NCBI RefSeq assembly: GCF_004114935.1
Contig: NZ_CP022221.1
Location: forward strand, 9,011,001 to 9,075,000
DNA length: 64,000 nt
Reading direction: 5' to 3'
From: Bradyrhizobium zhanjiangense
Lineage (GTDB): Bacteria; Pseudomonadota; Alphaproteobacteria; Rhizobiales; Xanthobacteraceae
In this document: in pieces, positions 1 to 64,000 of the stretch
Position numbering within the stretch: position 1 is the stretch's first letter
Layout of the letters: the number at the start of each line of letters is the position of its first letter
Made by a program: the position numbers and the translations under genes
The notes under the pieces: model-generated
Databases searched by the model: none
What the model was told of the DNA's origin: nothing
Seen by the model: only the letters and a program-made list of their open reading frames with translations

Positions 1-51
1 ATCGAGGAGATGAACGAGATTATCGCTGACGGCTGGGCTGGCAAGCGATGA
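1..51 (+). CDS. Antitoxin of a VapBC-type pair, 3' end only
   Basis: The first 17 codons of the window read IEEMNEIIADGWAGKR and a TGA stop, in a frame whose stop overlaps the ATG of the following PIN-domain gene by four bases (ATGA). This coupling is typical of antitoxin-toxin operons, where the DNA-binding antitoxin precedes the toxin. The 5' part lies outside the window, so the antitoxin family cannot be assigned. Identity rests on position and overlap alone. Confidence 0.55.
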   Translation: MEEMNEIIADGWAGKR

Positions 52-443
52 AAATAACACCCGACACCAACGTATTGGTACGGGTTCTCGTCGAGGATGA
101 TGCCGAGCAGAGCAAGGCGGCTCAGGCCATTCTCAGGAAGGCAGACGTGATAGCTATCTCGATCACCGCACTGTGCGAGCTGACCTGGGTTCTCTCACGT
201 GGTTACAAGATTTCTGCTGCCGACATCGCGATTGCAATTCGACGCTTGATCAATGCCGCCAATGTAGCGGCGAACCGTCCAGTAGCGGAAGCAGGATTGG
301 CGCTGCTCGATGCCGGCGGCGATTTCGCCGACGGCGTCATCGCCCACGAAGGCAACTGGCTCGGAGCCGACACCTTCGTGTCTTTCGACAAGAAGGCCGT
401 GAAACTGATCGAGGCAAGCGGCGGATTGGCGCGGACGCCTTAG
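48..443 (+). CDS. vapC: PIN-domain toxin, VapC-like ribonuclease
   Basis: A 131-residue single-domain PIN protein, the usual size of VapC toxins, which are Mg-dependent endoribonucleases that act on RNA until bound by the antitoxin. The acidic residues expected of the fold are visible: D6 in PDTNVLVR, E44 in ALCELTWVL, D95 in DFADGVIA and D114 in SFDKKA. The start codon overlaps the stop of the upstream partial gene, supporting a translationally coupled toxin-antitoxin operon. The site looks intact, so the toxin is probably active. Substrate RNA cannot be deduced. Confidence 0.85.
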   Translation: MKITPDTNVLVRVLVEDDAEQSKAAQAILRKADVIAISITALCELTWVLSRGYKISAADIAIAIRRLINAANVAANRPVAEAGLALLDAGGDFADGVIAHEGNWLGADTFVSFDKKAVKLIEASGGLARTP

Positions 444-511
444 CGCTGCATGACGTCGGGATAATTCGACGATACACTGATTGGACTGCCGCCTGAACCA
501 CGGACAGTCTT

Positions 512-1330
512 GTGATGACCCGACTATTGCTGACGGCTCTTGCGATCCTCGGCTGGCTGATGGCTCCTGCCCTCGCCCAGCAGCCACCTCAACGCAGCGA
601 ATGCCTGGCGATGGCGAACGCGGCGCCCCGCGCGCTGCCGGTCGCGCTCCGGCACGCCGGCGGCTCAGCCGAGGTCGAGATCACCTATGCCGGCCACTCC
701 ACCTATTTCATCGATACGCCCGGGGGCCTGCGCATCGCCACCGATTATAGCGGCGCCTATCAGGTGGGACGGCGCCCCGATGTCGTCACCATGAACCGGG
801 CCCACAGCACTCACTACACCCTGTTCCCGGACAAGCGCATTCCCCATGTGCTGCATGGCTGGGGCGAGGACGGCAAGCCCGCGGTGATCTCCGAGCGCAT
901 CGGCGACACCTTCATCCGCAATGTCACCACCGACATCCGCCGCTATTTCGGCGACGATTCCGGCGCCGACATGATCCGCGACGGCAACTCGATCTTCATC
1001 TTCGAGGTCGCCGGCCTCTGCATCGGTCATCTCGGCCATCTCCACCACAAGCTCGACGACAGCCATTTCGCCCAGATCGGGCGGCTCGACATCGTGATGG
1101 TGCCGATCGACGGCACCTACACCATGTCGCTGGACGGCATCTCCGAGATCACCAAACGGCTGCGCTCCTCGGTGGTGCTGCCGATGCACCGCTTCGCTAC
1201 ACCGCTCGACGATTTCATACGCCGGATCGGCCAGCAGTTCGAGATCGACCAGCGCATCGAGCGATGGTTCCGGATCTCGCGGGATGCGCTGCCGTCGAAG
1301 CCGACGGTGATCATCCTCGACGGGGTCTGA
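512..1330 (+). CDS. Secreted MBL-fold (UlaG-like) protein with altered metal motif
   Basis: Residues 1-22 form a signal peptide (MTRLLLTALAILGWLMAPALA, cut before QQ), so the protein is exported. The body resembles metallo-beta-lactamase-fold proteins of the UlaG/RomA type: it opens with ITYAGHSTYFIDTPGG and has a later GHLGHLHHKL segment and a final VLPMHRF histidine. The expected HxHxDH metal signature is only partly kept (AHSTHYT, where the Asp-His end is lost). Translation may start at the GTG at 512 or the ATG at 515. It stands alone between the toxin and a small conserved gene. Hydrolase activity is doubtful; the substrate is unknown. Confidence 0.7.
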   Translation: MMTRLLLTALAILGWLMAPALAQQPPQRSECLAMANAAPRALPVALRHAGGSAEVEITYAGHSTYFIDTPGGLRIATDYSGAYQVGRRPDVVTMNRAHSTHYTLFPDKRIPHVLHGWGEDGKPAVISERIGDTFIRNVTTDIRRYFGDDSGADMIRDGNSIFIFEVAGLCIGHLGHLHHKLDDSHFAQIGRLDIVMVPIDGTYTMSLDGISEITKRLRSSVVLPMHRFATPLDDFIRRIGQQFEIDQRIERWFRISRDALPSKPTVIILDGV

Positions 1331-1395
1331 CGCGCAATTTTCTCCAAGTCCGCTAAGGCGCGTTCGTGCTGATCTCCTGGCAACAGGAGATCGAC

Positions 1396-1917
1396 ATGAC
1401 AGATTTTGCGAGACTGTTGCACGCGGACGGACCGAACCCGGAGCACGCGGCGGCGCTGCAGCTTTACGGCCGTTTCGTCGGCGACTGGGACGCCGAAATT
1501 ACCGCCCATGGGCCCGATGGAACCAAGTACGCCGCACCCGGCGAAATCCATTTTGGCTGGGTGCTGGAAGGGCGCGCCGTGCAGGACGTCTGGATGATTC
1601 CTCGTCGCGCGGGCAGCCCGGCCTTTCCGATCGCCGGCAATTGGTACGGCACGACGCTACGTGTCTATGACCCAACCATCGCCGCATGGCGGATTTCCTG
1701 GTTCGATCCCGGCCGCAGCGTGTTCCGGCAGCAGATCGGCCGTCCGCAAGGCGCGGACATCGTGCAGGAAGGCACGACCGAAGCCGGCGAGCTGACGCGC
1801 TGGAGCTTTACGGAGATCACTGGCGATTCCTTCCACTGGCTCGGCGAGGTCAAGCCTGCGACGGCAACCGATTGGCGGCTCGTCGTCGACGTGAAGGCGA
1901 AGCGGCGCAAGACTTAA
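1396..1917 (+). CDS. Conserved hypothetical protein, DUF1579-like
   Basis: The ATG at 1396 is chosen because an AGGAG lies six bases before it; an in-frame GTG at 1366 has no such site. The 173-residue soluble protein has no signal peptide or membrane segment. It has the look of small beta-barrel DUF1579-like proteins: a FVGDWDAEI stretch, a GEIHFGWVLEGRAVQDVW stretch and a late RWSFTEITGDSFHWLGE stretch. Family placement is from memory of the pattern and is tentative; no function is known. It is followed by an intergenic repeat. Confidence 0.6.
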   Translation: MTDFARLLHADGPNPEHAAALQLYGRFVGDWDAEITAHGPDGTKYAAPGEIHFGWVLEGRAVQDVWMIPRRAGSPAFPIAGNWYGTTLRVYDPTIAAWRISWFDPGRSVFRQQIGRPQGADIVQEGTTEAGELTRWSFTEITGDSFHWLGEVKPATATDWRLVVDVKAKRRKT

Positions 1918-1960
1918 GATCGAATCGCTCTTGAATCAGTCAGCTCCGGGCGCGCGACAA

Positions 1961-2076
1961 CCTCTCCCGCTTGCGGGGGAGGTCGCGCCGAAGGCGCGGG
2001 TGGGGGCTCTCTCCACACTGGGGATCTCTCTGTGGCGGCACCCCCACCCCAGCCCTCCCCCGCAAGCGGGAGAGGG
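1961..2076. repeat. Intergenic palindromic repeat, family A
   Basis: The two ends are reverse complements: cctctcccgcttgcggggg at the left and ccctcccccgcaagcgggag at the right, with a less conserved middle containing ctctccacactg. Members of the same family occur near 4.7, 9.5, 16.9, 26.4, 27.8 and 30.0 kb. Each lies between genes or at a gene edge, and each would fold into a long hairpin in RNA. Confidence 0.85.
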
Positions 2077-2238
2077 AGCGCACCTTCCGTGTGGCGGCAA
2101 TCGAGCTTCATCTAGTCGATATCGGTCACACCGCCGCTGTGCTCGCGATGACGGGTGCGGTTGCGCAACGTGCGCTGCTGCACGAAGACATGAGATGCTA
2201 GGCTCCCCAGCACAAGAATACAGAGGGAGCGAACGCCT

Positions 2239-3291
2239 ATGGCCGCAAGCGGGTTGCCCGCCAGTACGAGCGGGCTGTTTGTCGAGCCGCGCGAGGACTG
2301 GCTCGCGCAGCACCAGGAGGAGATCATCGATGCGGCCCGGCCGATCGTCGATCCTCACCACCACCTCTGGAATCGCGGGCATCGCTATCTGATCGAGGAG
2401 ATGGCAGCCGACATCGCCTCCGGCCACAACATCATTGCAACCGTCTATGTCGATTGCCGCTCGATGTATCGCGCGCATGGGCCAGAGGCGTTCCGGCCCA
2501 TCGGCGAGGTCGAGTTCGCCAATGGCGTCGCCGCGATGAGCGCGAGCGGTGCTTACGGCAACGCGGCGATCTGTGCGGGCATCGTCAGCCACGCCAATCT
2601 GCTGCTGGGTGACGCGGCCAAGCCGGTGCTGGAAGCGGAAATCGCGGCGGGCAACGGCCGCTTCCGCGGCATCAGGCATTCCTCGGCCTGGGACGAAGAC
2701 CCCGTCGTCGCCGGCATGTATGCGAACCGGCCGAAGGGCCTGTTGCGGGATCCGACCTTCCGCAAGGGATTCGCCTGCCTCGCGCCGCTGAACCTCAGCT
2801 TCGATGCCTGGCTGTTTCATCCGCAGATCGGCGAGCTCACCGAGCTTGCGCGCGCCTTTCCCGATACCAGGATCGTGCTCGACCATTGCGGCGGCCCGGC
2901 CGGCGTCGGACGCTTTGCAGGACGGCGCGAGGAGGTGTTTGCACAGTGGCGCGCCTCGATCCGCGAGATTGCGAAATGCGAGAACGTAGTGGTTAAGCTC
3001 GGCGGGCTCGCAATGTGCCTGCTCGGCTACGACTTCCATTTGCGCGCGAGGCCGCCGTCATCCGAGGAGCTTGCCACGGCCTGGCGGCCTTATGTCGAAA
3101 CCTGCATCGAAGCGTTCGGACCCAAACGCGCGATGTTCGAGAGCAATTTCCCGCCGGACAAAGGCCAGTGCAGCTATCAGGTGATCTTCAACGCCTTCAA
3201 GCGCATCGCGGCGCCCCTGAGCGAGGCCGAGAAGACGGCACTGTTCTCACAGACCGCGATTGATTTCTATCGGCTCGAACTGCCATCGTGA
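2239..3291 (+). CDS. Amidohydrolase family (COG3618-like) metal-dependent hydrolase
   Basis: A 350-residue amidohydrolase-2 TIM-barrel protein. Near residue 35 it has VDPHHHLWNR, the metal-binding HxH strand of this group, and later VLDHCGGP and FESNFPPDK, which match the family's histidine and aspartate/asparagine loops. Relatives include 2-pyrone-4,6-dicarboxylate lactonase and L-fucono-lactonase, which hydrolyse cyclic esters; the substrate here is not evident. An agaggga ribosome site lies before the ATG. The next gene is convergent, so it is transcribed alone. It starts just after repeat family A. Confidence 0.82.
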   Translation: MAASGLPASTSGLFVEPREDWLAQHQEEIIDAARPIVDPHHHLWNRGHRYLIEEMAADIASGHNIIATVYVDCRSMYRAHGPEAFRPIGEVEFANGVAAMSASGAYGNAAICAGIVSHANLLLGDAAKPVLEAEIAAGNGRFRGIRHSSAWDEDPVVAGMYANRPKGLLRDPTFRKGFACLAPLNLSFDAWLFHPQIGELTELARAFPDTRIVLDHCGGPAGVGRFAGRREEVFAQWRASIREIAKCENVVVKLGGLAMCLLGYDFHLRARPPSSEELATAWRPYVETCIEAFGPKRAMFESNFPPDKGQCSYQVIFNAFKRIAAPLSEAEKTALFSQTAIDFYRLELPS

Positions 3292-3371
3292 CAAGAAAAG
3301 GGGCCCGGATGTTGATCCCGACCCCTCTTCCGTCGTGGCCGCTGGGAAGCGTCCTTGAAACTTTGTGAGCT

Positions 3372-3827
3372 CTAGCCTGCACCCATCAACGAGGCTGGAC
3401 GGCGTTCGCCGGTGGAGGTGAACATCTTCTTCAGCTTGTTGACGACGCGGATCAGGAACCCGATCATCACGGGATTGGTCTTGCGGCAGAACGCGATCTT
3501 CTTGACGTGGCCTTCGACATGCCATTTGGCATGCGCGCCGTCGCGGAAGAAAATGACGTCGCCGGGGCCGTAGCGCTTCGGCGGCATGCCGTCGCTTTCG
3601 AGCACGATCGATCCTTCCATGATCATGATCGTCTCGTCGATATCGTAGTACCAGCTGAAGCGCCCCTCGGTGCAGGCCCAGATGATGGTCTGGGCCGTGC
3701 CGTCGGCGCTGGTGGACAGGACGCGCGAGCGCGACACCGGGTTACCCTCGATGATCCAGGACGGCTCGATCGGCCGCAGCTCGAGATCCACATTGCAACT
3801 GCCGATTTCAATCATTGCGCGCGACAT
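3372..3827 (-). CDS. Cupin-domain protein (DUF861-like)
   Basis: A 151-residue single-cupin protein. The central part, FSWYYDIDETIMIMEGSIVL followed by YGPGDVIFFRDGAHAKWHVEG, is the two-motif cupin core; the WYYDIDE and GEG-like pattern resembles the DUF861 (ureidoglycine aminohydrolase-type) cupins. Translation probably starts at 3827, where a GAGGAA ribosome site precedes the ATG; the longer open frame to 3896 has no such site. A lysine-rich C-terminal tail (VVNKLKKMF) is not part of the cupin. Metal and substrate are unknown. It is convergent with the amidohydrolase gene. Confidence 0.75.
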   Translation of the reverse strand: MSRAMIEIGSCNVDLELRPIEPSWIIEGNPVSRSRVLSTSADGTAQTIIWACTEGRFSWYYDIDETIMIMEGSIVLESDGMPPKRYGPGDVIFFRDGAHAKWHVEGHVKKIAFCRKTNPVMIGFLIRVVNKLKKMFTSTGERRPASLMGAG

Positions 3828-4061
3828 CTGTTTCCTCAGGGAATAAAATAGGTTTGGCCGGGTCGGAGCCCGGATTGTTTCCAATGATGATCGCAACGCT
3901 AGTGACCGCCTTTTAATTCTTCCTTACGCAGGCACCGACAATCAGCCCTAAGTTGCAGGTGCGAAGCAGCTAACGTTGAGATTCCGCTGCGAATTCGCGC
4001 ACATGACCCCCTCTTTTCCGGGGTGCGACAAAATGCGCGAAAGTGACCATGGAAGGAGCCA

Positions 4062-4622
4062 ATGCCGATGCCCGTCACGCACGAGGCTCTGACAGCCAAC
4101 CGCGAGGTCGTCGCCTGGCTCGGCGTCCTCGATGTTTCCTTCGGGCCGGACGAGGAGCCCTGGTTCACTATCGACGACATCGAACGCCCGCGGCAGATCG
4201 GCAGCGACGGTTCCGGCGGCACGTTCGTGCTGCTGCCGTCGCAGAATGTGCTCTACGTGTCGTCAGAGGGGCGCGCTGGCATTATCGCGGAGAATTTCGA
4301 GGCGTTCATGCAGCTCGTCGTCACTCGCCCCTATTGGCTCGACATCCTCAAATTTTCCGCCGGCGGTGATCTCGTGGAGATGCGGCGCGCGGCGGATGCG
4401 CTGGAGGCGACACTCGACAACGAGGACGACCTCAACGAGGCCCGCGAGCAAATCCGCGACGCGCTCGACCTGCCCGAGCCGGACGATTCCGTCGGCGCGC
4501 TCTACGAGGCAGTCGCTGCTTCCGACGCCATCGTGCGGGCCACCGACGGCAGCCCGTTCACGACGCTGTTCAACCGCTTCAGCATCGACAACAACCCGAT
4601 ACTGCGCAACGCCGCGGCGTGA
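4062..4622 (+). CDS. Hypothetical protein
   Basis: A 186-residue acidic soluble protein with no signal peptide or membrane segment. An AAGGAG ribosome site is correctly placed for the ATG at 4062 (a second ATG follows six bases later). It contains a stretch of beta character (GGTFVLLPSQNVLYVSSEGRA) and then a helical, Glu/Asp-rich part. The layout faintly recalls SMI1/KNR4-type (SUKH) proteins, but no diagnostic motif was seen and I do not assign the family. The 230 bases before it hold no other gene. Confidence 0.6.
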   Translation: MPMPVTHEALTANREVVAWLGVLDVSFGPDEEPWFTIDDIERPRQIGSDGSGGTFVLLPSQNVLYVSSEGRAGIIAENFEAFMQLVVTRPYWLDILKFSAGGDLVEMRRAADALEATLDNEDDLNEAREQIRDALDLPEPDDSVGALYEAVAASDAIVRATDGSPFTTLFNRFSIDNNPILRNAAA

Positions 4623-4671
4623 GACAGCACGCCAGACCATGGGCCTGGGGAAGACTGTCGCCGGGATGCTT

Positions 4672-4784
4672 ACCTCTCCCCGACGGGGAGAGGTCGGATG
4701 AGGGGCCGCGGCATTTGGTGAAAGCGTAAACCCTCACCCGGATCGCATCTGCGATGCGATCCGACCTCTCCCTACAGGAGAGGT
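4672..4784. repeat. Intergenic palindromic repeat, family A variant
   Basis: The left end reads acctctccccgacggggaga and the right end acctctccctacaggagagg; between them ggatcgcatctgcgatgcga forms its own small palindrome. The inner ggatcgcat/atgcgatcc unit is shared with the copy near 9.55 kb. It lies between convergent genes and may help end transcription from both sides. Confidence 0.8.
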
Positions 4785-4792
4785 GAAGCAAG

Positions 4793-6049
4793 CTACTTCG
4801 CCCACTCGCCCTTGCGGAACACCGGCACCTTGCTGCCGTCGGCGAGAATGCCGTCGATGTCGGTCTCGGCCGAGCCGATCATCCAGTCGATATGGATCAG
4901 GCTCTGGTTGCCGCCTTGCGCGGCGATCTGCTGCGGCGTGAGCTGCGCGCCGTTGATGAAGCATTTCGAGTAGCATTGGCCGAGCGCGATGTGGGAGGCC
5001 GCATTCTCGTCGAATAGGGTGTTGTAGAACAACAGCCCGCTCTGCGAGATCGGCGAGGAATGCGGCACCAGCGCCACCTCGCCGAGGCGGCGCGCGCCCT
5101 CGTCGGTGTCGAGCACCTTGTTCAGCACCTCTGCGCCGCGCGAGGCCTTGGCATCGACGATCTTGCCGTCCTCGAAACGCACCGCGATGTTGTCGATCAG
5201 GGTGCCCTGGTAGGACAGCGGCTTCGAGCTCACGACGTGGCCGTAGACGCGGCGGCAATGCGGCGTGGTGAAAACCTCTTCGGTCGGAATGTTGGCGTTG
5301 CAGCTGATGCCGTTCTTGGAGAGTGAGGCACCGCCCTCCCATTCATGGCCGTCGGCGAGCCCGATGGTGAGGTCGGTGCCGGGACCCGAATATTGCAACG
5401 CGCGAAAGCGCTGGCCGTTGAGCCAGTTGGTGCGCTCGCGCAGCACCGCATTGTGGCTCGCCCAATTGCTGATCGCGTCCTCGCGGTCGACGCGAGACGC
5501 GGCGAAGATCGCATCCGCGAGCTTGCCGATCGCGATGTCCTCGGGATCATTAGGAAAAACCTGCTTGGCCCAGGACGGGCTCGGATAGGCGATGATGTTC
5601 CAGTTGGTGTCGAAATTGACGATTTTTTCCAATGCCGGCTGATAGGCCATGGAGTTGGCCTTGCTGGCGCGCGCCACCTTCGACGGATCCTCGCCCGACA
5701 GCAGCATCGGATTGTCGCCGACGATGGCGAGCCGCGCGGTGTTGTCCGAGAAGGCCTTGGCCATGCCCTCGTACAGCCAGCCGGCGGCACGATCGAAACT
5801 GTTGTCCTGGCCGTGGCGGTAGCGCGCCAGCGTCATCTCCTCGTCCGAAAGGATCGGCGTCACGATGCCGGCGCCGGCCTTGTAGGCGTGCACGGCAATC
5901 CGCCGCACCAGCGGCAGCGCGATGGCAGGCGCCGTCAGAAGAAGATCCTGTCCCGGCCGCAAGCCCAGGCCCACCTTCACCGCCACCTCGGCCAGCCGGT
6001 CGAGTTTCGCGGGATCGATGGGAGTAGCGGAATTGCGGTGATCAGTCAT
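4793..6049 (-). CDS. M29-family aminopeptidase (AmpS/PepS type)
   Basis: A 418-residue protein, the standard length of family M29 metalloaminopeptidases such as aminopeptidase T/AmpS. These cytoplasmic enzymes bind two metal ions and remove N-terminal residues from peptides. Typical stretches are visible: NANIPTEEVFTTPH (metal-binding Glu), then RRLGEVALVPHSSPIS, FDENAASHIALGQCY (Glu and His) and SLIHIDWMIGS (His and Asp ligands). All expected ligands appear kept. It stands alone on the minus strand, head-to-tail with the lyase gene about 110 bases upstream. Confidence 0.9.
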   Translation of the reverse strand: MTDHRNSATPIDPAKLDRLAEVAVKVGLGLRPGQDLLLTAPAIALPLVRRIAVHAYKAGAGIVTPILSDEEMTLARYRHGQDNSFDRAAGWLYEGMAKAFSDNTARLAIVGDNPMLLSGEDPSKVARASKANSMAYQPALEKIVNFDTNWNIIAYPSPSWAKQVFPNDPEDIAIGKLADAIFAASRVDREDAISNWASHNAVLRERTNWLNGQRFRALQYSGPGTDLTIGLADGHEWEGGASLSKNGISCNANIPTEEVFTTPHCRRVYGHVVSSKPLSYQGTLIDNIAVRFEDGKIVDAKASRGAEVLNKVLDTDEGARRLGEVALVPHSSPISQSGLLFYNTLFDENAASHIALGQCYSKCFINGAQLTPQQIAAQGGNQSLIHIDWMIGSAETDIDGILADGSKVPVFRKGEWAK

Positions 6050-6162
6050 GCGGGGCCCTCTGCCGAAAGTCTCTCATTCAATCTAAGCCTAGCATCGCGA
6101 GGCGCAAGTGCGCGAGCACCTTGCGACACGGATAAGATACGCAGTTTCACGCATATTGGTTT

Positions 6163-7524
6163 TCAACGCGTTGCCGATTTCAGCACCCGGTCGACCATGG
6201 CGGGGGCAAGCCCGAGGTAATTTTTTGGTGAGGTGAGCACCTCGATCGTGGCGCGGTCGATGCGGCTCGAAACGCGGGAGTCGGATGAGAGCGCATCCGC
6301 CAGCGTCAAGCCTTTCTCATTGGCGAGCCGGCAGGCGTCATAGACCACGTCATGCGCCTCCTGCCGTCCGATCTGTGGGGCGAGCCCCATCATGACCGCT
6401 TCGGCCACGATCAGGCCGCGGCTGATAGCGAGATTGTCGTTCATCTTCGCCTCGTCCACGATGAGGCCTGCGAGCGCAAACTTCGCCTGGTGCAGCGCGC
6501 CGGCGCTCAGCACGAAGCTCTCGGGGATCGCCATCCATTCGGCGTGCCAGGGACCCGTGGCGCGCTCGAAGTCCTGCACCATGGCATCGAGCATCAGGCT
6601 TGCATGCTGGCGTACCGCCTTGGACGCCGCCAGCATCAGTTCGGAGGAGATCGGGTTGCGCTTCTGCGGCATGGTCGAGGAGGCGCCGCGCCCCTTGACG
6701 AAGGGCTCGTAGACCTCGGCAAACTCGGTCGAGGCCATGATCATGATGTCGAGCGCGATCTTGCCGAGCGAGCCGGTGACGAGCGCCAGGAAGTTCACGG
6801 CCTCGGCAAAGCCGTCGCGAGCGACGTGCCAGGTCGAGGCGGGAACGCCGAGCTTCAGCTCGGCACAGAGCGCCTCTTGCACCTCGAACCCCTTGTCGCC
6901 GAGCGAGGCCAGGGTGCCGGCGGCGCCGGCGAACTGGCCGACCAGGACGCGCGGCTTCAACTGCGCCAGCCGCTCGGCATGGCGGTCGAACATCGCGAGC
7001 CAGATCGCGGTCTTGTAGCCGAACGTTACCGGCAGCGCCTGCTGCAGATGGGTGCGGCCCGCCATCGGCGTGTCGCGATATCGCTTGGAGAGGTCAGCGA
7101 GGATACGACGGAGTTCGGCAATGTCCTTTTCGACGATCTCGAGCGCGGCGCGCAGTTGCAGGACTACCGCGGTGTCCATGATGTCCTGCGTGGTCGCGCC
7201 CCAATGCAGGTAACGGCCGGCCTCGCCGCATTGCTTCACCATCTGATGCACCAGGGGAAGGATCGGATAGCCGACGATGTCGGTCTCCCGCCGCAACAGA
7301 TCGAAATCGAGCGCGGCAACATTGGTCCGGGCCGCGATCTGGTCGGCGGCATCCTGCGGGATCACGCCGCATCTGGCCTCAGCCTTCGCCAGCGCCACCT
7401 CGACCTCGGCATAGCGCCCCACCAGCGCAAAATCGGAGAACACCTCCCGCATCTCAGGCGTGCCGAAGGCATCGCGGAACAGCATGGAGTCGAGCACGGT
7501 GGTCGATGCGGGAAAAGCGGGCAT
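6163..7524 (-). CDS. Fumarase-superfamily lyase (PcaB/adenylosuccinate lyase-like)
   Basis: A 453-residue class II fumarase/aspartase-superfamily enzyme. The signature GRGASSTMPQKRNPISSE carries the catalytic serine loop, and HWGATTQDIMDTA and AGRTHLQQALP are the other two conserved regions. The N-terminal TTVLDSMLFRDAFGTPEM resembles 3-carboxy-cis,cis-muconate cycloisomerase (PcaB) more than PurB, but no other protocatechuate genes are near, so the substrate is open. The start at 7524 (MPAFPAST) is preferred; the longer open frame to 7737 runs through a palindromic repeat and is unlikely to be translated. Confidence 0.82.
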   Translation of the reverse strand: MPAFPASTTVLDSMLFRDAFGTPEMREVFSDFALVGRYAEVEVALAKAEARCGVIPQDAADQIAARTNVAALDFDLLRRETDIVGYPILPLVHQMVKQCGEAGRYLHWGATTQDIMDTAVVLQLRAALEIVEKDIAELRRILADLSKRYRDTPMAGRTHLQQALPVTFGYKTAIWLAMFDRHAERLAQLKPRVLVGQFAGAAGTLASLGDKGFEVQEALCAELKLGVPASTWHVARDGFAEAVNFLALVTGSLGKIALDIMIMASTEFAEVYEPFVKGRGASSTMPQKRNPISSELMLAASKAVRQHASLMLDAMVQDFERATGPWHAEWMAIPESFVLSAGALHQAKFALAGLIVDEAKMNDNLAISRGLIVAEAVMMGLAPQIGRQEAHDVVYDACRLANEKGLTLADALSSDSRVSSRIDRATIEVLTSPKNYLGLAPAMVDRVLKSATR

Positions 7525-7913
7525 GGGCGTTTCTTCGTGGCTGGGTGTTTTCTGTGAAGGCAGCTTACGCAGGCCGCGCTGTTCGGCAATGGACAAAGGC
7601 ACTACTCCCGTCATTCCGGGGCGCGCGAAGCGCGAGCCCGGAATCCATTGGGCGGCAAGCGATGCGGACAAATGGATTCCGGGCTCGCGCCAAGCGGCGC
7701 GCCCCGGAATGACGAGAGAGAGCCCAAATCGCGGCATCTGACCTAAATCGCCGCACTCGCTTAGCGGCTGGTATTCCCATCCGAAACCGCATGACTGCCA
7801 TCACGCGATCGTGGTGAACCTGACAGACCGTTCGGCGGACTCACAGACTTCAAGTCGAAATCCATTTTGATTTTATTATTGCCTGATGCCGTTGTGAGGA
7901 CTGAGTTTTCGAC
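7525..7913. other. Intergenic region between divergent genes
   Basis: This 389-base region separates the leftward lyase from the rightward winged-helix regulator. It holds one palindromic repeat (7611-7713), and then an AT-rich stretch before the regulator. There TTGATTTT at 7867-7874 and GCCTGA at 7881-7886 echo the repeated motif found before the paralogous regulator at 11058. No further gene is visible. Confidence 0.6.
7611..7713. repeat. Intergenic palindromic repeat, family B
   Basis: A near-perfect long palindrome whose ends read tcattccggggcgcgcgaag and its complement ending ccccggaatga; the inner arms carry gcgagcccggaatccattg and its complement. This is the common alphaproteobacterial cattccggggcgcg-type repeat. 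It lies in the untranslated leader of the lyase gene. Confidence 0.85.
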
Positions 7914-9473
7914 GTGCAATTTCTGTTCCGGGATCATCTCCTCGACACCGACCGGCGCGAGCTGAGCCGCGAGCAGGTTCCCATTGCCGTGGAACCCCAG
8001 GTTTTCGACCTGGTCGTGCATCTCATGGAGAACCGCGATCGGGTGGTCAGCAAGGACGAGCTGATCGACAAGATCTGGCACGGCCGCAGCGTCTCCGAAT
8101 CGACCCTGACCAGCCGGATCAACGCGGCGCGCAAGGCAATCGGCGACAATGGCGCGAACCAGGCGCTGATCCGCACCATCGCACGCAAGGGCTTTCGCTT
8201 CGTCGGCGACGTCGAGGCGAAGCGTGGTGCAGCCGTTCCGGAACCCGGCCGCGGGGCACCGGCGCCGCAGCCCACGCTTGCGTTGCCCGACCGGCCCGCG
8301 ATCGCCGTGCTGCCCTTCACCAATATGAGCGGCGACCGCGAGCAGGACTATTTCTCGGACGGCATCAGCGAGGACATCATCACCGCGCTGTCGAAGCTGC
8401 GCTGGTTCTTCGTCGTCGCGCGCAACTCGTCCTTTGTCTACAAGGGTCGCGCAGTGCACCTCCATGAGGTCGCGCGCGAACTCGGCGTACGCTACGTGGT
8501 CGAAGGCAGCGTGCGGCGTAGCGGCGAGCGCCTGCGCATCTCGGCGCAGCTCAACGACGTCTCGACCGGCAGCCATCTCTGGGCCGAGCGCTACGACCGC
8601 GAGCTGGCCGACGTCTTCGCCGTGCAGGACGAGATCACCGAGGCGATCGTCGCGGCGATCGAGCCGCAGCTCTATGCCGCCGAGAGCTTCCGCGCCCAGC
8701 AGAAGCCGCCGGGCAGCCTGGATGCCTGGGATTTCGTGATGCGCGCATTGTCGCATTACTGGCGCATCACCCGCGAGGACAATGCCGCCGCGCAAGGGCT
8801 GCTGGAACAGGCGATCGCGATCGATCCCGCTTATGGCAAGGCGCTGGGCCTGCTCGCGACCAGCCATATCTTCGGCGCGCATATGGGCTGGGCGGACATG
8901 GCTGTAACCGTGCCGGTCGCCGAACGCGCGGCGCTGGCGGCGGTGGAGGCCGATCGCGACGACGCCTGGGCGCATCACGGCCTCGCCTATACTTATCTAT
9001 TCCGCCGCCGCTTCGACGACGCACTGGCGGAGTTCGAGCTGGCTCTCAAGCTCAATCCGAATTTCGCGATGGCGTACGCCTTCTACGGCGTGACGCTGTG
9101 CTACGCGGGACGATGGCAGGACGGCGACGCCGCCGCGTGCCGTGCGCTGCGGCTGAGCCCGCGCGATCCGCTCGCCGCGATCTATTGCGGAGTTGCGGCC
9201 TATGCCCGGTTCATCGGTCGCGACTACGAAGGCGCTGTGCAGATGGCACGCGAGTCGCTACGGCAACGCAGCGATTTCGTCGGTGCGCATCGTGTGCTGA
9301 CCGCCGCCGCCGGCATGTCGGGAAGCTCGGCTCTCGCTGCGTCCGCCCTGGAAGGCCTGCGCCGCGCCCAGCCCGGCATTTCACTCGCATGGATCACGCG
9401 CGAGTTGCCGATGCTGCGCGAAGAGGATCGCGCGCATTATCTGGACGGATTGCGTCGCGCCGGGATGAGGTGA
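7914..9473 (+). CDS. Winged-helix / TolB-like / TPR regulator, copy 1
   Basis: A 519-residue cytoplasmic protein. Residues 1-100 are an OmpR/PhoB-type winged helix (PQVFDLVVHLMENRDRVVSK, then a SRINAARKAIGD recognition region and RKGFRFVG). Residues about 125-265 are a TolB-N/FlgO-like domain (AIAVLPFTNMSGDREQDYFS, GVRYVVEGSVRR). The rest is TPR-like helical repeat. There is no receiver domain and no transmembrane segment, so the signal probably comes through the TPR part. It starts with GTG at 7914, in the same sequence context as its paralog at 11058 (about 65% similar by eye). Targets are unknown. Confidence 0.85.
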   Translation: MQFLFRDHLLDTDRRELSREQVPIAVEPQVFDLVVHLMENRDRVVSKDELIDKIWHGRSVSESTLTSRINAARKAIGDNGANQALIRTIARKGFRFVGDVEAKRGAAVPEPGRGAPAPQPTLALPDRPAIAVLPFTNMSGDREQDYFSDGISEDIITALSKLRWFFVVARNSSFVYKGRAVHLHEVARELGVRYVVEGSVRRSGERLRISAQLNDVSTGSHLWAERYDRELADVFAVQDEITEAIVAAIEPQLYAAESFRAQQKPPGSLDAWDFVMRALSHYWRITREDNAAAQGLLEQAIAIDPAYGKALGLLATSHIFGAHMGWADMAVTVPVAERAALAAVEADRDDAWAHHGLAYTYLFRRRFDDALAEFELALKLNPNFAMAYAFYGVTLCYAGRWQDGDAAACRALRLSPRDPLAAIYCGVAAYARFIGRDYEGAVQMARESLRQRSDFVGAHRVLTAAAGMSGSSALAASALEGLRRAQPGISLAWITRELPMLREEDRAHYLDGLRRAGMR

Positions 9474-9476
9474 GGA

Positions 9477-9622
9477 CCTCTCCCTCGCCCCGCTTGCGGG
9501 GAGAGGGTCAGGGTAATTGGGAGTCTCCGCAGGGACGGTGACAGTTCGACTCGCGGAGGCTCCTCCTCACCCGGATTGCATCTTCGATGCAATCCGGCCT
9601 CTTCCCGCAAGCGGGGAGAGGC
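9477..9622. repeat. Intergenic palindromic repeat, family A
   Basis: The ends read cctctccctcgccccgcttg and cccgcaagcggggagaggcg; the middle contains cggattgcatcttcgatgca, a small palindrome shared in kind with the copy at 4.7 kb. It fills the space between two convergent genes. Confidence 0.82.
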
Positions 9623-9630
9623 GAAGCGAC

Positions 9631-10053
9631 CTACTCCTGCATCATCTCACCGCTGCCGCCGAACTCGGCAGGAAAATCCTTCAGCTTGGGCAGACCGTCG
9701 CGCATCGGCAGCACCGTCTCGGCGTAATTGACGTGGACGCCGGGCGTGAACGCCAGCGTCGGGATGGTGGCGGTGAAGACGTCGACGAGGCCGAGCGGCG
9801 GATGGTTGGTCATGAGATGACCGCCGCACTTCCTACAATATTTGCGCTGGCTGAGCGGCGTCTTGGCGAAGGTCTCGACGTTCTGGGCGCCTTCGGTGAT
9901 GCGCACGGCTTCAGGCTTCCACAGGCTGAAGGCGTTCACCGGCCCGCCCGACCACGACCGGCAGGAGCGGCAATGGCAATAGCCCATCGCCTCCGGCGCG
10001 CCCGTGACCTCGACCGTGACCGTGCCACAGAAGCAGTTTCCGACATGTTTCAT
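9631..10053 (-). CDS. GFA-family zinc protein (Gfa-like, formaldehyde-glutathione type)
   Basis: A 140-residue protein of the Gfa/CENP-V fold. Cysteines sit where the two zinc sites are expected: C7 and C9 (CFCG), C26, C28 and C31 (CHCRSC), C73 and C76 (CRKCGG). The founding member was described as speeding the reaction of formaldehyde with glutathione, but most relatives have no proven activity. I prefer the ATG at 10053 because GGAG lies six bases before it; an in-frame ATG at 10065 is possible. It follows the MddA-like gene on the same strand with an 85-base gap. Confidence 0.85.
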   Translation of the reverse strand: MKHVGNCFCGTVTVEVTGAPEAMGYCHCRSCRSWSGGPVNAFSLWKPEAVRITEGAQNVETFAKTPLSQRKYCRKCGGHLMTNHPPLGLVDVFTATIPTLAFTPGVHVNYAETVLPMRDGLPKLKDFPAEFGGSGEMMQE

Positions 10054-10138
10054 TGTTGTCTCCATGATGAAGGATCGTTATCGCGTGTCGGCGCCCCGCG
10101 CATCCTCCTCTCGGTGGACGCGCGGAACGAGGCCAAGA

Positions 10139-10924
10139 CTATACTGATCTGCGCCAGGGAATAAGCATCGACACGCGTTGTTTGTACTGCCGGTAGTCGT
10201 CGCCGAAGAGATCGATGAGGTCGCGCTCCTCCAGCGCGATACCGACGAAGATGTAGAGCGTCGTCACGGCGGCGAACAGCAGGTGGCCCGCGGTCATGAC
10301 CGGCGCCGCCCAGAACGCGATGATGAAGCCGAGATAGATCGGATGGCGAACGAAGTTGTAGAGCAGCGGCGTCTTGAACCGCGCAGGCGCCGCTTCCTTG
10401 CCGATGAGATGGTTCGTCACCTGATGCAGGCCGAACAATTCGAAATGGTTGATCATATAGGTCGAGATGAACACCAGCACCCAGCCTGCGAAGGACAATG
10501 TGACGAGCGTCACGGCAAGATCGGGATCCTGGACCTCCCATATGACCGCAGGCATCGGACGCCACTGCCAGAACAGGAGCAGCAACGACAGGCTCGCCAG
10601 CAGCACATAGGTGCTGCGCTCGACCGGTTTCGGGACGAACTGCGTCCACCAGGCCTTGAAGCTCTGACGCGCCATCACGCTGTGCTGAATGGCGAACAGC
10701 GACATCAGAAGGAGATTGACGATGACTGCCTCAACCGGCGGCGTGGCGGTTCCAGTGTCGATGGTCTTCGGCACGACCAGCCCCATGACAAAGCCGATGG
10801 CGTAGAGGATGGTGACGAAAAACACGAGATATGCCGCAATTCCGTACAGAAAGGCGACGAACTTGAATATGCGTGAGCCCGCAACCGCCGGGCTGATCGA
10901 ATGAACCTGATCAATCTGGGACAT
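10139..10924 (-). CDS. mddA: MddA-like methanethiol S-methyltransferase (NnrU/isoprenylcysteine methyltransferase fold)
   Basis: A 261-residue integral membrane protein with about six hydrophobic segments. The C-terminal half carries YNFVRHPIYLGFIIAFW and LEERDLIDLFGDDYRQY, the S-adenosylmethionine-binding pattern of the isoprenylcysteine carboxyl methyltransferase/NnrU superfamily. Length and pattern agree with MddA, which makes dimethyl sulfide from methanethiol and was characterised partly in Bradyrhizobium. The start at 10924 has GGAG seven bases upstream; the open frame to 11110 would run into the divergent regulator. Substrate assignment is from family resemblance; phospholipid methyltransferase is a less likely alternative. 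Confidence 0.72.
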   Translation of the reverse strand: MSQIDQVHSISPAVAGSRIFKFVAFLYGIAAYLVFFVTILYAIGFVMGLVVPKTIDTGTATPPVEAVIVNLLLMSLFAIQHSVMARQSFKAWWTQFVPKPVERSTYVLLASLSLLLLFWQWRPMPAVIWEVQDPDLAVTLVTLSFAGWVLVFISTYMINHFELFGLHQVTNHLIGKEAAPARFKTPLLYNFVRHPIYLGFIIAFWAAPVMTAGHLLFAAVTTLYIFVGIALEERDLIDLFGDDYRQYKQRVSMLIPWRRSV

Positions 10925-11008
10925 GGAAAGCTCCGTTGTGCCAAAACATCGGCACTTGTTGGTAGTCCCACCATGCACCTCGGACGGGCCTGAGGCTTTC
11001 GCTGACAA

Positions 11009-11049
11009 TTGATTTTCGCCTGAGACGCCTTTGATTTTTGCTTGAGACG
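11009..11049. promoter_or_regulatory. Tandem direct repeat, candidate winged-helix operator
   Basis: Two 19-base copies with a 22-base period: TTGATTTTCGCCTGAGACG at 11009-11027 and TTGATTTTTGCTTGAGACG at 11031-11049, differing at two positions. They lie in the divergent region between the MddA-like gene and the regulator that starts at 11058. Direct repeats in phase with the DNA helix are the usual target of OmpR/PhoB-type winged helices. Binding by the adjacent regulator is inferred. Confidence 0.6.
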
Positions 11050-11057
11050 ACGAAAAC

Positions 11058-12620
11058 GTGCGATTTTGCTTTGAAAACAATGTGCTCGACGGCGACCTGC
11101 GGGAACTCACCTGCGCCGGGGTCGCCGTGCCGTTGCAGCCGCAAGTATTCGATTTGTTGCTCTATCTGGTCGCGCAACGCGCGCGTGTGGTCAGCAAGGA
11201 TGACCTGATCAGCCAGATCTGGAGCGACCGCATCGTCTCCGATTCCGCCCTGAACAGCCGAATCAACGCTGCGCGCAAGGCGATTGGCGATGACGGCGCG
11301 ACCCAGCGGCTGATCAAGACCATTCCGCGCAAGGGTTTTCGTTTCGTCGGCGCAGTCCAGGAAGAAATCCGGAAAGACCTGGCGGCTTCATCTGCGCCCG
11401 CTGTATCCGTTCCTGCGCGGCCGAACACCGTGTCGGACCGCCCGGCCGTCGCGGTGCTCGCCTTCGAGAACATGAGCGGCGATCCCGCACAGGATTATTT
11501 CGGCGACGGAATCAGCGAGGACATCCTCACCGCGCTGTCGAAGCAGCGCTGGTTCATGGTGATCGCCCGCAACTCGTCCTTCATCTACAAGGGACGCGCG
11601 GTCCACGTCAGGCAGATCGCCGAGGAACTCGGCGTCCGCTACATCGTCGAAGGCAGCGTCCGCAAGGCGGACAACCGGGTGCGCATCACCGCGCAGCTCA
11701 ACGACGCCACATCGGGCGGCCATCTCTGGGCCGAACGCTACGACCGCGAGCTGATCGACGTCTTTGCCGTGCAGGACGAGATCACCAACGCGATCGTGGC
11801 GGCGATCGAGCCGCAAATCCATGCGGCGGAAAGTTTTCGCGCTCACCGCAAACCGCCGGCGAGCCTGGATGCCTGGGATCTGCTGATGCGGGCGCTGTCG
11901 CACTACTGGCGCGTGACACGGCGGGATCACGAGAGCGCGAAGGCGCTGCTGGAGCGCGCGATCGGGATCGATCCGAATTATGGTCAGGCGCTGTCGGTGC
12001 TGGCGGCAAACCATATGTTCGGCGTGCATCTCGGCTGGTCCGAGCTTGCCACGGTGGCGCCGGTCGCGGAAGCCGCCGCACTCGCTGCCGTGCGCTGCGA
12101 CCATGAGGATGCCTGGGCGCATGCCGCGCTCGGGAGCGTCCTGTTCTCGACCCGTAGGCTGGCCGACGCACTGTCCGAGTTCGAGCAGGCGCTCGCGCTC
12201 AATCCGAACTTCTCGCTGGCGCAGGGCTATTACGCGCTGGCGCTGTCCTATGCCGGACGCTCGAAGGAGTCGTTCGAGGCGGCACAGAGGGCGATCCGGC
12301 TCTCGCCGCGCGATCCCTCGCTGGCAATCTATCATGGCATCGCCGGCTACGCGCGCTTTACCGAGCGGCACTATGACGAGGCGATCGCGCTCGCGCGCGA
12401 GGCGATCCGACACCGCGGCGACCTCACCGGCGCCTACCGCGTGCTCGCGGTCTCCGCCGGCATGACCGGCGACGGAAAGCTTGCGGAGACCGCGCTGGGC
12501 GAGCTCCGCCGCACCCAGCCCGGCATCTCGCTGCACTGGATCGCGACGCAATTGCCGTGGGCCAATGAGGCCGATCGCGAGCACTATCTGGAGGGATTTC
12601 GGCGCGCAGGGTTGCGGTGA
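11058..12620 (+). CDS. Winged-helix / TolB-like / TPR regulator, copy 2
   Basis: A 520-residue paralog of the protein at 7914 with the same order: OmpR-type winged helix at 1-100 (PQVFDLLLYLVAQRARVVSK, RKGFRFVG), TolB-N-like domain at about 130-265 (AVLAFENMSGDPAQDYFGD, GVRYIVEGSVRK), then TPR-like repeats to the end. It also starts with GTG. It is divergent from the MddA-like gene, with 133 bases between the starts containing two direct repeats, so it may control that gene or itself. It is convergent with the Irr-like gene downstream. Confidence 0.85.
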   Translation: MRFCFENNVLDGDLRELTCAGVAVPLQPQVFDLLLYLVAQRARVVSKDDLISQIWSDRIVSDSALNSRINAARKAIGDDGATQRLIKTIPRKGFRFVGAVQEEIRKDLAASSAPAVSVPARPNTVSDRPAVAVLAFENMSGDPAQDYFGDGISEDILTALSKQRWFMVIARNSSFIYKGRAVHVRQIAEELGVRYIVEGSVRKADNRVRITAQLNDATSGGHLWAERYDRELIDVFAVQDEITNAIVAAIEPQIHAAESFRAHRKPPASLDAWDLLMRALSHYWRVTRRDHESAKALLERAIGIDPNYGQALSVLAANHMFGVHLGWSELATVAPVAEAAALAAVRCDHEDAWAHAALGSVLFSTRRLADALSEFEQALALNPNFSLAQGYYALALSYAGRSKESFEAAQRAIRLSPRDPSLAIYHGIAGYARFTERHYDEAIALAREAIRHRGDLTGAYRVLAVSAGMTGDGKLAETALGELRRTQPGISLHWIATQLPWANEADREHYLEGFRRAGLR

Positions 12621-12623
12621 TTC

Positions 12624-12665
12624 CTCTTACCCTCCCCTGGAGGGACCCTGGGGGGATGGTAAGAG
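12624..12665. terminator. Inverted repeat between convergent genes
   Basis: CTCTTACC at 12624-12631 pairs with GGTAAGAG at 12658-12665; the loop contains a smaller ccctcccctggaggg hairpin. It lies in the 55 bases between two convergent stop codons, so it may act as a two-way terminator. There is no T-run, so this is tentative. The loop resembles the ends of the repeat at 29.9 kb. Confidence 0.45.
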
Positions 12666-12675
12666 CACAGTGGTG

Positions 12676-13155
12676 CTACGCGCGCTTGCGGCGCAGATGC
12701 ACGATGACGTCGAGCCGCGCGATCTCGTGGCCGGGAAGCGCCTCGGGCACCCTGGTGAAAGTCAGGCCCTCGGCGACGTCGACCAGCACATCGTCGCCTT
12801 CGAGGTAGAAATGCGGATGCACGGATGTGTCGGTGTCGAAGAACGATTTGATGCCGTCGGCCGCGATCCGGCGCAACAAGCCGGCTTCGGTGAACTGGTT
12901 CAGCGTGTTGTAGACGGTCGCGAGCGACAGATACATGTTCGCCGCCATCGCCTCGTCATAGAGCTTCTCCGCGGTGACGTGACGATGGCCGTTCAGGAAC
13001 AGCAGCTGGCCGAGCGCCAAGCGCTGGCGCGTCGGGCGGAGGCCAGCCTCGTTCAGCAGTTGAAGACAGCGTTGCACGCCCTCATCCGGCTGCGGCCCGA
13101 CGGCATCGGGCCCGCTGTCGTTACCGGCAGGGATATTCGTGGCGTACATGTCCAT
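12676..13155 (-). CDS. irr: Fur-family iron response regulator, Irr-like paralog
   Basis: A 159-residue Fur-superfamily repressor most like Irr, the heme-linked iron regulator of Rhizobiales. Conserved parts are LRPTRQRLALGQLLF, HVTAEKLYDEA and the recognition helix SLATVYNTLNQFTEAGLLR. Two features of classical Bradyrhizobium Irr are missing: the N-terminal Cys-Pro heme motif, and the HHH cluster, which reads VHPHFYLE here. This suggests the second Irr-type paralog, perhaps not degraded by heme. Start at 13155 (or ATG at 13149); the longer frame crosses a palindromic repeat. A FixK-type box lies about 85 bases upstream. Confidence 0.82.
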   Translation of the reverse strand: MDMYATNIPAGNDSGPDAVGPQPDEGVQRCLQLLNEAGLRPTRQRLALGQLLFLNGHRHVTAEKLYDEAMAANMYLSLATVYNTLNQFTEAGLLRRIAADGIKSFFDTDTSVHPHFYLEGDDVLVDVAEGLTFTRVPEALPGHEIARLDVIVHLRRKRA

Positions 13156-13237
13156 CGATCGTCTCACGTCTGCAAGAACCAGGACGCGCAACACGCTATC
13201 CCAGTTGCTATTCGATCGCAGAAGCGACGACTTGGCT

Positions 13238-13251
13238 TTGATCCGGATCAA
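13238..13251 (-). promoter_or_regulatory. FixK/FNR-type box upstream of the Irr-like gene
   Basis: TTGATCCGGATCAA is a perfect palindrome fitting TTG-N8-CAA with the ATC extensions preferred by CRP/FNR-type activators such as FixK2. It sits 83-96 bases before the start codon at 13155, compatible with a class II site near -40 of a promoter. The only other gene nearby ends at 13428, so the Irr-like gene is the sole plausible target. Confidence 0.72.
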
Positions 13252-13278
13252 ATTTGGGACTTCGATTGCCTCCACGCC

Positions 13279-13362
13279 GTCATTGCGAGGAGCGAAGCGA
13301 CGAAGCAATCCAGACTGCCTCCTCGGTGGGACTCTGGATTGCTTCGCTACGCTCGCAATGAC
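13279..13362. repeat. Intergenic palindromic repeat, family C
   Basis: The ends read gtcattgcgaggagcgaagc and its complement ending tacgctcgcaatgac; the inner arms contain gcaatccaga and tctggattgc. This is the common cattgcgaggagcgaagcga-type repeat of Bradyrhizobium and relatives. It lies upstream of the FixK-type box of the Irr-like gene. Confidence 0.88.
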
Positions 13363-13427
13363 GGAGTTTGGCGCAACAGCGCCTGACACAATGTCGCTCG
13401 CGAGCGTGGCCGCAGACAATGCTGCTC

Positions 13428-14186
13428 CTATTTTCCCTTAACCGGGGTCGGCTTCGGTGCCGGCACTTGCGCCCATTCCTTGTCGGCGCGGGGACCATTG
13501 AGATCGCCGGTCAGGCCAACGAGTTGACCGGGCAGCACGTCGAGGGTCTGTTGCCAGGTTTGGGTCTGGCACAGGATCTTGATCAGGCATCCCCTGAGCT
13601 TGAGGCGGTCAGGGGATTCGCGCCAGAGCGAGACCGAGTACGACTTGCCGTCTTCGGCATTGTAGATGTCGCCGGCAAACCGCCCCTCGGGTGTCGCCTG
13701 CAAGCCCATGATGAGCTGGTGGCCGAGCAGCATGCGGGCGCGCTTGTCGGGATCTGGATTCTGGCTGTCGCGATAAGGCTGGCCGCGTTTGTCGACCGGC
13801 TCCTTCATCCAGACGATGAAGCCGCAAATACGGTCGCGCGACGGACCGCAGCGCTCGAGCCGGATGCGGGTGCGGCCGTCCTCGACCAGCCAGGTGCCGC
13901 TCGGATCGGTGGACGTCGCCTTGTCCTTGTCGGACATGTCGCCGAACTGGTGATCCCTCCCCCGGTAGACGACGACGGGATCGAGGATCACTTTATTGTA
14001 AGCGCGCCAGTCGACCTGCGTGGAATAGCGGTAGGGCACGCGGCCGGAAGCGTCCGACTTGTCCGGAGCCATGTAGGCCGAGGACGCCATCTCCGAATAG
14101 AGCACGGGAGCGACCGAGGCGCAGCCGGCGGCGGCCACGCAAAGCACCAGCGTTCCCAGACCGCGCAGGGCGATCGAGCGATCCAT
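13428..14186 (-). CDS. Lipoprotein joining a DUF3313-like segment to DUF2147
   Basis: A 252-residue lipoprotein: the signal ends with VLCVAAAGC, whose cysteine would be lipidated. Residues about 30-90 resemble the first part of DUF3313 lipoproteins (VDWRAYNKVILDPVVVY). From about residue 95 a DUF2147 domain follows (SGTWLVEDGRTRIRLERCG, ICGFIVWMKEPVD, DRLKLRGCL, the cysteines typical of the family). The DUF3313 part is truncated. Start at 14186, with GAGGA seven bases upstream; the longer frame to 14615 is not supported. Function unknown; probably on the periplasmic face of a membrane. Confidence 0.75.
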   Translation of the reverse strand: MDRSIALRGLGTLVLCVAAAGCASVAPVLYSEMASSAYMAPDKSDASGRVPYRYSTQVDWRAYNKVILDPVVVYRGRDHQFGDMSDKDKATSTDPSGTWLVEDGRTRIRLERCGPSRDRICGFIVWMKEPVDKRGQPYRDSQNPDPDKRARMLLGHQLIMGLQATPEGRFAGDIYNAEDGKSYSVSLWRESPDRLKLRGCLIKILCQTQTWQQTLDVLPGQLVGLTGDLNGPRADKEWAQVPAPKPTPVKGK

Positions 14187-14454
14187 TCCAGAGTCCTCTT
14201 GCGGCTGATTGGGAAGGCCAACCTTTAAAGTTGCGATGGCGACCGCAGCCGCGCTTCGGGACCAGACGCGGCTGCGGCGCTCACCATTGCCAGCCCAATG
14301 GCCTCGTCCGGGGCCTTTTTCAGATGCCTTGGGCCGTCTCAGTGGCTCTGGTATAAAACCGACCAGTTGGTTTGTGAAGTTCAAAAACGGAAATTGGCAC
14401 ATTTGGTCGCAGGCGTGGCTTTGGGCAGCCACCGGATGAATTGTTAACGATGAA

Positions 14455-15093
14455 TCAGGCGCGCTTGCGCGGGCTTGCGGCCTTTGCCATCGATGCCGCA
14501 CTGGATCTAGCGGCACGCTTTGCGGCCGACTGTTCGAGGCCGATCCACTGCGCATCGTCGAGCAGACGCGCGAACAATCGCTGGTGCTCGTCTTTGCTGA
14601 GCGGCGACATGCCAAATAGCGAGCTCAGCAGCAAGCCCATCGCTCCGGCCCAGCGCAGCATCGCAAGGTCGGGGTCGGCGGCCTCGTCCCTGATCGCCGC
14701 CATCCTTTCCATCTCGCGCTCGCGCGGCAGCGCCATCAGGTTGGGATTCTCGACCATGGCTGCAACCAGCGCCAGCGCGGCAGAATTCGGCGAGGTCGCC
14801 GCTTCGCGCACGGTGGCGAGCTGGGTCGCCAGATTGGGATTGGCGGAGGTCGCGCTCACCTTTGCCATATAATCGTTCGAGAACTCCTCGAACCGCGCCA
14901 TCTGTCGTTCGAGCAGCGCCTTCAGCACCGCCTCCTTGGTGCGGAATTGATGCATCACGCCGCCCTTGCTGAGGCCGCTCTCGCGCGCGATCGCATCGAG
15001 CGTCAACCGCCCCGGCCCGTCGCGCGCGATGATGGCGATGGCCGCTTCAAGCGCAGCGTTGCGGGAGCGTTCGGAGCGCGTGGCGTTGTCCAT
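14455..15093 (-). CDS. TetR-family transcriptional regulator
   Basis: A 212-residue TetR-type repressor. The N-terminal helix-turn-helix is clear: AALEAAIAIIARDGPGRLTL, then AIARESGLSKGGVMHQFRTK. The C-terminal ligand domain is helical and variable and ends in a basic Ala/Arg-rich tail. It is divergent from the peptide-type ABC importer operon, with 216 bases between the two starts, so control of that importer and of itself is likely but inferred. Its last codons are only 270 bases from the lipoprotein gene, and nothing recognisable lies between. Confidence 0.88.
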   Translation of the reverse strand: MDNATRSERSRNAALEAAIAIIARDGPGRLTLDAIARESGLSKGGVMHQFRTKEAVLKALLERQMARFEEFSNDYMAKVSATSANPNLATQLATVREAATSPNSAALALVAAMVENPNLMALPREREMERMAAIRDEAADPDLAMLRWAGAMGLLLSSLFGMSPLSKDEHQRLFARLLDDAQWIGLEQSAAKRAARSSAASMAKAASPRKRA

Positions 15094-15309
15094 GGCGGAC
15101 TTGTCTCCGTGACGGGAGAATGAATCAAGTGAAAACAGGACGCGCTGTACATTTTTTGTGCGAACACTGTCGCGACTTTCATCTTGCGGCGCCGAACGAG
15201 ACTATGTGAGCCTCGATATTGGATGGGGACTGGGATGGGCCGGCCGTCGCTTTGCGCGCGAGGACGTTGCGAAGCGTTTACGGCTGGTCTCGGTTGAGAA
15301 AGATACGAC

Positions 15310-16860
15310 ATGCCAAAACGAGTGTTGCTTGGTCTCCTCCTGGCTTGCGGCCTCACGGCCCCGGCACTGGCGCAAGAGCCGAAAACGGGGGGTGTGATCA
15401 ATGCCGTGATCCAGCCCGAGCCACCCGGCCTGATGCTCGCGATGGTCCAGAACGGCCCGACCCAGATGGTGTCGGGCAACATCTTCGAGGGGCTGCTGCG
15501 CTACAGCCCCAAGCTCGAACCCCAGCCGCAGCTCGCCGAGAGCTGGAGCGTCAGCGAAGACGCCAAGACCTACACTTTCAAGCTCAGGAAGGGCGTGACC
15601 TGGCATGACGGCAAGCCCTTCACCGCCGCGGACGTGCTGTTCTCGGTCGAGATGCTGAAGCAGACACACGCGCGCGCCCGCAACAACCTCGCCCAGGTTG
15701 ACAAGGTCGAGGCTCCCGACGACTACACGGTGGTGTTCACGCTGAAGCAGCCGTTCGGCCCGTTCCTCGGCATCTTCGAGGTTGGCTCGATGCCGATGGT
15801 GCCGAAGCATCTCTATGAAGGCACCGACTTCAAGACCAATCCCTACAACAACGCGCCTGTGGGCACCGGCCCCTTCATGTTCAAGGAGTGGCAGAAGGGC
15901 TCGTTCATCCGCCTGGTCAAGAATCCGAACTATTACGAGAAGGGCAAACCCTACATCGACGAGATCTACTGGCAGATCATTCCCGACGCCGCCGCCCGCT
16001 CGGTGGCGTATGAGACCGGCAAGGTCGACGTGCTGCCCGGCGGCTCGGTCGAGAATTTCGATGTGCCGCGCCTGTCCAAGCTGAAGGACACTTGCGTCAC
16101 CGGCGCCGGCTGGGAGTTCTTCTCGCCGCTGGCCTGGCTGTGGCTCAACAACCGCCAGGGTCCGCTCGCGGACAAGCGGGTGCGGCAGGCGGTCATGTAT
16201 GCGATCGACCGCGACTTCGCCAAGGATGTGATCTGGAACGGGCTCGGCAAGGTCGCGACCGGCCCGTCCGCCTCGACCATCAAATATTACACCGACGACG
16301 TGAAGAAATATCCGTACGATCCGGCCAAGGCCAAGGCACTGCTGAAGGAAGCCGGCTACAAGGGCGAGAAGATCCGCCTGTTGCCGCTCGCCTATGGCGA
16401 AACCTGGCAGCGCTGGGGTGAAGCGGTGAAGCAGAACCTCCAGGACGTCGGCATCAACATCGAGACGATCGCCACCGACGTTGCCGGCGGTAACCAGAAG
16501 ATCGGCGACTGGGACTACGACATCGCCTTCACCTATCTCTACCAGTACGGCGATCCCGCGCTCGGGGTGGGACGCAATTACGTCTCCAGCGCCATCGCCA
16601 AGGGCCAGGTCTTCAACAATGTCGAAGGCTATTCCAACCCGGAGATCGACAAGCTGTTCGCCGATGGCGCCGTCGCGACCCCTGACACCAAGCGCAAGGA
16701 GATCTACGAGAAGGCGCAGAAGATCCTGGTCGAGGACGTGCCGGTGGCCTGGATGCTCGAGCTGCAATTCCCGACCATCATGCGCTGCAAGGTCAAGAAC
16801 CTGATCACCACGGGGATCGGGGTCAATGACGGCTTCAAGGACGCATGGCTCGACAAATAG
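15310..16860 (+). CDS. ABC transporter substrate-binding protein, peptide type (family 5)
   Basis: A 516-residue periplasmic binding protein of the DppA/OppA family. A signal peptide (LLLGLLLACGLTAPALA-like, cut before QEPKTGG) leads into the family core, for example FKLRKGVTWHDGKPFTAADV and GTGPFMFKEWQKGSFIRLVK. It would bind peptides or similar small molecules and deliver them to the permeases encoded just downstream. It is the first gene of a four-gene operon and is divergent from a TetR regulator. The actual ligand cannot be read from sequence. Confidence 0.92.
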   Translation: MPKRVLLGLLLACGLTAPALAQEPKTGGVINAVIQPEPPGLMLAMVQNGPTQMVSGNIFEGLLRYSPKLEPQPQLAESWSVSEDAKTYTFKLRKGVTWHDGKPFTAADVLFSVEMLKQTHARARNNLAQVDKVEAPDDYTVVFTLKQPFGPFLGIFEVGSMPMVPKHLYEGTDFKTNPYNNAPVGTGPFMFKEWQKGSFIRLVKNPNYYEKGKPYIDEIYWQIIPDAAARSVAYETGKVDVLPGGSVENFDVPRLSKLKDTCVTGAGWEFFSPLAWLWLNNRQGPLADKRVRQAVMYAIDRDFAKDVIWNGLGKVATGPSASTIKYYTDDVKKYPYDPAKAKALLKEAGYKGEKIRLLPLAYGETWQRWGEAVKQNLQDVGINIETIATDVAGGNQKIGDWDYDIAFTYLYQYGDPALGVGRNYVSSAIAKGQVFNNVEGYSNPEIDKLFADGAVATPDTKRKEIYEKAQKILVEDVPVAWMLELQFPTIMRCKVKNLITTGIGVNDGFKDAWLDK

Positions 16861-16933
16861 TTACAATTCGCGTCTGATCTTCCTGCCATGGCTCTCGCCA
16901 CATGACCTCCGATCGAGCCGCAAACTCGCTGAA

Positions 16934-17056
16934 CCTCCCCCGCTTGCGGGGGAGGTCGACGCGCTCGCAGAGCGCGGCGGGAGAGGGCTTTCTCCTCTTG
17001 GCGTCCTCTCTGCGGAAATATCCTCTCCCCTGCCCTCTCCCGCAAGCGGGAGAGGG
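16934..17056. repeat. Palindromic repeat, family A, inside an operon
   Basis: The ends read cctcccccgcttgcggggg and ctctcccgcaagcgggagag. It sits between the binding-protein and first permease genes. A hairpin here could lower expression of the downstream genes relative to the binding protein, as REP elements do in enteric bacteria. Its right end, gagagggagcgcacc, also lies directly before an in-frame GTG at 17065. Confidence 0.85.
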
Positions 17057-17106
17057 AGCGCACCGTGATTCTGGCTGCGTTCAACCTGATCCGATCGCCT
17101 TCTAAG

Positions 17107-18078
17107 ATGCTCTCCTTCGTCGCTCAGCGTATCCTGAAGGGCGTGATCGTCCTGCTCGCGATCGTTGTCCTCAATTTCTTCCTGATCCGGCTTGCGCCTG
17201 GCGACCCCGCGGTCGTGATGGCGGGCGAAGCCGGGGCCAGTGACCAGGTCTTCGTCAAGCAGCTCCGGGAAAAGTTCGGCCTCGACAAGCCGCTGCCCGA
17301 GCAGCTCTTCATCTACGTCAAGGGCGTCGTGACACTCGACCTCGGCTTCTCCTTCCGCCAGCAGGCGCCGGTCGCAAAGCTGATTGGCGAACGACTGCCG
17401 GCGACACTGCTGCTGACACTGACGGCATTTGCGATCTCGCTCATGCTCGGCATTCTCTTCGGCACCTTCGCCGCGCGCTTTGCCGGAACCTTCCTCGACA
17501 CGGCCATCACGGTGTTCGCGCTGATCTTCTACGCCATGCCGATCTTCTGGGTGGCGCTGATGGGGATCCTGCTGTTCTCGGTCACCATGGATTGGCTGCC
17601 GAGCTTCGGCTACGAGACGGTCGGCGCCAATCTCACCGGCCTTGCCCACGCCGTCGACGTCGCAACACACCTGATCATGCCGGCGATGACGCTCGGGCTG
17701 TTCTTCATGGCGACCTACACCCGCATGACGCGCGCCTCGATGCTCGAGGTGAAGCGGCTCGACTTCGTCAAGACTGCGCGTGCCAAGGGCCTGTCCGATG
17801 CCGTGATCCAGCGCCGCCACGTGCTGCGCAATGCGCTGCTCCCCGTCGTGACGCTCGCCGGCGTGCATTCCGGCACGCTGATCGGCGGCGCCGTCATCAC
17901 CGAGACCGTGTTCGCCTGGCCTGGCATCGGTCGGCTGATGTACGACGCGCTGCTCCAGCGCGACTACAACCTGCTGCTCGGCGTCTTCGTGATCTGCTCC
18001 GCCATGGTGCTGATCTTCAACCTCATTACCGACCTGGTCTACCGCATGGTCGATCCGCGCATCGAATTCGCCTCATGA
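17107..18078 (+). CDS. ABC transporter permease, DppB type
   Basis: An inner-membrane permease of about 323 residues with six predicted segments. The N-terminal QRILKGVIVLLAIVVLNFFL segment followed by RLAPGDPA is typical of DppB/OppB. The EAA loop that contacts the ATPase reads KTARAKGLSDAVIQRRHVLRN. The ATG at 17107 gives the usual N-terminus; an in-frame GTG at 17065 has a better ribosome site, but that site is provided by the repeat. The stop overlaps the ATG of the next permease by four bases. Confidence 0.9.
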   Translation: MLSFVAQRILKGVIVLLAIVVLNFFLIRLAPGDPAVVMAGEAGASDQVFVKQLREKFGLDKPLPEQLFIYVKGVVTLDLGFSFRQQAPVAKLIGERLPATLLLTLTAFAISLMLGILFGTFAARFAGTFLDTAITVFALIFYAMPIFWVALMGILLFSVTMDWLPSFGYETVGANLTGLAHAVDVATHLIMPAMTLGLFFMATYTRMTRASMLEVKRLDFVKTARAKGLSDAVIQRRHVLRNALLPVVTLAGVHSGTLIGGAVITETVFAWPGIGRLMYDALLQRDYNLLLGVFVICSAMVLIFNLITDLVYRMVDPRIEFAS

Positions 18079-18914
18079 AACAGTTCTGGAAATCGATGCT
18101 GAAGAGCCCGAGCGGCGTCATCGGGCTCGTCATCCTGCTGCTTGCGATCTCGGTCGCGGTGTTTGGACCGATGCTATTCCCGAACTCGCCCTGGCGCATG
18201 GTGCAGCGGCCGTTCCTGCCGCCCTTCACGCTGTCGACCGTGCCGCTCGGCACCGACGCGCTCGGCCGCGACGTGTTCGCCGGCATGATCTTTGGCGCAC
18301 GCGTCTCGCTGCTTGTGGGCCTGGTCTCCACGCTGGTCGCGCTGCTCGTCGGCGTGCCGATCGGCGCCATGGCCGGCTATTTCGGCGGCAAGGTCGACGA
18401 CGCCCTGATGCGCTTCACCGAATTTTTTCAGACCATTCCGAGCTTCGCGCTCGCGATCGTGCTGGTCGCGATCCTGCAGCCCTCGATCTATTCGATCGTG
18501 GCATCGATCGCGGTGGTGAGCTGGCCGCCGGTCGCCCGCCTCGTGCGCGGCGAGGTGCTGTCGCTGCGCACGCGCGAATATGTCCAGGCCGCGGTGGTCA
18601 CGGGACAGAGCAACACCTGGATCATCCTGCGCGAGATCCTGCCGAACGCGCTGTCGCCGGTGATCGTGCTGGCTTCGCTGATGGTGGCGACCGCGATCCT
18701 GCTGGAATCCTCGCTGTCATTCCTTGGCCTTGGCGATCCCAATCTGATCTCCTGGGGCTACATGGTCGGCGCCGGCCGCACCGTGATCCGCCAAGCCTGG
18801 TGGATCACCGTGTTTCCCGGCGTCGCCATCCTGATCTCGGTGCTCGGCCTCAATTTGATCGGCGAAGGCCTCAACGACGCGCTCAATCCACGCCTGTCGC
18901 GGGAGGGACGCTGA
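18075..18914 (+). CDS. ABC transporter permease, DppC type
   Basis: A 279-residue inner-membrane permease, the partner of the DppB-type protein. The start overlaps the previous stop as ATGA. The N-terminal segment SGVIGLVILLLAISVAVFGP, then PLGTDALGRDVFAGMIFGAR and LLVGLVSTLVALLVGVPIG, are typical of DppC/OppC, and the EAA loop reads AAVVTGQSNTWIILREILPN. The open frame extends far upstream to 17592, but that part lies over the previous gene and is not used. It would form the heteromeric channel of the importer. Confidence 0.92.
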   Translation: MKQFWKSMLKSPSGVIGLVILLLAISVAVFGPMLFPNSPWRMVQRPFLPPFTLSTVPLGTDALGRDVFAGMIFGARVSLLVGLVSTLVALLVGVPIGAMAGYFGGKVDDALMRFTEFFQTIPSFALAIVLVAILQPSIYSIVASIAVVSWPPVARLVRGEVLSLRTREYVQAAVVTGQSNTWIILREILPNALSPVIVLASLMVATAILLESSLSFLGLGDPNLISWGYMVGAGRTVIRQAWWITVFPGVAILISVLGLNLIGEGLNDALNPRLSREGR

Positions 18915-18916
18915 CG

Positions 18917-20536
18917 ATGACCGCACCGCCCGCCGTCTCCATCAAGAACCTGAGGATCGCGCTGCCCAAGGGCGCCGAGCGTCCGTTCGCCGTCGATGGC
19001 GTGTCGCTCGATTTGCAGCCCGGCAAGATCGTCTGCGTCGTCGGCGAATCCGGCTCCGGCAAGTCGATGTGCGCGCATGCGCTGATGGGCCTGTTGCCGG
19101 ACACGGTGTCGATCGCCTCCGGCGAAATCCAGTTCGAAGGCCGCGACCTGCTCAGGCTGGACGACGACGGCTGGCGCGATCTGCGCGGCCGCAGGCTCGC
19201 GATGATCTTCCAGGAGCCGATGACCGCGCTCAATCCGTTGATGCGGATCGGCGACCAGATGGCCGAGATGTTCGAGGCGCACGGCCTGCTCACACCCAAG
19301 GAACGGCGCGCGAGAGCGCTCGCATTGGCGCGCGAGGTCGGCTTGCCCGACCCCGAACGCATCGTGCGCGCCTATCCGCACCAGCTCTCCGGCGGCCAGC
19401 GCCAGCGCGCCATGATCGCGATGGCGCTCGCGCTCGAGCCCGCCGTGCTGGTCGCGGACGAGCCGACCACCGCGCTCGACGTCACCACGCAGGCGCAGAT
19501 CCTGAAACTGATCCGCAACCTCCAGCGCAATCGCAACATGGCGGTGATGTTCATCACCCATGATTTCGGCGTGGTCGCCGACATCGCCGACCAGGTCGTC
19601 GTGCTCAGGCACGGCAAGGTCGTCGAGGAAGGCCCCGCCGCTGCCGTCTTCAGCGAGCCGCAGCATGACTACACCAAGGCGCTGCTCGCCGCCGTGCCAT
19701 CGATGGACCCGCCGGTGCGCGCACCTCTCGACGATCAGGCCCGGGCTGTTGAGGTGATCGGGCTGGACAAGACTTATGTCACCTCGGGCGGCTGGTTTCG
19801 CCAGGACCGCCGCGTCGATGCCGCGCGCGAGGTCAATTTCAACATCCTCAAGGGCGAGACGCTCGGTCTCGTCGGCGAATCCGGCTCCGGCAAATCGTCT
19901 GTCGCGCGGCTCGTGATGCGGCTGATCGAGGCCGACCGCGGCACGGTGCGAATCGGCGAGACCGACCTCACGTCTCTGACGGGCAAGACGCTGCGCGCCG
20001 AGCGCCATCGCATCCAGATGATCTTTCAGGACCCGTTCGCCTCGCTCAATCCGCGCCGCAAGATCGGCCACATCATTGCCGACGGCCCGATCGCGGCCGG
20101 CACTGATCCGAAGGTCGCATTCGACCGGGCCCGCGATCTCCTGAAGATGGTGGGCCTCGACGCCGGCGCGATCGAGCGCTACCCGCATGAATTCTCCGGC
20201 GGCCAGCGCCAGCGCATCGGCATTGCGCGCGCGCTCGCACTCGAGCCCGAGATCATCGTCGCCGACGAAGCCGTCTCCGCGCTCGACGTCTCCGTGCAGG
20301 CGCAGGTGCTGAAGCTGCTCGAAGACCTCAAGGCGCGCCTCGGCCTCTCGATGCTGTTCATCACTCACGATCTGCGCGTCGCCGCCCAGATCTGCGACCG
20401 CATCGCCGTGATGCAGCGCGGCGCCATCGTCGAGCTCAAGCCAACCGCGCAGCTGTTCGCCGCGCCCGAGCACGCCTATGCGCGTGAACTGCTGGCGGCG
20501 GTGCCGGGGCGGAAGGAGCGCGCGCCGGCAGCGTGA
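18917..20536 (+). CDS. Double ABC ATPase for peptide import (DppD-DppF fusion type)
   Basis: A 539-residue ATPase with two complete nucleotide-binding domains. The first has Walker A GESGSGKSMCAH near residue 40, signature LSGGQRQRAMIAMAL and Walker B VLVADEPTTALD. The second has GESGSGKSSVARL near residue 315, FSGGQRQRIGIARAL and IIVADEAVSALD. This fusion replaces separate DppD and DppF subunits. It begins two bases after the DppC-type stop. With the upstream genes it makes a complete importer. Both ATP sites appear intact. Confidence 0.93.
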   Translation: MTAPPAVSIKNLRIALPKGAERPFAVDGVSLDLQPGKIVCVVGESGSGKSMCAHALMGLLPDTVSIASGEIQFEGRDLLRLDDDGWRDLRGRRLAMIFQEPMTALNPLMRIGDQMAEMFEAHGLLTPKERRARALALAREVGLPDPERIVRAYPHQLSGGQRQRAMIAMALALEPAVLVADEPTTALDVTTQAQILKLIRNLQRNRNMAVMFITHDFGVVADIADQVVVLRHGKVVEEGPAAAVFSEPQHDYTKALLAAVPSMDPPVRAPLDDQARAVEVIGLDKTYVTSGGWFRQDRRVDAAREVNFNILKGETLGLVGESGSGKSSVARLVMRLIEADRGTVRIGETDLTSLTGKTLRAERHRIQMIFQDPFASLNPRRKIGHIIADGPIAAGTDPKVAFDRARDLLKMVGLDAGAIERYPHEFSGGQRQRIGIARALALEPEIIVADEAVSALDVSVQAQVLKLLEDLKARLGLSMLFITHDLRVAAQICDRIAVMQRGAIVELKPTAQLFAAPEHAYARELLAAVPGRKERAPAA

Positions 20537-20894
20537 GCGGCGGTCGCCCAGTTCTTCGAACTACAAGATTGTTCCAAAAAACTTGCACGCGACACGGGCG
20601 AAACATATTCGCTCGATCAGCATTTGCTTTGCGAGACTGCCTTGCCGGTGACGGCAAGAGTAAGCTGTCACCGGCATTCGCTCGCGCGCTAGTTGCAGCC
20701 GCGCGATAGGAAGCGGTGAACAGCCCAAGAACCTGGCAAAGAACACCCGACGTTGGGACGCCGGCGCGGTCACGAGCTTTTTATTCCGTCGTGAACGGGC
20801 ACGCCATTTCAAAGTCGAGGGCGACGTCATAGATGCCGATTGGATGATCGTCATCATCTCATGGCCTACTTGCCCACTGATATTCGGAGCCAAC
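20537..20894. other. Intergenic region with an inverted repeat
   Basis: No convincing gene in 358 bases. The clearest structure is GCCGGTGAC at 20644-20652 paired with GTCACCGGC at 20666-20674 (nine-base stem, 13-base loop) without a T-run. A small AGTTC/GAACT palindrome lies at 20550-20562. The base composition is lower in GC than the neighbours. Confidence 0.5.
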
Positions 20895-21065
20895 ATGGGC
20901 GAAGTTATTCGATTTGTCTCGAGATCTGAGCGCGAGCGCATGCGCCTCATTCAGGAGGCACGCGCAATCTACGACAGCATCTTCCCGCCATCCGATCCGG
21001 CCAGCGACGGGCAGGATGGAGACAACGGCCGCACGATCGGCGGCGATAGGAGTAAGCTCTCGTGA
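20895..21065 (+). CDS. Small hypothetical protein, 56 aa
   Basis: The ATG at 20895 has GGAG five bases before it. The product has a distinctive charged helix, ERERMRLIQEARAIYDSIFP, followed by an acidic, disordered tail. I have a sense that similar short proteins recur in Bradyrhizobium genomes, but no function is known. The stop overlaps the GTG start of the next small gene, implying translational coupling. Confidence 0.6.
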   Translation: MGEVIRFVSRSERERMRLIQEARAIYDSIFPPSDPASDGQDGDNGRTIGGDRSKLS

Positions 21066-21271
21066 TCAAGATCATCGCCGTGCTTTGCAGCCTCGCCACT
21101 CCGAGCAATTGTCACGAGCAGATCGTGACCACTTCCGATTTTGCTGAGGTCTCGGTGCAGTCCTGCCTGATGGGCGCGCCGCAGCTCGCCGACTGGATGA
21201 ATCAGCATCCGGCTGAGCGCCTGGCGGCATGGCGTTGCGTGATCGGGAAGCAGGGCGGCAGGGGAATCTAG
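21062..21271 (+). CDS. Small hypothetical protein, 69 aa
   Basis: It starts with GTG overlapping the previous stop (GTGA). The product begins with a short hydrophobic stretch, IKIIAVLCSLA, and has four cysteines (positions 9, 17, 35 and 59), for example TPSNCHEQIVTTSDFAE and VQSCLMGAPQLADWM. The spacing suggests disulfides if exported, but the signal is weak. Function unknown; it looks like a genus-level conserved small protein by its regular codon use. Confidence 0.6.
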   Translation: MIKIIAVLCSLATPSNCHEQIVTTSDFAEVSVQSCLMGAPQLADWMNQHPAERLAAWRCVIGKQGGRGI

Positions 21272-21395
21272 CGAGGAAGATTATCGTCCTTTGCGATTTG
21301 AACGATCACTCGGGACGGCTCGATCAAATCACACAGTGACGACAATCCATCGCCGGGCTAACCTCGTCGCCGTTTGGCCATGAGGGGGAAGTCGG

Positions 21396-22334
21396 ATGGA
21401 GGTCGCCAGCCTCGTTCTTCCCGTATTCGCAATCATCGTCACCGGCTGGCTCGCCGGCGAGCTCGGCTATCTCTCCCGCTCGCTTGCCGATGCCCTGGTG
21501 CACTTTGCCTACAACGTGGCGATGCCGGCGCTGCTGATCGTCACGATCGCGCAGGAGCCCGCGCGCAATCTGCTGGAATGGCGGTTCCTGCTCGCATTCG
21601 GCGGCGGCTCGCTGATCTGCTTCGCGCTGGTGTTCCTGGCGGTTCGCGCGGGTGGCAAACACGATCTGGCCAGCAGTACCATCCATGGGATGGCGGCGGC
21701 GATGACCAACACCGGGTTCGTCGCGCTGCCGATCCTGCACGCAATTTACGGCCAGCCCGCCGTCCTGCCCGCCGCGGTGGCGACAGTGTTCGTGGCCGCC
21801 GTGATGTTTCCGATCACGGTCATCCTGCTGGAAGGACGCGACCCGCACAGGTCCGCGCATCCCACGGGACTGGCAAAGCAGATCCTGCCCAATCCGATGG
21901 TGCTGTCGACGCTCATCGGGCTGATGTGGGCGATCACGGGCTTGCCGATTCCGGCGCCGGTCGCGACCTATCTGAACATGATCGCTGCCGCGCTCACGCC
22001 CTGCGCGCTGTTTGCCATCGGACTTGGTTTGTCCGTCGAGGGCCTGCGATCCAACCTGAAGGCATCGTTTGCGCTCGCTGCAGTGAAGCTGGTGGTGATG
22101 CCTCTGATCGTCTACGGGCTCTGTGTGCTCTTGGGCCTCGATCCTCTCTACACGGTCGCGGCGATCGTCTGCGCGGCCGTGCCGACGGCGAAAACCGTGT
22201 ACGTCCTCGCGCACGAGCACAAGGTCGAGGAGAAGCTGGTTGCGGCCACGGTGTCGATCACGACGATGCTGTCGGTCGCAACGTTGCTGGTCGCGCTCTA
22301 TCTGCTCTCCGGCCTCGCGACCGGCAAACGCTGA
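21396..22334 (+). CDS. AEC-family transporter (auxin efflux carrier type)
   Basis: A 312-residue membrane protein with about ten hydrophobic segments, the length of bacterial AEC-family carriers. The first segment, VASLVLPVFAIIVTGWLAGE, and the central AAMTNTGFVALPIL stretch, which holds the conserved Asn-Thr-Gly of the crossover region, are typical. Bacterial members include malate and other dicarboxylate permeases; the substrate here is unknown. It is alone on the plus strand, preceded by a gap of about 120 bases from the small genes. Confidence 0.88.
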   Translation: MEVASLVLPVFAIIVTGWLAGELGYLSRSLADALVHFAYNVAMPALLIVTIAQEPARNLLEWRFLLAFGGGSLICFALVFLAVRAGGKHDLASSTIHGMAAAMTNTGFVALPILHAIYGQPAVLPAAVATVFVAAVMFPITVILLEGRDPHRSAHPTGLAKQILPNPMVLSTLIGLMWAITGLPIPAPVATYLNMIAAALTPCALFAIGLGLSVEGLRSNLKASFALAAVKLVVMPLIVYGLCVLLGLDPLYTVAAIVCAAVPTAKTVYVLAHEHKVEEKLVAATVSITTMLSVATLLVALYLLSGLATGKR

Positions 22335-22345
22335 TCGGCATCGGT

Positions 22346-22630
22346 CTATCTGGTGGTGTTGCTCCACGTCGGCACCGAATTGGTCACGCCGACCGACGGC
22401 CAATTGTACGATCCGATCGACGGCGCCGTGACGGTGCCGACCGTCTGTCCGGATGACCCATAGGACGCCCTCGGCTGCGCTGCCGGCGCTCCGGCACCGC
22501 CATAGGTCGGCGCCACCACACCGGTGCTGTAATGCCGGCTCGATCGGACCTTCTTTGCTTCAGCCGCGAAAGGCGCGGCAAGCAGTCCGGTCGTGACGAG
22601 CGCGGCTATGGCGAATTTGATGCTTGTCAT
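22346..22630 (-). CDS. Small secreted hypothetical protein
   Basis: A 94-residue protein with a signal peptide (FAIAALVTTGLLAAPFAAEA) and a low-complexity mature part rich in Ser, Gly, Ala, Thr and Pro (APTYGGAGAPAAQPRAS). AAGGAA is six bases before the ATG at 22630; the in-frame ATG at 22681 is less likely. It is probably periplasmic or a surface protein. No family is recognised. It is convergent with the AEC transporter, with only eleven bases between the stops. Confidence 0.62.
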   Translation of the reverse strand: MTSIKFAIAALVTTGLLAAPFAAEAKKVRSSRHYSTGVVAPTYGGAGAPAAQPRASYGSSGQTVGTVTAPSIGSYNWPSVGVTNSVPTWSNTTR

Positions 22631-22819
22631 GACTGTTCCTTTCGCCCCGTACGCGCCCCGGTATGCCAACTGTTCATTCATCGGAAAATTTCCATAGGTT
22701 CTCCGTTCATAACTCCGTGCGCACTTGAAGGTGCCGCAGCGCGTGCGCCCGCCGCCTTCGGATGGACCCGAATCAGCGTTAGTTCATTGCTTTCATTGAC
22801 TTCCCTGGACGCAAGCAGC

Positions 22820-23140
22820 ATGACCGGCGCCGAACTGAAGCAACTCCGCAACGACCTCTCCGACGCGCTCGAGCGCAAGCTCACCGCGGCCGACATGGCC
22901 AGGCTGTGCGGATTGCCGGAGAAGGGCGGCGCCGACACCATCCGGCGCTGGGAAGTCAGCGGTCCGACACCATCGGCGACCAAGGTGCTGCGCGTGCTCG
23001 CGATGGCGAGCGAGCGCTATCCGATCCTTGAGAAGTTCGACATCTTCGATCGTCACGACGTGCGCGAGGAAGACCGGCCGGCAAAGCGCGCAGCCTTCCG
23101 CGCGCAGATGCGCGACGAGGCGCTGCGGCGTCTTGGTTAA
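22820..23140 (+). CDS. Small helix-turn-helix-like hypothetical protein
   Basis: A 106-residue protein. Residues 1-62 look like an XRE-type or related DNA-binding helix bundle: LKQLRNDLSDALERKLTAAD, then MARLCGLPEKGGADTIRRWE, where the second half would be the recognition helix. The C-terminus is charged (REEDRPAKRAAFRAQMRD). The in-frame open frame begins at 22532 but that part is not protein-like. The ribosome site is weak. It could be an orphan regulator; targets unknown. Confidence 0.6.
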   Translation: MTGAELKQLRNDLSDALERKLTAADMARLCGLPEKGGADTIRRWEVSGPTPSATKVLRVLAMASERYPILEKFDIFDRHDVREEDRPAKRAAFRAQMRDEALRRLG

Positions 23141-23365
23141 CAAGAGGCGCGCGCAAGTTACCTGCGAGGCGCGAAGTTAAGCCTTCCTTCAGCATTTCTT
23201 AAGCCGGCATTAAGTACGAAAATCATTTGCAGCCCAATAAGTTAGGTTGGGCGCCGCTGTGCCACGCATGTGACAGCATTTTCGTCAAAAGCAAGCTATC
23301 TGCAAAACCAACGACGGCGCGGAATGCGCGCCTGCCGGGGACCTTACGTGTTGGAGTTCAAGACG

Positions 23366-24091
23366 ATGAAGAAGATTTTGTTTGCGACCGTTGCGCTGCT
23401 CGTGATGGGCATGGCCGCGCCGGCCGTCGGTGCCGATCTCGGCAATCGCAACTATTACAAGGCGCCCGCGCCTGCCTATGTCGCGCCGATCTACAACTGG
23501 ACCGGCTTCTACATCGGTGGCCATGTCGGCGGCGCGTTCTCCAGCGACAACAATTTCAACGGCCTCTCCACCGGCAACAATGGCAACGGCCGTTTCCTCG
23601 GCGGCGTGCAGGTCGGTGCGGACTGGCAGCTCAACCCGAACTTCGTGGTCGGCGTCGAGGGCCAGTATTCCTGGCTTTCCGGCAGCGTCGGCGCGGTATT
23701 CCCGGGCGGCATCGCCTACACCAACGACCAGCGCGGGCTCGGCTCGATCACCGGCCGTGTCGGCTATACCTGGGGTCCGGGCCTCCTCTACGTGAAGGGC
23801 GGCTATGCCTATTCGGACAACAACGAGAAGGTGACGGTCGGCGGCGTGCCGACCGGCTTCGTCATCGATGGCGATCACCGCAACGGCTATACCGTCGGCG
23901 CCGGCCTCGAATACATGTTCGCACCGAACTGGTCGGCCAAGGCCGAGTACCAGTACTACAACTTCGGCGACGCGCACTTCACCGCTGGCCCGCTGGTCGG
24001 CACCGGCAACTTCACCACCGACGATCACACCTTCAAGGCGGGCGTCAACTATCGCTTCAACTGGGCCAGCCCGGCCGTCGCGCGCTACTAA
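23366..24091 (+). CDS. Outer-membrane beta-barrel protein, RopB/Omp25 family
   Basis: A 241-residue outer-membrane protein. The signal peptide ([22 protein letters not shown]) is followed by [18 protein letters not shown] and [16 protein letters not shown], the hallmark start of rhizobial RopB/Omp25 and Omp31 proteins. Alternating strands end with [13 protein letters not shown] and a terminal Tyr after a short extension (ASPAVARY). It is monocistronic with a strong terminator just downstream. These proteins are abundant and affect envelope integrity; the exact role is not known here. Confidence 0.92.
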
Positions 24092-24116
24092 GCGGTTAGC
24101 AAAACCTTATCATCAC

Positions 24117-24150
24117 GAAGGGCCGGCGATGTTGCCGGCCCTTCTTTTTT
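24117..24150 (+). terminator. Rho-independent terminator of the RopB-like gene
   Basis: GAAGGGCCGGC at 24117-24127 pairs with GCCGGCCCTTC at 24134-24144 around a six-base loop, and six T follow. This is a textbook intrinsic terminator 26 bases after the stop codon. Confidence 0.93.
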
Positions 24151-24254
24151 CGCTCTGCGGAACGCACGCAACCGATTGCACAAATTGCGATTTTTTAACC
24201 GGCGTGCCCGATACTCCCGGCCACAAAACAGAAGCAAGGCGTGGGGGAATTTCG

Positions 24255-26396
24255 ATGGCGATCCGTCTCAGTCTCGGCCGGTTCAGGCCGCGTTTCAAAC
24301 TGCCGAAATGGGGCGTGCGCGGCAGCCTGTTCGCGGCCTTCGCAGTGATCGCCGGCATGGGCCTCGTGATCTCGGCCGGCGCCGGCCTGGTGCTGCAGAA
24401 TCTCGGTGGGCGCATGACCGAACTGAGCGGGCGGGACATTCCGCGCCTTGCTGCGAGCCTGCAATTGTCGGCATTGAGCGCGAGCCTTGCGGCACAGGGA
24501 CCTGCCCTGCTTGCGGCCCAAACCGAAGACGCCCTAAACGAGCGCACCAAGAAGCTGAAGGAATTGCAGGAGCAGACACAGCAGAAACTCAACGAGATCA
24601 TCGAGCTCGGCGCTGACAAGACGGTCGTCTCCGGACTTAGCGAGACCATCAAGAGCATCAACGAGGCGGCCCAGAGTCTGGCCAAGGCCGCCCGCGAGCG
24701 GCTGGATATCGCCGCCCTCCATGACAAGCAATATGACGCCCTGCGCAGCGCGCAGAGCGCGTTCGTCGGCGCGGCCAGTCCGGCCATGCTGAACGCCCAG
24801 ACCCAGGTCAACGCCATTCTGGGGTCGGCCAACCTCTCCGCCGAAGATGCCACCGAAGCCGCGCAGACCGTCGGGCAGCTCGGCAACGTCGTTGCCAGTG
24901 GCAATCTCGCAGCCGCCGACATGAGCGCGGCGCTGTCGGCGAACACGGCCGACAAGCTCGACGACATCCAGAAGGAATTCAAGACGGCGCAGGGACGCCT
25001 GCGGTCCAACCTCGATTTGTTGCCGAACAATCAGGGCACCAAGATGCTGCGCGAGACGGCGGAAAAGCTGCTCGCGCTCGGCACCGGCAAGACCGGCGTA
25101 TTCAATTTGCGTGAGAAGGAGCTCGACTCCGTCGACTACGGCCAGACCATCCTGGACGAGACGCGCAAGCTCAATGTCGGCCTCGGCATCAGCGTGCAGC
25201 AGCTCGTCGACGGCGTGCAGAAGGAGACCAACGCATCGACCTTCCAGGCCCGCCAGGACATCTCGCTCGCGACCATCGCGATGCTGGCTTTGGGCGCTAT
25301 GATGCTTGTCGGTTCGGCGCTGTTCGTCTGGCTCTATGTCGGCCGCAACATTCTGCGCCGCATCAGCGGCCTGCAGCGCGCCATGCAGCTGCTGTCAGCC
25401 GGCGATCTCGACACCGAGATCGCACGCGCGAAGCACAATGACGAGATCGGTGCGATGACCGACACGCTTCACGTGTTCCGCGACAGCATGATCGAAGCCC
25501 GGGCGCTCGCCAGCGAGCAGGACAAGGATCGTGTCGCGAAAGCCGAGCGTGCGGCGCGCATGGAAGCGAAGATCGCCGAGTTCGAAAGCACGGTGCGTTC
25601 CGCGCTCGACAATCTCGCGCAGTCGGCCAATTCGATGCAATCGACCGCGCAGAGCATGTCGAATACCGCGGACCAGTCCAACGCGCTGGTGAACGCGGTC
25701 GCCTCCGCCGCGGAGGAAACCTCGGTCAACGTGCAGACCGTCTCGGCCGGCACCGAGCAGCTGTCATCCTCGATCGCCGAGATTAGCCGCCAGGTGGTCA
25801 CCTCTGCGGAAATCGCCAAGAAGGCGGTCGACGAGGCCGGCGCCACCGACACGACCGTGCAGAGCCTCGCCGACAGCGCGAGCCGCATCAGCGTCGTCGT
25901 CGATTTGATCCAGACCATCGCCTCGCAGACCAACCTGCTCGCCCTCAACGCCACCATCGAGGCGGCACGCGCGGGCGAGGCCGGCCGCGGTTTCGCAGTG
26001 GTCGCCTCCGAGGTGAAGAGTCTCGCGAGCCAGACCGCCAGGGCGACCGAGGAGATCCGCACCCAGATCGCCAGCATGCAGGAGATCACGACCTCGGCAG
26101 TCGGCGCCATCCAGGGCATCGGCCGGATCATCGGCGAGATCAACGACGTCACCACGACGATTGCGGCGGCCGTCGAGCAACAGGGCGCCGCCACCCGCGA
26201 GATCGCCCGCAACATCCAGCACGCTGCCGGCGGCACCAGCGAGGTCTCCAGCAACATCGTCGGCGTTTCCACGGCATCCGCCGAGGCCGGCGCTGCGGCG
26301 AGCGAAGTGCTGGGCGCCTCCGACGCACTGCGCCGCGAGGCCGACATGCTGCGCGGGGAGATCGACGCGTTCCTCAACAACATGCGGGCGGCGTAA
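24255..26396 (+). CDS. Methyl-accepting chemotaxis protein
   Basis: A 713-residue receptor. A first membrane segment lies at about 25-50 ([18 protein letters not shown]), a long helical periplasmic sensor follows to about 335, and a second segment ([20 protein letters not shown]) ends near 360. A HAMP domain follows. The signalling tip (about 560-600) contains [20 protein letters not shown] with the usual EAARAGE turn and [16 protein letters not shown]. The sensor is helical bundle-like rather than Cache. The start at 24255 follows GGGGGAA; the upstream frame overlaps the porin gene. No CheB/CheR pentapeptide is seen at the C-terminus. Confidence 0.93.
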
Positions 26397-26423
26397 GACG
26401 CCGGCCACATCGGGGCTGCACTC

Positions 26424-26560
26424 CCTCTCCCGCTTGCGGGAGAGGGTTGGGGTGAGGGTGCCTCCGCAATGGGACAGTTCGCAACGCACTGGGAATGTCC
26501 CGCGAGGAGAGAGCCCCCACCCGGCGCTTCGCGCCGACCTCCCCCGCAAGCGGGAGAGGT
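26424..26560. repeat. Intergenic palindromic repeat, family A
   Basis: The ends read ccctctcccgcttgcgggag and ctcccccgcaagcgggagag, with a middle containing tccgcaatgggacagttcgc. It begins 28 bases after the chemotaxis receptor stop and occupies half of the 288-base gap to the next gene. Confidence 0.85.
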
Positions 26561-26684
26561 AACCGAGCTCGGGGCGCGACTGTCCCACATCACGGAAAAA
26601 CACGCCGGTATGACGGCCATGCGGCGGCCGCCAGGCATCCTTTTTCGGCTGGCGCCCCGCGCGCGGCGGGGTTAAGCCGGTAGC

Positions 26685-27746
26685 ATGAACTCGAAAACCG
26701 ACATCGCGCAGTCCTCGGCCGAGGCTCTGCGTTACCCCTGGGAACAGCATCCCGGCCCCGAAGAAGTGGTCGAGGTGCGGCCCGGTGTGCTGTGGGCGCG
26801 GCTGAAGCTGCCGTTTCGCCTCAACCACGTGAATATCTACCTGCTCGCCGATGGCGACGGCTATGCGATGATCGATGCCGGTTTCGGCAACGAGGAGACG
26901 GTCGAGGCCTGGACAAAACTGTTCGACGGGCCGCTGAAGGGCGTCAACATCACGCGCCTGATCGTCACCCACTCGCACCCCGATCATGTAGGTCTCGCCG
27001 GGTGGATCGTCGAACGGTTCAACTGCCCGCTGGTGATGTCGCAGGTCGAATATCTGCAATCGGTCTATCACCAGAACCGCGGCACCGAGGAGCGGCGCGA
27101 GGCGCAGCGGCTGTTCTTCCGCCGCCATGGCATGGACGAATCGCTCACCGAAAAACTGCTCGGCCGCGGCCAGGATTATCTCAAGCGCGTCTCGGTGCTG
27201 CCGCCGTCCTACCGCCGCATCTCCCACGGCGACGACGTCGTGATCGGTTCGCGCCGCTTCAAGGTGATCACCGGCGGCGGCCACGCGCTCGACCAGGTGA
27301 TGCTGTATTGCGCCGACGACAAGCTGTTTCTCTCCGCCGACCAGGTGCTGAGCAAGATCTCGCCGAATGTCAGCGTCTGGGCGGTCGAGCCCGACCAGAA
27401 CTCGCTCGGCGAATATCTGGCCTCGCTTGCCAGCCTCACCACGACGCTTCCCTATGACGTGCTGGTGTTGCCTGGCCACGGCGTGCCGTTCTACGGGCTC
27501 AAGACCCGCATCAAGCAGCTCGCCGATCACCACGAGGAGCGCTGCCGCCTGATCGCGGAGGCCTGCCGCGAGATACCGCAGACTTCGCGCGCCTTGGTGC
27601 CGGTCGTGTTCAACAAGCATGTGCTGGACGAGCACCAGATGGGCTTTGCCGCCGGCGAACTGGTCGCCCATGTCAACTACATGATCGTCGAGGGCCGGCT
27701 GACGGCCGAGACGCAGGACGGCGTGTTGCGGTTCAGGACGACGTGA
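26685..27746 (+). CDS. MBL-fold metallo-hydrolase (glyoxalase II-like)
   Basis: A 353-residue cytoplasmic protein of the metallo-beta-lactamase superfamily with the full metal signature: THSHPDHVG (HxHxDH) near residue 95, ITGGGHALDQ (third His), LFLSADQVL (bridging Asp) and LPGHGVPF (last His). A C-terminal helical region (LADHHEERCRLIAEACREI) is typical of the larger members with a winged-helix-like tail. Catalysis of thioester or lactone hydrolysis is expected; the true substrate is unknown. It is convergent with the AroQ-like gene across a repeat. Confidence 0.88.
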   Translation: MNSKTDIAQSSAEALRYPWEQHPGPEEVVEVRPGVLWARLKLPFRLNHVNIYLLADGDGYAMIDAGFGNEETVEAWTKLFDGPLKGVNITRLIVTHSHPDHVGLAGWIVERFNCPLVMSQVEYLQSVYHQNRGTEERREAQRLFFRRHGMDESLTEKLLGRGQDYLKRVSVLPPSYRRISHGDDVVIGSRRFKVITGGGHALDQVMLYCADDKLFLSADQVLSKISPNVSVWAVEPDQNSLGEYLASLASLTTTLPYDVLVLPGHGVPFYGLKTRIKQLADHHEERCRLIAEACREIPQTSRALVPVVFNKHVLDEHQMGFAAGELVAHVNYMIVEGRLTAETQDGVLRFRTT

Positions 27747-27754
27747 GTTTTTCG

Positions 27755-27890
27755 CCTCCCCCGCCTGCGGGGAGAGGCCGACACGCGAAGCGTGGCGGGT
27801 GAGGGGGAGTCTCCGCGAGTCCGACTCTCACCGTGATTGCGGAGCGGCCCCTCACCCCAACCCTCTCCCCATAAGAACGGGGCGAGGGAG
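27755..27890. repeat. Intergenic palindromic repeat, family A variant
   Basis: The left end reads gcctcccccgcctgcgggga and the right end accctctccccataagaacg, both related to the other family A ends though diverged. It fills the space between two convergent genes. Confidence 0.75.
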
Positions 27891-27914
27891 CAGACCGTCG
27901 CCGCAGCAACAAAC

Positions 27915-28346
27915 TCACTTCATATTCGCGATCGCCTGCAGCGCCGCGATATAGCCGTATGGGCCCAACCCGCAGATCACGCCGGTCGCCACGAAGGAGA
28001 TCCTCGAGTGGCGGTGATATTCATCGCGGGCGTGGATGTTGGAGATGTGGACTTCCAGCACCGGGCCTTCGAATATCTTGATCGCGTCCATGATCGCCAC
28101 CGAGGTGAAGGAAAAGCCGGCGGGATTGATAATGATAGCCTCGGCATCCTGCCGCGCCGATTGAATCCAATCGACGAGCACGCCCTCATGGTTGGACTGG
28201 TGAAAGGTCAACTTGAGCCCGAGCTCTGCGGCGGCTGCCTCGCAGCTCGCGTTGATCTGCGCCAGCGTCGTCGTGCCGTAGATGTGCGGCTCGCGCACGC
28301 CGAGCAGGTTCAGGTTGGGACCGTTGAGGATCATCACACGTTTCAT
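27915..28346 (-). CDS. aroQ: Type II dehydroquinate dehydratase homolog with altered active site
   Basis: A 143-residue protein with the type II dehydroquinase fold (dodecameric flavodoxin-like enzymes of the shikimate and quinate pathways). The catalytic loop is kept: [18 protein letters not shown] with R18 and Y23; N74 (NPAG), D87 and H100 (VHISNIH) are also kept. Counting against the Mycobacterium tuberculosis enzyme from memory, His81 corresponds to F80 and Arg112 to H111, both substrate-binding positions. It may be a divergent paralog. Start at 28346, with AAGGA eight bases before; the longer frame to 28364 is possible. It is divergent from hemA. Confidence 0.8.
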
Positions 28347-28683
28347 CGGGGCGTCCTTTCGCATGAGCTGTCGGCACGACCGACCCGCGCCCTGCCTCGG
28401 GACGAGGCTATGGGCGTCGGCGCGACCGACTCTTCAATCATGGACGGAGCGCGCGTCATGGACAAAATGTCCATGGCAGCCCCTGCCCTCCCCCGGTGCC
28501 GGTCCCGGCCGGCGGGCCTGTGCTAGGCGGTTGATCCAAATCAACAATCGCCGCCGGACCGGCGTTATCAATTGGCACGCTCGCCTTGCCGCAAATGTGC
28601 GCAGGCGCATGGACATCGGAGCTGGAAAAGCTCTAAAAATTGGACGGCCGCCTTGGGCCAGGTTTCCGCTGCAGGTTTTGCCG
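28347..28683. other. Divergent intergenic region of the AroQ-like gene and hemA
   Basis: A 337-base region between the two divergent starts. It holds a FixK-type box at 28531-28544. No gene is visible in the region; the long open frame that includes hemA starts inside it but is not needed for hemA. No repeat is present. Confidence 0.6.
28531..28544 (+). promoter_or_regulatory. FixK/FNR-type box upstream of hemA
   Basis: TTGATCCAAATCAA fits TTG-N8-CAA with the flanking ATC of CRP/FNR-type sites; only the central four bases break full symmetry. It lies 140 bases before the hemA start and faces the same region as the AroQ-like gene (185 bases from its start). Control of hemA by a FixK-like activator at low oxygen is the likely reading, inferred from position and sequence. 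Confidence 0.75.
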
Positions 28684-29913
28684 ATGGATTACAACGAGTT
28701 CTTCAGTTCCGCCCTCGCCCGTCTCCACACCGAGCGGCGCTACCGCGTGTTCGCCGATCTCGAGCGCACGGCCGGCCGGTTCCCGCACGCGGTCTGGCAC
28801 TCGCCCAAGGGCAAGCGCGACGTCGTGATCTGGTGCTCCAACGATTATCTCGGCATGGGCCAGCACCCGAAGGTGGTCGGCGCCATGGTCGAGACCGCAA
28901 CCCGCGTCGGCACCGGTGCCGGCGGCACCCGCAACATCGCCGGCACGCATCATCCGCTGGTGCAGCTCGAGGCCGAGCTCGCCGATCTCCACGCCAAGGA
29001 AGCCGCGCTGCTGTTCACCTCGGGCTATGTCTCGAACCAGACCGGCATCCCGACCATCGCAAAGCTCATTCCGAACTGCCTCATTCTGTCGGACGAGCTC
29101 AACCACAATTCGATGATCGAGGGCATCCGCCATTCCGGCTGCGAGCGGGTCGTGTTCCGCCACAACGATCTGGCGCATCTCGAGGAGCTGTTGAAGGCGG
29201 CCGACCCGAATCGGCCGAAGCTGATTGTCTGCGAGAGCCTCTATTCCATGGACGGCGACGTCGCCCCGCTCGCCAAGATCTGCGATCTCGCCGAGAAATA
29301 CGGCGCGATGACCTATGTCGACGAGGTCCACGCGGTCGGCATGTACGGCCCGCGCGGCGGCGGCATCGCCGAGCGTGACGGCGTCATGCATCGCATCGAC
29401 GTTCTGGAAGGCACCCTGGCGAAAGCCTTCGGCTGCCTCGGCGGCTACATCGCCGCCAACGGCCAGATCATCGACGCCGTGCGCTCCTATGCGCCGGGCT
29501 TCATTTTCACCACCGCGCTGCCGCCGGCGATCTGCTCGGCCGCAACCGCCGCGATCAAGCATCTGAAGACCTCGAACTGGGAGCGTGAGCGCCACCAGGA
29601 CCGCGCCGCCCGCGTCAAGGCGATCCTCAATGCCGCCGGCCTGCCGGTGATGTCGAGCGACACCCATATCGTGCCGCTGTTCGTCGGCGATCCCGAGAAG
29701 TGCAAGCAGGCCTCCGACCTGCTGCTCGAGCAGCACGGCATCTATATCCAGCCGATCAACTATCCGACCGTCGCCAAGGGCTCCGAACGGCTGCGCATCA
29801 CGCCCTCGCCCTATCACGATGACGGCCTGATCGATCAGCTGGCCGAGGCTCTGCTGCAAGTGTGGGATCGTCTCGGCCTGCCGCTGCGCCAGAAGTCACT
29901 GGCGGCGGAGTAG
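28684..29913 (+). CDS. hemA: 5-aminolevulinate synthase
   Basis: A 409-residue PLP enzyme that condenses glycine with succinyl-CoA, the first step of heme synthesis in alphaproteobacteria. The sequence has the alpha-oxoamine synthase core: [15 protein letters not shown] near 76-90, [28 protein letters not shown] with D213, and the PLP lysine K247 in [13 protein letters not shown]. The ATG at 28684 gives the known length and N-terminus (MDYNEFF). The gene is monocistronic, behind a FixK-type box. All catalytic residues are in place. Confidence 0.97.
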
Positions 29914-29925
29914 GCGCTCCTTTCA

Positions 29926-30080
29926 CCTCCCCTGGAGGGGGAGCGCACATTGAGCGCAGCGAAATGTGAGACGGGGTGGGGTGACGGTCTCTCCACCTCG
30001 AACGCTGCCCGTGTGGAAAGATCACCCCACCCCGCTCGCGCTGCGCGCGATCGACCCTCCCCCTCCAGGGGAGGGTGAGG
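29926..30080. repeat. Intergenic palindromic repeat, family A-like
   Basis: The ends read cctcccctggagggggagcg and ctccccctccaggggagggt. The middle shows gatcaccccaccccgctcgc and an opposing gacggggtggggtgacggtc, so the whole 155 bases form a long hairpin. It occupies most of the 315 bases between hemA and the hybrid kinase; nothing else is seen there. Confidence 0.88.
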
Positions 30081-30228
30081 GCCGGCCGCTGGCGCTAAGG
30101 CTTAACGACAACCCCCAGTTCCCGGCCCCACCGGGCATTTCGCTGTCGCTTGCGACCTTTCAACGCGCTAGATTTGCAGGGAAAATGAGATCGGGCGCTG
30201 CCAGCGCCCAGGGAGAAGCGCGCTCGCC

Positions 30229-33200
30229 ATGCTGCACGACTGGGGCGTGATCGCCGCCGCCTTCGGCTACATCGGCTTTCTGTTCCTGGTGGCGAGCCAC
30301 GGCGACCGCCGTTCGCCGGCCGGGCCTGGCCGCGCCTCCGGGCTGATCTACCCGCTGTCGCTGGCGATCTACTGCACCTCCTGGACCTTCTTCGGCTCGG
30401 TCGGCTTCGCCACCCGCACCTCGACCGACTTCCTGGCGATCTATCTCGGTCCGATCCTGATGATTGGGCTCGGCGCCGGTGTGCTCCGGCGCGTGATCCA
30501 GCTCGCCAAAGCCCACAACATCACCTCGATCGCCGATTTCATCGGCGCGCGCTACGGCAAGAGCCAGGCGGTGGCGGCCACCGTGGCGCTGATCGCCATC
30601 ATCGGCTCGGTGCCCTATATCGCACTCCAGCTCAAGGCGGTGGCCTCCTCGCTCGGCACGATCCTGAGCGAAGACCAGGCCTTCTCCCACATCCCGATCC
30701 TCGGCGACATGGCACTGATGGTGACGCTGGCGATGGCGGCGTTCGCGGTGCTGTTCGGCACCCGCCATACCGACGCCACCGAGCACCAGCACGGCCTGAT
30801 GCTGGCGGTTGCGACCGAGTCCATCGTCAAGCTGGTCGCCTTCCTCGCCGCCGGCATCTTCGTCACCTTCTGGATGTTCTCGCCGCAGGAGCTGATCGAG
30901 CGCGCTATGAAGACGCCGGAGGCGGTGCGCGCCATCAACTACTCGCCGTCGATCGGTAACTTCCTGACCATGACGCTGCTGTCGCTGTGCGCGATCATGA
31001 TGCTGCCGCGCCAGTTCCACGTCAGCGTCGTGGAAAATTCGTCCGACGCCGAGGTCGGCCGCGCGCGCTGGCTGTTCCCGCTCTATCTCGTCGCCATCAA
31101 TCTGTTCGTGATCCCGATCGCGCTGGCCGGCCTCGTCAGCTTCCCGTTCGGCACCGCCGACCCCGATATGTACGTGCTGGCCCTGCCGATCGAGGGCGGC
31201 GCGAATCTGCTCAGCGTCGCCGTCTTCGTCGGCGGACTGTCGGCGGCGACCGCCATGGTGATCGTCGAATGCGTCGCGCTCTCCATCATGGTCTCGAACG
31301 ACCTCGTGGTGCCCTTGGTGCTGCAACGACGGCCGGAGGGGCGCACCGGCGGCGCCGATTTCAGCGATTTCCTGCTGCGCTCGCGGCGGCTTGCGATCTT
31401 TGCCATCATGGTGATGGCCTATTTCTACTATCGCGCGCTCGGCAACACCCAGCTCGCAGCGATCGGCCTGTTGTCGTTTGCCGCCATCGCCCAGCTTGCA
31501 CCAAGCTTCTTCGGCGGGCTGCTGTGGCGGCGGGCGACGGCGCGCGGCGCGATCGGCGGGATGCTGGTCGGCTTCGTGGTGTGGCTCTACACGCTGTTCA
31601 TTCCGAGCTTCATGGATACCTCGACGACGGGCATCCTGCTGCTCCAGCACGGACCGTTCGGAATCGAGGCGCTGCGGCCACAGGCGCTGTTCGGCGCCGA
31701 TCTGCCGCCGCTGATGCACGGCGTCATCTGGTCGCTGTCGCTCAACATTCTCACCTACGTACTCCTCTCGCTGGCGCGCCGACCGTCTTCGATCGAGCTG
31801 GTGCAGGCCGACCTGTTTGTCCCCAACACGCTCGCGCCGATCTCCCCGAGCTTCCGCCGCTGGCGCACCACCGTCACCGTGCAGGACATCCAGACCACGG
31901 TGGCGCAATATCTCGGGCCCGACCGCGCCCGCCATTCGTTCGAGGCCTTCTCGGCGCGGCGCAATGTCCGGCTGGAGTCCGGGGCGCCCGCCGATTTCGA
32001 GCTGTTGCAGCACGCCGAGCACCTGATCGCGTCCTCGATCGGAGCCGCATCCTCGCGCCTCGTGATGTCGCTGCTCCTGCGCAAGCGGACGGTCTCGGCG
32101 AAGGCCGCGCTAAAGCTGCTCGACGATTCCCATGCGGCGCTGCACTTCAACCGCGAGATCCTCCAGACCGCGCTCAACCATGTCCGCCAGGGCATCGCAG
32201 TGTTCGATGCCGATCTGCAACTGATCTGCTCCAACCGGCAGTTCGGCGATCTGCTCAACGTCCCCCCGCATTTCATCCAGTTCGGTACGCCCTTGCGTGA
32301 AATCCTGGAATTCATGGGCGTGAGCGATCCGCCCGAGCCGGGCGACCGCGAGGCGATGATCGAACAGCGGCTTGTCGCCTACACCACCGACAGCGAGCCC
32401 TATCTCGAACGCCTGCCGGAGCGCCACATGGTGATCGAGGTGCTCACCAATCGCATGCCCGGCGGCGGTTTCGTCATCACCTTCACCGACGTCACGCCCA
32501 CCTTCGAGGCGGCAGAAGCGCTGGAGCGTGCCAATGCGACGCTGGAAAAGCGCGTCCGCGACCGCACCGAGGAATTGACGCGGCTGAACTCGGAGCTGGC
32601 GCTGGCCAAGAGCGCGGCGGAGGATGCCAGCATCTCCAAGACGCGCTTCCTCGCTGCCGCCAGCCACGACATTCTGCAGCCGTTGAATGCGGCGCGGCTC
32701 TACATCACCAGCCTTGTCGAGCGCCAGCACAATGGCGAGGAGACCCGGCTGGTCGAGAACATCGACGAGTCGCTCCAGGCCATCGAGGAAATCCTCGGTG
32801 CGCTGCTCGACATCTCCAGGCTCGATGCCGGCGCGATGACGACCTCGATCTCGAGCTTCAAGATGGCCGATTTGATGCGCTCGCTGGAGATCGAGTTCGC
32901 GCCGATCGCGCGCGCCAAGGGCCTTGAGCTCGCCTTCGTGCCCTGCTCGCTGCCTGTCGAGTCGGACCGGCTCCTGCTGCGGCGCCTGCTCCAGAACCTG
33001 ATCTCCAACGCAATCAAGTATACCCCGCGCGGCCGCGTGCTGGTCGGCTGCCGCCGCCGCGGCGCCTCGCTCAAGATCTGCGTCTACGACACCGGCGTCG
33101 GCATCCCGTCGGTCAAGCGCGCCGAGATCTTCAAGGAATTCCACCGCCTGGAGCAGGGCGCTCGAATCGCACGTGGCCTCGGGCTGGGGCTCTCGATCGT

Positions 33201-33738
33201 CGAGCGGCTGGCACGCGTGCTCAAGCACGGCATCGCCATCGACGGCAATGCAAGCGGCGGCTCGGTATTCTCCGTAACCGTGCCGACGGCGAAGGCGATC
33301 ACCCACACCGCGGCCGTGACCAGCGCGACGCCGCTGGCGCGCACGCCGATCTCGGGCGCGCTGATCGTCTGCATCGAGAACGATGCGGCGATCCTCGACG
33401 GCATGCGCACGCTGTTGAAGGCCTGGGACGCCGAGGTGATCGCGGTCGCCGACCCCGAGGGCGCGATCGCCGCGATCGAGGCCGCCGGACGACGCGTCAC
33501 CGGCCTGCTCGTCGACTATCATCTCGACCGCGGCAACGGCATCGCCGCCATCCGCGACATCCGCCGCCGCTTCGGCGACGGCATTCCCGCCATCCTGATC
33601 ACCGCCGATCGCAGTCCCGCCGTGCAAATAGCTGCGCGCGACGAGAAGATCGCCGTGCTCAACAAGCCGGTGAAGCCAGCCTCGCTCCGCGCCCTGCTCG
33701 GCCAGTGGCGCACGCAGCAGATGGTGGCGGCGGAGTGA
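30229..33738 (+). CDS. Hybrid sensor histidine kinase with sodium/solute symporter domain
   Basis: A 1169-residue membrane hybrid kinase. Residues 1 to about 530 form an SSS-type symporter with about 13 segments (GLIYPLSLAIYCTSWTFFGS, ADFIGARYGKSQAVAA). Then a PAS domain (about 645-760, RQGIAVFDADLQLICSN), a coiled coil, HisKA with the phosphoacceptor in AAASHDILQPLNAARLY (about H813), HATPase_c (about 905-1040, NLISNAIKYTPRGRV, GLGLGLSI) and a receiver with phospho-Asp near 1097 (LLVDYHLDRG) and Lys near 1146. The layout resembles CrbS/MxtR sensors of acetate-type metabolism, with a receiver added. It is monocistronic. A phosphorelay to the NarL-type regulator at 39.1 kb is possible but only a guess. 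Confidence 0.9.
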   Translation: MLHDWGVIAAAFGYIGFLFLVASHGDRRSPAGPGRASGLIYPLSLAIYCTSWTFFGSVGFATRTSTDFLAIYLGPILMIGLGAGVLRRVIQLAKAHNITSIADFIGARYGKSQAVAATVALIAIIGSVPYIALQLKAVASSLGTILSEDQAFSHIPILGDMALMVTLAMAAFAVLFGTRHTDATEHQHGLMLAVATESIVKLVAFLAAGIFVTFWMFSPQELIERAMKTPEAVRAINYSPSIGNFLTMTLLSLCAIMMLPRQFHVSVVENSSDAEVGRARWLFPLYLVAINLFVIPIALAGLVSFPFGTADPDMYVLALPIEGGANLLSVAVFVGGLSAATAMVIVECVALSIMVSNDLVVPLVLQRRPEGRTGGADFSDFLLRSRRLAIFAIMVMAYFYYRALGNTQLAAIGLLSFAAIAQLAPSFFGGLLWRRATARGAIGGMLVGFVVWLYTLFIPSFMDTSTTGILLLQHGPFGIEALRPQALFGADLPPLMHGVIWSLSLNILTYVLLSLARRPSSIELVQADLFVPNTLAPISPSFRRWRTTVTVQDIQTTVAQYLGPDRARHSFEAFSARRNVRLESGAPADFELLQHAEHLIASSIGAASSRLVMSLLLRKRTVSAKAALKLLDDSHAALHFNREILQTALNHVRQGIAVFDADLQLICSNRQFGDLLNVPPHFIQFGTPLREILEFMGVSDPPEPGDREAMIEQRLVAYTTDSEPYLERLPERHMVIEVLTNRMPGGGFVITFTDVTPTFEAAEALERANATLEKRVRDRTEELTRLNSELALAKSAAEDASISKTRFLAAASHDILQPLNAARLYITSLVERQHNGEETRLVENIDESLQAIEEILGALLDISRLDAGAMTTSISSFKMADLMRSLEIEFAPIARAKGLELAFVPCSLPVESDRLLLRRLLQNLISNAIKYTPRGRVLVGCRRRGASLKICVYDTGVGIPSVKRAEIFKEFHRLEQGARIARGLGLGLSIVERLARVLKHGIAIDGNASGGSVFSVTVPTAKAITHTAAVTSATPLARTPISGALIVCIENDAAILDGMRTLLKAWDAEVIAVADPEGAIAAIEAAGRRVTGLLVDYHLDRGNGIAAIRDIRRRFGDGIPAILITADRSPAVQIAARDEKIAVLNKPVKPASLRALLGQWRTQQMVAAE

Positions 33739-33774
33739 AGCAGCCTGACTGGTGAAGGCCAGCGGGTCCTCTTG

Positions 33775-34338
33775 CTAGGGTGCCAGCCGCGTGAAGACGT
33801 AATCGCGTCCTTCGGCGCGCGCTTCATGGCAGGCGAAGCAGGTGCGATGCTGGGCCGCGTCGACCGGCTTGCCGTCGATGAAACGGCCAAACCCCCAGCC
33901 GCCGGTGGCGGCGTATTTTTTGGAGTTCTTGACCATCACCTGGACCGTGGTGGCAGCGCCGGGAATCGTCGCGGACGCAAACTCGGGGGACTGTTTGCGC
34001 TTCCAGGCGCGCTTGACCAGAATGGTGCCGTCTGGGAACGGAAGCTTTCCGGCCTGATAGGCGTCGATTGCGGTCTGGTTGCCGACCACGGCGCGAAGTT
34101 CGTCGAGCGGCGCCGCCTCTTCGGCCGGCGCGATCAGTTCCCACTGTTTGTAGCCCGGCGGGATCGTGACGCCGAAGATCGGCGAGGCGTCCGCCGCGCT
34201 GCGTTCCACCGGCCCTTCCGCGGAGGCAATCGTGACGAGATACGGCACGCAGGTCAGGAGAATGACGAGGAGAACCATCGCCAGCACGATCATCGTGGCG
34301 TAGGGAGATTTCTTCTTTTCAGGTTCGGTTGGTGTCAT
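33775..34338 (-). CDS. Membrane-anchored cytochrome P460-family protein
   Basis: A 187-residue protein with a single N-terminal membrane segment (ATMIVLAMVLLVILLTCVPY) and a periplasmic cytochrome P460 domain. The C-terminus carries a CxxCH heme-binding site (CFACH, C167-C170-H171) followed by EARAEGRDYVFTRL. P460-type proteins oxidise hydroxylamine or bind NO, using a heme crosslinked to a lysine; I cannot locate that lysine with certainty, and K139-K141 are candidates. It is the last gene of a three-gene leftward cassette, 72 bases after the hydrolase gene. Confidence 0.82.
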   Translation of the reverse strand: MTPTEPEKKKSPYATMIVLAMVLLVILLTCVPYLVTIASAEGPVERSAADASPIFGVTIPPGYKQWELIAPAEEAAPLDELRAVVGNQTAIDAYQAGKLPFPDGTILVKRAWKRKQSPEFASATIPGAATTVQVMVKNSKKYAATGGWGFGRFIDGKPVDAAQHRTCFACHEARAEGRDYVFTRLAP

Positions 34339-34410
34339 GACGTTTCATCAAGCTGGGTTCGACGGGCGATCCTCGGTCCAGCCCGGCTGGACCGAGATGC
34401 TGACAGATGC

Positions 34411-35439
34411 TCAGGCGCCATCGGCGTCGATGACGGCCTTGGCAAAGGCTTGCGGTGCTTCCTGCGGCAAATTGTGGCCGATGCCGCCGGCGATCAGGCG
34501 AAACTCGTATCGGCCTGAGAATTTCTTGGCATAGGCGCTCGGGTCGGGATGCGGCGCGCCGTTGGCGTCGCCTTCCATCGTGATCGTCGGCACGTCGATG
34601 ATGGGAGCTGCCGCGAGCTTCTTTTCGAGATGCTCGTATTTGGCCTCGCCCTGGGCAAGCCCGAGCCGCCAGCGGTAATTGTGGATCGTGATCGCGACAT
34701 GATCCTTGTTGTCGAGCGCCGCCGCGCTTCGATCGAAGGTGGCGTCGTCGAACTTCCACTGCGGCGAGGCGAGCTTCCAGATCAGCCTGGCGAAATCGTG
34801 CGTGTACTTCTCGTATCCGGCGCGGCCGCGCTCGGTCGCGAAATAAAACTGATACCACCATTGCAGCTCGGCCTGCGGCGGCAATGGTGCATTGCCTGCG
34901 GCCTGGCTGGCGATCAGATAGCCGCTGACCGATACCAGCGCGCGGCAGCGGTCCGGCCACAGCGCGGCGATGATGTCCGCGGTGCGCGCGCCCCAGTCGA
35001 AGCCAGCGACAACGGCCTTCTTGATATCGAGCTTGTCCATCAGCGCGATGATGTCCGCGGCCATCGCAGCTGGCTCGCCGTTGCGCGGCGTCTCGCTGGA
35101 GAGGAAATGCGTCGTGCCATAGCCGCGCAGATAAGGAATGATCACGCGATAACCGGCCTTTGCCAGGATCGGCGCGACATCGACGAAGGCGTGAATGTCG
35201 TAGGGCCAGCCGTGCAGCAGGATCGCTACGGGACCGTTCGAGGGACCCGCCTCCGCATAGCCGACGCTGAGAACGCCGGCATCGATCTGCTTGATCGTGC
35301 CGAAGGACGCATTCGATGCGGAGGATCGCGGCGCTTCCGTCTCGGCGCGGGCGAGGTCGATCACGCCGAGACCAATGGCAACGGTTCCCGCAGCGACGCC
35401 AAAGAACTTGCGGCGATGCTGGTCGATGATCTGCTTCAT
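34411..35439 (-). CDS. Exported alpha/beta hydrolase, epoxide-hydrolase type
   Basis: A 342-residue alpha/beta hydrolase. The N-terminus HRRKFFGVAAGTVAIGLG resembles a twin-arginine signal (RR followed by FF), so export of the folded enzyme is likely. The oxyanion region is LLHGWP (residues 74-79), the nucleophile elbow GFDWGART puts D148 at the active site as in epoxide hydrolases and haloalkane dehalogenases, and the C-terminal GIGHNLPQEAP holds the histidine. It lies between an ohr-like gene (33 bases upstream) and the P460 gene in one operon. Substrate unknown. Confidence 0.87.
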   Translation of the reverse strand: MKQIIDQHRRKFFGVAAGTVAIGLGVIDLARAETEAPRSSASNASFGTIKQIDAGVLSVGYAEAGPSNGPVAILLHGWPYDIHAFVDVAPILAKAGYRVIIPYLRGYGTTHFLSSETPRNGEPAAMAADIIALMDKLDIKKAVVAGFDWGARTADIIAALWPDRCRALVSVSGYLIASQAAGNAPLPPQAELQWWYQFYFATERGRAGYEKYTHDFARLIWKLASPQWKFDDATFDRSAAALDNKDHVAITIHNYRWRLGLAQGEAKYEHLEKKLAAAPIIDVPTITMEGDANGAPHPDPSAYAKKFSGRYEFRLIAGGIGHNLPQEAPQAFAKAVIDADGA

Positions 35440-35472
35440 GGTGGTGCTCCCTTTGGGGTAGATGATGGTGCG

Positions 35473-35892
35473 TCAGATCAGCGCGACCGTGACGTCGATG
35501 TTGCCGCGGACGGCCTTGGAATAGGGGCAGGTTTGATGCGCTTCATCGACGATGCCGCGCGCGATCTCGCGATCGAGACCCGGCAGACTGACATTGAGGC
35601 GCGCCCTCAGCGAGTACGCGCCCTCGTCGAGCACGAGATCGATCTCCGCATCGATCGCGCACTTCCTGGGAATATCCATCTTGCGCTTGCGCGCGGCGAT
35701 CTCCATCGCGCCTTCGAAACAGGCCGACCAGCCGGCCGCGAACAATTGCTCGGGATTGGTGCCGATGCCTGCACGGCCCGGCGGCGACAGCTTGACGTCG
35801 AGGCGACCGTCGGAACTGCGCGATATGCCGTCGTGTCGACCGCCGCTGGTGTGTGTCTTGGCCGTGTAAAGCAATTTTGCCGCTTGCGTCAT
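35473..35892 (-). CDS. Ohr/OsmC-family peroxiredoxin, organic hydroperoxide resistance
   Basis: A 139-residue Ohr-type thiol peroxidase that reduces organic hydroperoxides with lipoyl-type reductants. The two active-site cysteines are present: C58 in GWSACFEGA and C122 in TCPYSKA. The start at 35892 has AAGGAG seven bases before it; the frame to 35916 lacks one. It is first in a leftward operon with the exported hydrolase and the P460 protein, divergent from a winged-helix ATPase rather than the usual OhrR MarR-type repressor, which is not seen nearby. Confidence 0.92.
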   Translation of the reverse strand: MTQAAKLLYTAKTHTSGGRHDGISRSSDGRLDVKLSPPGRAGIGTNPEQLFAAGWSACFEGAMEIAARKRKMDIPRKCAIDAEIDLVLDEGAYSLRARLNVSLPGLDREIARGIVDEAHQTCPYSKAVRGNIDVTVALI

Positions 35893-35952
35893 GAAGCTCT
35901 CCTTGCCGTCGCGCAACTGACTAGCAGCGGCTGCCGCAGGACACCCGTTTGG

Positions 35953-35994
35953 AGTTGTGAGAAGTTGTGAGGCCTCAGTTCGCGCGCCTCACAA
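35953..35994. promoter_or_regulatory. Direct and inverted TTGTGAG repeats, candidate operator
   Basis: AGTTGTGAG occurs at 35953-35961 and again at 35963-35971 (10-base period). TTGTGAGGC (35965-35973) also pairs with GCCTCACAA at 35986-35994, a nine-base perfect inverted repeat. The cluster lies in the divergent gap between the ohr operon (start 35892) and the winged-helix ATPase regulator (start 36092), about 60 and 98 bases from the two starts. The 10-base period suits an OmpR-type winged helix. Binding is inferred. Confidence 0.6.
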
Positions 35995-36091
35995 AGGCCT
36001 GCATCCACGGTCTGATGCCGATGCAGGGAGACGCCTTGCCCGATCACAACCATCTGCTATCGGGGCCCCCGGAAAGGATCAGGATTTCGCC

Positions 36092-38932
36092 ATGACTGAA
36101 CCGGCCGGGTCTGCGGTGCGAGCCCTATCGTTCGGGCCATTCACCGTGACGCCGCATGAACGGCTGGTGACGCGCGACGGCGTCGCGCTGCCGCTCGGCG
36201 CGAAAGCCTTCGACATGCTGATCGCGCTGATGTCGCGGCCGAACCAGGTCGTCAGCAAGTGGGATTTGATGGCGCTGGTGTGGCCCGGCCTGACCGTTGA
36301 AGAAGCCAGTTTGCGTTTTCACATCGCAGCTCTTCGTAAGGCGCTCGGCGACGGCAAGGACGGCGCACGCTACATCACCACGCTGTCCGGCCGCGGTTAT
36401 TGCTTCGTGGCGCCGATCTCGCAGGCCGCTATCCCGGCAGAGCGGCGCCCGGCGCCGCAGGGTGGCCTGTCGCCGGTGAAGCTGCCGAACCGGCTGCAAC
36501 GGATGGTCGGACGCGACGATGCGATCGCCGCCGTCTCGGACAAACTCATCGCCTCGCGCTTCGTCACGATCGCCGGCCCCGGCGGCGTCGGCAAGACTGC
36601 CGTGGCGATCGCGATCGCGCACGACCTGCTCGAGACCTTCGCCGATGCCGCTCACTTCGTCGATCTTGCCGCGCTCAGCGATCCCGATCTCGTGATCACC
36701 TCGATCCTGCTGATGCTGGGCTTGCCGGCGCAGACCGACGATCCCTTGCCCGCACTGCTCGCGCATCTCCACGACAAGAGGATGCTGCTGATCCTCGACA
36801 ATTGCGAGCACGTCATCACTGCCGTGGCGCCGCTGGCTGCGGAGATCTTCCACGCCGCGCCGCATGTCCATATCCTGGCCACGAGCCGCGAAGCCCTGCG
36901 CGTCGAGGGCGAGCAGGTCTATCGATTGGCGCCGCTCGCCGTTCCGCCGGACGGCTCCGGGCTCACGGTCGCTGCCGCGCGGACCTATCCCGCCCTGCAA
37001 CTGTTCCTCGAACGTGCCACCGCCAGCGGCGCGCAGATCGCGCTCGACGATGCCAATGCCGCGATCATCGCAAGGATCTGCCGCAAGCTCGACGGCATGG
37101 CCCTGGCGATCGAGCTCGCCGCCGGACGGGTCGAAGCCTATGGCCTGGAGCAGACGGCAACGCTGCTCGACGAACGCCTCAATCTGCTCTGGCAGGGCCA
37201 GCGCACCGCGCCGCCGCGACAGAAGACGTTGCAGGCGACCCTGGACTGGAGCTACGAGCTCCTGTCCGACACCGAGCGCCTGGTGCTGCGCCGGCTTGCG
37301 GTGTTCGCCGGGCACTTCACCATCGACGCCGCACTCGAGGTCGTGCCGGACGAACGCGTCGATCGCTCCCACCTGTTCGACGCCATCGACAGCCTCGTCG
37401 CCAAGTCCATGGTCGCGCCGCGACCGATCGGCGCCATGATGCGCTACCGCCTGCTCGACACCACGCGCGCCTATTTGCTCGAGATCGAGCCGAACGACGC
37501 GGCACTCGCCGCACGTCATGCCACCTACTACCGGCAATGGCTGGAGCAGGCCGGCTCGACATGGGCCATGGTGCCGAGCGCCGACGAACGGGCGATCCAC
37601 TTCTCCGCACTTCACAACGTGCGCGCCGCGCTGGACTGGTGCTTCGGCACGAACGGCAACGCCAGTATCGGCATTGCGCTCGTCGCTGCGGCGGCACCGA
37701 TCTTCCTCGCCATGTCGCTCCTGATCGAATGCCGGCGTTGGTCGGAACGGGCGCTGCTTGCGATCGATCCCTCCTCGCGCGGCAGCACTGAGGAAATGCA
37801 CATCCAGGCTGCCCTCGGCCTCACCTTGATGTTCACGCGGGGCGGCAGCGAAGCGGCGCGCGCCGCCCTGAGCCGGGGCCTTGCGATCGCCGAGGCGCGT
37901 GGCGACGAGATCAACCGGCTCCAGCTGCTCGGCCGCATGCATATCTTCCACGAGCGGATGGGAGAGTTCGACGCCGCGCTCGGTTACGCCCGGCAGAGCC
38001 TTGCCGTCGCCGAGGCGCTCGGCGATGCGGCCTCGATCGCACTCGCCCATTCGCTTCTGGGCGTCTCGCTGCATCTGGCCGGCGAGCATCGCGATGCGCT
38101 GACGATGCTGGAGGCCGCCTGGCAGGGGCCGGGCACGGAACGGATCAGCACGGTCTACGGCTTCGATCATCGCAACCGGGCCGGCATTTCGCTCGCACGA
38201 GAGCTTTGGCTGCAGGGCCGGCCCGCGCAGGCGCAGCGGCTGGCGCGGCAGACGGTCACCGAAGCCGCGCAGATGGATCATCCGATCACGCTCTGCATCG
38301 CGCTGATCTGGGCGGTCTCGATCGACCTCTGGAACGGAGACCTCGACGGCGCGGAAGCGAACATCGACCGCTTCATCGCACACGCCGAATCGCGCTCGAT
38401 GGGCCCGTACCTCGCGGTCGGCCGAGGCGTCAAAGGCGAGCTGGCAATCCGGCGGGGAAACGCCGCCGCCGGCGTCGAGACGATCAGGGCTTGTCTGCGC
38501 GAGCTCCACGACGCCGGCTACGAGCTGCTCACCACGACCTTCAACGTCGCGATGGTTCAGGGCTTGTTGGCACTCGGACAGATCGAGCAGAGTGCGCGCC
38601 TGGTCGATGATGCGATCCGCCTCGTCGAGCAAAGCGGCGATCACCTCTACATGCCGGAGCTCTTGCGGATGAAAGGCAGAGTTCTGTTGTCGCTACCGCA
38701 GCCGAAGTCTGAGCAAGCAGAGGTCTATTTGATGCAATCCCTGGATTTGAGTCGCCGCAAAGGCGCAAAAGCCTGGGAGCTGCGGGCCGCGATCGATCTT
38801 GCCGGGCTATTTGCCGAACGCGGGCAGCGCGAGGAGGCGAAGCGATCACTTCGATCGGCCCTTGATAGCTTTGTCGAGCGCTCGGACTCGGCGGACATCC
38901 GCGCCGCCAGCACGCTTCTACGAACATTATGA
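36092..38932 (+). CDS. Winged-helix / NTPase / TPR transcriptional regulator
   Basis: A 946-residue soluble regulator. Residues about 8-105 are an OmpR-type winged helix (ALPLGAKAFDMLIALMSRPN, RGYCFVAPI). An NB-ARC-like STAND ATPase follows, with Walker A GPGGVGKTAVAIA near 163-175 and Walker B RMLLILDNCEH near 229. TPR-like repeats fill residues about 480-946. STAND proteins of this sort are signal-triggered switches. The ATG at 36092 follows GGAAAGGATCAGG; the longer frame to 35957 is less likely. It is divergent from the ohr - hydrolase - P460 operon and is the probable regulator of it. Confidence 0.86.
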   Translation: MTEPAGSAVRALSFGPFTVTPHERLVTRDGVALPLGAKAFDMLIALMSRPNQVVSKWDLMALVWPGLTVEEASLRFHIAALRKALGDGKDGARYITTLSGRGYCFVAPISQAAIPAERRPAPQGGLSPVKLPNRLQRMVGRDDAIAAVSDKLIASRFVTIAGPGGVGKTAVAIAIAHDLLETFADAAHFVDLAALSDPDLVITSILLMLGLPAQTDDPLPALLAHLHDKRMLLILDNCEHVITAVAPLAAEIFHAAPHVHILATSREALRVEGEQVYRLAPLAVPPDGSGLTVAAARTYPALQLFLERATASGAQIALDDANAAIIARICRKLDGMALAIELAAGRVEAYGLEQTATLLDERLNLLWQGQRTAPPRQKTLQATLDWSYELLSDTERLVLRRLAVFAGHFTIDAALEVVPDERVDRSHLFDAIDSLVAKSMVAPRPIGAMMRYRLLDTTRAYLLEIEPNDAALAARHATYYRQWLEQAGSTWAMVPSADERAIHFSALHNVRAALDWCFGTNGNASIGIALVAAAAPIFLAMSLLIECRRWSERALLAIDPSSRGSTEEMHIQAALGLTLMFTRGGSEAARAALSRGLAIAEARGDEINRLQLLGRMHIFHERMGEFDAALGYARQSLAVAEALGDAASIALAHSLLGVSLHLAGEHRDALTMLEAAWQGPGTERISTVYGFDHRNRAGISLARELWLQGRPAQAQRLARQTVTEAAQMDHPITLCIALIWAVSIDLWNGDLDGAEANIDRFIAHAESRSMGPYLAVGRGVKGELAIRRGNAAAGVETIRACLRELHDAGYELLTTTFNVAMVQGLLALGQIEQSARLVDDAIRLVEQSGDHLYMPELLRMKGRVLLSLPQPKSEQAEVYLMQSLDLSRRKGAKAWELRAAIDLAGLFAERGQREEAKRSLRSALDSFVERSDSADIRAASTLLRTL

Positions 38933-38967
38933 CGATAATGGCACTGCCAATGCGCCGTATCCGGCTC

Positions 38968-39098
38968 GTTATCCTGAGGCGCGAGTGACACGATGCGCAG
39001 CATCGCGCCGGGAGCCTCGAAGGATGAACGGCCAAGGAGACAGCCGGGCCGTTCATCCTTCGAGGCCTCCGCTACGCTCCGGCACCTCAGGATGACGG
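38968..39098. repeat. Intergenic palindromic repeat, family D
   Basis: The ends read cgttatcctgaggcgcgagt and its relative ctcaggatgacg; the inner arms have ttcgaaggatgaa-like sequence (tcgaaggatgaacggc and gccgttcatccttcga). This is the common Bradyrhizobium repeat of the atcctgaggtgc type. It lies between convergent stops of the STAND regulator and the response regulator. Confidence 0.85.
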
Positions 39099-39111
39099 AT
39101 ATGACCGGCCC

Positions 39112-39783
39112 TCACCCCGTCGGGGTGCCCTGCTTCCATTGGCCGCCGGCGATTTTCGCGGCGGCGATCACCGCCTGGGTGCGGCTCTCGACGCCGAGCT
39201 TTTGCAGGATGGCCGAGACGTGCGCCTTGATGGTGGCCTCGGAGACGCCGAGCTCGTAGGCGATCTGCTTGTTGAGGAGGCCCTCCGACAGCATCATCAG
39301 GACCCGGACCTGTTGCGGCGTCAGCGTCACCAGGCGATCGCGGAGGCGCGTCATGTCGGGGTCGGACGCGGCCGACAGATCGGTGTCGGCGGGAACCCAG
39401 ACGTCGCCTTCCATCACCTTGAGGATGGCGTCGCGCAGCGTCTCGACACCGAACCGCTTCGGGATGAAGCCGGAGGCGCCGAAATCGAGCGAGCGGCGGA
39501 TCGTGGCGCTGTCGTCGGAGGCCGAGACGATCACGACCGGAATCGCCGGATATTGCGCGCGCAGATAGATCAGGCCGGAAAAGCCGGAGATTCCGGGCAT
39601 CGAGAGGTCGAGCAGAACCAGATCCACGTCGGAGGTCTGTTCCAGCAGCTTGGTCAGATCCTCGAACGATCCGGCCTCGTCGATCCTGGCCGAGGTCAGG
39701 ACGCCCGCCACCGCCTGTCGCAGCGCATCGCGGAACAGGGGATGATCATCGGCAATGACGAGATGGGTCGTGGGAGCGTTCAT
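39112..39783 (-). CDS. NarL/LuxR-type response regulator
   Basis: A 223-residue two-domain response regulator. The receiver has the acidic pair D12 and D13, phosphoacceptor D59 (VLLDLSMPG) and K109 (SGFIPKR). The output is a LuxR-type helix-turn-helix (TPQQVRVLMMLSEGLLNKQI, ELGVSEATIKAHVSAIL). It belongs to the group containing CrbR/ErdR/AgmR, which often work with symporter-type histidine kinases. It is divergent from an MHS transporter, with 294 bases between starts that hold a 17-base palindrome. The partner kinase may be the one at 30.2 kb, which is not certain. Confidence 0.9.
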   Translation of the reverse strand: MNAPTTHLVIADDHPLFRDALRQAVAGVLTSARIDEAGSFEDLTKLLEQTSDVDLVLLDLSMPGISGFSGLIYLRAQYPAIPVVIVSASDDSATIRRSLDFGASGFIPKRFGVETLRDAILKVMEGDVWVPADTDLSAASDPDMTRLRDRLVTLTPQQVRVLMMLSEGLLNKQIAYELGVSEATIKAHVSAILQKLGVESRTQAVIAAAKIAGGQWKQGTPTG

Positions 39784-39877
39784 CGTTCTCTTGCTGTCGT
39801 TCGCGACCGGCCGGCGAGTCGATGCGGCGGCGGGTCAATTCTTCCCTGCCCGGCCGTGGCATGCAAGTGCACATTAT

Positions 39878-39894
39878 CCCTTTGCTGCAAAGGG
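39878..39894. promoter_or_regulatory. 17-base perfect palindrome, candidate response-regulator operator
   Basis: CCCTTTGC-T-GCAAAGGG is perfectly symmetric around a central T. It lies 95 bases from the response-regulator start and 184 bases before the transporter start, in their shared divergent region. It is not part of any repeat family in the window. A role as operator for a dimeric regulator, such as the adjacent NarL-type protein, is inferred. Confidence 0.55.
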
Positions 39895-40077
39895 GTTAAT
39901 CCGCAACCTCGTCCGGCCGCGCCGCACCCGATACCAGCACCGTCAGCTGCGCGTCAGTGCGCAAGGCCAAAAGTCGTATTGGGGAGGGTTTCACGGCGAT
40001 GTTACCTTAACGATCAGGTCGCCCGGCTTTCCGACAGCAGCCGGGTTGCGAAACAACCGTTTGGGGAGCGAAAACTG

Positions 40078-41712
40078 ATGACCATGGCTGCGACCGCGGA
40101 CGGGACCGTCCGCACCCGAGGGATGACTGGCGAAGAGCGAAAGGTCATTTTCGCCTCTTCACTTGGCACCGTCTTCGAGTGGTACGATTTCTACATCTAC
40201 GGCACGCTCGGCGCCTTCCTGGCAAAATACTTCTTCTCAAACGTGCCGCCGAATGTCGGCTTCATCTTCGCACTGCTCGCCTTCGCAGCCGGCTTTGCAG
40301 TCCGCCCCTTCGGCGCACTGATCTTCGGCCGGCTCGGCGACATGATCGGCCGCAAATACACGTTCCTCGTCACCATGACGCTGATGGGCGTCGGCACCTT
40401 CTTCATCGGTCTGCTGCCGGGCTATGCGAGCTGGGGCCTCGCCGCGCCGATCGTGCTGATTGGTCTGCGCCTGATCCAGGGCCTGGCACTCGGCGGTGAA
40501 TATGGCGGTGCGGCGACTTACGTTGCCGAACATGCTCCGCAGAACCGGCGTGGCTATTACACGTCGTGGATTCAGACCACCGCGACGCTCGGTCTGTTTC
40601 TGGCGCTGCTGCTGATCCTCGGCATCCGCACCGCGATGGGCGAAGAGGCATTCGGCGATTGGGGTTGGCGCATTCCGTTCCTGCTCTCAGGCGTCCTGCT
40701 GGCGGTTTCGATCTGGATCCGCTTGAGCCTGAACGAGTCGCCGGTGTTCCAGCGCATGAAGGAAGAGGGCAAGACCTCGAAGCGCCCGCTCACCGAAGCC
40801 TTCGGCGAATGGAGCAATGCCAAGATCGCTATCTTGGCGCTGTTTGGCGCCACGGCCGGTGAAGCGGTGGTGTGGTACGGCGGACAGTTCTATGCCCTGT
40901 TCTTCCTCACCCAGACCCTGAAGGTACCGGCCGTGCCGGCGCAGATCATGATCGTGGTTGCGCTCGCCCTGGGCACGCCCTTCTTCATCATCTTCGGAAT
41001 TTTGTCCGACAAGATCGGCCGCAAGCCGATCATCCTCGCCGGCTTCCTGCTTGCGATGGTGACCTACTTCCCGATCTTCAAGGGCATCACCCACTTCGCC
41101 AATCCGAAGCTCGAAGCAGCGCTGGCAGCCTCGCCAGTGACGGTGATCGCCGACCCCAGCGAGTGCTCGTTCCAGTTCAAGGCAACCGGCACTGAGAAGT
41201 TCACCACCGGCTGCGACATCGCCAAGGCCGCACTGGTGAACTTGTCGGTGAACTACCAGAACCAGGATGCGCCGAAGGGCACGGCGGCGACGGTCAAGAT
41301 CGGCGAGCAGACGCTCACGTCCACCTCGCCCGATTTCGCCAAGGCTTTGCCCGCAGCGATCAAGGCTCATGGCTATCCGGCTTCCGCCGATCCGAACGAC
41401 ATCAACTATGTCATGACGACGGTCCTGCTCTGGATTCTCGTGATTTACGTGACGCTGGTCTACGCGCCGATCGCCGCCTGGCTGGTTGAGCTGTTCCCGA
41501 GCCGAATCCGCTACAGCGGCATGTCGCTGCCCTACCACATCGGCAACGGCTGGTTCGGCGGCTTCCTGCCGGCGACGGTGTTTGCGATCGTGGCTGCTAC
41601 CGGGAACATCTATTCCGGCCTGTGGTACCCGGTCGCCATTGCCGCGATGAGTCTGGTGATCGGTTTCCTGTTCCTGCCGGAAACCAAGGACGTCGACATC
41701 AAGCAGATCTAG
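40078..41712 (+). CDS. MHS-family major facilitator transporter
   Basis: A 544-residue metabolite/H+ symporter of the MHS group (relatives take up citrate, alpha-ketoglutarate, proline/betaine or shikimate). Twelve segments are predicted. The segments begin with GTVFEWYDFYIYGTLGAFLA and FAAGFAVRPFGALIFGRLGD, with the loop motif GRLGDMIGRKYTF. A long periplasmic insert of about 90 residues follows transmembrane segment 8-9 (SPVTVIADPSECSFQFKAT to HGYPASADPND), a mark of one MHS subgroup. ATG at 40078 or 40084. It is divergent from a response regulator and ends with a strong terminator. Confidence 0.9.
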   Translation: MTMAATADGTVRTRGMTGEERKVIFASSLGTVFEWYDFYIYGTLGAFLAKYFFSNVPPNVGFIFALLAFAAGFAVRPFGALIFGRLGDMIGRKYTFLVTMTLMGVGTFFIGLLPGYASWGLAAPIVLIGLRLIQGLALGGEYGGAATYVAEHAPQNRRGYYTSWIQTTATLGLFLALLLILGIRTAMGEEAFGDWGWRIPFLLSGVLLAVSIWIRLSLNESPVFQRMKEEGKTSKRPLTEAFGEWSNAKIAILALFGATAGEAVVWYGGQFYALFFLTQTLKVPAVPAQIMIVVALALGTPFFIIFGILSDKIGRKPIILAGFLLAMVTYFPIFKGITHFANPKLEAALAASPVTVIADPSECSFQFKATGTEKFTTGCDIAKAALVNLSVNYQNQDAPKGTAATVKIGEQTLTSTSPDFAKALPAAIKAHGYPASADPNDINYVMTTVLLWILVIYVTLVYAPIAAWLVELFPSRIRYSGMSLPYHIGNGWFGGFLPATVFAIVAATGNIYSGLWYPVAIAAMSLVIGFLFLPETKDVDIKQI

Positions 41713-41753
41713 TTGAGATCAGCCGGAATCAAGGCTCCGGCGATCAGACACGA

Positions 41754-41779
41754 ACGGCCGCGGATTCCGCGGCCGTTTT
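41754..41779 (+). terminator. Rho-independent terminator of the MHS transporter gene
   Basis: ACGGCCGCGG at 41754-41763 pairs with CCGCGGCCGT at 41767-41776 around a three-base loop, followed by TTT. It lies 41 bases after the stop and immediately precedes the end of the convergent YjbQ gene. Confidence 0.9.
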
Positions 41780-41781
41780 GC

Positions 41782-42255
41782 TTATGACGTCGCGCCGACG
41801 AACTGCAGTACCACCTCGCGCCGATGCGGCCGGCTGCGATGCTCGATCAGATAGATCGCCTGCCAGGTGCCGAGCGCGAGCTTGCCGTTCAGGACCGGGA
41901 CCTGGAGCGAGGCTCCCGTCAGCATCGTCTTGATATGCGCGGGCATGTCGTCGGGCCCCTCGGTGTCATGCATCCATCCGGCGTTCTCCGGCGCGAGCCG
42001 GGACAGCGCCGTGGCGAGATCGGCGAGCACGGAGGGGTCGGCATTCTCCTGGATCGTCAGCGAAGCCGAGGTGTGACGGATAAACAGCGTCAGCGCGCCG
42101 TCGCGCGCGTGAGCTTCGGCGATGAACTTGGCTGCCTCGCTGGTCAGATCGGTGAAGCCGCGGCCCGGCGTCTGCACGGTGAGCAGCGACGATGTGACGG
42201 CGGTGGCCTGCACCGACGAGGGCGCCGAACGCGTTACCGATTTGCCTAATGTCAT
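41782..42255 (-). CDS. YjbQ/UPF0047 family protein
   Basis: A 157-residue protein of the YjbQ (UPF0047) family. The conserved beta-trefoil-like core is clear: IRHTSASLTIQENADPSVL, then WMHDTEGPDDMPAHIKTML and LNGKLALGTWQAIYLIEHR. Family members form trimers; some have been reported to complement thiamin phosphate synthase activity, but the main role is unclear. The start at 42255 has GGAGG seven bases before; the longer frame crosses a palindromic repeat. It faces the MHS transporter. Confidence 0.9.
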   Translation of the reverse strand: MTLGKSVTRSAPSSVQATAVTSSLLTVQTPGRGFTDLTSEAAKFIAEAHARDGALTLFIRHTSASLTIQENADPSVLADLATALSRLAPENAGWMHDTEGPDDMPAHIKTMLTGASLQVPVLNGKLALGTWQAIYLIEHRSRPHRREVVLQFVGATS

Positions 42256-42277
42256 CGAAAATTCCTCCGGAAGCGCC

Positions 42278-42374
42278 GTAGGGTGGGCAAAGGCGCAAAG
42301 CGCCGTGCCCACGTCTTCCCTCGTCATCGTGGAAACATGGTGGGCACGGCGCAAGGCACCTTTGCCCACCCTAC
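42278..42374. repeat. Intergenic palindromic repeat, family E
   Basis: The ends read gtagggtgggcaaaggcgca and its complement ending tttgcccaccctac; the inner arms hold gccgtgcccac and gtgggcacggc. A second member lies at 63879. It lies in the leader region of the YjbQ gene, between it and the next gene. Confidence 0.9.
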
Positions 42375-42408
42375 AAGAGCTCAATGCTTTGGCCGCGCGA
42401 AGGGGTCC

Positions 42409-42930
42409 TCAAATCTTCCCCGACACGTCCTTCTGCACGCGGTTGGCCATGTCGATCAGCCGGCGCCAGGCTCTTTCCAGGAACGACATCACACGATCGA
42501 GATCCTGGTCGCTCGGCAGCGGGATCTCGATCTTGCGCTCGCCCTCGGCGGCTTTCGGCTCCGCCTTCTTGAGAGGATCGGATTTCGGCAGCGGCTCGTC
42601 GATCTTTCCCGACACCGTCGGCCCGGCCGCGAGCTGACCCTTCAGCTTCTCGACTTCGGCCTGAAGCCGGCCGATCTCGGCATCGAGTGCGGACCGCTCG
42701 TCGGGGACCGCGTAGCAAGCCCAGCCAGCGCCGTTCTTGGTGCAGGTCGACATGGCGCCGGTGCGGGTGTCGAGCCGCAACACGCCCTCGGGGATCGGCG
42801 TCATGCTGTAGCGGCCGTTTTCACTGTCGGGAGCGGATTGCGCGGCGGCGAAGCCACCGCTGACGACCATCACCACGGCGAACGCGGCTACCGCAAACCA
42901 TGATGTTGTGGATGACGTCACAGGTCTCAT
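42409..42930 (-). CDS. Secreted hypothetical protein with coiled-coil segment
   Basis: A 173-residue exported protein. The signal peptide (AVAAFAVVMVVSGGFAAAQ) leads into SAPDSENGRYSMTPIPEGVL, then a cysteine pair (TCTKNGAGWACYAVPDE) and a coiled coil (ALDAEIGRLQAEVEKLKGQL). The C-terminus is amphipathic and charged (VMSFLERAWRRLIDMANRVQ). It may be a periplasmic scaffold. Start at 42930 (GGAG six bases before); the longer frame is unlikely. No family recognised. Confidence 0.65.
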   Translation of the reverse strand: MRPVTSSTTSWFAVAAFAVVMVVSGGFAAAQSAPDSENGRYSMTPIPEGVLRLDTRTGAMSTCTKNGAGWACYAVPDERSALDAEIGRLQAEVEKLKGQLAAGPTVSGKIDEPLPKSDPLKKAEPKAAEGERKIEIPLPSDQDLDRVMSFLERAWRRLIDMANRVQKDVSGKI

Positions 42931-43289
42931 CTTGCGCTCCGCCACGATGTGCAGGTGGCACTTTCGTAATTCTACACCCGCCGAGGCCATCCGCCGCCCA
43001 AAACGCACCACCGATATTCAACAACCGCGACGGTCCCTTTGATCCCGGCAGCGCGGCGAAATGGCGGCTGCATCCGCCGATCATGCGGAGAGCTGCTGCG
43101 GTGCGGCGTCACGCTGTGTGCAGCGCTGCTGTGTGCGCCAATATCATCAACTAAATCAGATACATAACAGAAAGCGACGCAATCGTGACTTGGCTTGACT
43201 TGATTATAGGCCATCAGTATGGTCCGCGCGGCTTTTGAGGGTGGCGGGCGTAATTTCCATTCAGCCGCGGCGTTTCGGGTCTTCGTTGC
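42931..43289. other. Intergenic region upstream of the F0 operon
   Basis: 359 bases with no gene. Base composition falls in AT-richer stretches towards the right end (tacataacagaaagcgacg). A candidate promoter for atpI is described separately. No palindromic repeat of the families above is present. Confidence 0.5.
43195..43223 (+). promoter_or_regulatory. Candidate sigma-70 promoter for the atp operon
   Basis: TTGACT (43195-43200) and TATGGT (43218-43223) with a 17-base spacer lie 67 bases before the atpI start. The match is good for an alphaproteobacterial housekeeping promoter. Transcription start is not shown, so this is a sequence-only call. Confidence 0.5.
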
Positions 43290-43664
43290 ATGACACAGGG
43301 CACGGGACACGGTGAGAATGGAGATCGCGATAGATCGTCCGAGGAAGCTGCGCTTTCCGAACGGCTCGGAAGTCTTGATCAGCGGTTGTCCGAACTTCGG
43401 GACCGGCGGAGCAAGACCGAGCAACCCGCAGGTGACGGTGAAGACGGAGCGGCCAGAGCCTCGGCGATGGCGCTTGGTTTCCGGTTATCCTCGGAGTTGG
43501 TCGCCGGCGTCGTTGTCGGAGCGGGGATTGGCTGGGGGTTCGACCGCTTGCTGTCGACGTCGCCTTTCGGATTTATCGTGTTCCTGCTGCTGGGCTTCGT
43601 CGCCGGCGTGGTGAATGTGGTGAGAACGGCGGGCGCGGGTCAAAACAGGCGCGGTGGTTCTTAG
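43290..43664 (+). CDS. atpI: ATP synthase protein I (AtpI)
   Basis: A 124-residue small membrane protein at the head of the F0 genes. The charged N-terminus ([18 protein letters not shown]) is followed by two membrane segments ([16 protein letters not shown] and [20 protein letters not shown]). AtpI assists c-ring assembly or Mg/Ca handling in other bacteria and is not part of the final enzyme. It is followed by atpB with a 108-base gap. Confidence 0.9.
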
Positions 43665-43772
43665 GCGATCCCCAGGAGAGGAATGATCGTGCCGGCTCGC
43701 CGGTACGGGCCGGCCCGGCCGGCAGACCGAGACCCGCCGGCATTGCCCGGCAGACCAAGAGATGCCGCGCTG

Positions 43773-44522
43773 ATGAAAATCGACCCGATCCACCAGTTCA
43801 ACATCGAGCCTCTCTTCACCCTGGGCCATATCGGCAATCATACGATCGCCTTCACCAATTCGTCGCTCTACATGCTGGTGGCCGTGGCGATCATCTCGAT
43901 CCTGATGCTCGCCAGCGGCACGCAGCTGATTCCCGGGCGTCTGCAGTCCGTCGCAGAAATCTCCTACGAATTCGTCGCCTCGACCATCCGTTCGACGGCC
44001 GGCGCGGAAGGCATGAAGTTCTTCCCGCTGATCTTCTCGCTGTTCATGTTCATCTGCGTCTCGAATCTGGTGGGTATCATCCCCTACACCTTCACGGTGT
44101 CGAGCCACCTGATCGTCACCGCGGCGCTTGCGCTCCTGGTGTTCTTCACCGTCCTGATCTACGGCGTCTACAAGAACGGCCTGAAATTCTTCAAGATTTT
44201 CGTTCCCCACGGCGTCCCCATCTACATCCTGCCGCTGGTCATGTTCATCGAGGTCCTGTCGTTCTTCCTGCGGCCGGTCTCCCACAGCGTCCGTCTCTTC
44301 GCCAACATGCTGGCCGGCCACATCGCGCTGAAGGTGTTCGCGGGCTTCGTCGCCATGCTCGGCTTCTCGCTCGGCGCCGTCGGCTGGGTCGGCGGCGTGC
44401 TGCCGCTGGCGCTCACGGTCGCGCTGACCTCGCTCGAGATCCTGGTCGCGTTCCTCCAGGCCTATGTGTTCGCGATCCTGACCTGCATCTACCTCAACGA
44501 CGCCATTCATCCGGGACACTGA
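43773..44522 (+). CDS. atpB: ATP synthase F0 subunit a
   Basis: A 249-residue subunit a, the proton half-channel. Conserved parts include the helix [20 protein letters not shown], with the essential arginine that faces the c-ring, and the final [19 protein letters not shown] segment. Start at 43773 ([10 protein letters not shown]), the normal N-terminus in Bradyrhizobium-like genomes; an in-frame ATG at 43683 has a strong AGGAGAG site, so a 30-residue extension cannot be excluded. Confidence 0.95.
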
Positions 44523-44575
44523 GCGGTCCGGGGAATTTCCACCCACAACGCAATCTTTCTTCCAAGGAGTCTAAA

Positions 44576-44806
44576 ATGGATCCGGCAGCAGCAAAACTTA
44601 TCGGCGCGGGCATCGCGTGCATCGGCATGGGCGGTGCGGGCGTCGGCGTGGGCGTGATCTTCGGCAACTACCTCGCCGCGGCCGTTCGCAATCCGTCGGC
44701 CGCTCAGGGCCAGTTCGGCAACCTGATCTTCGGCTTCGCCGTGACCGAAGCGCTCGGCATCTTCTCGCTGCTGATCGCGCTGCTGCTGCTGTTCGTTCCG
44801 CTCTGA
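44576..44806 (+). CDS. atpE: ATP synthase F0 subunit c
   Basis: A 76-residue hairpin protein that makes the rotor ring. The Gly-rich first helix ([20 protein letters not shown]), polar loop [11 protein letters not shown] and the second helix with the proton-binding glutamate in [12 protein letters not shown] are all typical. An AAGGAG site is eight bases before the ATG. Confidence 0.96.
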
Positions 44807-44871
44807 GGACGACGTTTTTCGCGCCGTTCCAGCCCATGGGACGGCGCGCGTGACAGCAACAGGAGAACTCC

Positions 44872-45438
44872 ATGGCTGAGAGTCATGGCGACGCAAAAGG
44901 TCCGGCGGCGGGCGCTCACACCGAGGCTGACGGTGGTCACCACGGTGGCGGTTTTCCGCCGTTCGAGAGCAGCAGCTTTGCTTCACAGCTGGTGTCGCTC
45001 GCGATCTTCTTCGTCCTGCTTTACGTGATCGTGTCCAAGCTCGCTCTGCCGCGCATCGGCGGTGCGATCGAGGCGCGGCAGAACAAAATCGAGGGCGACC
45101 TCGCCGAAGCGCAGAAGCTGAAGGACCAGTCCGACGCGGCGCTGAAGGCCTATGAAAGCGAGCTCGCTTCGGCGCGCACGCGGGCACAGGCGATCGGCAA
45201 CGAATCCCGCGACAAGGCGAATGCGCAGGCGGACGCCGAGCGCAAGGCGCTGGAAGAGCAATTGGCGGCCAAGCTCGCCGGGGCGGAGAAGACCATCGCC
45301 TCGACCCGCGCTGCCGCCATGAGCAACGTCCGCGGCATCGCGGCCGATGCGGCAGGCCAGATCGTGCAGCAGCTCACCGGCGTCGTTCCCGACGCAGCGT
45401 CGGTCAATGCCGCGGTCGATGCGTCCTTGAAGGGTTAG
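44872..45438 (+). CDS. atpG: ATP synthase F0 subunit b' (peripheral stalk)
   Basis: A 188-residue stator subunit b'. A His/Gly-rich N-terminal tail precedes one membrane segment ([20 protein letters not shown]), and a long coiled coil follows ([20 protein letters not shown] and onward). Alphaproteobacteria carry two diverged b subunits, and this is the first. AGGAG precedes the ATG. Five bases separate it from atpF. Confidence 0.94.
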
Positions 45439-45443
45439 TCGAG

Positions 45444-45929
45444 ATGTTCTTCGAACCTGAATTTTGGGTCGCCGTCGCCTTCGTGATCCTGATGGTCGTG
45501 TTCGGCTATCTCGGGATCTTCAAGACGGCGATGACCGCGCTCGATCATCGCGCCGACCGCATCAAGGCCGAGCTCGACGACGCCGCACGTCTCAAGCAGG
45601 AGGCAGCCAAGGTGCTCGCCGACTACAAGGCGCGCAGTGCCGCGGCCGAGCGCGAGGCTGCCGACATCATCGCCAATGCCAAGTCCGAAGCCGAGCGCAT
45701 CGCGGCCGACGCCAAGGCGAAGATGGAAGACTTCGTCGCCCGCAGAACCAAGACTGCGGAGAGCAAGATCGCGCTCGCCGAGGCCCAGGCGCTGGCCGAT
45801 GTCCGCGCCGCAGCCGCCGAAGCCGCCGTACAGGCCGCCTCGACGATCCTGTCGCAGTCGGTCAAGGGCCAGGTCGCCGACGACCTGCTCGCCAAGGGCA
45901 TCAACGAGGTTCGGCAGAAGCTGAACTGA
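45444..45929 (+). CDS. atpF: ATP synthase F0 subunit b (peripheral stalk)
   Basis: A 161-residue stator subunit b with one N-terminal segment ([19 protein letters not shown]) and a long charged coiled coil ([20 protein letters not shown]). It pairs with b' to form the peripheral stalk. It is the last gene before a strong terminator; the F1 genes are not in this window. Confidence 0.95.
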
Positions 45930-45950
45930 GGGGGTTCGCCTTCACCAATC

Positions 45951-45982
45951 AAAAAGCCGGCGCGATGAGCGCCGGCTTTTTT
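45951..45982 (+). terminator. Rho-independent terminator of the F0 operon
   Basis: AGCCGGCGC at 45955-45963 pairs with GCGCCGGCT at 45969-45977 with a five-base loop, preceded by A-rich and followed by T-rich sequence (tttttt). It lies 22 bases after atpF, so the F0 genes form a separate operon from F1. Confidence 0.93.
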
Positions 45983-46010
45983 GTTTTCGACGCCACGTCA
46001 ACAAGTACGG

Positions 46011-46146
46011 TGTCATCACCCGCGCAGGCGGGTGATCCAGTACGCCGCGGCCCTCGGTTCTAACCTTGCTGTCTCGGATTACTGGATTGCCCGCCGGAGC
46101 CTGTCATCGGGCTCGCCGAAGGCGAGACCCGGTGGCGGGCAATGAC
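46011..46146. repeat. Intergenic palindromic repeat, family F
   Basis: The left end reads tcatcacccgcgcaggcggg and the right end cccggtggcgggcaatgac; gatccagtac/tactggattgc arms sit inside. It lies between the atp terminator and the end of the next leftward gene. Confidence 0.8.
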
Positions 46147-46164
46147 AGCTGAGGTCGTAGCCAA

Positions 46165-46821
46165 TTACTTCCTCTTCCGCCCCTTCGGCTCGGGCGAGAG
46201 TGCCTGCGGGTCGAAGCCGACATAGAAGATGTAGGAATCTGCGACCGCGGCTGAGGGGATCGGGTAGGCCAGATCTTCGGCGACGAAGGTGAAAGGCACG
46301 CTACCGCCCTCCGACATCTCGACCGTGGTCCGGTAGGCCTTCGAGGCGATCACCTTCTCGCCGACGCCGCCCTGCACCACGGCAATACGCAACGGGACCT
46401 CGACCGTCGCAGGCGCGCCGGCGGGACCGGCGATGACACGGCCCTGGATTCCGATCCGGGCGGTAATATCGCCGCCGCTCCGGGCGCATTCGCGCGCCAT
46501 CTTGGTAATCGTGGCCTGGAAGCGGATCTCATTGCCGACAGCCGGCTTGCCGCTGGCGCCAACCGCATAGGTGGAGGCGCCGGCGCGCACGGTGACCTGC
46601 GGGCAATCGACGTCGTCATCGGCTGGCTGGCCGGGCGCGGGCGCCGGCTTGGGCTGCGCCGGCTCGTCGGACTTGCCGCCGAACAGGCTCTTGAAGCGGT
46701 CGCTCAAGGACTGGGCCGCCACCGGCGAAACGGACGCGAGCGCAATCGACAACGCCAGCGCGACCGCCGTCCCCTGCCGCAACGCATTCCGCGATGACCG
46801 AAGCTCCTTCACCATCGACAC
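46165..46821 (-). CDS. Secreted hypothetical protein
   Basis: A 218-residue exported protein. The signal peptide (AVALALSIALASVSPVAAQ) is followed by SLSDRFKSLFGGKSDEPAQP, a Pro/Ala-rich linker, and a beta-rich domain from residue about 70 (CPQVTVRAGASTYAVGA, IRFQATITKMARECARSGGD, IGIQGRVIAGPAGAPATVEV). The start is GTG at 46821, with GGAG five bases before; ATG at 46815 is the alternative. Function unknown; similar secreted proteins are common in rhizobia. Confidence 0.68.
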   Translation of the reverse strand: MSMVKELRSSRNALRQGTAVALALSIALASVSPVAAQSLSDRFKSLFGGKSDEPAQPKPAPAPGQPADDDVDCPQVTVRAGASTYAVGASGKPAVGNEIRFQATITKMARECARSGGDITARIGIQGRVIAGPAGAPATVEVPLRIAVVQGGVGEKVIASKAYRTTVEMSEGGSVPFTFVAEDLAYPIPSAAVADSYIFYVGFDPQALSPEPKGRKRK

Positions 46822-46961
46822 CCATACTCCATGACAGCATTCCGGCCGATCGCAGGCCGGCCCGCGCCGTTATATCGCCAAAATCGGCGAACCCAAGGCA
46901 GGTAAATTACGGCAGCAAGCAAGGCGGGGCGATCAAGACTTTGGCCGCAGGAGGTGGCGGC

Positions 46962-47549
46962 TCAGCCGCGAAAATCCTCATGCAGCAGGCCGAACAGCAG
47001 GTGATCCTGCCAGATCCCGTTGATGCAGAGATAGCGGCGCGCCAGCCCCTCGCGGGAGAAGCCGCACTTCTCCAGCACCCGGATCGACGGCGCATTGGTG
47101 GGGATGCAGGCGGCCTCGACCCGGTGCAGGTTGAGCTCGCCGAACAGCGTCGGCAGCAGCACCCGCAGGGCCGCGGTCATGTAGCCGCGATGGGCGTAGG
47201 GCTGCCCAATCCAATAGCCAATGGTGCCGGCCTGCACGATGCCGCGCCGTACATTGGCCAACGTGATGCCGCCGACCATGGCGCCGTCGAGCTCGCGAAA
47301 GATCAGAAAGGGATAGGAACGATCCGCGGCGATGTCCTCGGAATAGCGGCGCAGACGGCGGCGGAAGCCGGACCGGGTGAGGTCGTCCGAGGGCCAGATC
47401 GGCTCCCAGGGCGTGAGGTAGTCGCGGCTGCTTTCGCGCAAGTGAGCCCATTGCAGGAAATCCGACATCTGCGGAGCGCGCAGCAGCAACCCGTTCCCGC
47501 GCGGCACGAGTGCGGCGGGTCCACTGGATGGCAGGCGAAAGAGGGCCAT
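46962..47549 (-). CDS. GNAT acetyltransferase, RimJ/RimL type
   Basis: A 195-residue GNAT-family N-acetyltransferase. The acetyl-CoA site is visible as YWIGQPYAHRGYMTAALRVL, and the RimJ-like C-terminal ILNAPSIRVLEKCGFSREG (here TNAPSIRVLEKCGFSREG) is present. It would transfer acetyl groups to an amino group of a protein or small molecule. It is 140 bases from the previous leftward gene and 36 bases from the end of the M16 peptidase gene, so it may be read with it. Confidence 0.9.
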   Translation of the reverse strand: MALFRLPSSGPAALVPRGNGLLLRAPQMSDFLQWAHLRESSRDYLTPWEPIWPSDDLTRSGFRRRLRRYSEDIAADRSYPFLIFRELDGAMVGGITLANVRRGIVQAGTIGYWIGQPYAHRGYMTAALRVLLPTLFGELNLHRVEAACIPTNAPSIRVLEKCGFSREGLARRYLCINGIWQDHLLFGLLHEDFRG

Positions 47550-47585
47550 GGTGATGCTTCCGGGGGGGGCGCCCCTGCGCGGCTC

Positions 47586-48875
47586 CTAATGCAGCCGAGC
47601 CTTGGCGCGCGCCCGGGTCAATCCTTCCGCAAAAGACACCGCCGTGTCCAGCCCCCTGCCGCTGCCCAATGCGACGACCGCAGGGCGGCTGCGCGAAAGC
47701 AGCGCACGTGCGGCATCCCGGGTCGATTCGACGCTGACGGCGTCGATTCGGGCCACCAGCTCCTGCACGGTCTGCGGCCGGCCATAGGCCAGCACATGCC
47801 GGGCAAGCTGCTCGGCACGGGACGAGCAGCTCTCCAGCGCCATCAACAGGCCCGCCTTCATCTGCGCCTTGGCCCGCGCGATCTCGGCCTCGGTCAGGGT
47901 TTCCACCGAATCATTCATGATGTCGATCACGACCTCCATCATCTCCGGCGCGTCGGCGGGATCAGTGCCGGTGTAAAGGCCGAAGAAGCCGGTGTCGGTG
48001 TAGGGCGCGTGGAAGGTGTAGATGGAGTAGCAGAGGCCGCGCTTCTCGCGCACCTCCTGGAACAGCCGCGACGACATCCCGCCGCCGAGAATGTTGGTGA
48101 AGACCTGGAGCGAAAACAGCGACAGGTCGGTCTGCGGCACCCCTTCGAGCGCCAGCGTCAGATGCGCCTGCTCGAGCTCGCGGTGGACCACTTTGGCGCC
48201 GCCCTGGCCGAACTGGGCGGATTGCGGCTTCGGTCCCGGTGTCGCCTCAAAGCCCGCGAAACGCTTCTCGACCTCGGCGACCACCTGCTTGTGATCGACC
48301 GCGCCGGCAGCGGCCACCACCATGTCGGGCCCGCGATAATGCGTCGACAGGTAGCCACGGAGCATGTCGCGGTTGAAGCCGCGCAGCGTCTTGGCGGTGC
48401 CGAGCAGCGAACGGCCCATCGGCTGGTCGGGATAGCAGAGCTCGTTCAGATGCTCGAACACGACGTCGTCGGGGGTGTCCTGCGCAGCCCCGATCTCCTG
48501 CACGATGACGTTCTTCTCGCGCTCCAGCTCGTCCGACTCGAAAACGGGATTGGCGAGGATGTCGGCGAGCACGTCGAGCGCGAGCGGCACGTCGGCTTTC
48601 AGCACCCGCGCGTAATAGGACGTGGTTTCGGTCGAGGTGCCGGCATTGAGGTCGCCGCCGACCGCTTCGATCTCCTCGACGATCTCGCGCGAGGAGCGCT
48701 TGGTCGTGCCCTTGAACGCCATGTGCTCCAGAAGATGCGAGATGCCGTGCTCGTTCGGCTTCTCGTCGCGCCCGCCGACGCCAGCCCAGACGCCGAGCGC
48801 CGCAGTCTCGAGATGGGGCATCTTGTCGGTGACGATGGTCAGGCCGGAGGCAAGCTTGGAAATCTCGACGCTCAT
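47586..48875 (-). CDS. M16-family metallopeptidase (processing-peptidase-like)
   Basis: A 429-residue zinc peptidase related to mitochondrial processing peptidase beta and PqqL. The inverted zinc motif is HLLEH (H47, E50, H51) with the third ligand E127 (NVIVQEIGA); a second half follows without the motif, as usual. The ATG overlaps the thrC stop by four bases (ATGA), so translation is coupled. The open frame runs upstream through thrC in another register but is not used. Substrates in alphaproteobacteria are not known. Confidence 0.93.
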   Translation of the reverse strand: MSVEISKLASGLTIVTDKMPHLETAALGVWAGVGGRDEKPNEHGISHLLEHMAFKGTTKRSSREIVEEIEAVGGDLNAGTSTETTSYYARVLKADVPLALDVLADILANPVFESDELEREKNVIVQEIGAAQDTPDDVVFEHLNELCYPDQPMGRSLLGTAKTLRGFNRDMLRGYLSTHYRGPDMVVAAAGAVDHKQVVAEVEKRFAGFEATPGPKPQSAQFGQGGAKVVHRELEQAHLTLALEGVPQTDLSLFSLQVFTNILGGGMSSRLFQEVREKRGLCYSIYTFHAPYTDTGFFGLYTGTDPADAPEMMEVVIDIMNDSVETLTEAEIARAKAQMKAGLLMALESCSSRAEQLARHVLAYGRPQTVQELVARIDAVSVESTRDAARALLSRSRPAVVALGSGRGLDTAVSFAEGLTRARAKARLH

Positions 48876-50290
48876 CCGGCAACTCCCTGCTTTGCGGCGC
48901 GGCTGACCGACAGCACGAACCGCTCGACCTCGGCCTGATCGTTCTTCATCACCTTCATGTGCTCGGATTTGGTCATCAATCCGTCGAGCCAGGCAGGCAG
49001 TTGCGGCCGCTGGCCGCAGGCTGCCTCGACCGCATCGGGGAATTTGGCCGGATGGGCCGTGGAGAGCACGACGCTCGGGACCGTCGTGTCGGTCGTATCG
49101 CGGTCGGCGACCGCAAGCGCCACTGCTGTATGCGGATCGACCAGCTCGCCCGCCTCGCGCCAGGCGGCGCGGATCGCAGCCGCAGTTTCGGTCTCGTCGG
49201 CGCGGCCTGCGTCGAACTCCCCGCGGATCGCGGCCAGCGTCGCATCGGGCAGCACGAAGCGTCCGGACTGTTTCAGAGAATCCATCAGGCGACGCACACC
49301 AGCCGCATCGCGCTGGCCGGCTTCGAACAGCAGCCGCTCGAAATTTGAGGAGATCTGGATGTCCATCGACGGCGACGCCGTGGCGTGCACCTCGCGCACC
49401 TCGTAGATCCCGGTCTTGAGCGTGCGGGCCAGGATGTCGTTGACGTTGGCGGCGATGCGCAGCGTGCGCACCGGCAGGCCCATGCGCTTGGCGACGTAGC
49501 CGGCAAAGATGTCGCCGAAATTGCCGGTCGGCACGACGAAATCCACCGCGCGCGCCGGTGCACCGACGGCGACGGCCGAGGTGAAATAGTAGACCACCTG
49601 GGCAACGATACGCGCCCAGTTGATCGAGTTGACGCCGGACAGTGACGTCGCATCGCGGAAGCGATGGTTGTTGAACATCCCCTTCACGAGCGCCTGGCAG
49701 TCGTCGAAGGTGCCTTCGACGGCGAGCGCGTGCACATTGGCCGCACCCGTCGTCGTCATCATCCGCTGCTGGACCTCTGAGATGCGGCCGTGCGGGAACA
49801 GCACGATGAGGTCGACATTCTCCAGACCCGCAAAGGCTTCGACCGCGGCGCCGCCGGTATCGCCGGAGGTCGCGACCACGATGGTGGTACGCTGGCCGCG
49901 CTTGGCGAGCACATGGTCCATCAGCCGCGAGATCAGCTGCATCGCCACGTCCTTGAAGGCGAGCGTCGGGCCGTGGAACAGCTCCAGCACGAACTGGTGC
50001 GGCGACATCTGGCGCAGCGGCACCACCGCAGGATGGCGGAAGGTGGCGTAGGCCTCGTTGGCCATGCGGCCAAGCTCGGCGTCCGTGATCTCGCCGCCGG
50101 CGAAGGGACGAATCACGTCGACCGCGACCTCCCAATAGGGGCGGCCGAAGAAGCCGGCGATGGCCTGCGCCGAAAGCTGCGGCCAAATGGCCGGCACATA
50201 CAGGCCGCCATCGCGGGCGAGCCCGGTGAGCATCACGTCACAGAAGCCGAGTTCGGGGGCCTCGCCCCGGGTCGAGATATAACGAGTCAA
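48872..50290 (-). CDS. thrC: Threonine synthase
   Basis: A 472-residue PLP enzyme that converts O-phosphohomoserine to threonine. The N-terminus TRYISTRGEAPELGF and the PLP lysine K113 in HGPTLAFKDVAMQ are diagnostic; the phosphate-binding SGDTGGAAVEAF is also clear. The start is a TTG at 50290 with a perfect GGAGGG site six bases upstream; the upstream ATG at 50455 is far off the conserved N-terminus. It is first in an operon with the M16 peptidase. Confidence 0.95.
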   Translation of the reverse strand: MTRYISTRGEAPELGFCDVMLTGLARDGGLYVPAIWPQLSAQAIAGFFGRPYWEVAVDVIRPFAGGEITDAELGRMANEAYATFRHPAVVPLRQMSPHQFVLELFHGPTLAFKDVAMQLISRLMDHVLAKRGQRTTIVVATSGDTGGAAVEAFAGLENVDLIVLFPHGRISEVQQRMMTTTGAANVHALAVEGTFDDCQALVKGMFNNHRFRDATSLSGVNSINWARIVAQVVYYFTSAVAVGAPARAVDFVVPTGNFGDIFAGYVAKRMGLPVRTLRIAANVNDILARTLKTGIYEVREVHATASPSMDIQISSNFERLLFEAGQRDAAGVRRLMDSLKQSGRFVLPDATLAAIRGEFDAGRADETETAAAIRAAWREAGELVDPHTAVALAVADRDTTDTTVPSVVLSTAHPAKFPDAVEAACGQRPQLPAWLDGLMTKSEHMKVMKNDQAEVERFVLSVSRAAKQGVAG

Positions 50291-50838
50291 ACTGCCCTCC
50301 AAAGGCCGACCGAGCCTGAGCCCGCTCGTTAAGCCTTTGATTTTACGAAAATACTTGTTAACAGCCAGCGGCTTTCGGCCACCATAAAGTGTTTTGCGGC
50401 ATCGGGAAACCGCTTCCGGTCGCTCCCGTTGCTCAATGAAAAAGGGCTGCGGCATTGCCGCAGCCCTTCTCTTGGAAGGTCTGTCGTTGTGTGCAGACCG
50501 GTTTGCCTCGTCAGGTCCCCCGACCCGCTAAAACTGTTCGCCCAAGCTTTCGTCAGCTGCAATCAAATCGTCAAGAGCCAAAACGGCAGGCGACGAACGA
50601 TGTTCCTATTTTTCCCGGCGCGCTCAGGGCATTCTGTCGCCGATACGTGCAATGACTCGCTCCATATTGCCGTTTTCTCCCGAAACCATGGCCGGCCTGA
50701 GGAACGAATGCCGCGGCGACCGATTGGGTCGGCGGAGGGTGCCGGCCATCGCCTATGCATTGCCCGGCCGATGGTGACACCGATCCGTCGACCGAACCGC
50801 TGCATCCTGGAGCAGCCGGTTCGGTCGTTGGCGGGAGA
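50291..50838. other. Large intergenic region with terminator and candidate small RNA
   Basis: 548 bases without a convincing protein gene between thrC and the response regulator. On the minus strand a strong terminator ends at 50439. Just upstream of it (50478-50499), GGTCTG and CAGACC form a second hairpin. The rest, including possible short open frames of 77-80 codons, shows no recognisable protein and no repeat. Confidence 0.55.
50439..50468 (-). terminator. Rho-independent terminator upstream of thrC
   Basis: On the minus strand AAGGGCTGCGGC and GCCGCAGCCCTT form a 12-base stem with a three-base loop (ATT on the plus strand, AAT in the transcript), followed by five T. It lies 150 bases before thrC. 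No annotated minus-strand gene ends close to it: the nearest stop is at 50839, 370 bases away. Confidence 0.85.
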
Positions 50839-51483
50839 TCAATTCATCCCGATTTCCACGGCGATCCGGATCAGATCGGAATGGTTTTTAGCCCCGAGCT
50901 TCTGCTTGAGTAGGGACGTGGTGTTCGCGACGGTCTTGTAGGAGATGCCGAGCGCCTCGGCCACTTCGACGATTTTGTCGCCGCGTCCGAGCAGGCGGAG
51001 AATCTCGAGCTCCCGCGGCGTCATCTGCGAGGCTGGATTGGCCTTGATCGCCGCACCGGAAAACGTCACGGCTTCCGCGAGCTGCGGCGAGATGAAATTG
51101 TCGCCTGCGACCACCTTGCGCACCGCCTTCAGCAAGATCCTGGGATCGTCGCCCTTGGAAACATAACCCTGCGCCCCAAGCTCGACCGCCCGCACCACGA
51201 AGGCCGGATCGTCGTTCATGCTGAACATGATGATCTTGGCGCCCGGATCGTCCTTGCGGATGCGTCGCATCAGCTCGAAGCCGGAGACATCAGGCAGGCT
51301 GATGTCGATCACGGTGACGTCGGGCCGCTTGCTGACATAGGCGCGATGCCCGGATTTGGCGTCGGTCGCCTCGTCGATACGGATCGAGTGGTCGGAGGCG
51401 AACAGGGTGCGACAACCGGACAGCACCACGGGATGGTCGTCGACGATCAGGACCCTGGTCGCCGGTCTGGCGGTATCTTGCAT
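50839..51483 (-). CDS. LuxR/NarL-type response regulator
   Basis: A 214-residue regulator with a receiver (acidic pair D15/D16, phosphoacceptor D60 in VIDISLPDV, K110 in YVSKGD) and a LuxR-type output domain (TPRELEILRLLGRGDKIVEV, GISYKTVANTTSLL). Start at 51483 (MQDTARPATRVLIVDDHP); in-frame ATGs at 51510 and 51549 have weaker sites. It is divergent, with 86 bases between, from a HisKA_3 sensor kinase, which is its likely partner. DNA targets unknown. Confidence 0.92.
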   Translation of the reverse strand: MQDTARPATRVLIVDDHPVVLSGCRTLFASDHSIRIDEATDAKSGHRAYVSKRPDVTVIDISLPDVSGFELMRRIRKDDPGAKIIMFSMNDDPAFVVRAVELGAQGYVSKGDDPRILLKAVRKVVAGDNFISPQLAEAVTFSGAAIKANPASQMTPRELEILRLLGRGDKIVEVAEALGISYKTVANTTSLLKQKLGAKNHSDLIRIAVEIGMN

Positions 51484-51569
51484 CGCGCGCTCTCTTGTTT
51501 TTCGACTCATAGACCGGCGGGAACAAATGGAAAGAGAGAATCCCACCAAAACACGTTAGAATTGACCTA

Positions 51570-52910
51570 ATGTGGCAACGGCTCTCATTCCGGACGCAAT
51601 TGTTTCTTCCGCTCGGCGCGAGCCTTCTCGCGGCACTGATCCTGGGCGGCATGCTGCTTCAGACCTTCGCAGGGGGCCAGCTCGCTGAGGAGAATGAGCC
51701 GCGCCAGCGTTCGACCCTGGCAATCGCCACCGCGCTCAACAACACCCTGCGCGCGTCGGACAATCCACGGCAGACACTCGATGCCTTTGTCCATTCATTG
51801 GGTACCTCCTCCGATATCCAATTCCGCGCCGCCGAGGAGGGTCCCGCGCCCTCCCCGAAAGGCGGCCTGCGCAACCTGCATGGCGTGCCGCAATGGTTCA
51901 TCGAGCTGCTTGTCATCCCGGAGATGGACGCGGCGTCCCCGGTCATCATCGATGGCAGGCGTGTAGGAGATCTCGTCTTCCTCCCGGACCTGTCGGCCGA
52001 CTTGTTCGAGAAATGGATCGGCTTTCTCGCGCTGATCTGCCTCGTCCTGGCGCTCATGGTGCTCACGGGCACCATCGCCTATGTCTTCGCGGGATCGGCG
52101 CTGCGGCCCCTGCGAAATCTCGGCGACGGGCTCACGCGGATACGGCGCGGCGACTACGCAACGCCGATTCCCGTCGCCGGCCCGCCGGAGATCCGGCAGA
52201 GCTGCGAGGAGGCCAATTCGCTGGCCGCAACGCTGGCGCAATTGAGCGCGGACAATCGCAACCTCCTGCACCGCCTGGTGTCGCTCCAAGATGACGAGCG
52301 GCGCGACCTCGCCCGCGAGATGCATGACGAACTCGGGCCGCTGTTGTTCAGCATCCGCGCCGGGACGATCGCCTTGATCGAGGCATCTTCACCTGCAGGA
52401 AATCTCGGCAATTCGGCGCAGGAGGTGCTGCAATCGGTCGAGGCGCTCCAGCAGACCAACCGCCGTATTCTCGACCGGCTGCGACCGCTCTATATCGAGG
52501 AGCTGGGCCTCGCGACCAGCGTGCAGACACTGCTGCAAAACTTTCGCAAGCAGTCACCGCATATCGGCCTGACGGCCACGATCGATCCCGGTCTCAACGG
52601 GATCGACGGACCGCTGGCCCAGACCGTCTATCGCGTGATCCAGGAGGCGCTGACCAACGTGCTGCGCCATGCCAAAGCCGGCAATGCCCATGTGCAGGCG
52701 ACCGTCGCCGGCGAGGCGCTCCTCATCGAGATCTCCGACGACGGCGGCGGCTTTCCCGCCGGCAACGTCTTCGGCCGGGGCCTGACAGGCATGCATGAGC
52801 GCGTGCGCGCGCTCAGCGGGTCGCTGTCACTGCTGCGCGCGGATGACCGAACCCATGTACGCTGCCGTCTTCCGGTCGAGACGACGCGGGATGCGTCATC
52901 ATCAGGCTAG
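51570..52910 (+). CDS. Sensor histidine kinase, HisKA_3 type
   Basis: A 446-residue membrane kinase. Two membrane segments (LFLPLGASLLAALILGGMLL and about residues 152-172, FLALICLVLALMVLTGTIAY) bracket a periplasmic sensor with no recognised fold. A HAMP-like linker follows (RPLRNLGDGLTRIRRGDYAT). The dimerisation/phosphoacceptor region is HisKA_3 (DLAREMHDELGPLLFSIRAG, H252), and a C-terminal HATPase has DDGGGFPAGN and GRGLTGMHER. It pairs with the divergent LuxR-type regulator. The signal is unknown. Confidence 0.91.
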   Translation: MWQRLSFRTQLFLPLGASLLAALILGGMLLQTFAGGQLAEENEPRQRSTLAIATALNNTLRASDNPRQTLDAFVHSLGTSSDIQFRAAEEGPAPSPKGGLRNLHGVPQWFIELLVIPEMDAASPVIIDGRRVGDLVFLPDLSADLFEKWIGFLALICLVLALMVLTGTIAYVFAGSALRPLRNLGDGLTRIRRGDYATPIPVAGPPEIRQSCEEANSLAATLAQLSADNRNLLHRLVSLQDDERRDLAREMHDELGPLLFSIRAGTIALIEASSPAGNLGNSAQEVLQSVEALQQTNRRILDRLRPLYIEELGLATSVQTLLQNFRKQSPHIGLTATIDPGLNGIDGPLAQTVYRVIQEALTNVLRHAKAGNAHVQATVAGEALLIEISDDGGGFPAGNVFGRGLTGMHERVRALSGSLSLLRADDRTHVRCRLPVETTRDASSSG

Positions 52911-52922
52911 CACGCGATCAGG

Positions 52923-53288
52923 CTAGCACGCGCAACCGGCATGCGCGCTCTGCCGCGCCGGCTCGCACAGCGTGCTGCGAATCTTGCCTTCGGGGCTGAA
53001 GCGAAACGAAGCATGAATGTGCAGCGCGCCGGCGACGGAATATTCGAGTTCGACGCCATGAGGCGCGGGATGAATCTCCTCCAGTCCGAAACCCACCGAC
53101 GCGAAGGCGCTGAGCCGCGGCTGCCAATAGGCTTCGAGCTCGCTCCGGCCACAATATCGGTGCATGCCGTTGCACATGCATTCGAGCTGGGCGTCGTCGG
53201 CATAGAGATCGAGCAGCGTCGTGAGGTCGCCCTTCCGACAGGCGTCCACCCAATCGACGACAATTCCCATCTGATCAAAATCACTCAC
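52923..53288 (-). CDS. SnoaL/NTF2-like protein
   Basis: A 121-residue cone-shaped NTF2-like fold: VVDWVDACRKGDLTTLLDLY, ADDAQLECMCNGMHRYCG and SELEAYWQPRL are typical of SnoaL-like ketosteroid-isomerase relatives. The GTG at 53288 has GAGGA eight bases before; the frame could also start at 53312 or 53270. Cysteines are enriched (CMCN, CEPA, CAC at the end). Function unknown; it is convergent with the sensor kinase. Confidence 0.7.
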   Translation of the reverse strand: MSDFDQMGIVVDWVDACRKGDLTTLLDLYADDAQLECMCNGMHRYCGRSELEAYWQPRLSAFASVGFGLEEIHPAPHGVELEYSVAGALHIHASFRFSPEGKIRSTLCEPARQSAHAGCAC

Positions 53289-53402
53289 GCTGCAATCCTC
53301 TGCCGGGGACAAGCACTGGCGGCTTAGGACTACACTCGTGAATATGCGCTGAACGGTAAAGCCCGGGCGATACCGGGTTCCCTCGTGGATCTACGGACAA
53401 AT

Positions 53403-54155
53403 TCAGCTCGGCCGCCGCCCCCTCACCCACACCGCAAAAGCGATCAACAGGGCGCCTGCGAGCGTGAACCAAGTGATGGCGTATTGCAGGTGATCGTCTT
53501 TCAAATGCACGTCGAGCGGACCGGGACGTGGAATGCCGTTCTCGGGCATCGGCTGCTCGAGATCGACATAAAACGGCGCGACCGTCCCCCAGCCGAGCGC
53601 GCTCGCGATTCCCCGATGATCGCGCACGAACCAGAGTCGCTTGTCGCGGTTCTCCGCCGGTGTCAGCCAGCCTGCTGGTTCCGGGAACCGGAGGTAGCCG
53701 GTGAGCACGACCGGCTGGCCCGTGACGAGCTTCCTCACCGCGCGATCCTCGACACTGCGATCCTGCATCGTGTTCTCGACGAAGCCGGCATCGATCACGA
53801 CCATCTCGCCGCTCGGAAGCCGCGCCGGCAGGAACGCCCAGGTGCCGGGGCCGGCGGCGTCCTTGCGCACGGCCGAGCCGGAGGAATAGACCATCGCATC
53901 GGGCAGCGGGGCGTAGATTGCGGTGAAGCTGACGCGGCGGAATTCGTCGCGCGCGGGATTGAGCGCAGCCCATTGCGCGGGCGCCGGCAGCGCGACCGGC
54001 GCTGCCGCAAGCCGTTCGGTGAGAGCGGCGATCAGCTCGTGCTTGGCTGTCCGGCGCTGTAATTGCCAGATGCCGAGTGCGACGAAGACAGCCGTCAGGA
54101 GCAGCGTGAACAGCGCAAAGCCGGCCACGCGAGGCTTGCGCACACTCGCGTTCAT
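53403..54155 (-). CDS. SURF1-family cytochrome oxidase assembly protein
   Basis: A 250-residue protein with an N-terminal membrane segment (FALFTLLLTAVFVALGIWQL) and a C-terminal one (ITWFTLAGALLIAFAVWV). Between them are the SURF1 motifs FRRVSFTAIY, VRKDAAGPGTWAFLPARL and FVRDHRGIASALGWG. SURF1 (ShyA) helps insert heme a into subunit I of the aa3 oxidase. It overlaps the DUF983 gene start by four bases and ends the cta array. Confidence 0.93.
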   Translation of the reverse strand: MNASVRKPRVAGFALFTLLLTAVFVALGIWQLQRRTAKHELIAALTERLAAAPVALPAPAQWAALNPARDEFRRVSFTAIYAPLPDAMVYSSGSAVRKDAAGPGTWAFLPARLPSGEMVVIDAGFVENTMQDRSVEDRAVRKLVTGQPVVLTGYLRFPEPAGWLTPAENRDKRLWFVRDHRGIASALGWGTVAPFYVDLEQPMPENGIPRPGPLDVHLKDDHLQYAITWFTLAGALLIAFAVWVRGRRPS

Positions 54156-54553
54156 TTCGCGCGGTCGATGAGCCGGCCCGGCGCTGCCTTGTGGTGGAAT
54201 TGCAGCGCGATCAGCAGCGACTTCATCGCGCGCAACGGCAACAGCGTGGTGGCGAGGATCAGTGGCAGCCAGAGCACCGCATGCAGCCAGAACGGCGGCT
54301 GATACTTGACCTCGACGACGAGCGCGCAGCCGACCACGATCGCTCCAGCCAGCATGATGATGAAGATCGCCGGCCCGTCGCCGCTATCGATGAAAGCGTA
54401 GTCGAGCCCGCAGCGGTCGCAGCGAGGCGCGAGCGTCAGGAAGCCCGCATAGAGCTTGCCCTCGCCGCAGCGCGGACATTTGCAGGCGAGCCCGCGCAGC
54501 GCGCTTTGCAGGACGGTGGTTTCGGGCTCGGATGGGCCGGTGGTGTCGTTCAT
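54152..54553 (-). CDS. DUF983 small membrane protein
   Basis: A 133-residue protein with an N-terminal Zn-ribbon-like cluster (CKCPRCGEGKLYAG, CDRCGLDY) and two hydrophobic segments (IFIIMLAGAIVVGCALVV, WLHAVLWLPLILATTLLPL). DUF983 proteins sit beside cytochrome oxidase genes in many alphaproteobacteria. Start at 54553 (MNDTTGPSEP); a GTG at 54571 is possible. The stop overlaps the SURF1 start by four bases, indicating coupled translation. Confidence 0.9.
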   Translation of the reverse strand: MNDTTGPSEPETTVLQSALRGLACKCPRCGEGKLYAGFLTLAPRCDRCGLDYAFIDSGDGPAIFIIMLAGAIVVGCALVVEVKYQPPFWLHAVLWLPLILATTLLPLRAMKSLLIALQFHHKAAPGRLIDRAK

Positions 54554-54606
54554 GATGGCAAACTCTATCACAGTTTCCGCCGAAGCTTGCGGCGGCCGGA
54601 AAGCGA

Positions 54607-54631
54607 AAGGGCGGCCCAGCGGCCGCCCCTT
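54607..54631 (-). terminator. Possible terminator of ctaE
   Basis: On the minus strand AAGGGGCGGCC and GGCCGCCCTT form a strong stem with one bulge and a four-base loop, followed by tcgctttcc, which has only a weak T-tract. It lies 22 bases after the ctaE stop. It may attenuate rather than end transcription towards DUF983 and SURF1. Confidence 0.5.
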
Positions 54632-54652
54632 CTGATCATCTGCCTCGCAGGC

Positions 54653-55549
54653 TCAGTGCGCACCGTGAGCCATGGTCTCGGCGCCGTGACCCCAGACATA
54701 GATGCAGAGGAACAGGAACAGCCAGACCACGTCGACGAAGTGCCAGTACCAGGCAGCGAACTCGAAGCCGAGATGCTGCTTCGGCGTGAAGTGGCCGGCA
54801 TAGGCGCGGAACAGGCAGACCAGCAGGAAGATGGTGCCGACCAGCACGTGGAAGCCATGGAAGCCGGTCGCCATGAAGAAGGTCGCACCGTAGACGTTGC
54901 CGCCGAACGAGAACGCCGCGTGGCTGTACTCATAGGCCTGCACGCAGGTGAAGAGCGCACCCAACACGACGGTGAGGATCAGGCCGTATTTCAGGCCCTG
55001 ACGATCGTTCTCAAGCAGCGCGTGGTGCGCCCAGGTCACGGTGGTGCCGGAGGTGAGCAGGATCAGCGTGTTCAGGAGCGGCAGATGCCAGGGATCGAAG
55101 GTCTCGATGCCCTTTGGCGGCCAAGTGCCGGGAACGGAGCAGGCGCCGGCCTGGGTGCCGAGGCCGCAGCCGAACACGGCATCGCGGGTGGCATGGACAG
55201 CGTCCGCGGGGAACAGCGCCGCGTTGAAATAGGCCCAGAACCAGGCCACGAAGAACATCACCTCGGAGGCGATGAACAGGATCATGCCGTAGCGATGATG
55301 GAGCTGCACGACGCGGGTGTGGTCGCCCTTGTACTGGGCTTCCTTGATCACGTCGCCCCACCAGCTCGCCATGGTGTAGAGCACGCCGACGGTACCGACA
55401 CCGAACACGATCGGCGCAGCCGAGAACATGTGATGCATCCAGGCGATCGCGCCGACCGCCATGATGAAGGCCGACAGCGAGCCGACGGCCGGCCAAGGAG
55501 AGGGATCGACCAGATGATAGTCGTGATGCTTGGTGTGCGCCGTTGCCAT
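54653..55549 (-). CDS. ctaE: Cytochrome c oxidase subunit III
   Basis: A 298-residue integral subunit with seven membrane segments. The subunit III core is evident: [58 protein letters not shown] and [19 protein letters not shown]. It stabilises the aa3 complex. It follows ctaG by 79 bases on the same strand. Confidence 0.95.
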
Positions 55550-55628
55550 TTGCGGTCTCTCTCCTCAATCCCGTGCCTATCAGGCACTTATCCCCTTGTG
55601 TCCAACCCCCGAGCCACGAGCCCAGCGA

Positions 55629-56267
55629 TCAGAGATTTCCCTTGCGTTTGTCGCGTTCGCCGGATGCCAGCGGCTTCACCACGGGATCCTTCACCGGATA
55701 GAACGTGTAGGACAGCGTGATCGTGCTCAGCCCGTCATTCTCGTGGTCGTCGGCGATCGATGGATCGACGTAGAACACGACCGGCATCTCCCGTTTCTCG
55801 CCGGGCGCCATGGTCTGCTCGGTGAAGCAGAAGCAGTTAATCTTCTGGAAATATGACCCGACCGTCAGCGGCGCGACGTTATAGGCGGCCTGGCCCGCGG
55901 TGGTGCGCGCGGCCTGGTTGGTCACGGTGTAGTAGATGGTCGTGACCTGACCGATGTTGACCTCGATCTCGCTCTGCTCGGGCTCGAACTTCCAGGGCAG
56001 GCCCGGCGCGACGTTGGAATCGAAACGCACCGAGATTTTTCGCGCGATCGGGCCGGTCGCCGGCGCGGAGGTCGCGACCTGGGTGGTGCCGTTGAAGCCG
56101 GTAGCGCGGCAGAACCAGTTGTAGAACGGCACCGCCGCGTAGGATGCCCCCACCATCAGCGCCACCACGCCGCCGCAGATCGAGGCGACCACCACATCGC
56201 GACCCAGCCCGCGGCGCTTGGCCGGCTTGGCGCTGACGTCCTGCGATATGGTCGGCTCGTGATCCAT
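55629..56267 (-). CDS. ctaG: CtaG/Cox11 copper chaperone
   Basis: A 212-residue inner-membrane protein: one segment ([20 protein letters not shown]), then [14 protein letters not shown] and the copper-binding CFCF motif in [13 protein letters not shown]. Cox11/CtaG delivers copper to the CuB site of subunit I. It is four bases after the small upstream membrane gene, and part of the cta array. Confidence 0.95.
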
Positions 56268-56271
56268 CTTC

Positions 56272-56436
56272 CTACATCGGCCGCACTAGAACTGCCGGTC
56301 CCTTGACCATGGTGACGGCGAAGAACAGCACCACGAGCACGCCGAGCGCCAAAGCAATGGCGATCGAGCGCTGACGACGGCTCTTCTTCTGCGCCTCGGT
56401 GAGGACGATTCCATCTGGCTCGGGTTTGTCGGCCAT
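56272..56436 (-). CDS. Small membrane protein of the cta cluster (CoxF-like)
   Basis: A 54-residue protein, too short for many gene callers. GAGG lies five bases before the ATG. The sequence begins [19 protein letters not shown] and has one membrane segment ([20 protein letters not shown]). Its place between ctaB and ctaG, seven bases after the former and four before the latter, matches the CoxF-type small protein of alphaproteobacterial oxidase operons. Confidence 0.78.
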
Positions 56437-56443
56437 CCCTGCC

Positions 56444-57388
56444 TCATGCGCCCCATGCCATCGGAGCAAGCGCCCGGAACACGACCTCGGCCAGCAAGGT
56501 TGCGAATAGCGCGAACAGATAAAGGATGGAGAAGGCAAACAGCTTGCGGGTCGCGCGCAGCGACTGGCTGCGCTCGCGGCGCATGTAGACGTTGATGGCG
56601 AGCACCAGCATGCCGGCACCAAGGATCAGCGAGACGATGCCGTAGATGGCGTCGAAATAGCCGAGCGCCCAGGGCGCGGCGGCGACCCCGATCAGCACGA
56701 TGGTGTAGAGCAGGATCTGGAGGCGCGTCGCGTCGGGACCGGCGACATTGGGCAGCATCGGAATGCCGGCACGGGCGTAATCGTCCGAGCGGAATAGCGC
56801 CAGCGCCCAGAAATGCGGCGGCGTCCAGAAGAAGATGATGGCGAACAGCAGCAGCGGCTCGACGTCGACCGTGCCCGTCACGGCGGCCCAGGCCACCACC
56901 GGCGGCAGCGCGCCGGCGGCGCCGCCGATCACGATGTTCTGCGCGGTCCAGCGCTTCAGACACATCGTGTAGATCACGACGTAGAAGAAGATGGTGAAGG
57001 CGAGCAGCGCGCCCGCGATCCAGTTGACGAGGATGCCGAGCGTCATCACCGAGAAGAAGGCGAGCGTCATGCCGAACGCCATCGCCTCGGGACGGGTGAT
57101 GCGGCCGCGCGGGATCGGCCGGTTCGCCGTGCGCGACATCTTGGCGTCGATGTCGCCTTCGAGCGCCATGTTGAGCGCGCCGGAGGCACCGGCACCGACT
57201 GCGATGCAGAGCAGCGAGGTGATCGCCAGCACGGGGTGGAAATGCCCGGGCGCCATCGCCATCCCGACCAGCGCGGTGAAGATCACCAGCGACATCACCC
57301 GCGGCTTGAGCAGCGCGATGTAATCGCCGACCTCCGCTTCGGAGATGCGGGGATTGATGTCGATGGCGTTGTGGTCGAGGACGGACAC
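56444..57388 (-). CDS. ctaB: Protoheme IX farnesyltransferase (heme o synthase)
   Basis: A 314-residue UbiA-family prenyltransferase with about nine membrane segments. [20 protein letters not shown] carries the conserved aspartate-rich region (the DxxxD motif), and the later [19 protein letters not shown] is also typical. It adds farnesyl to heme b to make heme o, the precursor of heme a. It is 60 bases after ctaD on the same strand. Confidence 0.95.
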
Positions 57389-57448
57389 TTAATTCAACTC
57401 GCTTCGTGAAGAGCCGCGGCGCCCGTCACGGGCGCCCCGGACGATGAC

Positions 57449-59125
<1,677 letters not shown>

Positions 59126-59152
59126 TCAGTCCCTCGAGCCTGCGCCCGGCGC

Positions 59153-59992
59153 TTACTGCGTCGGGCCGGCCGCGGAGGCGTAGGTGCTGGTGCCGCCGCT
59201 CGCAAATTTTTTCTTCGCGGTCTCGACCCAGGAGGCGAACTCCTGGTCGTCGACCACGCGGATCGCGATCGGCATGAAGGCATGATCCTTGCCGCACAGC
59301 TCCGAGCACTGGCCGTAATACATGCCGGTCTTGGTGGCCTTGAACCAGGTCTCGTTCAGCCGGCCCGGAATGGCATCGATCTTGACGCCGAAAGCCGGCA
59401 GCGCGAAGGCATGGATGACGTCCGCGCCCGTGGTCTGGACCCGAATCACCTTGTTGACCGGCACCACCATCTCGTTGTCGACGCCGAGCAGGCGGGGCTG
59501 CTTGTCCTGGGCCATCAGCGAGTCGAACTCGAACTTGCCGTTATCAGGATAGGCATAGGACCAGTACCATTGCTTGCCCGTCGCCTTGACGGTCAGATCC
59601 GCCTTTGGCACGTCGAGCTCGAGGAACAGGAGGCGGAACGACGGCACCGCGATGCCGACCAGGATCAGCACCGGAACCAGGGTCCACACCACCTCGATCA
59701 GCGTGTTGTGGGTGGTCCGCGACGGCACCGGATTGGCCCTCGCATTGAACTTGATGACCACGACCACGAGCAGCGCCAGGACGAACAGCGTGATCAGGGT
59801 GATCAGCACGAACAGGAAGTTGTGGAACCAGACGATGTTGTCCATCACCGGCGAGCCGGATTGCTGGAGCGTCCACTCCCACGGCGCCGGTTGCCCGAGC
59901 TCGGCGAATGCCACACCGCCCGTCGCCAGCGTCAGACCCGCCACGGCCAATCCCAGCAACTGCCGGCCCATCCGGCCCATCGACATCCTCAT
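59153..59992 (-). CDS. ctaC: Cytochrome c oxidase subunit II
   Basis: A 279-residue subunit with a signal peptide (LLGLAVAGLTLATGGVAFA), two membrane segments (FLFVLITLITLFVLALLVVV and VWTLVPVLILVGIAVP) and a periplasmic cupredoxin domain. The CuA site is complete: MYYGQCSELCGKDHAFMP. It receives electrons from cytochrome c. It is the first gene of the leftward cta array. Confidence 0.97.
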   Translation of the reverse strand: MRMSMGRMGRQLLGLAVAGLTLATGGVAFAELGQPAPWEWTLQQSGSPVMDNIVWFHNFLFVLITLITLFVLALLVVVVIKFNARANPVPSRTTHNTLIEVVWTLVPVLILVGIAVPSFRLLFLELDVPKADLTVKATGKQWYWSYAYPDNGKFEFDSLMAQDKQPRLLGVDNEMVVPVNKVIRVQTTGADVIHAFALPAFGVKIDAIPGRLNETWFKATKTGMYYGQCSELCGKDHAFMPIAIRVVDDQEFASWVETAKKKFASGGTSTYASAAGPTQ

Positions 59993-60440
59993 GCCGTTCG
60001 CGCTCCCCTTACGAAATCACCCCACGTGCATTCCCCTGTTTCCGGGAAACGCTTATTCGATCCGCCCGTCTGACAAACCGCCGCGCAAGAATACCTCTAA
60101 GAGGAATTGGGGCCAGATCGCTAGAACGCCGTAATCAAGCCTCTCAAACCATAATTCTTGATCTATCGCAATGCAGTCTTGGGCCTCATCTGCCAGGCAT
60201 CACCCGCAAGATATTTCCTAGTAACATCAGACAAAAATGCCGTTTCCCGGCACGCTGCGACTTGACAGCGGAATTGCCCGCGGTAGGCACTGGCAAACAG
60301 CCGCGCAGGATCCTGATTCGTGCGGGCGATGGTGGCGCGCGGCGGCGCGGAATTTGCTTGGGAATTGCCTTCAAGACGCCGTCATTCCCGTATCAGTCCG
60401 CCAGGTGCGAGCGACCCAGGCGAGCAGAGGGACCGACCCG
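59993..60440. other. Divergent intergenic region of ctaC and the IalB-like gene
   Basis: A 448-base region between the ctaC start (leftward) and the IalB-like start (rightward). Apart from a weak TTG-N8-CAA site at 60158-60171 no gene, repeat or terminator is seen. The stretch 60085-60180 is relatively AT-rich and probably holds the ctaC promoter. Confidence 0.5.
60158..60171. promoter_or_regulatory. Weak FixK-like site before ctaC
   Basis: TTGATCTATCGCAA fits the loose consensus TTG-N8-CAA but only the left ATC is kept. It is 166 bases before the ctaC start. Sites with this loose match arise by chance in a window of this size, so this is a weak call. Confidence 0.25.
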
Positions 60441-60971
60441 ATGGGGCTTTCGAGATGCATGGCAAGGCAGGCTGGCGGCCTCACGATGCTGGCCGCCCTG
60501 CTGGCGGTTGCCTTCCTGGCGCTGCCCGGTCTTGCCCATGCGCAGGGCGCGGTGCGCTCCGTCCATGGCGACTGGCAGATCCGCTGTGACACGCCGCCCG
60601 GCGCCCAGACCGAGCAATGCGCCCTGATCCAGAGCGTGGTGGCGGAGGACCGCTCCAATGCCGGCCTGACCGTGATCGTGCTCAAGACCGCCGACCAGAA
60701 GAGCCGCCTGATGCGGGTGGTCGCCCCGCTCGGCGTGCTCTTGCCCTCCGGCCTCGGCCTCAAGCTCGACAACCAGGACGTCGGCCGCGCCGGTTTCGTC
60801 AGATGCCTGCCTAACGGCTGCGTCGCGGAAGTGGTGATGGACGACAAGCTGCTGGGCCAGCTCCGCAGCGCCAAGACTGCGACCTTCATCATCTTCGAGA
60901 CCCCTGAAGAAGGCATCGGCTTCCCGCTCAGCCTGAACGGGCTCGGCGAGGGCTACGACAAGCTGCCGTAG
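60441..60971 (+). CDS. Invasion-associated locus B (IalB)-family protein
   Basis: A 176-residue secreted protein. A signal peptide (GLTMLAALLAVAFLALPGLA, cut after HAQ) precedes the IalB/Bartonella-like domain: VHGDWQIRCDTPPGAQTEQC, then PLGVLLPSGLGLKLD and CLPNGCVAEVVMDDKLLGQL. Family members are periplasmic or surface proteins of unknown biochemical role in alphaproteobacteria. Start at 60441 (AGAGGGA before it); the longer frame to 60237 is not protein-like. Confidence 0.85.
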   Translation: MGLSRCMARQAGGLTMLAALLAVAFLALPGLAHAQGAVRSVHGDWQIRCDTPPGAQTEQCALIQSVVAEDRSNAGLTVIVLKTADQKSRLMRVVAPLGVLLPSGLGLKLDNQDVGRAGFVRCLPNGCVAEVVMDDKLLGQLRSAKTATFIIFETPEEGIGFPLSLNGLGEGYDKLP

Positions 60972-61085
60972 GACGGCTCGACGACCGGGCGATTCTATTG
61001 TTTCCGTAATGTGAGGCTTGGCGCCCTCGCGGAACCGGTCCGAAACCATTATCTTGCCCCACATCCCCCGATAATGGACGGACGC

Positions 61086-62513
61086 ATGACCAACCCTGCC
61101 ACAACCTCCCTGCTCGACCGTGCCAATCTCGACCGCGACCAGGTTCGCAACGAGGTCGCGCGCGGGCTTGCCGGCGCCGACGATGGCGAACTGTTCCTGG
61201 AGTACAGCCAGACCGAAGCGCTGATGTTCGACAATGGGCGGCTGAAGCAGGCGACCTATGACACCTCGCAGGGCTTTGGCCTGCGCGCCGTCAAGGACGA
61301 TGCGGTCGGCTATGCGCATTCCTCCGACGTCTCGCTGCCGGCGCTGATTCGCGCCGCCGATGCAGTCGCAGCCGTGCGCGGTGGCTATTCCGGCAGTTTT
61401 GCCGCCCCGCCAGCGCATACCAACGTGCGGCTTTACAGTGACGACAATCCGCTCGATGCCCCCGGCTTCGAGACCAAAGTAAAGCTGCTCGCCGAGATCG
61501 ACGCCTATCTGCGCGACAAGGATCCGCGGGTGCGGCAGGTCAGCGTCAGTCTGGGCGCGACCTGGCAGGTCGTCGAGATCCTGCGGCCCGACGGCGAGAG
61601 CTATCGCGACATCCGCCCGCTCGTGCGCGTCAACATCTCTGTCGTCGCCGGCCAGGGCGACCGCCAGGAGAGCGGCAGCAAGGGCTATGGCGGTCGCGCC
61701 GGCTATGGCGAATTCATCGAGAGCAGGTCCTGGCGCGAAGCCGCCGACGGCGCGCTGCGCGAAGCGCTGGTCAATCTGGAATCAATTCCGGCTCCAGCCG
61801 GCGAGATGGACGTCGTGCTGGGCGCCGGCTGGCCCGGCGTGATGCTGCATGAAGCGGTCGGCCACGGCCTCGAGGGCGACTTCAACCGCAAGAAGACCTC
61901 GGCCTTTGCCGGCCTGATGGGCCAGCAGGTCGCTGCCAAGGGCGTCACCGTGGTTGACGACGGCACCATCGCCTCGCGCCGCGGCTCGCTCTCGATCGAC
62001 GACGAGGGCACGCCGACCAATCGCACCGTGCTGATCGAGGACGGCATCCTGGTCGGCTACATGCAGGACCGCCAGAACGCGCGCCTGATGAACATGAAGC
62101 CGACCGGCAACGGCCGCCGCCAGGGCTACGCCCATGTGCCGATGCCGCGCATGACCAACACCTACATGCTCGCGGGCGACCGCGATCCCGCCGAGATCCT
62201 CGCCTCCGTGAAGAACGGCGTGTTCGCCGCGAATTTCGGCGGCGGCCAGGTCGACATCACTTCGGGCAAATACGTGTTCCAGTGCACCGAGGCCTACAAG
62301 ATCGAGAACGGCAAGCTGGGGGCGCCCCTGAAGGGCGCCATGCTGATCGGCAACGGGCCGACCGATCTGCACCGCATCCGCATGGTCGGCAACGACCTCG
62401 CACTCGACACCGGCATCGGCACCTGCGGCAAGAACGGCCAGGGCGTGCCTGTCGGCGTCGGCCAGCCATCGCTGTTGATGGAGCGCATTACAGTAGGTGG
62501 AACGGGCGCATGA
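61086..62513 (+). CDS. tldD: TldD metalloprotease
   Basis: A 475-residue protein. The metal motif HEAVGHGLE near residue 256 belongs to the TldD subunit of the TldD/TldE protease, which matures microcin and other peptides and is widespread. The N-terminal TSLLDRANLDRDQVRNEVAR and C-terminal GTCGKNGQGVPVGVGQPSLL are also typical. The ATG at 61086 gives the usual length; an ATG at 61074 is possible. The stop overlaps the lepB start by four bases. Confidence 0.94.
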   Translation: MTNPATTSLLDRANLDRDQVRNEVARGLAGADDGELFLEYSQTEALMFDNGRLKQATYDTSQGFGLRAVKDDAVGYAHSSDVSLPALIRAADAVAAVRGGYSGSFAAPPAHTNVRLYSDDNPLDAPGFETKVKLLAEIDAYLRDKDPRVRQVSVSLGATWQVVEILRPDGESYRDIRPLVRVNISVVAGQGDRQESGSKGYGGRAGYGEFIESRSWREAADGALREALVNLESIPAPAGEMDVVLGAGWPGVMLHEAVGHGLEGDFNRKKTSAFAGLMGQQVAAKGVTVVDDGTIASRRGSLSIDDEGTPTNRTVLIEDGILVGYMQDRQNARLMNMKPTGNGRRQGYAHVPMPRMTNTYMLAGDRDPAEILASVKNGVFAANFGGGQVDITSGKYVFQCTEAYKIENGKLGAPLKGAMLIGNGPTDLHRIRMVGNDLALDTGIGTCGKNGQGVPVGVGQPSLLMERITVGGTGA

Positions 62514-63289
62514 GCGTGGAAGAAAAGGTGACTGTCACCACCAAACGGAAGAGCAGCGGCTGGGGCGGGCAGCTGATGCAGCTGGCCGGCATCGTCGCCG
62601 CCGTGTTCATTGCCAAGGGCGCGCTGGCCGAACCGTTCTACGTGCCGTCAGGCTCGATGGAGCCGACGCTCTTGATCGGCGATGCGCTGCTCGCCTCGAA
62701 ATTCCCCTATGGCTACGGCACTTCGTCGCTGCCGATCCAGATCAACCTGCCGGAGACCGGCCGCGTCTTCGCTGAGACGCCGAAACGCGGCGACGTCGTC
62801 GTGTTCCGCTGGCCCGGTGATCGCTCGCAGGCCTGGGTCAAGCGTGTCGTCGGCTTGCCCGGCGACCGCATCCAGATGCGGCAGGGCCAGCTCTTCATCA
62901 ACGACCGCCCCGCTGAGCTGAAGCCCGATGGCGTTGGCGCTGCCGAGGACGACAATGGCGGCCGCGAGCCCGCCTACCGCTATATCGAGACGCTGCCGAA
63001 CGGCGTGTCGCACCTGATCTTCAAGATGCGCGACAACGGCCCGCTGGACAACACGCCGGAAGTGACGGTGCCAGCAGGCCATCTGTTCGTGCTCGGCGAC
63101 AACCGCGACAACTCCGCCGACAGCCGCGTGCCGCTGCGCTCCGGCGGCGTGGGCCTGTTGCCGATCGACAATCTGGTCGGCCGCGCGGACGCCGTGCTCG
63201 GCTCCTGGGATCTCGGCATCCGCGGCCAGCCGGTGTGGACCTGGCTCTCCGGCTTCAGGCTCGCGCGGTTCTTCACCGCCGTGCATTGA
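62510..63289 (+). CDS. lepB: Signal peptidase I
   Basis: A 259-residue signal peptidase with one N-terminal segment (MQLAGIVAAVFIAKGALAEP). The catalytic dyad is Ser49 in VPSGSMEPTL and Lys111 in AWVKRVVGLPGDR; the final box GDNRDNSADSR is also kept. It cuts signal peptides of exported proteins such as many encoded in this window. It overlaps tldD (ATGA). It need not be the only signal peptidase in the genome. Confidence 0.95.
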   Translation: MSVEEKVTVTTKRKSSGWGGQLMQLAGIVAAVFIAKGALAEPFYVPSGSMEPTLLIGDALLASKFPYGYGTSSLPIQINLPETGRVFAETPKRGDVVVFRWPGDRSQAWVKRVVGLPGDRIQMRQGQLFINDRPAELKPDGVGAAEDDNGGREPAYRYIETLPNGVSHLIFKMRDNGPLDNTPEVTVPAGHLFVLGDNRDNSADSRVPLRSGGVGLLPIDNLVGRADAVLGSWDLGIRGQPVWTWLSGFRLARFFTAVH

Positions 63290-63305
63290 GACTCCTCATC
63301 TCACG

Positions 63306-63872
63306 ATGAACCGTGACGAATTCCTCGCACTTGCGCTGAGAAATCCCGTCAACGTCGCGATCATCGATGAACTGCATCGCCTCGCGCTGCCGGATGCATG
63401 GCTGGTCTCTGGATGCCTGGTGCAGACAGTGTGGAACGTGCTCACCGGCCGCGCGGTCGATCACGGGATCGCCGATTACGACGTGTTCTATTTCGACTCC
63501 GACACCTCATGGGAGGCGGAAGACGCGGTGATCCGGGATGTATCTGCGCGGCTCGGTCATCTCGGCGTCAAGGTCGAGACCCGCAACCAGGCGCGCGTGC
63601 ATCTTTGGTATCCCGGCAAGCACGGCCTGCCCTATCCGCCCCTGACGCGCGCGTCCGATGGCATCGACCGCTTTCTCACGCAGAACACGCAAGTCGGCGT
63701 GAGACGCACAGATGATGGCCATGAGGTCTACGCACCGCACGGCTTCGATGATGTGGCGGCGTTGATTACGCGTCCCAATCCGGGCGCGAATTTCTCTGCG
63801 ACGAACTATGCGGCGAAGGCTGCGCGATGGAAGGCGCTGTGGCCGGAGCTTACGGTGATCGCTGCGGAGTGA
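63306..63872 (+). CDS. Nucleotidyltransferase-family protein (DUF925-like)
   Basis: A 188-residue protein. LPDAWLVSGCLVQTVWNVLT and IADYDVFYFDSDTSWEAED resemble the nucleotidyltransferase-like domain of the NTP_transf_6/DUF925 group, where the paired aspartates (YDVFYFD) would bind metal. The rest (VHLWYPGKHGLPYPPLTR) is also family-like. The gene begins 16 bases after lepB, possibly in the same transcript. Function unknown. Confidence 0.8.
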   Translation: MNRDEFLALALRNPVNVAIIDELHRLALPDAWLVSGCLVQTVWNVLTGRAVDHGIADYDVFYFDSDTSWEAEDAVIRDVSARLGHLGVKVETRNQARVHLWYPGKHGLPYPPLTRASDGIDRFLTQNTQVGVRRTDDGHEVYAPHGFDDVAALITRPNPGANFSATNYAAKAARWKALWPELTVIAAE

Positions 63873-63878
63873 GGTGCC

Positions 63879-63967
63879 GTAGGGTGGGCAAAGCGAAGCG
63901 TGCCCAGCAACCCCGCGCTGGCGGGAAGATGGTGGGCACGGCGCTTCGCGCCTTTGCCCACCCTTGT
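63879..63967. repeat. Intergenic palindromic repeat, family E
   Basis: It starts gtagggtgggcaaagcgaag and ends with gcctttgcccacccttgta, the second member of the family seen at 42278. The inner gatggtgggcacggcg arm is shared between the two copies. It is at the right end of the window. Confidence 0.85.
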
Positions 63968-64000
63968 AATAGCGCAATCAGATATTGTCGGCGTGTTCCG

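Follow-up and report, generated by a model that had tools for sequence, protein, structure and literature searches.

In Bradyrhizobium zhanjiangense, the gene for a second Irr-family regulator (irr2) is preceded by a perfect palindrome that is very probably an operator of the class II CRP/FNR type, through which the FixLJ low-oxygen cascade, by way of its effector FixK2, would activate irr2 transcription at low oxygen. This reading follows from the conservation of the box, its spacing from a predicted -10 element, its restriction to irr2 among the irr copies, and the fact that the genome encodes FixK2; both FixK2 as the binding protein and activation as the effect are probable on these sequence grounds. 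The relevant features of the window (the whole stretch of 64,000 nucleotides that was analysed) are:

12676..13155, minus strand: irr2, encoding Irr2, a 159-residue Fur-superfamily regulator (Pfam FUR, two NCBIfam Irr models, motifs)
13210..13215, minus strand: predicted -10 hexamer TCGAAT, 23-28 nt after the box
13238..13251, minus strand (placed for the minus-strand gene): putative FixK2-type box TTGATCCGGATCAA (palindrome, matrix score, conservation)
13274..13367, no strand: palindromic repeat element of nested inverted repeats, in the interval that separates the box from the upstream gene
13428..14186, minus strand: upstream gene, DUF3313/DUF2147 (Pfam), ending 176 nt before the box
28531..28544, plus strand: second perfect box TTGATCCAAATCAA, upstream of hemA and used as a control
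28684..29913, plus strand: hemA, 5-aminolevulinate synthase (TIGR01821)

Sequence and conservation of the box

The box upstream of irr2 (TTGATCCGGATCAA, 13238-13251) is its own reverse complement and occupies bases 83-96 upstream of the irr2 ATG (13155, minus strand), leaving a gap of 82 nt. An earlier note on this DNA had described a fully symmetric TTG-N8-CAA site here, 83-96 bases before an Irr-like start, and its sequence, coordinates and distance are exact; the sole neighbour does lie on the same strand and end 176 bases away, as that note had it (13428, minus strand), and is not the target. The interval between this DUF2147/DUF3313 gene and irr2 also contains the nested palindromic repeat (13274-13367), which is possibly a terminator.

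The box fits the FixK2 consensus TTGA/C-N6-T/GCAA given in the available text of PMC9104804. On a matrix built from the 19 published FixK2 boxes of Table 2 in the same partial source, it scores 21.2, within the range of the 19 source boxes (13.8-21.6); this is the weight-matrix comparison that the earlier note had proposed. It is the top-scoring 14-mer of the window, and the hemA box at 28531 is second (20.7). The perfect pattern TTGATN4ATCAA is found in the window only at these two sites, and at 25 places in the 9.34-Mb genome, versus none for the pattern reversed. With up to two mismatches, the window holds 33 matches versus 12.35 expected, a number reached by 0 of 100 shuffles. The exact 14-mer TTGATCCGGATCAA is found at two places genome-wide, the other copy (L001 1501-1514) overlapping the stop codon of one gene, upstream of a gene of the histone deacetylase family.

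Irr2, with a cut at approximately 70% identity, was found in 76 (including this one) of the 243 Bradyrhizobium genomes searched, and the upstream regions of all 76 orthologs were examined, a box being called at a score of at least 14. The earlier note had named absence of the box upstream of orthologs as the outcome that would count against it; the box is present at 75 of the 76 (the identical 14-mer at 59, a score of at least 18.8 at 74). One ortholog (L094) has no box in its upstream region and another (L095) has a weaker variant (14.1); in a 43-row tree that includes 13 of the 76, L094 and L095 are the Irr2 rows placed apart from the main Irr2 group. Among 80 named records kept, whose genomes partly overlap the 76, the box is present at 19 of the 20 loci of at least 72% identity.

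The columns of the box carry a mean of 1.87 bits of information, those of the 40 nt before it 0.48 and those of the 60 nt after it 1.00. The distances from box to gene are spread over all three frames (31, 22 and 22 orthologs), so its conservation is not explained by coding. All 75 boxed orthologs have T at the first and last positions of the hexamer at +23 to +28, as expected of a -10 element with the box centred at -41.5; relative to a start predicted from the sequence near 13203, the box centre would have this class II spacing.

Irr2 and its relatives

Irr2 scores above the cut-offs of both NCBIfam Irr models (NF045677, 186 bits, cut-off 170; NF045678, 177.6 bits, cut-off 150). A search of its own genome with Irr2 returns three matches: itself, a 56% identical relative that carries GCPWH and HHH and is thus canonical Irr, and a 30% identical relative. 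Like the canonical Irr of Bradyrhizobium, Irr2 matches the NCBIfam models and keeps the recognition helix SLATVYNTLNQ (74 of 76 Irr2, 11 of 11 canonical Irr). In contrast, GCPWH, the heme regulatory motif (HRM), is present in 0 of 76 Irr2 versus 11 of 11 canonical Irr, and the HxH heme site is HPH in 75 Irr2 and HAH in one versus HHH in all 11 canonical proteins, none of whose genes (0 of 11 examined) is preceded by a FixK box. Thus, the Irr-like iron regulator of the earlier note does belong to the Irr family, but it is a paralog without GCPWH and not Irr itself.

Intermediate HRM-less paralogs (L096-L118, 52-70% identity) have a box in 1 of 23 cases (L118, imperfect, 14.8), and no sigma-54 promoter was found before any of these 23. 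In 20 of 23 cases nifD is on the same contig as the paralog, at a distance of 19-38 kb (approximately 26 kb in 12); the other three are on other contigs. Outside the set, imperfect sites precede three HRM-bearing irr loci (L171 and L230, 15.2; L169, 11.1); L171 and L230 share site sequence and distance, and perhaps represent one species. L158, which lacks the HRM and is 63% identical, is preceded by a good site (19.0), and L222 by a poor one (12.4). In other genera of the family, none of six HRM-less irr copies (L222, L223, L224, L304, L305 and L306) has a site scoring at least 14, the best being 12.4 (L222) and 9.9 (L304).

Other box-bearing loci and the binding regulator

As a control, the hemA loci that are the 30 best matches among 61 genomes were examined, and a box is present at 30 of 30; its central bases vary more than those of the irr2 box, the commonest form accounting for 12 of the 30. 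The hemA and irr2 genes are 15.5 kb apart and divergently oriented. One of the 25 genomic sites immediately precedes a COX1-family gene, 12 nt ahead of a mechanical ORF start; the gene is fixN-like from its place 4.5 kb from fixK2. Another is approximately 270 nt before a NapD gene and also 97 nt upstream of an opposite-strand ORF. A Pfam scan covered 20 ORFs near 16 of the 25 sites, and a known FixK2 target was not identified behind every site.

FixK2 is encoded in the genome (match to PDB 4i2o, E = 1.9e-141, with a cysteine at the position of the entry's serine), as are 21 proteins with the HTH_Crp_2 domain in all. The palindrome can hardly be a chance occurrence, or a part of a dispersed repeat, with no regulatory role: a repeat element is indeed located about 22 nt away, but the box is outside it, the element is found once in the window, and the box accompanies 75 of 76 orthologs. 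It is improbable, though less so, that the site is of CRP/FNR type but has FixK1, NnrR or another member as its main activator, with FixK2 perhaps acting indirectly through it. The 21 HTH_Crp_2 proteins would allow this, B. diazoefficiens is described as having a FixLJ-FixK2-NnrR cascade (from partial text), and nirK is encoded in more Irr2 genomes than others, for which shared ancestry is a possible cause. Against it, the irr2 box ranks by score with the best of the published FixK2 boxes and shares its form with the hemA, fixN-like and nap sites, although neither observation separates FixK2 from close relatives of like specificity. The earlier note, which proposed that FixK2 uses this site, was probably right on that point. 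Across the 243 Bradyrhizobium genomes, nirK is found in 73 of 76 with Irr2 versus 73 of 167 without (Fisher p = 8e-17); on the hemA tree (30 of 61 genomes) the counts are 20 of 21 versus 4 of 9 (p = 0.005), with so few independent pairs (three on supported branches, six on all) that shared ancestry may underlie the association. The association of Irr2 with nifD is weak (57 of 76 versus 101 of 167, Fisher p = 0.03).

Predicted role of Irr2 and the fixK2 promoter

In B. japonicum, the degradation of Irr is set off by ferric heme at the HRM, with an oxygen or reactive oxygen step suggested, according to the available portions of a review and a research paper. The Irr of Rhodobacter sphaeroides, which like Irr2 has no HRM and has proline in its HxH site (HPH), still binds heme, as stated in the available text of PMC3413700, where no FixK control of that gene is mentioned. 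The lack of GCPWH therefore predicts that Irr2 escapes heme-triggered degradation, not necessarily heme binding, and by analogy its HPH may bind heme. In the mechanism proposed, FixK2 would activate irr2 at low oxygen and would also raise hemA alongside it; Irr2 would likely supply an Irr resistant to heme-triggered degradation, and, having the recognition helix of canonical Irr, it may act on Irr boxes at low oxygen.

The genome was searched with a pattern of 14 specified bases that we take to be the Irr box. It matches without mismatch at two genomic sites, one upstream of a ferritin-domain gene (by 43 nt) and one upstream of a rubrerythrin-VIT gene (by 17 nt); with two mismatches allowed, the control gives 10 matches versus 5 for the real pattern, and so the perfect sites alone were used. 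For irr2, hemA, fixK2 and canonical irr, the best matches in the upstream 400 nt have 6, 4, 5 and 4 mismatches, respectively, none of them convincing (of 159 window pieces taken as background, 4 reach four mismatches and 12 reach five). Since no Irr box was found in these 400 nt before fixK2, direct feedback of Irr2 on fixK2 is not supported. That Irr2 should be the FixK2-dependent repressor that closes a loop at the fixK2 promoter is accordingly quite unlikely: the best match there, 5 mismatches in 14 specified bases, is within background, whereas the same presumed pattern matches perfectly before the ferritin-domain and rubrerythrin-VIT genes, and the loop would have to use an unlike site or an indirect route, as it possibly does. 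Irr2 does keep the Irr recognition helix, and blr1216 was earlier proposed as a candidate for this repressor, as cited in the available text of PMC9104804.

Two B. japonicum Irr targets named in the part of PMC3413700 that was available resemble the ferritin-domain and rubrerythrin-VIT genes. In B. diazoefficiens, bacterioferritin and rubrerythrin, whose genes have Irr boxes, increase as proteins in microoxia with transcripts not matching (PMC6515984, partial text), which fits poorly with simple repression by Irr2. No account of Irr2 targets was found in the literature searched, outside which the main papers lay.

Apparent recruitment in a second genus

Another genus of the same family (g26, probably Rhodopseudomonas), one genome of which is presumably that of R. 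palustris HaA2, includes a second, HRM-less Irr in 7 of 16 genomes. FixK-type boxes precede six of these seven genes (scores 17.4 to 20.0), three of the six having two boxes, and no FixK-type box was found before the seventh (L270); among the 15 HRM-bearing irr copies of the genus, the best site scores 9.8. The HRM-less paralogs of g26 keep HHH.

A tree of 56 proteins, including 15 of the 76 Irr2, 12 of the 23 intermediate paralogs and six of the seven g26 paralogs (L270, a long branch, was left out, as was L114), places the g26 paralogs apart from Irr2. A joint group of the two is rejected (p-AU = 7e-5), as is a single clade of all rows labelled boxed (p = 0.0007), whereas one clade of Irr2 (without L094) and the boxed L158 is not (p = 0.136), these AU p values being generous because the groups were defined after the first tree. 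At least three state changes are required; gains and losses look alike on this unrooted tree, and two gains plus one change elsewhere, as the simplest reading, suggests separate recruitment. It is quite possible, and is proposed tentatively, that HRM-less Irr paralogs came under FixK control on two or more occasions, in Bradyrhizobium and in a second genus of this family. The recurrent solution would be an Irr that resists heme-triggered degradation and is produced when oxygen is low, a condition under which the oxygen-dependent breakdown of canonical Irr would proceed differently.

Published data on R. palustris TIE-1 concern a gene annotated 'possibly Irr' (Rpal_2583) that, in the available text of PMC3050613, is up 13- to 92-fold in anaerobic growth by qRT-PCR; in a fixK deletion it is down 26.6-fold on succinate and likewise down on acetate, benzoate and hydrogen, but not on 4-hydroxybenzoate (4.3) or Fe(II) (1.49). 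FnrN/FixK sites are also reported before R. palustris irr (PMC4999443, partial text). Rpal_2583 is like irr2 in being an Irr-like gene linked to FixK, and its FixK dependence probably concerns the g26 type of paralog, which lies outside the Irr2 group, has HHH, and is double-boxed in three of its six boxed members.

Relation to earlier work and significance

Irr2 is 87% identical to a protein of a comparison genome that we take to be that of B. diazoefficiens USDA 110; the box there is identical and gene order is conserved over the 31 kb compared. On the basis of this synteny and identity, the spacing to hemA and the presumed identity of the comparison genome, irr2 is apparently the ortholog of blr1216, a gene known here from its name in the available text of PMC9104804. 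According to that text, blr1216 is among the regulatory genes earlier proposed in connection with FixK2 and fixK2 autoregulation, and so the basic claim is not new. In the same partial source, blr1216 is not among the genes down in both the C183D-fixK2 and the fixK2 deletion strains, an absence that says little either way because 920 of 970 regulon genes are unchanged in C183D. Thus, the FixK2 link of the apparent ortholog was already in print, and what is apparently new is the FixK-boxed, GCPWH-less Irr of g26 outside the Irr2 group; the literature search found no account of repeated FixK recruitment of Irr paralogs, a weak negative as subscription papers were mostly outside it.

The box of irr2 would tie oxygen sensing to the control of iron and heme by way of a second Irr that, from its protein features, is predicted to be stable where canonical Irr is degraded. 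This is relevant to life in root nodules and by denitrification, in which the demand for heme is high. The strength of the conservation, the missing degradation motif in the paralog and the apparent second recruitment make the system worth following; a near-invariant operator, together with its apparent repetition in another lineage, provides a concrete and testable reason for studying Irr2.
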